Below are positions 1-29,862 of a stretch of 29,862 nt of DNA, one piece after another (the first letter of the stretch is position 1; each line of letters begins with the position of its first letter). A program made the translations under genes and the position numbers. The stretch comes from a virus. The stretch spans positions 1 to 29,862 of IMG/VR virus record IMGVR_UViG_3300031601_000021. The stretch is one strand, 5' to 3'. The notes beneath the pieces are model-generated. The model was not told where the DNA came from. It worked only from the letters and a program-made list of their open reading frames with translations, and ran no database searches.

Positions 1-179
1 ACTACAAATCTTAATGGTGTTGTAGTAACAGTTACAGAATCCTGTAATGCATTTGCTCTGTCAACTATACCTAATGCACCATCTGCTATATCTGTATAGT
101 TTTTAATTGTTCCAGCTGTGTCTAATGCTACGGCTCCGCCTATTAACGTATACCTTACTGCTGTTTGTGTGTTTCCCAT
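1..179 (-). CDS. Virion protein, N-terminal part (runs off the window)
   Basis: The frame opens with ATG at 177-179 and is still open at base 1, giving 59 residues starting MGNTQTAVRYTLIGG. The residues are small and beta-prone (A, T, G, V), like phage head or fibre proteins. It is the most distal visible gene of the head operon, 31 bases beyond the stop of the 117-residue gene. The leader is AT-rich without a clear Shine-Dalgarno. The start is well placed and the frame uses codons like its neighbours, so I consider it real. A role in the particle is inferred from position and composition only; the family is not recognised. Confidence 0.6.
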   Translation of the reverse strand, partial: MGNTQTAVRYTLIGGAVALDTAGTIKNYTDIADGALGIVDRANALQDSVTVTTTPLRFV

Positions 180-210
180 GATTTTTTATTTTAAAATATT
201 AAACAAAATT

Positions 211-564
211 TTACTTATTTTTCTTTTCTTCTTTAGTAAAAAATTCATCAACATTTACAAGTTTTTTAATTAAAGGTATATGAGTGCCTGTAATTCCTTT
301 GGCTTCATTTAATTTAATTATACCTTCTTCCAATTGTCCAATAATAACAGAATTGATATCTACTTCAATATCTTTGGCTTTTTGTTTATCCCAAAGAAAG
401 GCTTGACCTTCCTGTCTGATATTACAATCTTCAATTTCTTTTACTGTAAATGATAACTCTTTTTTAAAATCTTCTACTAAATTTGCTACTAACCATTCGC
501 TGCCTGTTTGTGGAAGAAATCCAATGATATGAATTCTGTCCGTAAAGTTTAATTTAACTTTCAT
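211..564 (-). CDS. Hypothetical protein in head operon, 117 aa
   Basis: A soluble protein of 117 residues with a hydrophobic N-terminal third (IHIIGFLPQTGSEWLVANLV), a mixed middle and a very lysine/glutamate-rich end (FFTKEEKKNK). No family is recognised. The start has a Shine-Dalgarno-like AGGAG six bases before ATG, which is uncommon in this window and supports the chosen start. It lies between the 611-residue fibre-like gene and another virion-type gene, all on one strand, so it is probably a minor structural or assembly protein. That role is inferred from context alone. Confidence 0.6.
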   Translation of the reverse strand: MKVKLNFTDRIHIIGFLPQTGSEWLVANLVEDFKKELSFTVKEIEDCNIRQEGQAFLWDKQKAKDIEVDINSVIIGQLEEGIIKLNEAKGITGTHIPLIKKLVNVDEFFTKEEKKNK

Positions 565-602
565 GATTCTCCTAATTTAAAGTGTTTATTAAAATTATTA
601 AT

Positions 603-628
603 GGAGAGAGATTGAAGGCTCCCTCTCC
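603..628 (-). terminator. Possible hairpin terminator after the fibre-like gene
   Basis: GGAGAG at 603-608 pairs with CTCTCC at 623-628, 18 bases past the stop of the 611-residue gene. On the minus strand the hairpin is followed by an AT-rich run (ATTAATAATTTT) rather than a pure T tract, so it may be a weak terminator or an RNA stability hairpin. Confidence 0.4.
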
Positions 629-645
629 TAACTATGCCTTTTATA

Positions 646-2481
646 TTATATTCCGTAAAATCTAATTAAGAATTTACCTTGTGAATAATCTCCTGCTGCT
701 CCTGCACCAGAAGTTAAATAGAAATAATGAGTTGCTGTAGGAACATCTGTTGCTCCTTTAACCATTCCATTAGTCCAACTTTCTCCGGCAGCAATTAACT
801 GTGTACCACCACCTGCTGCATCATCAATACTTAATGTTCCTGAAGCATTAGAATATAAATCTATATCAGCATCTCCTGCAGTAGGAGCTTCTAAGCATAC
901 CATTTCAATAGCTACAATAGTAGCACCTTGAATTGCTACAGTATATTGTCCTAAAGTAGCACTTGTAGTTTGTCCTGTATCTCCTATTACATCACCATCT
1001 GTAGCAACAGATGAAAGACCTGCTAAGTCAATATAAAATTCTGTTACTGTTAATCCTGATGTTCCTTTCTTTCCGTAAGGAATCCATGCATTAATTGCAG
1101 TACCCGGATTATCAATATCTGCACCTACTGCTGGTACAGGCATATCTGTAACGATAGATGTATCTGCATGTAAATGTGCTACTGTAGAAGCTGCAAGAGC
1201 AGATGGCATAGATAAATTTAAACCATAGACTGTAAGGTCTGCATCTGTATAATCTATTCCTGATAAATCAAGATTAATTCCGCTTAGTATTGATCCTGCT
1301 GTATGTGTAGGTGTTCCTGCATCATTACCATAAATAGATAGTAAATTATATGCACCAGCAGCAAAATCTACTGCTCCTACTGTATCATAATCAATAGTTG
1401 CTACATCAAAAGCTGTTGCAGATAATCCTGCAAATGTTGCGTTAAGATTGTAATCAACTTCCAATGCTGTTGCATTACTTGTTGCAGTACCTGCTCCTGT
1501 AGTAGTAGCTGAATAAGATGTTCCAAATACAGTTCCACTATAAATATCTGCAGTTGCTACTGCTGTACTATTTACTTGTTGTAGTGTAGCCATATAACCA
1601 GTAACTGAAGTAGCGCCACTTGCTGTTGCACTTGTAGCATTAGTAGAAAATAATTCTAACAATCTACTATTATTTGCTAATGCACCAACTGCTGTAGAAT
1701 TAACTAATCCTTTAGAAATAACAAATCCAACTTTAGCATCATTATTAATTCCTACTCCATCAAAGTCTATACTTACTCCATAAATATTAGCACTAGATGC
1801 GGTATTGTGACCAATATGATGTCCGTACCAATCACCATCAGTAAATGTTCCTGTACTACCAGCAACTCTTGTTCCGTACCATGTAGCACCACTATCATTT
1901 AAAGTACCTGTAAAACCTACTGTAAGACCTGCATCTGTATCAGAGGTATCTCTTACACTTGAAATATCTACTGTATAACCAGAATAATCTGCTCTCTCTC
2001 CAGTAACTGCTGCTGCATCTACATAATAACCATGTACTGCTGCACCATTAGCATTACCTGCTAATCCTGTAAGAACAACATTAAATCCTTTTACTATTTC
2101 TGTACCACCTGTCATACCTGTATCATGACTTATAGCCACGTCTACTGCATTAACTGATGATGTTGTAGCAACTTCAACATTGATATCTAGAACTGTTGCT
2201 CCAGTATGTGGTGTCGTAGCTGCATCAATAGTATTGGTAGCACCTGCTGTTAATGTATAGGTAGAATACCCATCTTTAAATAATACTCCTTCAACAGTAA
2301 CACCTGTATCTGCTGTATCTTCATTGATAACATCAAATGTACCTGTACCATCACTAGGAGCAATATCCAATAAATCGTCTCGTAAGTTGTTATAGTCATC
2401 TATAAAAACCCAACAGCGATTGTCATTTTTTGTTAAAACATTCCAATTGTTCTTGGTCAGTTTTCTTGATTTAAAACTCAT
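646..2481 (-). CDS. Large beta-rich fibre-like or appendage virion protein, 611 aa
   Basis: The 611-residue protein is dominated by A, G, T, S, D and V with almost no lysine after residue 75, a composition typical of phage fibres, head fibres or decoration proteins. The middle contains degenerate internal repeats: motifs such as NIYGVSIDFDGV, LTVYGLNLSMP and INLDLSGIDY, and recurring AT-rich blocks of type ATSATASGATSVTGYMA, which suggest a beta-helix or beta-solenoid shaft. The N-terminus (MSFKSRKLTKNNWNVLTKN) is charged and could anchor to the particle, and the end (THYFYLTSGAGAAGDY...RFYGI) looks like a compact domain. It lies downstream of the neck genes and is followed by a hairpin. Whether it sits on the head, the collar or the tail cannot be told from sequence. 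Confidence 0.65.
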   Translation of the reverse strand: MSFKSRKLTKNNWNVLTKNDNRCWVFIDDYNNLRDDLLDIAPSDGTGTFDVINEDTADTGVTVEGVLFKDGYSTYTLTAGATNTIDAATTPHTGATVLDINVEVATTSSVNAVDVAISHDTGMTGGTEIVKGFNVVLTGLAGNANGAAVHGYYVDAAAVTGERADYSGYTVDISSVRDTSDTDAGLTVGFTGTLNDSGATWYGTRVAGSTGTFTDGDWYGHHIGHNTASSANIYGVSIDFDGVGINNDAKVGFVISKGLVNSTAVGALANNSRLLELFSTNATSATASGATSVTGYMATLQQVNSTAVATADIYSGTVFGTSYSATTTGAGTATSNATALEVDYNLNATFAGLSATAFDVATIDYDTVGAVDFAAGAYNLLSIYGNDAGTPTHTAGSILSGINLDLSGIDYTDADLTVYGLNLSMPSALAASTVAHLHADTSIVTDMPVPAVGADIDNPGTAINAWIPYGKKGTSGLTVTEFYIDLAGLSSVATDGDVIGDTGQTTSATLGQYTVAIQGATIVAIEMVCLEAPTAGDADIDLYSNASGTLSIDDAAGGGTQLIAAGESWTNGMVKGATDVPTATHYFYLTSGAGAAGDYSQGKFLIRFYGI

Positions 2482-2496
2482 AATATATATTTTAAA

Positions 2497-3330
2497 TTAT
2501 TCAACATTCATTGATTCTATTTTCTGAGACTGCCATCTATTATCTTTGACTGTCTCTAGTGCTATTGATACTGCTAATTGTACTATCTCTCTATGTATCG
2601 AGTCATCTAAGACACAATCTGTTTGTGCTGATAGTCCATCTATAGTATAACCAGTTAAGTCCTCTACAATGATTGGTGTAGGCTTTGCTATATACCTTAC
2701 ATAATATTGTAATATACCATAACTTCCTGATGTTACTATTTCATGTCTTTTAGAACCTGCTCCTTGAGCCTTACTAAAATCTAATCTCCATGCTGTAGCT
2801 TTTCTACCTTTATCATTAGGGTCTTTTGGCTTTACAAATGGATTATCAATATTTGACATATATTCATCATGTGTCTTAGGAAGAACTTTTATTCTTGTAT
2901 ATATTCTATTACCATAGGTATCTCCAATAACTGTACGAGAAGATGCATCAAGAACAGATTGTACAATATCACACCTAAGAACATTTGTTAATAAACTTTC
3001 TTCTATAGCTAACCAAAAATTATCTGGTAAATCATAAAAAAAAGAATTTCTATGAGCTCCTGATTGATCTGAAGAAATAGAAGTAAGACTTAAATTGGTA
3101 GGACTAACACTAGCCTCTACTAATTCAGAAATGTCCTTTCTTCTCTTTTCAGTTTGCTCGAAACCTTTTCTTAAACGATTTGTCTTACCTTGATAGTTAA
3201 ATTTAATTATCCTATTTTGAGCATCTGTCAATATAGCAGATATCTCATAAGGTTCTAATCCGGGTGCTCCCTGATTAGACATTCTATCATAATGTAATTC
3301 AAACTCGTTCTTGAATTCAGTTCCTGTCAT
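2497..3330 (-). CDS. Neck/head-tail connector-like virion protein, 277 aa
   Basis: The N-terminus (FKNEFELHYDRMSNQGAPG...YEISAILTDAQNRIIKFNYQG) resembles the opening of proteins found after the capsid gene in crAss-like and related phages: an EF..ydr..s pattern, a flexible Gly/Pro stretch, then a helix of the form LTdAQ..ii...y. These are usually taken as ring or adaptor proteins between portal and tail. The rest is mixed alpha/beta with a conserved-looking DLPDNFWLAIEES segment near residue 100. Its ATG overlaps the stop of the 297-residue gene upstream by one base (TAATG), which points to translational coupling. The neck assignment is inference from family memory and position, not from a search. 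Confidence 0.6.
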   Translation of the reverse strand: MTGTEFKNEFELHYDRMSNQGAPGLEPYEISAILTDAQNRIIKFNYQGKTNRLRKGFEQTEKRRKDISELVEASVSPTNLSLTSISSDQSGAHRNSFFYDLPDNFWLAIEESLLTNVLRCDIVQSVLDASSRTVIGDTYGNRIYTRIKVLPKTHDEYMSNIDNPFVKPKDPNDKGRKATAWRLDFSKAQGAGSKRHEIVTSGSYGILQYYVRYIAKPTPIIVEDLTGYTIDGLSAQTDCVLDDSIHREIVQLAVSIALETVKDNRWQSQKIESMNVE

Positions 3331-4223
3331 TACTTATCTTCTTTAGCACTAATTTTTTGTATTATACTAATTCTATCTTCGCTATTTTGCTTGTCATCTA
3401 AATACTTGATAACATCAGATAATACTCCAATAGCCGTATCTGCTCCTGCAGGGAAATACTTATGACCTTTCTTTGTCATAATACCATACTTCGTTGCTTT
3501 GTAGATAATAACTTTTGTTTCATACATATCATCATCTAATATAAGAGTGATACCTTCTGCATCTTGTTCTACTAGTTTCTCAAATTCTCTTTCTAAAAAA
3601 TCTAATTTAGAATCATCACTGTATGAAAATTTACTTTTCTTATCCATATAATAGATGTATAAGAAGTCATACATAGCTTGACGATTACCTTCAATCTTAC
3701 CATAAAATTTCCAGCATTCTCTTGTATAATCAATACGTTTCTTTGTTTCTTGTGCCATTTCTTCTGGATATTGTATAGCCCAACGATAAGTTCCTCTTGC
3801 TTTCCTTTCAGCCCAAGTAGGAGCTATCTTATCTTTATTAGATTGAATTACTAAAAATGTTACTAGATTATCAATATTATTCAAATCTAAAGGCAATACT
3901 AATTTATTTAGTCTAGCTCTTTGAGTTGTCCAAAAATTCTTTGATTTATGAATATTAATATCTTCCATTTTTAATGCTAATAAATCACAAAACTCTTCCT
4001 TACATTCTTTGTTGTACCCAAGCAATGGGTCAACAAGTTTATTCGTAGTTTCATTTAATGGCACTTCCATTGTGGTAAACGTATTGTCATATTGAAAATC
4101 TCCAATATGATTTGGGCTTATATTTGCTAACCAACTACCTTTTCTTCTGACTGGCTTAATAAGTACCCTTTTGTTTTCTAATAAAGTTGTTTTCAACTTT
4201 GATTTTTTTGTCTTTACTTCCAT
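3330..4223 (-). CDS. Virion-associated protein between capsid and neck genes, 297 aa
   Basis: A soluble 297-residue protein with a basic N-terminus (MEVKTKKSKLKTTLLENKR) and many aromatic and charged residues in the middle (RGTYRWAIQYPEEMAQETKKR). Near the end is a KGHKYFPAGADTAIGVL segment followed by a helical, charged tail. I do not recognise a named domain. Its place directly after the major capsid gene and its one-base overlap with the neck-type gene suggest a structural or assembly role in the head-neck region. The start follows an AT-rich leader 31 bases from the capsid stop. Confidence 0.6.
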   Translation of the reverse strand: MEVKTKKSKLKTTLLENKRVLIKPVRRKGSWLANISPNHIGDFQYDNTFTTMEVPLNETTNKLVDPLLGYNKECKEEFCDLLALKMEDINIHKSKNFWTTQRARLNKLVLPLDLNNIDNLVTFLVIQSNKDKIAPTWAERKARGTYRWAIQYPEEMAQETKKRIDYTRECWKFYGKIEGNRQAMYDFLYIYYMDKKSKFSYSDDSKLDFLEREFEKLVEQDAEGITLILDDDMYETKVIIYKATKYGIMTKKGHKYFPAGADTAIGVLSDVIKYLDDKQNSEDRISIIQKISAKEDK

Positions 4224-4254
4224 TACTTAGTCTCCTTTAAAGTATTAATATTAT

Positions 4255-5733
4255 TTATGCTGCCAATTGATTATTTTCCCAAGTTACACATCTAGTTGGA
4301 TCTTTAACTACAAGACCTAAGATAGATGATCTATGAACTTTATATCCATCATCTGCAAATGACATGATTCTTTTCTTGTCACCTAAAGTCCAAGGATCTC
4401 TAAGACCTGGCTGATATCCAAAAATATCTTCACCTTTCTTAGTTGATACTTTATATATGTTTGCTTCACCATCTGATGTACCTAAGTTATAAATACTATA
4501 AGTATAAGACTTAGCTACTCCATTACCTGATGCATGACGTATTTTATTTCTGATTGGGTCATCATACATTGGGTCAACGATAACTGATAATTTAGTTCCA
4601 TCTGGTCCAGTATATTCTCTGAATCTACCTTTATAACCCATATCAGTATCATTCTTGAAATATATTCTAGTACTATTCTGTACTGGAGTCCATAGAGATG
4701 CAAACCTTTCCATATCATTATGGAACTGGATAGCTCCCCAACGACCTGTTCTTACAATAACTTCTCTTGTATCATCTGTTCTAGCATTATCAGATACATC
4801 CATTACTTGTTCTGTAAATTTAGATACATCAAATGTAGAATAATAATACATATTAGAACTTTGAACTTGTTGCTCTAGTCCAGCACCCTGCTCAATCATA
4901 AACCCTGATTTACCTTCTTGTTTGAAAGTACCATCATTAGCTTCATTAAGTGTAGCGAAGTTTAAAAGTTTGTCTTTCATATCTTGAAATTGAACTTCTA
5001 ATTCCCAATCACGATATTCCATCCATGTTGTATGAATCTGCTTGTTTCCACTCTTGTCTACAGTAGACCATGAAAATGCTACAGGACGTTCTATCATGTC
5101 TCCAGGAATAGTATCTTCCATTCTAATTTGAGAGAAAATATTCTTCATTCTAAATGGAGAAGTATAATTAGGTGTTCCACCTTTTTTACTTAACGTCTTT
5201 TCTACAGGACTCCATTCTTTTGAGAAACGTTTGCCAGCAGCAAGTTCATCAAAAGGAATAAATAATTCATTGTCTCCTGTTAGTAATCTACATGTGTAAA
5301 CCCAATTTTCACCATCCATTTCTGGGTCTGCTACAATAAGGATAGGATAGATACTATTTTTCTCACCAACAATCAAGTTAGTATCTGAAAAATGATTCTC
5401 AGCAAAAACTAATTCAAAGAATTGATATTCTTTTCCTGTTTCATTACCTGCTGTTACAGCAGTTCCTGAAATACGAGCTTCTACTAAAGCTACATTCTTA
5501 TCTGAACTTGCTTGAAGATACCATAAAAAGTCATCATCTGACTTAAGATATTCTGTAGGATACTCATCTAAGATAGTGCCAAAATTAATACCATAATTTG
5601 CTGCATATAATCTAGTAACCATCTTTGTGAACATTTGTGGTTCTGTCATATAAATTGCTCCTAAGTGATTCTTAGAGGTTAAGTTTGACCAATCTGTTGG
5701 TTCGTACTGTTGTAATTCTGAAATTCGTTGCAT
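4255..5733 (-). CDS. Major capsid protein (crAss-like type), 492 aa
   Basis: This 492-residue protein has the length expected of crAss-like major capsid proteins (about 490) and sits where one is expected: terminase, portal, scaffold-like protein, then this gene. It begins MQRISELQQYEPTDW and is an even alpha/beta protein without signal or membrane segments. Features that fit an HK97-type coat subunit are the long early region rich in loops (residues about 60-190), a central helix-rich part (WMEYRDWELEVQFQDMKDKLLNFATL) like a spine helix, and a late beta region (REVIVRTGRWGAIQFHNDME). No membrane or catalytic motif is seen. The gene has its own 59-base AT-rich upstream gap. Confidence comes from gene order and length more than from a unique motif. 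Confidence 0.8.
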   Translation of the reverse strand: MQRISELQQYEPTDWSNLTSKNHLGAIYMTEPQMFTKMVTRLYAANYGINFGTILDEYPTEYLKSDDDFLWYLQASSDKNVALVEARISGTAVTAGNETGKEYQFFELVFAENHFSDTNLIVGEKNSIYPILIVADPEMDGENWVYTCRLLTGDNELFIPFDELAAGKRFSKEWSPVEKTLSKKGGTPNYTSPFRMKNIFSQIRMEDTIPGDMIERPVAFSWSTVDKSGNKQIHTTWMEYRDWELEVQFQDMKDKLLNFATLNEANDGTFKQEGKSGFMIEQGAGLEQQVQSSNMYYYSTFDVSKFTEQVMDVSDNARTDDTREVIVRTGRWGAIQFHNDMERFASLWTPVQNSTRIYFKNDTDMGYKGRFREYTGPDGTKLSVIVDPMYDDPIRNKIRHASGNGVAKSYTYSIYNLGTSDGEANIYKVSTKKGEDIFGYQPGLRDPWTLGDKKRIMSFADDGYKVHRSSILGLVVKDPTRCVTWENNQLAA

Positions 5734-5792
5734 TTTATTTATAATTTAAATTAAACATATATTATATAATTCTTATTATTATATACTCTCTA

Positions 5793-7019
5793 TTAACCGA
5801 ATTTTTGAAAAGCTGCTTTTACAATATCATCGGTTTCTTTATCTCCACTTTTAGCTACTGAATTAGAACCTTTACCTTGTGATGCTAAATCTTGTTCTTT
5901 TAATTGTTCTGCTAAAGTTTTAACTGCTTTTGTTTCTGCTACTTTAATTATTTTACTTAAGTCTGGAATATCATTAAATAGTCCTAGTGAGAAATAGTAA
6001 TTTAATTTAGCATCGAACTCTTGAGGATTTTCTGCTCTAGCTTCAAATACTTTATTAAACTGTTGTCCATTATCTTCTTTAGTAATTGTAGTCATTTGTT
6101 GGAATAATGATTTCTTTGTATTATCATCTAATGGCATACCTGGAACAATCTCTTTAAGACCTTTAATGTATTCTTCTGTACTTGATACCATCTTATCCAT
6201 ATGTGCTTTTTTTGCAATTTGATTTTGTTCATGTTGTTTTGCAATATTAGCTTCATAGTTATTAGTAAACTCAATTAGCTTATCTCTTCTTGCAGGAGAC
6301 TCTTTAGATAATTCTCCCATCTCTTTCTCTGTAGCTAATTTTTTCTGTATATCAACATCACTCCATTGTGTAGTTGCCCTATAATAGTCATATCCTACTC
6401 TCTCTTGCATCTTCTCATCCGCCTCTAAGGTTTCATTAGTCATAGTAGAATACTTTACCTTAGACATCTCTATATTAGTAATCTCATCTACTGTAAAACC
6501 ATTCTTAAACTTATCTACAAAATCTTTCTGCCTATCATTAAGTTGATTTCTATCTTCTTCAACACCCAATTTAATACCTTCTTGAATATATTCAGTAAAT
6601 CCATCTTTCATGAATTTAGCTCTTTCTTCATGAGTTTTTAATTTAAGGTATTCATCTTTTTTAAAAGAAGGAAGGATAGCTTCATTCACTAGAGTGGCAG
6701 CTAATGGATCTAAAGGAGAATCAATCTCTTTTGTCGAAGTATCTCCTTCCTTTTTTAAATCTTCTTTTTCTTTACCCTCTTTGGGTGCCACTGGTTTTTC
6801 TACTATATCATTTTTTTCAGGTACAAGAAATGTTCCATCATTTAACATCTTAATACCATCATCTGTTTTTGCTATTTCTTTTGTAGTCTTAATATCAGCC
6901 AATTCTTTTTCTAAGCTTTGACCATTCTCCTTTGTTTGAACTGTTTGTGTAGGAGTTCCAGTATCTAAAACGATACCATCACCTATCTCAAATAAGTCGT
7001 TATTGCTGCCGTCATTCAT
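5793..7019 (-). CDS. Scaffold-like / capsid assembly protein, 408 aa
   Basis: A highly charged 408-residue protein (rich in K, E, D, Q; almost no Cys or Trp) made of long predicted helices, lying between portal and major capsid genes. That composition and position are typical of phage scaffolding proteins, which fill the procapsid and leave or are cut during maturation. The first 110 residues are disordered and lysine/glutamate-rich (PKEGKEKEDLKKEGD); the middle (FTEYIQEGIKLGVEEDRNQL onward) is helical; the end (KETDDIVKAAFQKFG) could be the basic helix that contacts the coat protein. No protease motif was found. In tailed phages with virion RNA polymerase this position can also hold an internal cargo protein, which remains an alternative. 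Confidence 0.65.
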   Translation of the reverse strand: MNDGSNNDLFEIGDGIVLDTGTPTQTVQTKENGQSLEKELADIKTTKEIAKTDDGIKMLNDGTFLVPEKNDIVEKPVAPKEGKEKEDLKKEGDTSTKEIDSPLDPLAATLVNEAILPSFKKDEYLKLKTHEERAKFMKDGFTEYIQEGIKLGVEEDRNQLNDRQKDFVDKFKNGFTVDEITNIEMSKVKYSTMTNETLEADEKMQERVGYDYYRATTQWSDVDIQKKLATEKEMGELSKESPARRDKLIEFTNNYEANIAKQHEQNQIAKKAHMDKMVSSTEEYIKGLKEIVPGMPLDDNTKKSLFQQMTTITKEDNGQQFNKVFEARAENPQEFDAKLNYYFSLGLFNDIPDLSKIIKVAETKAVKTLAEQLKEQDLASQGKGSNSVAKSGDKETDDIVKAAFQKFG

Positions 7020-7045
7020 AATTATTGTTTTTTAATTATTAAAAG

Positions 7046-7075
7046 TAAAATTACTACATACATATTTATAACAAA
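7046..7075 (-). promoter_or_regulatory. Possible promoter before the scaffold-like gene
   Basis: On the minus strand TTTG (7072-7075) is followed after 18 bases by TAATTTTA (7046-7053), one mismatch from the Bacteroidota -7 element TAnnTTTG. It is 27 bases upstream of the scaffold-like start. The -33 part lies inside a 22-base sequence that is repeated exactly in the promoter region before the 17880 gene. Confidence 0.45.
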
Positions 7076-7109
7076 ATTTATTATAATATTTGCCACTATA
7101 AATATGTAT
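7058..7109. repeat. 13-base perfect inverted repeat at the end of the portal gene
   Basis: ATACATATTTATA at 7058-7070 is matched by its reverse complement TATAAATATGTAT at 7097-7109, separated by 26 bases. The right arm reaches the first base of the portal stop codon. The hairpin could stabilise the upstream message or mark a processing site; there is no T tract beside it that would make it a standard terminator. Confidence 0.6.
7067..7088. repeat. 22-base direct repeat, copy 1 (second copy 17930-17951)
   Basis: These 22 bases (TATAACAAAATTTATT then ATAATA) are identical to 17930-17951. In both places they lie upstream of a minus-strand gene start and supply the TTTG of a -33 element plus an AT-rich block upstream of it, like an UP element. 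A shared promoter module is the simplest reading. Confidence 0.7.
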
Positions 7110-7116
7110 TATTTGT
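7089..7116. repeat. 28-base direct repeat, copy 1 (second copy 9565-9592)
   Basis: The 28 bases beginning TTTGCCACTATAAATATG are identical to 9565-9592. This copy covers the stop codon of the portal gene; the other lies just past the stop of the terminase gene. Both are therefore at gene ends on the minus strand, just before the next gene's promoter-like region. Confidence 0.75.
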
Positions 7117-9490
7117 TATTTGTTTTTTTAACTTCTTTTTTGTCTTCTACCTCCTTTTTTGTTTTATTATTATCATTTGCTATATTAGTTTTAGTAGAAC
7201 TATCAAGATTAAACTTTTTCTCTTCTAATCCTCTATCTAAAGCATTCTCTGTTGTTTCATGAGCTTGTTTATCATCTTCTATTTGCAATTTTCCTTCTGT
7301 CTCTTTATCTGTAATAGTAGCATTTACATCTGTTTTATATATTTCTAAATCTATATCCATTTGCTTAAGTCCAATTTCTTTCTGATTATTCTCAGCATTA
7401 ATTTTTTCTACAGATTGTAATTGCTCTTGTTGTTGTTTAGCAATTCTCTCTGTCGCTTCTTCTTCTGCTATCTCAACCATCTTTCTCATATGAGAGATAC
7501 TGTCACTACCATATACATCTATTAGTGTAGAGAGCTTCATCTTATCTTGTGCAGCTAATTGTTGTGCATTCATTTCAATAGCTTGTATAAGTTTCTCTTC
7601 TTTCTTACCATCAGTAATAAATATACCCATATCTGAATCTGCTAATAAGTCAGGGTCAGTTCTTAAAATTACTTCAGCCAAATCATCATCTATATAAGAT
7701 AACAACTTAGGGTCTTTACCCCATGCATATTTAGCTGTCTCTAACAGATGTTCCATTACTCTTTTCTTAGTATGGTCATGAACTCCAAACCATTCTTCTG
7801 TAATAGTAGAAGATTGTTTAACACTTCTCTCAACACCTCTAGTAGTTTCTCTATTCTCTATCTGTCCTTCTCTTTGTCTTGATACTCCTGTTACACTATC
7901 TATCTCTTCATCTATACTTTTACATAGAGCATCCATATGTTGTATATAATTACCCATATCTGGATTCATCATTCTTCCATCAGTATTAAAGTTACCTGCT
8001 AATTTACCCGTAGCTGCTCCTTTGGTTCCTATATTAAAAGGGTCTACTATATGATAATTCATCATCTCAGTATAGTATAACCATTCATCCATAGTAAACA
8101 TCTTAGGTTTCTTAGATATATTGATTTCCATAATAGGACCTTTATATCTAGATATAGCATGTTGCATTAATCCCTTATATAGATTGTATTGGTATTTAAA
8201 CTGTTTTACCCTATCCATAAGACTTACTGCAACATTATCATTTGTTGCATAATATGTTCCTACAATACCTGGAGAACAAATACTAGGATTACCTAACTTA
8301 CGATATTGAACTTCTCTTGGCTTTCCTCTTAAATATATATTATGTCCTATCTTAATACTCTCCCACCATTCTTTTATCCATTTCCATTTTACTTTCTCTC
8401 CTGCATCTTTATCTACTTGATGTCTTTCATCAACTATTGTTTCTACCTCCTTACCTGTTTCTGGATCTAAAGAAGTAAGAAATCCTATTTTTCTCCAACT
8501 AACCCATCTTGCATATACTTCTCTTATCTCTCCATCTCTATTTATATATCCACCAAAAGAATTTATTAAATTACTATTATCATCTAATAATATAATACCA
8601 CTTTCTGAACCATTAAATTCAGCAGTAGGAACTGGTCCAACATAAGCTTTTGCTGAAGGAATAGCATATTTACTACTACCATTGGTTAAGCCCTCTTCTA
8701 GGTCACTAATCTGCTTACTTGTTAGTTCGTCATGATAATCATCTATTACATGTGCTAATGGTCTGTATGAAGCTTTAATGATAATAGAAGAGTCTTCTAT
8801 AAAATGACTCTCTCCTGAACGTAATGCTATAATATTTTTAGGATTTATTCTTCTTACTACCGGTTGTCCTGCTATAATATTAATATCATACATTTCTTCA
8901 GCTACAAGTAAAGCATCTTTAAACCCTTCATTAAACTGTCTCTTTAAATCATTCTCATGCCATAGATACTTAAGTATTCTAGTAGACATCTGCTCTCTCA
9001 TATCATGGTACTCATATGCAAAGTACTTCTTTTTCTTTTCTATCTTAGCTTGTAATTCTGCTTCTGAAAGATTAGGATTATTCATGCTCTCAGTTAATAT
9101 CTTAGTAATACTCTGCTTCATCAATCTTTCTTTATCACTAATAGCATCTTCATTTATTACTCTTACTCTCCAATTAAATTCCCTACCTAATTCTTCTCCT
9201 ATAAGAAGATTAAACTTTGGAACTTCAATAGGATAGTTTTGTAACTTTGCTGGCATTACAAATGACTTTAACCCCATAGGATTAAATACTTTTTCCATTT
9301 CTGCTGGATCAAATACTCCTGAATATAGATTGTAATTGTTTTCTTTATTAGCTAATGTAGTTCTTATTACACTACCTTCATCAGTAAGCATACCTTCTAA
9401 AGAATCCATACATTGCTCTACCCATTTTTTGTTTTTCTTAGAACGTGGAAGTTTCTGATTGGGAAATTGTGTAAACGAATTTATTGACAT
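7109..9490 (-). CDS. Portal protein (crAss-like type), 793 aa
   Basis: The 793-residue protein follows the large terminase directly and has the large size of portal proteins in crAss-like phages. Portals form the dodecameric ring through which DNA enters the head. Visible features are an N-terminal region with an LNYPIEVPKFNLLIGEELGRE-like segment, where portals of this kind contact the head, a helix-rich central part (RVKQFKYQYNLYKGLMQHAISRYKG), a VTGVSRQREGQ segment matching the loop typical of portals before the crown helices, and a C-terminal tail of about 100 residues that is almost wholly charged and glutamine-rich and probably coiled coil (EEATERIAKQQQEQLQSVEKINAENN). The start lies 20 bases after a -7-like promoter element. 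Alternative functions are unlikely in this position. Confidence 0.85.
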   Translation of the reverse strand: MSINSFTQFPNQKLPRSKKNKKWVEQCMDSLEGMLTDEGSVIRTTLANKENNYNLYSGVFDPAEMEKVFNPMGLKSFVMPAKLQNYPIEVPKFNLLIGEELGREFNWRVRVINEDAISDKERLMKQSITKILTESMNNPNLSEAELQAKIEKKKKYFAYEYHDMREQMSTRILKYLWHENDLKRQFNEGFKDALLVAEEMYDINIIAGQPVVRRINPKNIIALRSGESHFIEDSSIIIKASYRPLAHVIDDYHDELTSKQISDLEEGLTNGSSKYAIPSAKAYVGPVPTAEFNGSESGIILLDDNSNLINSFGGYINRDGEIREVYARWVSWRKIGFLTSLDPETGKEVETIVDERHQVDKDAGEKVKWKWIKEWWESIKIGHNIYLRGKPREVQYRKLGNPSICSPGIVGTYYATNDNVAVSLMDRVKQFKYQYNLYKGLMQHAISRYKGPIMEINISKKPKMFTMDEWLYYTEMMNYHIVDPFNIGTKGAATGKLAGNFNTDGRMMNPDMGNYIQHMDALCKSIDEEIDSVTGVSRQREGQIENRETTRGVERSVKQSSTITEEWFGVHDHTKKRVMEHLLETAKYAWGKDPKLLSYIDDDLAEVILRTDPDLLADSDMGIFITDGKKEEKLIQAIEMNAQQLAAQDKMKLSTLIDVYGSDSISHMRKMVEIAEEEATERIAKQQQEQLQSVEKINAENNQKEIGLKQMDIDLEIYKTDVNATITDKETEGKLQIEDDKQAHETTENALDRGLEEKKFNLDSSTKTNIANDNNKTKKEVEDKKEVKKTNNK

Positions 9491-9509
9491 AATACTATAG
9501 TTTTTTCTT

Positions 9510-9541
9510 CAAAGTTAAATGCTATTGATATTTTTACCATT
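9510..9541 (-). promoter_or_regulatory. Possible promoter before the portal gene
   Basis: The minus strand carries TAACTTTG at 9510-9517, a full match to the Bacteroidota -7 consensus TAnnTTTG, 20 bases before the portal start. The -33 position (9538-9541, 20-base spacer) reads AATG, matching only two of four bases. It would give portal and downstream head genes their own transcript. Confidence 0.4.
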
Positions 9542-9564
9542 AAATTTATACTGATTTATTATTT

Positions 9565-9592
9565 TTTGCCACTATAAATATGTATTATTTGT
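9565..9592. repeat. 28-base direct repeat, copy 2 (first copy 7089-7116)
   Basis: Exact copy of 7089-7116, starting seven bases past the terminase stop codon in the direction of transcription. The flanking bases differ on both sides, so the identity is limited to the 28 bases and is not a larger duplication. Confidence 0.75.
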
Positions 9593-9598
9593 GTAGGA

Positions 9599-11692
9599 CT
9601 ATTGTTTATCAAATATTCTTCTTAATGTTACTTCATCTTCCATATCTGATGCTGTTGATTCATTTTCCGGGTCTTGTAATCTTCTATCTTCATCTAATAT
9701 CATAAGCATCCCCAATGCTGATACTCTATCAAAGTTACCATCTTTATTCCAATAGATTAATTCTTTAAGCAATGGTATTGATTTAATATCTTGTAATCTT
9801 CTTCTATCACTATTCTTATCTACTGATTCTAATAACCATGCTAATATTAATTCTCTTGCAAACTTATTAATTGGTTCTGTTGCAGGAGAACCTTTGCCTC
9901 TATTAAGAACAATTCTATCTGCTACTTTATCTTTTATACTTTCTGGAGTATCGCATAGCAAATAATCACTATGTTTATTTATAAAATAAGATTTTAGTCC
10001 TGGTAAATTATTCTCAAAGTTTAATGATGCATTATAAAACAACATTAATCTTCTTACATTCTCATGATATATATTTAATGAAGATGGTCTGCCTGTATAT
10101 TCTGCTACTATACGCTTAGTAACCTTATCCATTACAAATGTACTTCCTAAAGATACTGTAGATGCTTCATCATGTGCGTAAGGGTCATTACCGGCCAGAT
10201 ATCTTCCAAAGACTACACTACCATCTTCACTTCTTACTGGAGCTTCCCATATTACTATAGCACCTGATATATCTACCAATTCTTTTTTCTCTATAGGAAA
10301 ATCTAAAATAGGTTCTTTTGTTCCTCCGGGTCTAAACTCATAAGTTTGTTCATCATCTCCTAATATAAAATAACCATACTTAGCAGAATCCATAGTCTTA
10401 CTATCCATGATTAATATCTCAAGATGAGCTTTTAAATCTTCTATAGGAAATAGTGTGCCACCAATTCTAATAACTGCCTCTTGTGGAGTAAATGGTTCTT
10501 CTGCCATATGCCTTAGAAAATCTTCTTTATTCCTTACACTTGCTTTCTTTTGGTCTCTTATCTTATTAAGATATGCTTTAGCTTCCTCTTCCTTACTATT
10601 TCCATTCTCATCTATAAAGCCCTCTAAGCTCTTATACATAGGAACAAAGAATCCAGATTTATCTTTCTGTACTACATTATCCCACTTGTTTGTTACTGAA
10701 TGAACATTATATCCATCTGGACTATAAAATAAACTCTCTAAGCCAAGGAAGTCATTTCCGATTGTGCCCCCAGTCCCAAACGCAATTTGCATGCCAAACG
10801 ACCTTCTACCTGACTTAACAAGGTTCTGAGATACATTCCATGCTTGTAGTAGATTTGTAAAATCTCCTGCCTCTTCATATAATATTAATTTACCACGTTT
10901 ACCTCTAGCCTTATTATAATCACCTTTGAATGGTACTCCAATAATTTCTGACTTATAACCATATTCACTACTTATGCCTCTAAGACTTTTATTAAATGAA
11001 GAACGTTTATGATACATTCTATCTACTGATTGTCTTCTTTTACTCCACGCTGTATTTTGGTCTATAAATGACATAGTATCCCAACACTTTGTTAAGATAC
11101 CATCTTCTTCTAAATATTGTTTCTTGTCTGCAAAAACATAAGATTTACTTCTAGGTATAAGGAAATAATTTCTATTACACATGGATCCTCCTTTATGGGA
11201 AAATCCTTTAGTACGAGCTTTAAGTACTGTACCATTCTTTCCTAGTTTTTCTGCTTCTTCTATATAGTGAAAATATTCATAGTCATAATCCCAAAAGTCA
11301 GGGAAGTCTTCTATTCGTTCAGACTGTATAGCAAATATATCATCTTCAATAATAGTACTACTACCATCATCATCTTCTAATTCTTCTGCTATAATAATAG
11401 GACTATAATTTAAATAGAAATAATTATAGCCAGTTATCCAATCATATCCGGTACTAAAACCATGAACACATCTTCTAGCTTCTTCTACCCAATATTTATG
11501 AAAACCACTTTTAGAATTTTTAGATACTGGATGATTAGTATAATTACCATATTCTCTGAAATGTTGTGCTGCAGGAGTAAATGCTTTAGAATTAGAAAAG
11601 AGTTTACCATCAGGTTTTTTAATCCAATCTTGTTTCTTCTTTAATAAAGCTATTACATCCGGATGTCGTTCTCTTTTTTTCTTTAATGCCAT
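9599..11692 (-). CDS. terL: Terminase large subunit, 697 aa
   Basis: The DNA-packaging motor. The ATPase half shows a Walker A-like motif at about residues 158-170 (KARTKGFSHKGGS), a Walker B at 269-276 (LILYEEAG, with Glu-Glu) and a coupling motif at about 303-310 (IAFGTGGT). The nuclease half has the expected acidic residues in order: YLAGNDPYAHD (Asp503), LNFENN (Glu560) and NFDRVSALGML (Asp655), giving an RNase H-like metal site. The 697-residue length fits crAss-like terminases. It follows the 190-residue gene by three bases and precedes the portal gene, the standard packaging order. Its stop is TAG. ATP hydrolysis drives DNA into the prohead and the nuclease cuts the concatemer. The motifs make this the most secure call in the window. 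Confidence 0.95.
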   Translation of the reverse strand: MALKKKRERHPDVIALLKKKQDWIKKPDGKLFSNSKAFTPAAQHFREYGNYTNHPVSKNSKSGFHKYWVEEARRCVHGFSTGYDWITGYNYFYLNYSPIIIAEELEDDDGSSTIIEDDIFAIQSERIEDFPDFWDYDYEYFHYIEEAEKLGKNGTVLKARTKGFSHKGGSMCNRNYFLIPRSKSYVFADKKQYLEEDGILTKCWDTMSFIDQNTAWSKRRQSVDRMYHKRSSFNKSLRGISSEYGYKSEIIGVPFKGDYNKARGKRGKLILYEEAGDFTNLLQAWNVSQNLVKSGRRSFGMQIAFGTGGTIGNDFLGLESLFYSPDGYNVHSVTNKWDNVVQKDKSGFFVPMYKSLEGFIDENGNSKEEEAKAYLNKIRDQKKASVRNKEDFLRHMAEEPFTPQEAVIRIGGTLFPIEDLKAHLEILIMDSKTMDSAKYGYFILGDDEQTYEFRPGGTKEPILDFPIEKKELVDISGAIVIWEAPVRSEDGSVVFGRYLAGNDPYAHDEASTVSLGSTFVMDKVTKRIVAEYTGRPSSLNIYHENVRRLMLFYNASLNFENNLPGLKSYFINKHSDYLLCDTPESIKDKVADRIVLNRGKGSPATEPINKFARELILAWLLESVDKNSDRRRLQDIKSIPLLKELIYWNKDGNFDRVSALGMLMILDEDRRLQDPENESTASDMEDEVTLRRIFDKQ

Positions 11693-11695
11693 TAC

Positions 11696-12268
11696 TTATA
11701 AATGTTCATGTGCACTTTCTTCATTCTCATAAGATCCAATCTTACCACCTCCTAGTATTTTCGATTCATCAACTTCTTCTCCTTGAACTTTCTTCTCTAA
11801 TCGTATATTCGTTTCTACTAATGTCTCTGTTTGTGCAACAGCTTTAGATACCTTAGACGAGTCATACTTCTTTTTATCTTCATCTGACATATCTAACTTA
11901 TACATATTATCCGAATAATAAAGATTAAGACTTTCTAATGCTTTTCTTGCATGTAATAAATGTTTTAATGTAGACGTATTTTGTAGTTCTTTATATTTCT
12001 TTATAGCTCTTTCAATAACCATATCTGGCTTCCAATTAGAATGAGTAATGAAGTCTGCTATTATTTGTTCTTCTTTACCTACTCCGTACTGTTCATATTC
12101 GGATTGATAATCAGCCATAGCATATACATAGCATAGCTCCTCTACAGCTAATTGTTTCTTCTTAGAGGCATCTCTATCCCATATCTGCTTAAACTCTTTT
12201 ATCTTTAAGGTATGAGCCGAGAAATTAACATTATTGTCTTTGTCTAGGTAGAATAAATTATTTGCCAT
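11696..12268 (-). CDS. Protein just upstream of terL, possible small terminase subunit, 190 aa
   Basis: A 190-residue mostly helical, charged protein starting MANNLFYLDKDNNVNFSAHTLKI. It ends three bases before the terL start and is clearly cotranscribed. The region 15-110 is helix-rich (FKQIWDRDASKKKQLAVEELCYVYAMADY), followed by a helix rich in Lys/Glu and a Gly-rich tail (ILGGGKIGSYENEESAHEHL). The position is the usual one for a small terminase subunit, and helical, oligomeric DNA-recognition proteins of this size are common there. No helix-turn-helix is obvious, so the call is positional inference; it could also be another head-assembly protein. Confidence 0.55.
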   Translation of the reverse strand: MANNLFYLDKDNNVNFSAHTLKIKEFKQIWDRDASKKKQLAVEELCYVYAMADYQSEYEQYGVGKEEQIIADFITHSNWKPDMVIERAIKKYKELQNTSTLKHLLHARKALESLNLYYSDNMYKLDMSDEDKKKYDSSKVSKAVAQTETLVETNIRLEKKVQGEEVDESKILGGGKIGSYENEESAHEHL

Positions 12269-12279
12269 TATTATCTTTT

Positions 12280-12543
12280 TTATTTTTTATTTCTTCTTTT
12301 CTCTGCTCTCTTCCTATCTATATATCTGATATAACTAAAATATCTTTTTTCACTTACTCTGAAGGTTCCAAACTTCTTTATTAGTATTGATTTTAATGTA
12401 GTAAGTTTCCTAACCTCTCCTTCCTTCATCTTCTCCCTTGTAAATCCAAATGGAGCTCTTATAATACTCTGAACCATTTCTAATGGAAGATTATGTTCTC
12501 TAGCCACTTCTTTTATTATATCCTGAACACGTTTACTCTTCAT
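12280..12543 (-). CDS. HU/IHF-like DNA-binding protein, 87 aa
   Basis: The protein starts MKSKRVQDIIKEVAREHNLPLEMVQSII: two short helices like the HU N-terminus, followed by FGFTREKMKEG and then SILIKKFGTFRVSEKR, which matches the GTF/GKF strand turn of the HU/IHF fold in phage versions. The tail is very basic (RKRAEKRRNKK). HU/IHF-like proteins are regularly coded near the terminase in crAss-like phages and probably bend or condense DNA. A longer frame reaches 12645, but ATG at 12543 is better: it overlaps the end of the zinc-protein gene by 11 bases and begins the recognisable domain. The DNA-binding arm between strands is shorter than in cellular HU. Confidence 0.6.
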   Translation of the reverse strand: MKSKRVQDIIKEVAREHNLPLEMVQSIIRAPFGFTREKMKEGEVRKLTTLKSILIKKFGTFRVSEKRYFSYIRYIDRKRAEKRRNKK

Positions 12544-12739
12544 GCTTATGCCAAAATTTATTCGGACATCTATTAGCAGGATGTAATACCTTTGTTTTAA
12601 CGGACACATTCTTTTTACAACTTGTATGTATACAATAGCCCCCATCGTTTAAAGGACAGGGTTTATTGCATATCTCCAACCTCTTTAGCTGCCACGCTTT
12701 CATATTACACTCTACTGATATTAATTTAGCTTTACCCAT
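12533..12739 (-). CDS. Small cysteine-rich, probably zinc-binding protein, 68 aa
   Basis: Sixty-eight basic residues with six cysteines (11, 24, 28, 36, 41, 58) and histidines at 38, 64 and 66. The pattern CNKPCPLNDGGYCIHTSC in the middle suggests one or two metal sites. The gene overlaps the winged-helix gene upstream by 8 bases and the HU-like gene downstream by 11 bases, so it belongs to the same translationally coupled set. No named family is recognised; binding of nucleic acid or protein is likely but unproven. Confidence 0.6.
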   Translation of the reverse strand: MGKAKLISVECNMKAWQLKRLEICNKPCPLNDGGYCIHTSCKKNVSVKTKVLHPANRCPNKFWHKHEE

Positions 12740-13133
12740 TGATTTGAAATTTAAAGTTTACATTATATTCATCATCTACTGGATTGATAATAAAAATAGC
12801 TGCCACCCTATTTTCTATTAAAATATTCTTATCTCTTAAACTCTTGATATTATTATTTAAGGAATGGACATTAATATTGATTCTCTCTCTAATGTATTCT
12901 TTATTCTCTGTAGATACAATATTATCTCCAGGTTTCTTAAATGTCAAATACAATAAAGCAGAAAGGACTTCTAGCTCTCTCTTATTAAGAGTAACTAGAA
13001 TCCAATCATCCCTTTCCTTATCTTTGTTATTCTGATAAGTCATATAGGCTTCAAAAAATGATTTACCTACTTTAAGGAATTCTAAAAAAATCTTATCCCT
13101 ATTGGTCCTAATAGGAATTACTCGATTAGACAT
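12732..13133 (-). CDS. Winged-helix (RepL-like) DNA-binding protein, 133 aa
   Basis: The middle of this 133-residue protein reads as a winged helix-turn-helix: LNKRELEVLSALLYLTF (helix 1), KEYIRERININVHSLNNNIKSLRDKNIL (helices 2 and 3, with a typical SLNNNIKSLRDK recognition helix) and ENRVAAIFIINP (wing). This layout resembles RepL-type and similar phage wHTH proteins. The N-terminus is basic (MSNRVIPIRTNRDK). Its ATG overlaps the stop of the GroES-like gene by one base (TAATG). A regulatory role, perhaps in switching to late transcription, is plausible given its place between early-type and head genes, but this is inference. Confidence 0.65.
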   Translation of the reverse strand: MSNRVIPIRTNRDKIFLEFLKVGKSFFEAYMTYQNNKDKERDDWILVTLNKRELEVLSALLYLTFKKPGDNIVSTENKEYIRERININVHSLNNNIKSLRDKNILIENRVAAIFIINPVDDEYNVNFKFQING

Positions 13134-13597
13134 TACTGTATTATATTAGGTTTCTTTGATCGAATTATATTTGAATAACCTTTAGGTTGCTTCTTTTTCA
13201 TTGCTGATTTCATATCAGAAGACTGTTTCTCTCTTGTATCAAGATTTATGTCAAATGTTTCTTTTTTGTCCTCTTCGACAATAGTTAATATATATGCATC
13301 ATTCAATAGTAACATAGGTTCTCCATTAATCATCATAGGTTCTCCAGAACTCTTATAAGTAATTATATCATCTACTCTTACTTCATCTAGTTCTTCAACT
13401 TTTTCAGATACTGCTCTAACAATTCCTCTTGTTGGATGTTGAAGATAGTCTGAGAATAGTCTAGTCTTATCTAAACGAATTATAGGTCTTGCTTCACCTT
13501 CATCTATTCTTATTTGATAGATATCTTTTATTTCAATTGGTTCAACTAGAATATATCTTCCTGTTGGTTCATGATTCTCTACTTTAAATTTACTCAT
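13133..13597 (-). CDS. GroES-like co-chaperonin, 154 aa
   Basis: The first 110 residues follow the cpn10 pattern: GRYILVEPIEI at 13-23 (first strand), a variable stretch at 24-55 where the GroEL-binding mobile loop would be, TRGIVRAVSEK at 56-66 (matching the TRG.V.AVG..K signature of GroES), VRVDDIITYKSS at 73-84 (V.VGD.V.F), and MINGEPMLLLNDAYILTIVEED at 89-110 (E.L...E.DILAIVE). A basic tail of about 45 residues follows, so at 154 residues it is longer than bacterial GroES (about 97). Phage co-chaperonins such as T4 gp31 work with host GroEL to fold the coat protein; the gene lies in the same operon direction as the capsid gene. It overlaps its neighbours by 8 bases upstream and 1 base downstream. 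Confidence 0.75.
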   Translation of the reverse strand: MSKFKVENHEPTGRYILVEPIEIKDIYQIRIDEGEARPIIRLDKTRLFSDYLQHPTRGIVRAVSEKVEELDEVRVDDIITYKSSGEPMMINGEPMLLLNDAYILTIVEEDKKETFDINLDTREKQSSDMKSAMKKKQPKGYSNIIRSKKPNIIQ

Positions 13598-13895
13598 CTT
13601 TTCCTCCTTTTTTATTCATCTGTTTAGCTACCTCTTCTACTTGATGAACTTTATAATTAAACTTTTCTTTAAACCATTGAATCAGTTCTACCAATTCAAC
13701 ATACTCCGTGTAATACGATACCTTTACTTGTGGCCATTGTTCTGGCTGTGTAGAAAGAATATTAATCTTTATTCTTCCAATCATTGTAACAAGTACTTCT
13801 TTGCCAAATGCAAATGATACATGTTCTAATAGTAAATCGGTATTCAATACAGGAAATTCATTGAGGATAGTCTTATCCTCTACTTTCTTTGCCAT
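13590..13895 (-). CDS. Hypothetical protein upstream of the GroES-like gene, 101 aa
   Basis: A 101-residue soluble protein with basic ends (MAKKVEDK...MNKKGGKDE), a hydrophobic core (LLEHVSFAFGKEVLVTMIGRIKI) and a helix rich in aromatic residues (YTEYVELVELIQWFKEKFNYKV). Its stop lies inside the start region of the GroES-like gene (8-base overlap), so the two are probably made together. The family is not recognised. A function linked to protein folding or capsid assembly would be a guess from position. Confidence 0.6.
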   Translation of the reverse strand: MAKKVEDKTILNEFPVLNTDLLLEHVSFAFGKEVLVTMIGRIKINILSTQPEQWPQVKVSYYTEYVELVELIQWFKEKFNYKVHQVEEVAKQMNKKGGKDE

Positions 13896-13918
13896 AATTA
13901 TTATTTAAAAGATTACCA

Positions 13919-14131
13919 CTAATTATTTTCTTCTTTTTCTGGAATTAAAAAATAGTCATTTATATTACCACACTCTTCACAAGTAGCATCATGAGTATTG
14001 ACAATACAAACCTGCCATGTCCAGCTTTTACACCCAACACAGTACTTAATTACTTTATGTATGATAACAGGATACATTGTTGTACTTGTCATATAATTAT
14101 TATCTATTTCTGTTATGCTACTTATGTACAT
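13919..14131 (-). CDS. Small zinc-ribbon protein, 70 aa
   Basis: Seventy residues with two CxxC knuckles, CVGC at 31-34 and CEEC at 51-54, the layout of a zinc ribbon, and an acidic tail (IPEKEENN). A second ATG at codon 14 (14092) is an equally possible start because the ribbon begins after it. The gene ends in TAG, 23 bases before the 101-residue gene. Zinc ribbons of this size bind nucleic acid or act as adaptor modules; no specific role is visible. Confidence 0.65.
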   Translation of the reverse strand: MYISSITEIDNNYMTSTTMYPVIIHKVIKYCVGCKSWTWQVCIVNTHDATCEECGNINDYFLIPEKEENN

Positions 14132-14160
14132 ATACTAAAATCTATCTATCTTACTGTATA

Positions 14161-14529
14161 TCAAAATGGTAAATCGTTTTCCTCTTCTATCTCATCAGTA
14201 GCATTATTATTCTCTATAGGAGCATCTTCTTTTATCTCTTTCGCTTCTGTGGAAAATATAATGTCTTTACATGTTACATTATTAAACCATCTACCACTAT
14301 GTTCCTTGCTCTCTACTAGAATATCTAATTCTATCTCATCTCCTTCTTTAAAATTATTTGTAAACTCATCAGCCCACTCTTTAAAGAATGTTACTACTAG
14401 TTTTGCTGCACTTGATCCATATGGTTCTATTAAAACATCTCTCTTCCACCATTTAAAACCATCCTTAGTCTCACCATCTCTGTAGTCTACTTGCTTTACT
14501 ATTTTAGCTTTTACGTTGTTTATTATCAT
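14161..14529 (-). CDS. ssb: Single-stranded DNA-binding protein (DUF3127 type), 122 aa
   Basis: The protein has the OB-fold pattern of the DUF3127 family known from crAss-like and other Bacteroidota phages: KAKIVKQVDYRD early, WWKRDVLIEPYGSSAAKLVVTFF, EFTNNFKEGDEIELDILVESKE, then SGRWFNNVTCKDI, matching the family's GRWY.d...W end of the domain. A flexible acidic linker follows and the protein ends NDLPF, the classic SSB C-terminal tip that recruits partner proteins. It would coat single-stranded DNA in replication and recombination. The stop is TGA; because the tip ends correctly there, TGA must act as a stop in this phage. A strong promoter lies just upstream, so it can be expressed separately from the preceding genes. 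Confidence 0.85.
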   Translation of the reverse strand: MIINNVKAKIVKQVDYRDGETKDGFKWWKRDVLIEPYGSSAAKLVVTFFKEWADEFTNNFKEGDEIELDILVESKEHSGRWFNNVTCKDIIFSTEAKEIKEDAPIENNNATDEIEEENDLPF

Positions 14530-14552
14530 ATCTAATATCTTTTATTATAATG

Positions 14553-14585
14553 CAAATATAATACATCTTGTTATATATTTCCAAA
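14553..14585 (-). promoter_or_regulatory. Bacteroidota-type promoter of the SSB gene
   Basis: On the minus strand TTTG (14582-14585) is followed after exactly 21 bases by TATATTTG (14553-14560), a complete match to TTTG-N19-21-TAnnTTTG. The start of transcription would fall about 10-15 bases before the SSB ATG. It lies in the gap between the 292-residue gene and the SSB gene. Confidence 0.75.
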
Positions 14586-14586
14586 T

Positions 14587-15465
14587 CTATTTTACATTTA
14601 TCATTTCAAGTATCTGAATAAGAGTTGATTTATTTTTTATATAGCCTTGAAATATTACACTATCTCCTATACTATATATTGTAATACCAATTCCTAAGTC
14701 TTCTTTTAGATTAGTTACTAATGTATCAAAATGTAATTGATTATCTCCTTTATCAAAGATATGTTCTCTTGCAGGTGTCTGTATCCATCCTAGTTCTTTT
14801 ATATCAGATATAGATAAGTATGGTACACGAATGAGTTTATGTTTAATATGTAGTTCTTTCATAAAGGTAAGGTCAAATCCTTCTTCATTAATAAATACTT
14901 TCTTAATCCATTCTGTAGGTGGTTTAGTTCTTAATGTTGAAGATATCATCTCAGTACTCCATTCATATTCAAATCCAATATGGAACTCTGAAATTTCTGG
15001 AGTATAGTATTTCTTATCTTCTTTCATAGCTTTTAATTCTTTATCAATATGTTTTTCTGTTTCATCTTCTACATCTTTAAATAGATTGTCTGATTGAACA
15101 ATAGACCTCTCTGTTGCATTAAGTTCTTCGTACTTTCTTCCTTTATTTTCTTTTATATGTTCATAATCTTTAGATGAGATTTTCCACAGTTCTGTTAAAT
15201 GGTCTTTATGTTCTACTAGATTCCCAGGTTCTTTTACTTTATTAAGTTCTTTTACTACATCATATATATCCTTACCTTCTTCTGTAGATACATCAATAAT
15301 AGTTTTCTTTTGTTTCTCTCCTGATGAGGATAGCTTTCTTCCTTTACTAGCTTTAGAATAGTCATAAAATATATAATCTGTTATCTCTGTTAACTCCATC
15401 CATTTGTCTAAAGATATATCATCTGGCTTTAATGCTATATCCATTTCTATAGGTTTCTTACTCAT
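14587..15465 (-). CDS. Phage protein of unknown function, 292 aa
   Basis: The protein has two parts. Residues 1-150 are charged and helical (KASKGRKLSSSGEKQKK, LTELWKISSKDYEHIKENKGRKYEEL). The second half holds ISEFHIGFEYEWS near residue 160 and LIRVPYLSISDIKELGWIQ near 215, which I recall as a recurring domain in small proteins of Bacteroidota phages (EFh.GFEyE ... IRVkYLd..DI..LGW); its role is unknown to me. The final part is beta-rich (IGITIYSIGDSVIFQGYIKN). It is followed by the SSB promoter and preceded by a gene junction that is repeated elsewhere in this cluster. The N-terminal extension may be an added interaction module. Confidence 0.65.
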   Translation of the reverse strand: MSKKPIEMDIALKPDDISLDKWMELTEITDYIFYDYSKASKGRKLSSSGEKQKKTIIDVSTEEGKDIYDVVKELNKVKEPGNLVEHKDHLTELWKISSKDYEHIKENKGRKYEELNATERSIVQSDNLFKDVEDETEKHIDKELKAMKEDKKYYTPEISEFHIGFEYEWSTEMISSTLRTKPPTEWIKKVFINEEGFDLTFMKELHIKHKLIRVPYLSISDIKELGWIQTPAREHIFDKGDNQLHFDTLVTNLKEDLGIGITIYSIGDSVIFQGYIKNKSTLIQILEMINVK

Positions 15466-15480
15466 AACTATTCTGATTTA
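15462..15480. repeat. 19-base gene-junction repeat, copy 1 (second copy 16592-16610)
   Basis: The 19 bases read on the minus strand as AAATCAGAATAGTTATG with two extra flanking bases. They code for the last residues KSE, the TAG stop, a two-base gap and the ATG of the next gene. The same 19 bases recur at 16592-16610 between two other genes, with no similarity beyond them. Confidence 0.8.
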
Positions 15481-15806
15481 TTTATATCATTTAACTTATC
15501 TATCATTAATTGTATATCTTCCTTACTGTATATTAAAAACATTCTATCATAGTCAAACATTCCGTCTCTTGTTTGTACATTGAAGTTTGGTTTAATATCT
15601 ATACCTTTTACCATAGGATCATATGCCTCTCCACAAATATCAGAATCATAAGTAGGATTGCTTGTTAAATCAGAAAAAAACCAATCATTACCATCATTAA
15701 TTGTTTCCTCTTTTATTCTAACTTCTCCAAATACACATGGCTCTACTTCGCAATAGAGAATACCTTTTGGTAATTTTACAAACGTATCATAGTTTACTAT
15801 TATCAT
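15468..15806 (-). CDS. Small conserved phage protein, 112 aa
   Basis: The start MIIVNYDTFVKLPKGILYCEVEPCVFGEVRIK matches a recurring phage family I recognise by its F..LP.GtlY....pc.FG pattern, followed by a segment on an acidic, aromatic pattern (DWFFSDLTSN). The family has no assigned function. The protein is acidic and has no membrane segment. Its ATG overlaps the TGA stop of the zinc protein gene upstream (ATGA type overlap) and its TAG stop lies in a 19-base junction that is repeated at the end of the radical SAM gene. Confidence 0.65.
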   Translation of the reverse strand: MIIVNYDTFVKLPKGILYCEVEPCVFGEVRIKEETINDGNDWFFSDLTSNPTYDSDICGEAYDPMVKGIDIKPNFNVQTRDGMFDYDRMFLIYSKEDIQLMIDKLNDINKSE

Positions 15807-16219
15807 AACTTAATTATTTTATACTTAATTAAAAATCTAACTACTTTATTAAATCTAAGTTTATTATACTCTTTCTTCTTCTCCCATATCTGTTCTACAA
15901 GTTCATCAAAGGCTTTTCTAGGGTCATCTAATGCAGTCCATAGTAAATCATAGTGGAAACCAAATGCTCCTTTCTCTCCTGTATGCATTATAATCTCTCT
16001 GCGATTAATATCTTCATCTTGTAAGAATAGTTCCTCTACGGTCTTCTTAATAGTACTTAATAGTATAGTTCCATCTTTATCTGTTTCTTCATCAAAGCCT
16101 CCACCACAAATACCACTTGTCCTAGTAGGAAAAGGAGCAGTACACATATTAGTAGGCTTCTCTTCACTTATACATATACTACCACACTTATAACATTTCC
16201 AATAACGCTTATTTTCCAT
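15803..16219 (-). CDS. Zinc-ribbon-containing protein, 138 aa
   Basis: The first 45 residues form a metal-binding head: WKCYKCGSIC with Cys at 9, 12 and 16, then Cys at 26 and 38 near GICGGGFDEE. The rest is helical (TIKKTVEELFLQDEDINRREIIMHTGEKGAFGFHYDLLWTALDDPRKAFDELVEQIWEKKKEYN). The end is basic. No family is recognised. The gene overlaps its upstream neighbour by 11 bases and stops with TGA followed at once by TAA and TAG in frame, so termination is secure. Confidence 0.65.
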   Translation of the reverse strand: MENKRYWKCYKCGSICISEEKPTNMCTAPFPTRTSGICGGGFDEETDKDGTILLSTIKKTVEELFLQDEDINRREIIMHTGEKGAFGFHYDLLWTALDDPRKAFDELVEQIWEKKKEYNKLRFNKVVRFLIKYKIIKL

Positions 16220-16595
16220 CTTCTAATCTTTTAGATATTTCATTATAGACATTCTTTTCTCCTGAGATAGTCTCATACAATTTATATTCACCGCACTTAT
16301 GACATTGAAAAACTTCATTATGAGAATTATAATATACAGGATCACTCTTACTAGAACAACCACATGGTAAAATAAAAACCTTACGCTCTATTGTAAGATT
16401 AACTGCTTCAGCATAACGACCACGTACAAGTATATCAGTTACTCCTACAACTTTATGATTGGCGTATATGCTATCCTTTAATTCATGCTCCATTCCTAAA
16501 GCACCCACTTCTTTGTGACCACCATTAATTTTGTATTGCAATCGTATTAAGGTATTATGTTCTACAAAATTTTTAATAAACTTTTTTAGTTTCAT
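16209..16595 (-). CDS. Protein with C-terminal zinc ribbon, 128 aa
   Basis: The N-terminal half is basic (MKLKKFIKNFVEHNTLIRLQYK) and may be a beta-rich binding domain; the C-terminal half has CGC at 78-80 and CHKC at 98-101, a zinc-ribbon pair reading ILPCGCSSKSDP...FQCHKCGEYKLYE. It lies between the radical SAM gene and another zinc protein, with a two-base gap upstream that belongs to the repeated junction. The function is unknown; nucleic-acid binding is the usual role of such ribbons. Confidence 0.6.
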   Translation of the reverse strand: MKLKKFIKNFVEHNTLIRLQYKINGGHKEVGALGMEHELKDSIYANHKVVGVTDILVRGRYAEAVNLTIERKVFILPCGCSSKSDPVYYNSHNEVFQCHKCGEYKLYETISGEKNVYNEISKRLEDGK

Positions 16596-16610
16596 AACTA
16601 TTCTGATTTA
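16592..16610. repeat. 19-base gene-junction repeat, copy 2 (first copy 15462-15480)
   Basis: Identical to 15462-15480. Here it joins the end of the radical SAM gene (last residues KSE, TAG) to the ATG of the 128-residue zinc-ribbon gene. Confidence 0.8.
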
Positions 16611-17368
16611 ATATGTTTCATTATACTTTCTTTGAACTTGATATTATCATAGTCCTTATACTTATTATAAATCTCTACAGCGAATTCTGGAGTCTGATGT
16701 TTAATAATAAAATCAATAGCTTCTTTGCCATCACCATCATATTGTTTATTTAGTTTAGCTCTTGCAATAGCATTGTTTATAAATCCAAACCATATATCTC
16801 CATTGATTGTAAATACTCTTACCATATTAATAAAAGCTTCTATGTATTTAATCTCTGTAGCAAATGTAGGTTCACAACTAACAGAAACATTATATCCTAA
16901 TTTCTCAAGTTCATTTAGTGTTGTACATCTTTCTGCTACTTGTGGTGCATTAGGTTCCATCATAGAAACAGATTTAGTAGGAATATTAGGAATCGATATC
17001 CTAAATTCTATTTGTTCCTGATACTTCAATAAAGCATTACCCATACTTATTATAGGAATAGATAATCCTTTAGTAACTATTAAGAATCTATTTCCTAATT
17101 CAAGAGATCTAGTAAGGAAATCAATATGTTTATCTAAGTGTTCTGGAAAGATATCATGTGTTGTAGGATACATACAGACCTTATCAGCGTACTTCTTTAT
17201 CTTATTAGTAAAAGTATTAGTAAGGACTAGTTCTCCATCGTATGCCTTGTATCGCTTATTATTAGCCCTAGCATAACATACTACACACTTATTAGGACAA
17301 TCACCCTTGAGGATGTTAATGGAAATATCGCTCCATTCCTTTGTTCCAAATTTTAATTCTTTACTCAT
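16598..17368 (-). CDS. Radical SAM protein, spore photoproduct lyase-like, 256 aa
   Basis: The cluster motif CPNKCVVC gives cysteines at 24, 28 and 31 (CxxxCxxC) followed by YAR, which binds the 4Fe-4S cluster that cleaves S-adenosylmethionine. Later segments fit the barrel of the SPL-like branch: RFLIVTKG near residue 95, EFRISIPN near 120, then EPNAPQVAERCTTLNELEKLGYNVSVSCEP, matching the E..P...eR...l..L...G..v.v..eP pattern of that family. Such phage proteins may repair or modify DNA or RNA, but the substrate cannot be read from sequence. The first strand is present, so the domain seems complete though short. It overlaps the upstream gene by a few bases and ends in the repeated junction. 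Confidence 0.75.
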   Translation of the reverse strand: MSKELKFGTKEWSDISINILKGDCPNKCVVCYARANNKRYKAYDGELVLTNTFTNKIKKYADKVCMYPTTHDIFPEHLDKHIDFLTRSLELGNRFLIVTKGLSIPIISMGNALLKYQEQIEFRISIPNIPTKSVSMMEPNAPQVAERCTTLNELEKLGYNVSVSCEPTFATEIKYIEAFINMVRVFTINGDIWFGFINNAIARAKLNKQYDGDGKEAIDFIIKHQTPEFAVEIYNKYKDYDNIKFKESIMKHIKSE

Positions 17369-17663
17369 CTCTATTTAAATTTACTTGATTTAAAACTATT
17401 TCTAATTCTTCTTTGGTATCTAACCATCCATTAAATAATGTTGAACGAAACGTATAGTCATCATTACAACTACCTATTAATACCTTACCTCTAATAAACA
17501 TTATTTTCACAATGTAGTTTGAATGAATTTCTTTTATGAATTCTAATTGGTATTTCCATATATTATCAGCAGGTTTTGATAATTCTTTATATCCTAATTC
17601 TTCTACTTCAAACGCTCTCAAATTAGGTATATTTATTGGTTCACTTTTTTTCTTTTCTTCCAT
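17361..17663 (-). CDS. Hypothetical protein, 100 aa
   Basis: The start is taken as ATG at 17663 (MEEKKKSEPINIPNLRAFEVEELGYKEL); an upstream in-frame TTG at 17672 is less likely. The protein combines a charged N-terminus with a beta-rich core (YIVKIMFIRGKVLIGSCND) and a helical end (KEELEIVLNQVNLNRDE). It overlaps the radical SAM gene by 8 bases. The family is not recognised. Confidence 0.55.
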   Translation of the reverse strand: MEEKKKSEPINIPNLRAFEVEELGYKELSKPADNIWKYQLEFIKEIHSNYIVKIMFIRGKVLIGSCNDDYTFRSTLFNGWLDTKEELEIVLNQVNLNRDE

Positions 17664-17691
17664 AGCTGCCAAGTTTTAAAGATTAAATTAT

Positions 17692-17880
17692 TTAAGAAAG
17701 TTTTTCTAATTTTTGTTTATTACTAAGATTCATTGAGTGTACTTCGGAAGTCATATAATTCTCATGCTGATTATCTTTATTAATAAACTCATGAGGTACT
17801 ACCTTAAATTCTGATTTACTAAATTGCTTACTTAGTTCTAGGAACCTTAATACTTTTTTACTAAATTTCTTTTCCATCAT
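17692..17880 (-). CDS. Small basic hypothetical protein, 62 aa
   Basis: Sixty-two mostly charged residues starting MMEKKFSKKVLRFLELSKQFSKSEFKVV, with a basic amphipathic N-terminal helix and no cysteines. The second Met (17877) is an equal start choice. It is the first gene behind a full-consensus promoter at 17908-17938 and so opens the transcript that carries the zinc and radical SAM genes. Function unknown. Confidence 0.6.
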   Translation of the reverse strand: MMEKKFSKKVLRFLELSKQFSKSEFKVVPHEFINKDNQHENYMTSEVHSMNLSNKQKLEKLS

Positions 17881-17907
17881 CTTTAAATTTAAAAGTTAAA
17901 CATGCAT

Positions 17908-17938
17908 CAAAGATAATAGATATAATAACTATAACAAA
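17908..17938 (-). promoter_or_regulatory. Bacteroidota-type promoter for the zinc/radical SAM operon
   Basis: The minus strand shows TTTG (17935-17938), a 19-base spacer and TATCTTTG (17908-17915), a full match to the consensus. It is 28 bases upstream of the 62-residue gene. The -33 part is embedded in the 22-base repeat shared with the region before the scaffold-like gene. Confidence 0.75.
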
Positions 17939-17951
17939 ATTTATTATAATA
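17930..17951. repeat. 22-base direct repeat, copy 2 (first copy 7067-7088)
   Basis: Exact copy of 7067-7088, again containing the TTTG of a minus-strand promoter and an AT-rich block upstream of it. Confidence 0.7.
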
Positions 17952-17961
17952 AAAGTACAGA

Positions 17962-17992
17962 CATAAAAAAAGAGGTCCGTTAGCTGGACCCC
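17962..17992 (-). terminator. Rho-independent terminator
   Basis: On the minus strand AAAG-G-GGTCC ... GGACC-T-CTTT folds into a hairpin (17966-17992) with one mismatch, followed by seven T (17962-17968). It lies 100 bases past the metallopeptidase stop and just upstream of the promoter at 17908-17938, so it separates two transcripts. Bases 17993-18092 between the metallopeptidase stop and this hairpin hold no gene; a -7-like TATCTTTG at 18060-18067 lacks a good -33 partner. Confidence 0.8.
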
Positions 17993-18092
17993 TTTAATCA
18001 ATTAAAAACAAATCTAATTTAACCTTAAAAATTAATTACTATGAAAAATATTAACTCTTCAAAGATAATATAGAATTTAAGTAATTCCTAAT

Positions 18093-18452
18093 TTAATATA
18101 ACTTTTCTGCTATATATCCTGATAGATAGGCTGCAGCTTCTATATCATCAATGCTTAGATGATTAAGTATTCTATCTTCCAAGTGTCGCTTTTCATGAGC
18201 CAAAACATTCCTTCTACTCTTTTTACTTACATTATTTAAAAGTATAATAACACTATGTCTTTTATATGTATTGAAAAGATGTGTTCCAAAATCTTTATCT
18301 CCATCTTCTATTGATTCTTGAATATAATCTATATCATGAACTTTATATTTCTTAAGTTCATTCTTTAATATAGGAAATTCTCCTTGTCCTATATTTTCTA
18401 CAAATACTACATCCCAATCATAAATAGGTATTGTAAATTTAAGTTTCTTCAT
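18093..18452 (-). CDS. HExxH zinc metallopeptidase-like protein, 119 aa
   Basis: Near the end the protein reads NVLAHEKRHLEDRILNHLSIDDIEAAAYLSGYIAEKLY. His86-Glu87-x-x-His90 is the zinc-peptidase signature and Glu104 in the helix DDIEAAAYL could be the third ligand (gluzincin-like). The first 70 residues (MKKLKFTIPIYDWDVVFVENIGQ) form a beta/alpha part. Small single-domain proteins of this kind occur in phages with unknown targets. The start at 18452 lies one base after the stop of the SEC-C gene; a longer frame to 18536 would add a stretch overlapping that gene and is rejected. Proteolysis is inferred from the motif; the protein is short for a peptidase. Confidence 0.65.
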   Translation of the reverse strand: MKKLKFTIPIYDWDVVFVENIGQGEFPILKNELKKYKVHDIDYIQESIEDGDKDFGTHLFNTYKRHSVIILLNNVSKKSRRNVLAHEKRHLEDRILNHLSIDDIEAAAYLSGYIAEKLY

Positions 18453-18453
18453 A

Positions 18454-18771
18454 TTACCAAGTCCTTTCCATCTTTTTAATATGTTGACAACACTTTTTAA
18501 ATATCTTTCCACTACCACAACCACAAGGGTCTCCACGATGGATTATAGGATGTTTCCTTGCTTCAGTAAGTTGTTTACCTAATTTACTAGTATGGTCTTT
18601 TAAACTCACTTGTTTAGTCTCTTTCTGTTTATCAGTCATATCCTCTTCTTTGACTTCTACAAGTTTATCTCCTTCCCATGCTTCAGTTAATGCTTTATGT
18701 AAACCATCATCTTCATTCTGTAATGCTTTTAAATCTTTTTGATCATAAATTCTTCCTGTGTCTGTGTTCAT
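18454..18771 (-). CDS. SEC-C motif protein, 105 aa
   Basis: The C-terminus carries a SEC-C metal-binding motif, DPCGCGSGKIFKKCCQH, with Cys83, Cys85, Cys94 and His or Cys95 as zinc ligands. The same motif ends SecA and many unrelated proteins, where it binds ribosomes or other partners. The N-terminal part is charged and helical (LKALQNEDDGLHKALTEAWEGDKLVEVKEEDMTDKQKETKQ), and MNTDTGRIYD is a beginning I have seen in phage proteins. ATG at 18771 is preferred to the in-frame ATG nine codons upstream because of its AT-rich leader. It is followed within two bases by the metallopeptidase-like gene. Confidence 0.7.
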   Translation of the reverse strand: MNTDTGRIYDQKDLKALQNEDDGLHKALTEAWEGDKLVEVKEEDMTDKQKETKQVSLKDHTSKLGKQLTEARKHPIIHRGDPCGCGSGKIFKKCCQHIKKMERTW

Positions 18772-18798
18772 AATTTTTATATTTAAAATGTTAAACAT

Positions 18799-18830
18799 AA
18801 AAGGAGAGACTAACTTAATAACCTCTCCTT
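18799..18830 (-). terminator. Rho-independent terminator after the leftmost-facing first gene
   Basis: AAGGAGAG (18801-18808) pairs perfectly with CTCTCCTT (18823-18830) around a 14-base loop, followed on the minus strand by TTTTATG. It is nine bases past the stop of the 93-residue gene and would trim transcripts from the promoter at 19162-19192; read-through would reach the SEC-C gene. Confidence 0.65.
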
Positions 18831-18838
18831 AATTAATT

Positions 18839-19120
18839 CTATTTAAATGTTAAATTAGCAAATGTATTACCATCACCTAGCATAATATAATACCATTTGG
18901 TTTTTACTAACTCTATAATATCCTTACCATCGTTATAAACAACATAACCATAAACATCATCTAGAAAAGATGCAAAATTCTTTTCTTGAATACTATGATA
19001 CTCTAAATACGATTTTTTGAATTCTTTTGGAGATTCCTCCAATAATACTAGGTGATACTCTTCGCCCAGAGAAATATTACTTTCTCGATGGGACTTATCA
19101 ATACTTCTTAATACAAACAT
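18839..19120 (-). CDS. Hypothetical protein, first leftward gene, 93 aa
   Basis: The start is placed at ATG 19120 (MFVLRSIDKSHRESNISLGEEYHLVLLEESPKEFKK), which has the leader AGAGTTATG common here and leaves room for the promoter; an upstream in-frame Met (19183) would overlap the promoter. The protein is a small alpha/beta protein with an acidic middle (EEYHLVLLEESP, DDVYGYVVYNDGKD). It is the first gene from the divergent promoter and is closed by a terminator, so it forms its own short transcript, typical of an immediate early gene. Family unknown. Confidence 0.6.
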   Translation of the reverse strand: MFVLRSIDKSHRESNISLGEEYHLVLLEESPKEFKKSYLEYHSIQEKNFASFLDDVYGYVVYNDGKDIIELVKTKWYYIMLGDGNTFANLTFK

Positions 19121-19161
19121 AACTCTATAATTTAATAAATGAATGAATAAATATATAACAT

Positions 19162-19192
19162 CAAAGGTAAAAACAAATAGCACACTACCAAA
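19162..19192 (-). promoter_or_regulatory. Strong leftward Bacteroidota-type promoter
   Basis: On the minus strand TTTG (19189-19192), 19 bases, then TACCTTTG (19162-19169): an exact match to the consensus TTTG-N19-21-TAnnTTTG. It faces the 93-residue gene with a leader of about 35 bases. The same -7 octamer, TACCTTTG, is used on the plus strand at 20134-20141. Confidence 0.8.
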
Positions 19193-19331
19193 AAAATCCT
19201 GGAAAATTTTTTATACCCTAATTCAAATATTCCCAATATCCCTGTAAAAATAAACTCATAGTAATATATTATTCCTTATAGTATATAAGCATATATAGTA
19301 ACATGACCTCAATCAATGACCCGGGTTAACT

Positions 19332-19363
19332 TTTGGCTGGGGAGCTACGGGTGCCTAGTTGTA
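19332..19363 (+). promoter_or_regulatory. Possible rightward promoter in a GC-rich patch
   Basis: TTTG (19332-19335) is followed after 20 bases by TAGTTGTA (19356-19363), six of eight positions being defined and four of them matching TAnnTTTG. The spacer is unusually GC-rich (GGCTGGGGAGCTACGGGTGC) and is preceded by the palindrome ACCCGGGT at 19319-19326. It is 40 bases upstream of the 189-residue gene. Confidence 0.4.
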
Positions 19364-19402
19364 TAGTTCAATTATGTTTAATTAATATAAATTATTATTA
19401 TT

Positions 19403-19972
19403 ATGAGTAAATTTAAAGACTGGAGAGTAACTCATGTGATTACATCTGATTTCAATGATTTCGATGATAATCCAATCATTAGTGCAAGAGTAGAGCAAGA
19501 CGTTGTGTTGGGTAGTGGATTAAGAGTGTTAGGTAGTAACAGAGCCTTTCGTTCAACTAATTCAAGAGTATCTAAGCGCAGTGCTTTTATTACTGTACCA
19601 TTTGAATGTAAAGATAGTATTGAGCTTGCTACTAAAGCAGTAACTGAATTGGAGGCAAGAGAGGAAGGACCATTGTGTGTTTATCGTGTACTTGCTAACA
19701 ATGTATTGCAAGTGTTACCTGATAATCATTTAGACAGGTTCTCACAAGCATTAGAAGATGAAGATGAAGAAGCAGTGGTTACACAGCTTGCTAAGTACAA
19801 AGAGAAGTATGCTCTTGTTATTGGAGACGAGATTATAGAACGTACTTATCGTAACTGTCATATTGACTTTGGTACTGGTGTTGATGATTTAGATTATCGT
19901 GATGCTGAAAGTCAAGAGAGAACTTCTGCTAAGGTAGAAGAAGAGGTTAAAGAAGAAATTGTTACTGCTTAA
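19403..19972 (+). CDS. First rightward gene, acidic hypothetical protein, 189 aa
   Basis: A soluble 189-residue protein, strongly acidic toward the end (EDEDEEAVV, VEEEVKEEIVTA). The first half is beta-rich with basic patches (RVLGSNRAFRSTNSRVSKRSAFITVPFE), the middle has ELEAREEGPLCVYRVLANNVLQVLP, and IDFGTGVDDLDYRDAESQERTS precedes the tail. It uses noticeably more G/C-ending codons (CGT, GAG, CTT) than nearby genes, which may reflect high expression. It opens the rightward arm and is followed by a hairpin, so it may be a strongly expressed early protein. No family is recognised. Confidence 0.65.
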   Translation: MSKFKDWRVTHVITSDFNDFDDNPIISARVEQDVVLGSGLRVLGSNRAFRSTNSRVSKRSAFITVPFECKDSIELATKAVTELEAREEGPLCVYRVLANNVLQVLPDNHLDRFSQALEDEDEEAVVTQLAKYKEKYALVIGDEIIERTYRNCHIDFGTGVDDLDYRDAESQERTSAKVEEEVKEEIVTA

Positions 19973-20002
19973 TCAAAGTAGCTAATTAATAATTAATGCT
20001 TG

Positions 20003-20026
20003 TAGGAAGGTCTCGTAGACTTCCTA
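20003..20026 (+). terminator. Hairpin after the 189-residue gene
   Basis: TAGGAA and TTCCTA enclose GTCT-CGT-AGAC, giving a ten-pair stem with one bulged G and a three-base loop. No T run follows directly (TGAGTGTTAATC), so it may be a weak terminator, a stability element or a protein-binding hairpin. Bases 20027-20126 beyond it hold only AT-rich sequence with TATATATA runs. Confidence 0.4.
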
Positions 20027-20126
20027 TGAGTGTTAATCTTTAAAAAGGCTGGATACAATATATATCATAAATCAAAAAAGAGTTTTATACTATATATATA
20101 TGTATCATTTTTATTAATTAGTTTAT

Positions 20127-20146
20127 TTGTCCTTACCTTTGGACAA
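20127..20146 (+). promoter_or_regulatory. Inverted repeat overlapping the -7 element of the 158-residue gene
   Basis: TTGTCC (20127-20132) and GGACAA (20141-20146) form an inverted repeat with an 8-base spacer. The -7 element TACCTTTG (20134-20141) sits exactly inside it, 33 bases before the ATG at 20174. The -33 position has only TTTTTA-like bases, so the promoter may need activation or be weak. A protein bound to the two half-sites would block the promoter. The half-site is the core of the repeats found inside and after the gene. Confidence 0.6.
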
Positions 20147-20173
20147 TGTTTAACACTTTAATATAATAATAAC

Positions 20174-20650
20174 ATGAATGCAGTAATCGAATTCTTAAAA
20201 GAGAATGAACATATCTCAGTTAAAAAGCTCGAAACAGATCTTAATATTCCATTTAGAACAATTAGACTAGATGGTAGTCGTAGTATTCCTGATAAATACC
20301 TAGGACAAATTGAAGATTACCTTAGGACAAATCATTCGTATACTCCCGACACTGTATGTCTAAGACAAAACGAGGACAATATAGATAAGCCTAGGACAAA
20401 TGAAAGAATAGTAAAGATGTACAACGTAGATAGAATACCTTCTTTTAATGATAATATTTATAGATTCCAAGACAAAAACAATGGACTCTGGAGAAGAGTG
20501 GAAGCATGGGGATACACTACAGACAAGAAAACTAAGCTATCTGTACTTAAGGATACATACGAACCACAAACAGATGAAATACTATCTGATGACATAGGAG
20601 AGTTCTATATCGCTAATAATGGATATAAAATATATTTGTCCTACAACTAA
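20174..20650 (+). CDS. HTH-like protein coded over an array of its probable binding sites, 158 aa
   Basis: Residues 1-50 read as a helix-turn-helix: NAVIEFLKENEHISVKKLETDLNIPFRTIRLDG, where SVKKLETDLNI and PFRTIRL would be the two helices of the DNA-binding unit, followed by KYLGQIEDYLRTN. A less ordered linker (residues 55-85) is followed by a beta-rich domain (NDNIYRFQDKNNGLWRRVEAWGY...GYKIYLSYN). I know no named family. The gene carries TAGGACAAAT-type motifs in its coding sequence, in two reading frames, and an inverted version over its promoter, which suggests autoregulation, or an initiator-type protein with its own iterons. The binding of this protein to those sites is inference. Confidence 0.65.
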   Translation: MNAVIEFLKENEHISVKKLETDLNIPFRTIRLDGSRSIPDKYLGQIEDYLRTNHSYTPDTVCLRQNEDNIDKPRTNERIVKMYNVDRIPSFNDNIYRFQDKNNGLWRRVEAWGYTTDKKTKLSVLKDTYEPQTDEILSDDIGEFYIANNGYKIYLSYN

Positions 20651-20699
20651 TATATATTTGTCCTAGGCTAGTGAAATGTCCTAGCTACTTAGGACAAAT
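20301..20699. repeat. TAGGACAAAT / ATTTGTCCTA array, iteron-like
   Basis: Exact copies of TAGGACAAAT occur at 20301-20310, 20323-20332, 20392-20401 and 20690-20699, and of its reverse complement ATTTGTCCTA at 20634-20643 and 20656-20665. Weaker copies lie at 20361 (TAAGACAAAA), 20373 (AGGACAAT) and 20674 (AAATGTCCTA). Two neighbouring pairs are spaced by exactly 22 bases, about two helical turns. The copies at 20656-20665 and 20690-20699 can also pair to form a hairpin. Inside the gene the motif is read as LGQI in one frame and as LRTN and PRTN in another, so it is the DNA and not the peptide that is conserved. Confidence 0.75.
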
Positions 20700-20700
20700 A

Positions 20701-20762
20701 AGGCTTGCTTTGGTAAGTTCTCCGAGGGAAAGGAGAAGACAGTTCGAACCTGTCCATAGCCT
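20701..20762 (+). ncRNA. tRNA-like 62-base cloverleaf without an anticodon
   Basis: A four-arm fold can be drawn by eye: AGGCT (20701-20705) with AGCCT (20758-20762) as a short acceptor stem; CTT-TGGT-AAG as a D-like arm holding the TGGTA of D loops; TTCTCC with GGAGAA around the eight-base loop GAGGGAAA in the anticodon-arm position; and GACAG-TTCGAAC-CTGTC, a perfect T arm. It is about ten bases shorter than a tRNA, has no T before the anticodon position and no variable loop, so it is unlikely to decode. It starts one base after the last TAGGACAAAT copy. It may be a degenerate tRNA, a tRNA mimic or an attachment-site remnant. Confidence 0.5.
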
Positions 20763-20817
20763 CTATAAACCCCAACTACAACGCATGTAGAGCACACACA
20801 AACACTTCTACAACATA

Positions 20818-20943
20818 ATGCTTGGTATTATTCTTACTACTACTATAGACTATGTATTTAGTATATTAGTATTATTAATAAGATGTTTTGTATTATATCA
20901 CTTATATGTTATTCAGCTATGTTTAATGGTAATTAGTAAATAA
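20818..20943 (+). CDS. Possible 41-aa hydrophobic membrane peptide
   Basis: The frame from ATG at 20818 codes MLGIILTTTIDYVFSILVLLIRC and then FVLYHLYVIQLCLMVISK, two hydrophobic stretches that could each span a membrane. It would resemble the small membrane peptides of phage early regions or type I toxins. The leader (TTCTACAACATA) is acceptable but there is no clear ribosome-binding site, and in DNA this AT-rich hydrophobic frames of this length arise by chance. I list it as possible only. Confidence 0.3.
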   Translation: MLGIILTTTIDYVFSILVLLIRCFVLYHLYVIQLCLMVISK

Positions 20944-20970
20944 GTATAATATCAGCTAAATTGTGTTGAT

Positions 20971-21003
20971 ATTGTTGTATTATGTATAAAATGTATAGTT
21001 TTG
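20971..21003 (+). promoter_or_regulatory. Probable rightward promoter before the 144-residue gene
   Basis: TAGTTTTG (20996-21003) matches TAnnTTTG fully; the -33 position 21 bases upstream reads ATTG (20971-20974), three of four bases. It leaves a leader of about 45-50 bases to the ATG at 21059 and could drive the whole small-gene arm. Confidence 0.5.
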
Positions 21004-21058
21004 TGCATATAGGTTTAAATATGAATAATAATTAGTATTAACTAATATATATAATGTT

Positions 21059-21493
21059 ATGAAATTAAGGAAAGAAATATCATTTGAACAATTTGAAAGT
21101 GTAGTCAATTATATTAATGAAGAAGAAGTGGCTACAGATTTAAATGAAGGAGAATTAAGACAAGAATGGGGTATCTATAGAAATGATGTAGAGAACGAAG
21201 ATATTGAAGTATTACCTAAGATATCAAAAGATTTAATTAATACATTAAGTGAATCAGGTATCTTATTGAATAAAGACTATTCTACCATAACATTAGAATG
21301 GTTTAAAGCATGGTTTAGGGAAGAATATAATATAGATATTAATGTCTATGCTTATATGCATAAAAAATGTGTGTTATATAAAATTCAAGTTATAAATGGT
21401 ATTTTACACCAAATTGAATTAGGATTTACTTCTAAGTATAATAAAGGACTAGAAGATGCATTAATATATGCTTGTAAACTAATAAAGAAATAG
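21059..21493 (+). CDS. Hypothetical phage protein, 144 aa
   Basis: A soluble, helical, acidic protein. It starts MKLRKEISFEQFESVVNYINEEE; the middle (TITLEWFKAWFREEYNIDINVYAYMHKKCVLYKIQVI) is aromatic; the end GFTSKYNKGLEDALIYACKLIKK matches the f.ty.eAle.al..alkli pattern seen at the end of many small phage proteins of unknown function. It has a TTATG start context like neighbouring genes and ends in TAG. It opens the operon behind the promoter at 20971-21003. Confidence 0.65.
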   Translation: MKLRKEISFEQFESVVNYINEEEVATDLNEGELRQEWGIYRNDVENEDIEVLPKISKDLINTLSESGILLNKDYSTITLEWFKAWFREEYNIDINVYAYMHKKCVLYKIQVINGILHQIELGFTSKYNKGLEDALIYACKLIKK

Positions 21494-21518
21494 TATTAAT
21501 TAATATATAATATAAGTT

Positions 21519-21851
21519 ATGAAAGATAATAAACTAATTGCTCAGTTTATGGGGTACTCTTCTACTGATGGACACAATTCTTGGAAAAATAAAGATGGGA
21601 AATATCTTATGATACAACATTCAAAATATCATTATCATTGGAACTGGTTAATGCCAGTAGTTGATAAGATACACAAAGAACTTTATGTTATCATTGTTAA
21701 ATTTAACCTTGATGGTGTAAGTGTTAAGGTGAAACAAAATTATGATGAGTCTGAAATATTGGCTAGTGGTTTTACTAGTGATTTAGACCCAATGAAAGCA
21801 TACTATCAAGCAGTAGTAGAATTTATTAAATGGTATAATAATACTAAGTAA
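21519..21851 (+). CDS. Conserved small phage protein (LIAxFMG ... VVEFIKWYN type), 110 aa
   Basis: The pattern LIAQFMGYSSTDGHNSW near the start, the WLMPVVDKIHKE segment in the middle and the end AYYQAVVEFIKWYN match a family common in phages of Bacteroidota, for which I know no function. It is a single alpha/beta domain. The start has the leader AATATAAGTTATG used by several neighbours. It is joined to the next gene by a one-base stop/start overlap (TAATG). Confidence 0.7.
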   Translation: MKDNKLIAQFMGYSSTDGHNSWKNKDGKYLMIQHSKYHYHWNWLMPVVDKIHKELYVIIVKFNLDGVSVKVKQNYDESEILASGFTSDLDPMKAYYQAVVEFIKWYNNTK

Positions 21852-22051
21852 TGTACATAGTAATCAAAGATAATGTCTGTAGTACGTTTGTAGATGCTAC
21901 AGGCATAGCAGAGCACTTAGGTGTTAGTAGGAATACTATACGTAATTGGTTTGAACATAGTAAATATCATTATCATAAGAATAGTGGTAGTGATGTTTAT
22001 GTTCCTACTTATGAGTATAGAAGTAATAGAGGTATTAGAGCTAAGGATTAA
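21851..22051 (+). CDS. Small helix-turn-helix protein, 66 aa
   Basis: The segment DATGIAEHLGVSRNTIRNWFEHSKYHYHK is a clear HTH of the MerR/excisionase-like kind (TGIAEHLGVSRNTIRNWF), followed by a short basic tail (YRSNRGIRAKD). It probably binds DNA as a small regulator. Its HSKYHYH peptide also occurs in the gene before it, and 15 bases are identical there. The TAATG overlap couples it to the 110-residue gene. Confidence 0.7.
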   Translation: MYIVIKDNVCSTFVDATGIAEHLGVSRNTIRNWFEHSKYHYHKNSGSDVYVPTYEYRSNRGIRAKD

Positions 22052-22162
22052 GACAGCTAAATCATATTATGATGTCTATACCTCATATAATATAATAATA
22101 GCTTAAACAAGCTTAAAATAGCTTGTATAGTGTAAGTAGTATTCATTTAATATATAATAGTT

Positions 22163-22492
22163 ATGGCTTTTAAAATAGGACAAAAGATAGTTTGTATTGA
22201 TGCAAAGAGTTATCGTGGATTTAATACTCATCTTATAAAGGATAAAATTTATACTATACATTTATTATTACAATGTAGTTGTGGTAGTAAAAAACTTATA
22301 GTAGTAGAGAATTTACATATAGGAGGAGTAGGATCTTGTGCTTGTGATGAAAGATATTATGGTGTAAGACATAGATTACGAAGATTCGAACCTCTAAAAT
22401 ATGATATCATATCTAATAAAGAAGTGATAGAAGAAATAGTAGAAGAAGTAATTGATGTACCAGTTAAAGAAAAGGAGGTTGTAGATGAATAA
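22163..22492 (+). CDS. Small SH3-like protein with cysteine clusters, 109 aa
   Basis: The order FKIGQKIVCIDAKSY, LIKDKIYTIHLLLQCSCGSKKLIVVEN and CACDERYYGVRHRLRRFEPL follows a known type of phage protein: a small beta barrel (gq.VvCid ... l.kgkiYtv) with a CxCG and a second CxC as probable metal ligands, ending in RRFEPL. A charged tail rich in Glu and Val follows. The function is unknown. The preceding 111 bases hold a short CAAGC/GCTTG inverted repeat and no gene. Confidence 0.65.
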   Translation: MAFKIGQKIVCIDAKSYRGFNTHLIKDKIYTIHLLLQCSCGSKKLIVVENLHIGGVGSCACDERYYGVRHRLRRFEPLKYDIISNKEVIEEIVEEVIDVPVKEKEVVDE

Positions 22493-22664
22493 AGCAAACA
22501 ATATAGACTATCTAACTAATAAGTGTAGTATGTTAGAAGATAGGAATGAAATGCTCTATAAAGAGCTAGAACAAGCTGAGAAGACTAATAGAAAACAAAG
22601 AAAGTATATGTTTGTACTAGCTACTTTTCTTATTATTGAATCATTAATCTTAATATTTATATAG
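22485..22664 (+). CDS. Small coiled-coil membrane protein, 59 aa
   Basis: Starts at ATG 22485 inside the end of the previous gene (shared ATGAATAA), preceded by an AAGGAGG Shine-Dalgarno at about 22472, one of the few in the window. The first 40 residues (NNIDYLTNKCSMLEDRNEMLYKELEQAEKTNRKQRK) form a charged coiled coil; the end (YMFVLATFLIIESLILIFI) is one membrane span with the tail outside or cut off at the membrane. Such small tail-anchored proteins are common in phage early arms; spanin or holin roles are possible but unsupported. Confidence 0.65.
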   Translation: MNKANNIDYLTNKCSMLEDRNEMLYKELEQAEKTNRKQRKYMFVLATFLIIESLILIFI

Positions 22665-22666
22665 TT

Positions 22667-22885
22667 ATGAAAGAAAAAACAAAAGGACTTCAAATAATAC
22701 CTAATGAACAAACACCTAAAGCTACTGAACTAGTAGATATAGATAAGATGTATAGTAGAGAAGAAGTAGAATCTAGGTTGTGGCAATTAGCTAATAAAAT
22801 AGATGATGCTTATAGACCATATCACAGACAAAACATTATTGGATATAGCTTAGTAAAAGAATTCATTATAAATAACCTTAAATAA
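22667..22885 (+). CDS. Small hypothetical protein, 72 aa
   Basis: Seventy-two residues ending in a helical part (DKMYSREEVESRLWQLANKIDDAYRPYHRQNIIGYSLVKEFIINNLK). The MYSrEEV phrase is a recurring start of a helical segment in small phage proteins, but gives no function. The gene follows the coiled-coil membrane gene by two bases and uses the TTATG start context. Confidence 0.6.
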   Translation: MKEKTKGLQIIPNEQTPKATELVDIDKMYSREEVESRLWQLANKIDDAYRPYHRQNIIGYSLVKEFIINNLK

Positions 22886-22893
22886 TATATACT

Positions 22894-23100
22894 ATGGAAA
22901 CTTATATAATAATACTTAAAGTCTTATTCTGGATATCATGTGGAGTATGTATTCTATATGCTCTATTCGGTAAAGTAGAGAAGGAACATGTAGATACATC
23001 ACTTGATGATAGTTCATGGCTTAAAGCTGATGATATGAAGTCAGAGCAAGATTACTTAGATAAGCAACATAAGAAAGTATTTAAGAACTTTTTAAAGTAA
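22894..23100 (+). CDS. Small single-pass membrane protein, 68 aa
   Basis: An N-terminal hydrophobic span (YIIILKVLFWISCGVCILYALFG) is followed by a charged, mostly helical cytoplasmic part (SLDDSSWLKADDMKSEQDYLDKQHKKVF). The topology is probably N-out. It lies eight bases after the previous gene. No family is recognised. Confidence 0.6.
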   Translation: METYIIILKVLFWISCGVCILYALFGKVEKEHVDTSLDDSSWLKADDMKSEQDYLDKQHKKVFKNFLK

Positions 23101-23126
23101 TAGGAACATTAATTAAAAGACAAGAT

Positions 23127-23303
23127 ATGAAACAAGTAACAATTAATATTTCATTCAATATAGATGAAAAAGATTATAACTCTAAGGAATTTCAAGAATT
23201 CCTAGAATCAGTAAAGAATGGTTCAATGGCTAAGGAGTTAGAGTATCCTATAGGTGAACATGAATCAGTCAAGAAAGTAATCATAAAAACGAACACTAAA
23301 TAA
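23127..23303 (+). CDS. Small hypothetical protein, 58 aa
   Basis: The frame from ATG 23127 codes MKQVTINISFNIDEKDYNSK and continues to IIKTNTK, 58 residues. A beta strand, a charged helix (EFQEFLESVKNGSMAKELE) and a second strand (VKKVIIKT) make a plausible small domain. Leader AAGAT fits neighbouring starts. The next gene follows after seven bases. Confidence 0.55.
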   Translation: MKQVTINISFNIDEKDYNSKEFQEFLESVKNGSMAKELEYPIGEHESVKKVIIKTNTK

Positions 23304-23310
23304 ATAAGCT

Positions 23311-23562
23311 ATGGAACTAAAAAAAGTAATTATAGAAATAGAACACGATGTCGAGAAAATGACAGATGAAAAACTATTAGCTGGTATTAAATGATATCTT
23401 AAAAATGTTAAAGGCAAGGTAACAGTAAATCTTCAATCCTTACCCAAAGAGGTAGAGAAGGAAGAAAATTGTTCTAATTGTGATTTAAACGATATTTGCA
23501 CTTCTAAAGATAATTGGTGTGATTCATGGATTCCTATTGAACCCAAAGAAGTAAAAGAGTAA
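23311..23562 (+). pseudogene. Short gene interrupted by an in-frame TGA
   Basis: From ATG 23311 the frame reads MELKKVIIEIEHDVEKMTDE then KLLAGIK, stops at TGA (23392-23394), and is open again without any start codon for 55 codons: YLKNVKGKVTVNLQSLPKEV, then ENCSNCDLNDICTSKDNWCDSW, to TAA at 23560-23562. The second half has a coherent sequence with a CxxC and further cysteines, normal codon use for this DNA and no ATG, GTG or TTG in frame, so it seems to be one 83-codon gene with a stop in place of Trp (TGG to TGA). It may be a nonsense mutation, a read-through site, or a sequence error. The zinc-like cysteine set resembles other small Cys proteins here. Confidence 0.55.
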
Positions 23563-23604
23563 ATAACTAAATATAACTACTATGATATACATAACAGAGT
23601 ATGG

Positions 23605-23718
23605 TTAGCTAATGTTCCGCAATAAAGCGAGACCTCTAGCTAAAGTTTAGTTCTGACATAACAATAATAACAAATGCTAGAACATCATAAAAAGACATGC
23701 CAATAGGTGTGTCTTTTT
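23605..23718 (+). ncRNA. Possible structured small RNA ending in a terminator
   Basis: The 234 bases between 23562 and 23797 hold no gene but several pairing elements: TTAGCT (23605-23610) with AGCTAA (23638-23643), enclosing CGC/GCG (23618-23620 and 23627-23629), and GTTCT (23650-23654) with AGAAC (23679-23683), followed by a good terminator. This is the layout of a small RNA or of a regulated leader. No known RNA family is recognised and no promoter was identified. Confidence 0.35.
23689..23718 (+). terminator. Strong rho-independent terminator
   Basis: AAAAAGACATGCC (23689-23701) pairs with GGTGTGTCTTTTT (23706-23718) around the loop AATA, with two G-T pairs, and the stem runs into a T tract. 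It ends the transcript that begins near 21000. With the A/T flanks it could also work leftward, but all nearby genes point right. Confidence 0.85.
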
Positions 23719-23761
23719 TATATTTATGGTACAAGAGTAAGTTCGATTCTTACTAATATAA
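23718..23761 (+). ncRNA. Second tRNA-like element (minihelix with T arm), 44 bases
   Basis: TTATATT (23718-23724) pairs with AATATAA (23755-23761) like an acceptor stem. Between them lie TATGGTACAAG, with a TGGTA as in D loops, and a T arm AGTAAG-TTCGATT-CTTACT with a typical seven-base TTCGATT loop. No anticodon arm is present. It begins at the end of the terminator's T tract. It may be a degraded tRNA or a tRNA mimic; it resembles the element at 20701-20762 in having acceptor, TGGTA and T arm. Confidence 0.4.
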
Positions 23762-23796
23762 CTATTCAATTATTTATTAACTAATATTTAAAACAA

Positions 23797-23970
23797 ATGA
23801 GAGAATTATTGAAGTTACACAGGAATTGTTTAAGAAGTGGTATCCTTAGAAAAGCTATTTATGTAGATGGTATTAAATGGATATACGAACAGCTAACTCC
23901 AAGAGAGTTTAAGTTTGGAAGAGAAGATAGTAAGTTAGATTTATACTTAACATCTAGTATCAATGTTTAA
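23797..23970 (+). CDS. Small basic hypothetical protein, 57 aa
   Basis: Fifty-seven residues, MRELLKLHRNCLRSGILRKA then a strand-rich middle (IYVDGIKWIYEQLTPREFKFG) and a short polar end. It begins with a basic amphipathic helix. Its stop overlaps the next start by eight bases (ATGTTTAA), which supports translation. Family unknown. Confidence 0.55.
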   Translation: MRELLKLHRNCLRSGILRKAIYVDGIKWIYEQLTPREFKFGREDSKLDLYLTSSINV

Positions 23971-24268
23971 TATAATATGGAAAGATGTGCCTAAAATAAC
24001 TAAAGATGATATTTTAGAGCTCCACAAGACAAAAGAACTGTTTAAGTATATGGTAGCATATAAAACTAAAGTTGGTAGCTTACGTGTACTAAGAATGAGT
24101 ACTAAGGGAGGTTACTTTGGTTTTGTAGGTATAATGTTTGATAATAAAGTATCACATAGAGCAATTACTTTGACTGGGTGCTTGGCAAAAGCTATGTCTA
24201 GTAATGAGCTATACTTACTTGATTATTCAGAAGTGTTGAAATTTATAAGTAATATTAATTTAAAATAA
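23963..24268 (+). CDS. Hypothetical protein, 101 aa
   Basis: A basic 101-residue alpha/beta protein (MFNIIWKDVPKITKDDILELHKTKELFKYMVAYKTK) with a glycine-rich turn GGYFGFVGIMFDN and a helical end (YLLDYSEVLKFISNINLK). It overlaps the gene before it by eight bases and lies six bases before the next. Not recognised. Confidence 0.6.
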   Translation: MFNIIWKDVPKITKDDILELHKTKELFKYMVAYKTKVGSLRVLRMSTKGGYFGFVGIMFDNKVSHRAITLTGCLAKAMSSNELYLLDYSEVLKFISNINLK

Positions 24269-24274
24269 AATAAG

Positions 24275-24526
24275 ATGAAAATTCAAATTACAGTGACAGC
24301 AAGAGATGAAAACTCTAAAACATTTGCACCTGCAATGAAGTTTGACTTTAATGTTAAACCAGTAAGTGGAAAGAGAATTGGGCAACAGATAAAAGAACTC
24401 AAGAAAAAAGCTATGGACTTAGCGCTTGACAAATCCGGTTTAGCAAAGTATGATAATTGGGAATTTAGAAGTTATTTAAAAGATAATCCTTATATTAAGA
24501 GTTATGGCTCCAGAATTAAGGTTTAA
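24275..24526 (+). CDS. Hypothetical protein, 83 aa
   Basis: Eighty-three basic residues: a beta hairpin-like start (MKIQITVTARDENSKTF), a basic helix (GKRIGQQIKELKKKAMDLALDKSG) and an aromatic end. The last 23 bases overlap the following gene in another frame. Not recognised; small size and charge suit a nucleic-acid or protein-binding role, without further evidence. Confidence 0.55.
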   Translation: MKIQITVTARDENSKTFAPAMKFDFNVKPVSGKRIGQQIKELKKKAMDLALDKSGLAKYDNWEFRSYLKDNPYIKSYGSRIKV

Positions 24527-24689
24527 TGGAACAGAGGAAGTCTTTGATGATATAGAGAAAGCATTAGATTGGGTACATGCAAATGGACTTTATAATAATG
24601 CTTCTCTTATTGTTGTTGTAAATACAGAAGAAGAAGAGAAGATAGTTAAAGATATTTATTCACGAGTTAAAATAGACTATAATGAATAA
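24504..24689 (+). CDS. Small acidic hypothetical protein, 61 aa
   Basis: A 61-residue acidic protein (MAPELRFNGTEEVFDDIEKALDWVHANGLYNNASLIVVVNTEEEEK) that looks like a small alpha/beta fold with an early helix and a central strand. Its start lies inside the previous gene (23-base overlap) and its end overlaps the DnaA-like gene by eight bases (ATGAATAA), the same overlap sequence found at 22485-22492. Confidence 0.55.
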   Translation: MAPELRFNGTEEVFDDIEKALDWVHANGLYNNASLIVVVNTEEEEKIVKDIYSRVKIDYNE

Positions 24690-25137
24690 TATAAGATTAC
24701 GTGTACGTGTCTTTTGTTTAGAACATAGTATCAATAGTCTTGTAATGTCTGCAAAAGATAAGAAATATTATTATGATGAAGTAAATGATTATACTTATAA
24801 GTTCGGAGATAGAGAATTAAGAAGAACTAAGTATGAAGATGAATTACTTTCTCCTAATAAAATAAGATATACTATATGTAGATACTTTCAGATATCAGTT
24901 AAGTATGTCCAGGTTAAAGATAGGTCAAACAATGTTAAATATCCAAGACAACTTGTACACTACTTTCTAAAGAAACATACTAAGCTATCATTATTAGAGA
25001 TTGCTCATATGACAGGACTAGAATCTCATGCTACAGTACTTAATAGCATTAAAGTAATTAAAAGAGGTATTAAGGATGGTGGTGGTGTTAGAGAAGATGT
25101 AAGAAATTTAGAATTATTAATTAATAATAGAAAATAA
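24682..25137 (+). CDS. Free-standing DnaA domain IV-like DNA-binding protein, 151 aa
   Basis: Residues 60-130 fit the C-terminal DNA-binding domain of DnaA: FQISVKYVQVKDRSNNVKYPRQLVHYFLKKHTKLSLLEIAHMTGLESHATVLNS. The PRQ....f at 88-94, the LSL.eIA helix at 102-108 and SHATV at 115-119, which stands where DnaA has DHTTV or DHSTV, are the DnaA-box contacting signature. No ATPase domain is present. The first 60 residues are a charged, aromatic region. Such proteins could mark the phage origin, compete with host DnaA or act as transcription regulators. The overlap with neighbours (8 bases and 1 base) shows it is part of the early operon. Confidence 0.75.
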   Translation: MNNIRLRVRVFCLEHSINSLVMSAKDKKYYYDEVNDYTYKFGDRELRRTKYEDELLSPNKIRYTICRYFQISVKYVQVKDRSNNVKYPRQLVHYFLKKHTKLSLLEIAHMTGLESHATVLNSIKVIKRGIKDGGGVREDVRNLELLINNRK

Positions 25138-25511
25138 TGAAAACAGTAAAAGTAATGTTAGTCATAATAGATGAAGTATGGATGTTAGTTACCAACAATG
25201 AAATAGGTAATAAAGATATTACTATCTATGCTACAGATAAGAAAGATGATAAGTTAGATATTAATCCAGCATTTGTCTTAAGTAATAAAATAGGTTCAGA
25301 ACATTTAATTAATGTTATTAATAATAAACCTGTTCCAGCAAGTAATGGTTATATCTATACTATGGAGATAGGAGATGAATTACCTAGCTTAGATAAAGAC
25401 TGGAATGAGATAATAGGAGAAGCATTAAAAGATAAACCTAATTTTAATAACTATTATACTTGTTTAGTAAGACATCTTAAGAATAAATATAATCCTCCAA
25501 CTAAATTATAA
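25137..25511 (+). CDS. Hypothetical phage protein, 124 aa
   Basis: A 124-residue protein starting MKTVKVMLVIIDEVWMLVTNNE, beta-rich at first, then acidic with an IYTMEIGDELPSLDKDW segment and a helical end. I recall similar small phage proteins with a terminal helix but have no function for them. Its start and stop both overlap neighbours by one base (TAATG). Confidence 0.55.
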   Translation: MKTVKVMLVIIDEVWMLVTNNEIGNKDITIYATDKKDDKLDINPAFVLSNKIGSEHLINVINNKPVPASNGYIYTMEIGDELPSLDKDWNEIIGEALKDKPNFNNYYTCLVRHLKNKYNPPTKL

Positions 25512-25813
25512 TGGAAGAATATACTATGATAGAGAATAGACATAATGATGGTATAGCAAATGCTATAGCTATTGATTATGACTTTGATAATCTCAAGACT
25601 AATAGAACAGCTTATTGGTCTAAAGCATATAGAGAGCTTTCTAAAGGACAAAATATAAAATTGTATATTACAGGATTAACACCTGTCTTATTAGAGTTCT
25701 TAGGAGAGTATGCTGAACTACTACGAGTATTAGGTGGAACTAAAAGTATTGGTGCTATTCATTGCATGCAATATAATCTTGATGCTAAGTCTTACTTTAA
25801 AATAATATTATAA
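25511..25813 (+). CDS. Hypothetical protein, 100 aa
   Basis: One hundred residues with an early Tyr/Asp-rich part (AIAIDYDFDNLKTNRTAYWSKAYREL), a strand (GQNIKLYITGL) and a leucine-rich helix (TPVLLEFLGEYAELLRVLGG). A second ATG at codon 6 is possible. Overlaps the previous stop by one base. Not recognised. Confidence 0.55.
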   Translation: MEEYTMIENRHNDGIANAIAIDYDFDNLKTNRTAYWSKAYRELSKGQNIKLYITGLTPVLLEFLGEYAELLRVLGGTKSIGAIHCMQYNLDAKSYFKIIL

Positions 25814-25825
25814 TATATTTGCATT

Positions 25826-26161
25826 ATGAAAGAACTTACTAAAGAAGAAAAAACATCTATTTGTAACTATATGTTAAATAAAATACAAAACGATATTTAT
25901 ACTAAATATTGTTTATGTGAATTATTTTTTGATTATATTAATGATAATTTCGATTATTGTTATATTCCATATTATATAGATTACAAAAAGAATATTATTA
26001 AAATGAAAATATTGTTTCCTATACTTGGTGAAAGAATAGAAATACAAGTTAAGAAACATCAGAAAGATAATACTTATGGATATAGTAATGGTTGGAATTA
26101 TTCTAGGAATGATAGAAGTTTAAGAATAGCATTTGTAAAAAGAGTATTAACTAAAATATAA
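25826..26161 (+). CDS. Hypothetical protein, 111 aa
   Basis: A lysine- and tyrosine-rich 111-residue protein (MKELTKEEKTSICNYMLNKIQNDIYTKYCLCELFFDYINDN) with a mostly helical first half and a YSNGWNYSRNDRSLRIAFVKRVL end. It ends in TAA seven bases before the next gene. Codon use is the same as in neighbours. Family unknown. Confidence 0.55.
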   Translation: MKELTKEEKTSICNYMLNKIQNDIYTKYCLCELFFDYINDNFDYCYIPYYIDYKKNIIKMKILFPILGERIEIQVKKHQKDNTYGYSNGWNYSRNDRSLRIAFVKRVLTKI

Positions 26162-26167
26162 AACAAG

Positions 26168-26935
26168 ATGTCAAAAGACAAGAGTAATGAAAAAACTTTC
26201 ACTAGAGCTGAAAGAAAAAAGATTAAGGATGTAGAAGATTTTCTTAAAAATACCTTTGAGAAATTTCAAGAGTACTATATCAAGAATACAGATCGTAAGA
26301 CTGATGGTATAATCTATGAAATGGATAGTGAGGGAATAATAATATTTTTAGATAAATGTCTAAGAACATGGTATCGCTATGTAGCAATATGGAATAAAAG
26401 ACCAGAGAAGAAAAGGTTAATTAAACCTAAGAAAAATAGATTAGAAAAATTGATAGAAGACTTTCTTAAGCAGTCTGCAGATAGACATTGGTATGAAAGC
26501 TTTATTCCTTTCTTAAAAGAGTATAGACTATTAGAATTAGGTTTTGATGCTAAACATATTCATAACTATTATATTAAGCATAGAGGTATTACATGTAAAG
26601 ATATGGTATGGATAATGATTAATGATGCAACAAATGATATTGATTATTATTTTGCTGATGAGAAAGTGATATCTAAGTACAACCTATTTAGAGGCATTTT
26701 AAGAGAGTTTCGTTCATTATGGGCTTGGTATATGTTACGTGTTAAGAAGTCACCATACAGCTCATGTATCATACCTACAAATAGAATATCTATTGGATAT
26801 GGTATAGTAAATGATATAGGAGAATTCCGATTCCCTTTACCTGATAGAACTATTCTTAAAGAATATAATAGTTGTTTAACATGGAGTAAGTATATTAATA
26901 CATTAGAAATTCACATTAAAAAGGAGGACAAATAA
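26168..26935 (+). CDS. Hypothetical protein, 255 aa
   Basis: The largest protein of the small-gene arm apart from the repeat protein. It is basic and helical, with an N-terminal charged part (TFTRAERKKIKDVEDFLKNTFEKFQEYYIKNTDRK), several WYR/WYE aromatic helices (CLRTWYRYVAIWNKRPEKKR, QSADRHWYESFIPFLKEYRLLEL) and a late segment LRGILREFRSLWAWYML. No catalytic motif was seen. It precedes a membrane protein gene, overlapping by one base (TAATG); the AAGGAGG before that start lies in its last codons. Confidence 0.55.
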   Translation: MSKDKSNEKTFTRAERKKIKDVEDFLKNTFEKFQEYYIKNTDRKTDGIIYEMDSEGIIIFLDKCLRTWYRYVAIWNKRPEKKRLIKPKKNRLEKLIEDFLKQSADRHWYESFIPFLKEYRLLELGFDAKHIHNYYIKHRGITCKDMVWIMINDATNDIDYYFADEKVISKYNLFRGILREFRSLWAWYMLRVKKSPYSSCIIPTNRISIGYGIVNDIGEFRFPLPDRTILKEYNSCLTWSKYINTLEIHIKKEDK

Positions 26936-27246
26936 TGATAGTATTATGGATTATATTATGTGCAATAGGATTATTCCTTTCTATATTACTTAAGATAGGA
27001 TTAGAAAAAGATTGGATGCATGATAATTTAAGTGAACTTTTTTCATTTACTTTTCTTTTTGTAATATTAGGAATGTTTTCTTTTAGTGGATGGTTATTTC
27101 AACCAGAGTCTAATGATAATTATAAGCAAGGACAAGTAGATGCTATTAATGGTAAGTATAAATATGAACAAGAAATTCATTATAAACAAAGTGATGGATT
27201 TATAATACCAGTAGATACAATATACATTAAAATAAAGGAGAAATAA
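26935..27246 (+). CDS. Small membrane protein with two spans, 103 aa
   Basis: Two hydrophobic spans (VLWIILCAIGLFLSILLKIGL and FSFTFLFVILGMFSFSGWLF) with a short acidic loop are followed by NYKQGQVDAINGKYKYE, a phrase that recurs after membrane spans in many small phage proteins, and a strand-rich tail. A Shine-Dalgarno AAGGAGG lies about nine bases before ATG. A holin-like or superinfection role is possible, but only the topology is supported. Confidence 0.65.
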   Translation: MIVLWIILCAIGLFLSILLKIGLEKDWMHDNLSELFSFTFLFVILGMFSFSGWLFQPESNDNYKQGQVDAINGKYKYEQEIHYKQSDGFIIPVDTIYIKIKEK

Positions 27247-27248
27247 TT

Positions 27249-28196
27249 ATGGCTAAGAAAATTAAAGGATATAAAATCATGAATTCCGATATGACTTGTA
27301 GGAATTTTAAATTTGAAATAGGTAAAACCTATACACATAAAGGTAATATAAGTTTATGTAATTTAGGATTTCATTTTTGTATAAAACCTGTTAATTGTTT
27401 TAATTACTATAATTTTGATAATAAAAATGTAGTATGTGAGATTGAAACATTAACAACTTCTAAAGTAATTCATGGAGATGATAAAAGTGTTACTGATAAA
27501 ATAAGAATATTAAAAATTATTAAATGGTCTAATGTATTAAATTTAGTTAATATAGGGGATTTCAATACTGGATACAGTAACTCTGGAGACAGTAACTCTG
27601 GAAACAGTAACTCTGGAGACTGGAACTCTGGAGACAGTAACTCTGGAGACTGGAACTCTGGATACAGAAACTCTGGAAACAGGAACTCTGGAGACTGGAA
27701 CTCTGGATACAGAAACTCTGGAAACAGTAACTCTGGAGACAGGAACTCTGGATACAGTAACTCTGGAAACAGTAACTCTGGAGACAGTAACTCTGGAGAC
27801 AGTAACTCTGGATACAGTAACTCTGGATACAGTAACTCTGGAGACTGGAACTCTGGAGACAGGAACTCTGGATTTTTCAATTCTATTACTCCTATTGATA
27901 TAATTATATTTAATAAATCATGTAAAAAAGAAAAATGGGATAATGCTATTAAACCTAACTTTATATATAATATTAATATAAATCAATGGATATCTTTTTA
28001 TAATATGAATAATAAAGAAAAGAAAGAAAAACCTAATGCTTATGTTTGTAATGGATATTTAAAAACTATTACATATAAAAAAGCATGGAAATTAGCATTT
28101 ATTAAAGCTGATAAAAATGATATTAAACTTTTAAAAGCTTTACCTAATTTTAACAAAAAAGTATTTGAAGAAATAACAGGAATTAAAATTAAATAA
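27249..28196 (+). CDS. DUF7666-like protein with 22 pentapeptide repeats, 315 aa
   Basis: Residues 1-100 match the DUF7666 type common in phages: KGYKIMNSDMTCRNFKFEIGKTYTHKGNISLCNLGFHFCIKPVNCFNYY, then VCEIETLTTSKVIHGDDKSVTDKIRI. From about residue 103 to 212 come 22 five-residue units, mostly (G)-D/N/Y-S/W/R-N-S, written GDSNSGNSNSGDWNSG, which should form a right-handed quadrilateral beta helix as in other pentapeptide repeat proteins. The C-terminal 100 residues are a lysine-rich domain (KAWKLAFIKADKNDIKLLKALPNF). The DNA of the repeats is almost perfectly regular. AAAGGAG lies upstream of the start. Function unknown. Confidence 0.75.
   Translation: MAKKIKGYKIMNSDMTCRNFKFEIGKTYTHKGNISLCNLGFHFCIKPVNCFNYYNFDNKNVVCEIETLTTSKVIHGDDKSVTDKIRILKIIKWSNVLNLVNIGDFNTGYSNSGDSNSGNSNSGDWNSGDSNSGDWNSGYRNSGNRNSGDWNSGYRNSGNSNSGDRNSGYSNSGNSNSGDSNSGDSNSGYSNSGYSNSGDWNSGDRNSGFFNSITPIDIIIFNKSCKKEKWDNAIKPNFIYNININQWISFYNMNNKEKKEKPNAYVCNGYLKTITYKKAWKLAFIKADKNDIKLLKALPNFNKKVFEEITGIKIK
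27555..27884 (+). repeat. 15-base tandem repeats coding pentapeptides, 22 units
   Basis: Twenty-two near-identical 15-base units of the form GGA-(G/A/T)AC-(AGT/TGG/AGG/AGA)-AACTCT. Only the second and third codons vary: D, N or Y (a single first-base change) and S, W or R. The other three codons are identical at the base level in nearly all units, which points to recent expansion or gene conversion. Confidence 0.9.
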
Positions 28197-28198
28197 TT

Positions 28199-28474
28199 AT
28201 GACAAGAGATAATGCAATAGAATTAATGAAAATGAGTTCAAGCATATTAGAATGGAATGAGCACCGTAACGCTGTAATGATGGAACTAGGAATTAAGAGA
28301 ATATGTCCAGAAAAAAGGATAATGATGATTGATACAGCACATGAAGATTTTAAATGGTTTACACTTAATATAGACAGATGTATTAATCAATTATGTGGTA
28401 AACTAGATCCATTATCTGATGAACAAAAACGTTCTATGGTAATTGATAGTATGAAAAGAAGATTGGGATTATGA
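28199..28474 (+). CDS. Hypothetical protein, 91 aa
   Basis: Ninety-one residues starting MTRDNAIELMKMSSSILEWNEHRNAVMMELG, mainly helical, with a Cys near the middle (INQLCGKLDPLSDEQ) and a basic end. The leading pattern ds.ssWN..Rn.v is one I have met in small phage proteins and gives no function. It ends in TGA followed directly by TAG. It is closed by the terminator at 28497. Confidence 0.6.
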   Translation: MTRDNAIELMKMSSSILEWNEHRNAVMMELGIKRICPEKRIMMIDTAHEDFKWFTLNIDRCINQLCGKLDPLSDEQKRSMVIDSMKRRLGL

Positions 28475-28496
28475 TAGAAAGTAATAATAGAAAGAT

Positions 28497-28526
28497 AAAG
28501 AGGTTAAATTATAGCCTCTTTGTTTT
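28497..28526 (+). terminator. Rho-independent terminator
   Basis: AAAGAGG (28497-28503) pairs with CCTCTTT (28515-28521) around an 11-base loop and is followed by GTTTTTA. It ends the operon that started after the terminator at 23689. The following 45 bases before the next gene show no full-consensus promoter. Confidence 0.8.
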
Positions 28527-28571
28527 TACTTGTATGACAGTATTGTATTTAATAACCTTAACTATTATATC

Positions 28572-29018
28572 ATGAAATTAATATCAATGAAAGATTTTGT
28601 TATAGAAAAAGAATGTAAAAGGAAACTAGAAGATTCTTTTGCTAAAATTTATAGAGACATAAATACTTATGCTTGTTTATTAAGCAAAAAACTAGAATTA
28701 GGTATGTTTGTTCCTTGTGATGAAGATGGGAAACCAATGGAAGAGCCGAGTAGTGATATGAGTATTAGGGCAATTAATTATCGTGAACAGTATCAGAAAG
28801 CACAAGAAAGAGTATTGTTTAAAGGGTTTGAATTGAAAGATGGTAATTATAAAGACATATCTTACTTACATCATAATGGTTTAATTATATTGGGTTATTG
28901 TACTATTCATAAAGTTATAAGGCTTCTTAATCATAATGATAATGACACAATCATAGAAAAATTGATTCCATATAAAGTAGAACTAACCGAAACAGCAATA
29001 AAAGAACTAGGATTATGA
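28572..29018 (+). CDS. Conserved-type phage protein, 148 aa
   Basis: The preferred start is ATG 28572 (MKLISMKDFVIEKECK), 15 codons inside the longest frame, since it lies clear of the terminator and has an AT-rich leader. The middle phrase LELGMFVPCDEDGKPMEEPSSD is characteristic of a phage family I recognise by pattern (f.pcde.G..leep), with no assigned function. The rest is helical. It ends with TGA that overlaps the next ATG (ATGA). Confidence 0.65.
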   Translation: MKLISMKDFVIEKECKRKLEDSFAKIYRDINTYACLLSKKLELGMFVPCDEDGKPMEEPSSDMSIRAINYREQYQKAQERVLFKGFELKDGNYKDISYLHHNGLIILGYCTIHKVIRLLNHNDNDTIIEKLIPYKVELTETAIKELGL

Positions 29019-29254
29019 ACAGAACTACTTCTAATAAGCTAAGACATGAAATGGCTAAGTCTTATCATAGTATACTAAATGATTTAAGAATACATCATAG
29101 ACCACATGGAAGAAAGGGAATACGAGATACAATTAATACATTTCATATAGGTTGTCTTATGTCTATGAAAATAGAAAGACTACATAATCTTATTATGGGA
29201 GCATTAATCATGAGAGATTCTTCAATAAGACTTATTAAACTTAAGAATGATTAA
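29015..29254 (+). CDS. Small basic hypothetical protein, 79 aa
   Basis: A basic 79-residue protein, rich in His, Arg and Met (SYHSILNDLRIHHRPHGRKGIRDTINTFHIGC), with two helices at the end (MKIERLHNLIMGALIMRDSS). It overlaps both neighbours (4 and 8 bases). Nucleic-acid binding would fit the charge; nothing more can be said. Confidence 0.55.
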   Translation: MNRTTSNKLRHEMAKSYHSILNDLRIHHRPHGRKGIRDTINTFHIGCLMSMKIERLHNLIMGALIMRDSSIRLIKLKND

Positions 29255-29786
29255 ATCTAAACTATGTAAAGAGATAGGGTGTCAAAATCCTGTCTTTAGT
29301 CATTTGTACTGTAAGTATCACCAGCATAAAAGAACTGATAAAAAACCAGTACAACTAAAGAGAGTAGAATTAAAGAAGTCTACTAAACCTATTCCTAAGC
29401 GTTCTAAGAAGCGTATAGAAGATGATAAAACTTATTATCAAGAAAAGGATAGAAGGTCTAAAGAAGTAGGAAAAGAATATCTCGTATGCTATATAAGTGA
29501 TGAGAAGATGTACTATGACTATACTAATAAGAAACATTGGTTTGATATACACCACTTAGGTAATAAAATAGAAACTAAATTACTTGAATTCGATAGGTGT
29601 GTCAATGTAAAAAGATGTTATCACGATTCACTTCATCAATGGTCTATTAAAAGATTATTAGAAGACCAATGGTATAATATATTCTTAGCTAAATTAAAAA
29701 TAGAACATAAAGATATGTGGTTAAAAGAAATGAGAAGACAACTAAAAGCAAGATTAATATCAATAGAAGAATATAATGCTTTATAA
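29247..29786 (+). CDS. NinG/HNH-like zinc-finger protein, 179 aa
   Basis: The N-terminus has the zinc finger CKEIGCQNPVFSHLYCKYHQ (Cys7, Cys12, Cys22, His25), as in NinG-type recombination proteins and related HNH proteins of phages. A basic linker rich in Lys/Pro (KKSTKPIPKRSKKR) is followed by a region containing DIHHLGNK at 100-107, the position of the HNH His pair (DIHH), with Cys81, Cys124, His126 and His130 as possible further ligands. The usual CxxC pairs around the HNH core are not all present, so the nuclease may be altered or inactive. A role in recombination or junction processing is inferred from the family resemblance. Confidence 0.65.
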   Translation: MIKSKLCKEIGCQNPVFSHLYCKYHQHKRTDKKPVQLKRVELKKSTKPIPKRSKKRIEDDKTYYQEKDRRSKEVGKEYLVCYISDEKMYYDYTNKKHWFDIHHLGNKIETKLLEFDRCVNVKRCYHDSLHQWSIKRLLEDQWYNIFLAKLKIEHKDMWLKEMRRQLKARLISIEEYNAL

Positions 29787-29798
29787 CCTTTGGGGTGT

Positions 29799-29860
29799 AT
29801 GGTGAGAGCATGTTCTTAGAAAGCGAAACGAAGTGAGTTTTCACATGCTGAAATCACCAT
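29799..29860 (+). other. Strong stem structure at the right edge
   Basis: ATGGTGA (29799-29805) pairs with TCACCAT (29854-29860) and, one base in, AGCATGT (29807-29813) with ACATGCT (29843-29849), enclosing a 29-base loop that can fold further (GAAA with TTTC). The two stems are divided by a single G on one side and GAAA on the other. It begins 12 bases after the last gene's stop. The window ends here, so it may be part of a larger RNA; no class is recognised. Confidence 0.5.
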
Positions 29861-29862
29861 TC

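Follow-up and report, generated by a model that had tools for sequence, protein, structure and literature searches.

Bacteriophage lambda carries its replication origin inside gene O, where four 19-bp iterons are found (PMC3985674), and in phage P1 the RepA protein binds iterons that are tightly linked to repA (PMC7157519). Among crAss-like phages, a phage-plasmid life with repL has been reported for the prototypic crAssphage (PMC11652158). Here we describe a locus of comparable layout in another crAss-like phage, in which about 11 copies of a short motif are confined to roughly 575 bp around a single gene, most of them away from its promoter. The window that we analyzed is an entire IMG/VR virus record of 29,862 bases with open ends, and is thus a fragment of its phage genome. 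The terminase, portal and major head protein encoded in it matched crAss-like PHROG families, and the best terminase matches among named phages (tblastn) were to Suoliviridae, at approximately 40% identity. These three crAss-like genes, together with divergent gene blocks that run leftward to the left of 19.2 kb and rightward to the right of 19.4 kb, place the fragment in the Crassvirales. Elsewhere in the window, a small open reading frame at 23311–23562 has one in-frame TGA and continues to read sensibly for 55 more codons; because the other genes end normally, we attribute this TGA to local readthrough, mutation or a sequencing error.

A recount of the motif across the record confirmed the six exact copies of TAGGACAAAT and the two 22-base pairs described in the initial annotation. 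Rather than being spread evenly over the genome, all six copies fall at one locus, between 20301 and 20699, with none elsewhere in the 29.9-kb record. The core GGACAA occurs nine times in 20127–20697 (starting at 20127−, 20141+, 20303+, 20325+, 20374+, 20394+, 20636−, 20658− and 20692+), and seven of the eight copies of GGACAAAT in the window lie, with every exact copy of TAGGACAAAT, within 575 bp. We lettered the sites A to K from left to right, A and B being at the promoter. Inside the gene, five sites point in one direction on the plus strand with core spacings of 22, 38, 11 and 20: C (20301–20310), D (20323–20332) and G (20392–20401) are exact copies, E (20361–20370) is the near copy TAAGACAAAA with two mismatches, and F (20374–20379) is a GGACAA core. 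At the 3′ end of the gene, sites H (20634–20643, an exact copy overlapping the last codons), I (20656–20665, exact) and J (20674–20683, the near copy TAGGACATTT with two mismatches) point the opposite way on the minus strand with spacings of 22 and 18, and the exact copy K (20690–20699, plus strand) faces them. The spacing within the pairs C–D and H–I is exactly 22 in each case, near two helical turns. A direct-repeat array near a gene, as in iteron replicons, is therefore present, though its spacing is only partly uniform. J and K constitute a second inverted pair, TGTCC-N10-GGACA, downstream of the gene, and in the transcript I and K form a hairpin (20655–20700, plus strand).

The repeat cluster is genuine and cannot be put down to chance. 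Compared with the six exact copies observed, 300 dinucleotide-preserving shuffles of the window gave a mean of 0.15 copies of TAGGACAAAT and a maximum of 2, and the nine GGACAA cores observed in 20101–20720 compare with a mean of 0.25 and a maximum of 3 among 2,000 local shuffles. The only other equally strong cluster in the window is a coding repeat, in the pentapeptide-repeat gene at 27.5 kb. This gene (27249–28196) encodes a DUF7666 protein whose pentapeptide repeats are built on an NSGD-type unit (PF01469), and its DNA repeat is the strongest of the window. Within the coding sequence at the array, the reading frame of the motif varies, yielding LGQI at site C and LRTN and PRTN at sites D and G, from which it had been argued that the DNA itself is under constraint. 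This argument was borne out by synonymous-codon shuffling that preserved the protein and its codon counts, as none of 5,000 shuffles reached the observed four copies (mean 0.49). Because synonymous shuffles never gave four copies, the array sequence is apparently kept as DNA (or RNA) and not for the protein, and the part of the array within the coding sequence appears to be under selection at the DNA level.

At the promoter of the gene, sites A and B form the inverted repeat TTGTCC-N8-GGACAA (20127–20146), a putative operator. With its arms at 20127–20132 (TTGTCC) and 20141–20146 (GGACAA), the repeat overlaps TACCTTTG (20134–20141, plus strand), the Bacteroidota-type −7 box of the gene, so that an inverted repeat of the core sits on the gene’s own promoter as in iteron replicons. 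The inverted repeat over the −7 element stands as initially described. The −33 box is poor by the Bacteroidota pattern, with no good TTTG. An 18-base element, TATTTGTnnTTACCTTTG, is common to this promoter and to a leftward promoter (19162–19179, minus strand) that has TTTG at 19 bases and carries neither GGACAA arm: there the first arm lacks its CC and the second is absent altogether. The GGACAA arms are for this reason an addition specific to the 158-residue gene, and the motif belongs to that gene and not to promoters generally, although the ATTTGT part of the first arm may be promoter sequence. We found no GGACAA or TAGGACAAAT sites at any other promoter of the 30-kb fragment.

The gene itself (20174–20650, plus strand) encodes a 158-residue orphan protein with a putative N-terminal helix-turn-helix and carries four exact motif copies in its sequence. 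We found no credible relatives of the protein in IMG/VR, 50,697 phage records or 72,556 plasmids, no match in PHROGs, Pfam or PDB sequences, no match to any recognized initiator family, and no relative in the crAss-like loci searched. A search of 395 genomes from the phylum of a Bacteroidetes MAG gave four marginal matches, rejected as partial, low-identity hits that looked like chance. The initial helix-turn-helix label corresponds to sub-threshold HTH_DeoR and HTH_11 matches in the first 33 residues (PF08220, E 0.067, under the cut-off), and the protein may not be a helix-turn-helix protein at all. A single-sequence structure model was poor (pLDDT 40) and was set aside. Of the 49 coding sequences examined, none has a lower sense-strand GC skew than this gene (0.05; z −2.5 relative to a mean of 0.27 and standard deviation of 0.087 for coding sequences of at least 300 nt), and its codon fit is the fourth lowest of 38. 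This combination of low GC skew and low codon fit weakly suggests that the gene is a newcomer to the phage, perhaps an acquired cassette.

The initial annotation had also called for GC skew around the region. A cumulative G−C minimum is indeed nearby, at the divergent-transcription switch (19322), 0.8–1.4 kb from the array, but it is confounded as an origin signal because all genes change strand there. The position of the array near this minimum is suggestive, but the minimum is not at the array and is confounded with gene direction. In crAss001 the skew likewise inverts where two gene blocks meet; its authors link this to transcription and/or replication, and make the same reservation on skew at a block junction (PMC6235969). 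The switch itself coincides exactly with a G+C-rich stretch (19300–19360) containing GACCCGGGTTAAC and GGCTGGGGAGCTACGGGTGCC, and the 300 bases at 20801–21100 are 78–82% AT. No DnaA box with at most one mismatch was found near the array, and the count of such boxes is at chance level. At 24682–25137, 4 kb from the array, a small protein is encoded that has the C-terminal, DNA-binding domain of DnaA (PF08299, E 6e-16) but not the ATPase part, and is possibly a second replication or regulatory factor. A reverse-strand gene at 12732–13133 gave a weak Phage_rep_O match (PF04492, E 0.017, under the cut-off), and by eye, proteins resembling its product occupy the same place in records L031 and L036. 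The record showed no match to Rep_3 (PF01051) at E ≤ 10 and none to RepL (PF05732), nor did the window yield a Par gene or any gene for lysogeny.

Next to the array lies a tRNA-like element (20701–20762, plus strand). It has a 5-bp acceptor, a TGGT mini D arm, a 6-bp hairpin in the place of a normal anticodon arm, and a perfect, canonical T arm at 20738–20754 (GACAG TTCGAAC CTGTC), after which comes an acceptor-like strand paired to 20701–20705. The element noted initially thus has a real T arm but is not a tRNA, being called by neither ARAGORN nor Rfam (RF00005). A second tRNA-like element (23718–23761), directly preceded by a strong hairpin, has a perfect T arm at 23737–23753, a 7-bp acceptor-like pairing, TGGTA and no anticodon arm. 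Since two perfect T arms were observed in the window versus 0.03 expected, these elements are tRNA remnants or mimics and not chance. In several related phages, the annotation places tRNA or tmRNA genes close to the divergent switch. In the related contig L031, Rfam identifies a true tRNA beside the switch (9210–9301, 55 bits) with an oversized anticodon arm, and the same tRNA lies beside the switch in the related contig L026 (5702–5793, reverse); ARAGORN reads it as Ile TAT with a 17-nt intron. We also noted in L031 a stretch of about 3 kb with few open reading frames between the divergent gene blocks (6500–9430), containing several hairpins and tRNA-like pieces. Because related phages carry tRNA or tmRNA genes at this place, the tRNA-like element may be an ordinary occupant of the region, separate from the array.

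For the comparison with related phages that had been proposed, we searched 23 other crAss-like records (approximately 700 kb, 15 of them with a divergent switch) for 600-bp stretches holding at least five occurrences of one 9-mer or four of one 10-mer, a threshold that would miss degenerate iterons, and found no comparable array. By this comparison the array is unique to the phage. In the searches with the protein, no relative was found to keep the gene. As none of the 23 records has such a cluster, the array is not a common crAss-like origin; it is either lineage-specific or diverged beyond recognition in other crAss-like phages. Searching viral and cellular contigs for the iteron pair returned 29 loci, none of them related to the phage where inspected. 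Among these, for example, L042 is a coding repeat for zinc-ribbon motifs, and L044 and L052 are tandem repeats.

Our leading interpretation, held tentatively and with less than even confidence, is that the locus is a self-contained, autoregulated iteron-type cassette acting in phage replication or copy control. From its layout we infer binding by the 158-residue protein, repression and a role in replication. The protein would bind the TAGGACAAAT sites. Two molecules paired on the inverted repeat (20127–20146) would block the −7 box and shut off the gene. Further copies, bound to direct-repeat sites C–G in the gene and H–K after it, would assemble into an extended nucleoprotein complex by which phage replication is started or limited near the divergent origin region, in the manner of lambda O and P1 RepA. 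The iteron-plasmid design seen in the initial annotation is thus recovered in the inverted copy on the promoter and the direct copies in and after the gene, but not in a Rep family, a DnaA box or a Par gene. Similarly, the layout fits the proposed origin or copy control of a phage-plasmid while the window has no recognized Rep or lysogeny gene, and nothing in our analysis supports the lysis control suggested alongside. A close rival, which we consider nearly as likely, is plain multi-operator autoregulation, in which the protein regulates its own level, and perhaps that of its neighbors, by cooperative binding or by looping that would join promoter, intragenic and downstream sites, with no role in replication. 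The inverted repeat directly on the −7 box and the second inverted pair J–K are consistent with such a regulator, as is the account of the crAss001 authors, who put proteins of DNA binding and transcription regulation at the proximal end of each of the two gene blocks (PMC6235969). However, the lack of sites at other promoters in 30 kb leaves no visible target but the gene itself, and the intragenic direct-repeat sites exceed what autorepression needs. For these two reasons we place the replication reading slightly ahead, with replication or copy control as the most likely second function of the array.

The remaining explanations change the binder or the purpose of the sites. A protein encoded elsewhere, either a host factor or the product of a gene outside the fragment, could bind the array, leaving the 158-residue gene as a bystander that contains the sites. 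The weakly indicated DNA-binding domain and the open-ended record, with most of the genome unseen, would allow for this, yet the sites are centered on the gene, cover its promoter, and have shaped the choice of its codons, which makes a foreign binder unlikely. In plasmid centromeres such as ParR–parC and TubR–tubC, direct repeats are combined with a small DNA-binding protein that represses its own gene. This anatomy, like the array statistics, would agree with a parC/parS-like array of iterons and an autoregulating adaptor. As no Par ATPase or TubZ-like protein was matched among the window genes scanned against Pfam, we consider a centromere very improbable. In control at the RNA level, sense copies in the coding region (C, D and G) would base-pair with the antisense ones of the 3′ end (H and I), as they can over ten bases, while the I–K hairpin and the tRNA-like element, which together fold better than shuffles (z −2.9), would act in the transcript. 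Such control is equally improbable given that most intragenic copies are direct repeats unable to pair with each other and that one arm pair falls at the expected start of transcription or upstream of it. Finally, a T arm and acceptor 3′ half beside short repeats have the look of an attachment site (attP), in which arm-type integrase sites adjoin a tRNA gene at its 3′ end. No host counterpart was found, however, in 395 genomes from the phylum of a Bacteroidetes MAG, with neither a match to the 25-base tRNA-like 3′ end at up to three mismatches nor an exact match to the 17-base T arm, and none of the window genes scanned matched an integrase; we therefore regard this as the least probable of the explanations.

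A bolder form of the replication reading, which we consider doubtful though worth stating, is that the protein represents a new family of initiators, unrelated to any known Rep, and that the locus is a replicon under iteron control which was acquired horizontally and has its origin within the initiator gene. If true, it would bring plasmid-type copy control to a crAss-like phage, which bears on how these phages begin replication and persist without lysing their hosts. To our knowledge, few relatives of the prototypic crAssphage carry repL, and a compact cassette that brings its binding sites along would be a directly testable candidate for a second, repL-independent route. An orphan protein of this small size, with a putative target defined to 10 bp, is also easy to assay.

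Compared with the known systems, RepL of crAss-like and P1-like phage-plasmids is a phage-plasmid initiator of a family (PF05732) that is without a match in the record. With the Rep_3 iteron plasmids (pSC101, R6K and F), the locus shares direct repeats at about two helical turns and an inverted version on the promoter. It differs from them in having a protein of only 158 residues and a conserved core of about 10 bp, and an initiator with two winged helices, as in the Rep_3 class, is not recognized here, with no PF01051 match in the record and no Pfam match for the protein. The iterons of P1 are 19 bp long and do not lie inside repA. Relative to the P1 replicon, the 158-residue protein has no RepA or Rep_3 homology, and neither ParAB nor a DnaA-box cluster was found in the window; the likeness consists of repeats near the promoter with more after the gene, a promoter copy placed for autorepression, and a phage-plasmid context that is plausible for crAss-like phages. 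We know of no operator on the promoter of lambda gene O comparable to the one described here, and the 158-residue protein has no detectable relation to O. Like the lambda iterons, however, the repeats lie within the sequence that encodes their putative binding protein, between its putative N-terminal DNA-binding part and the rest.
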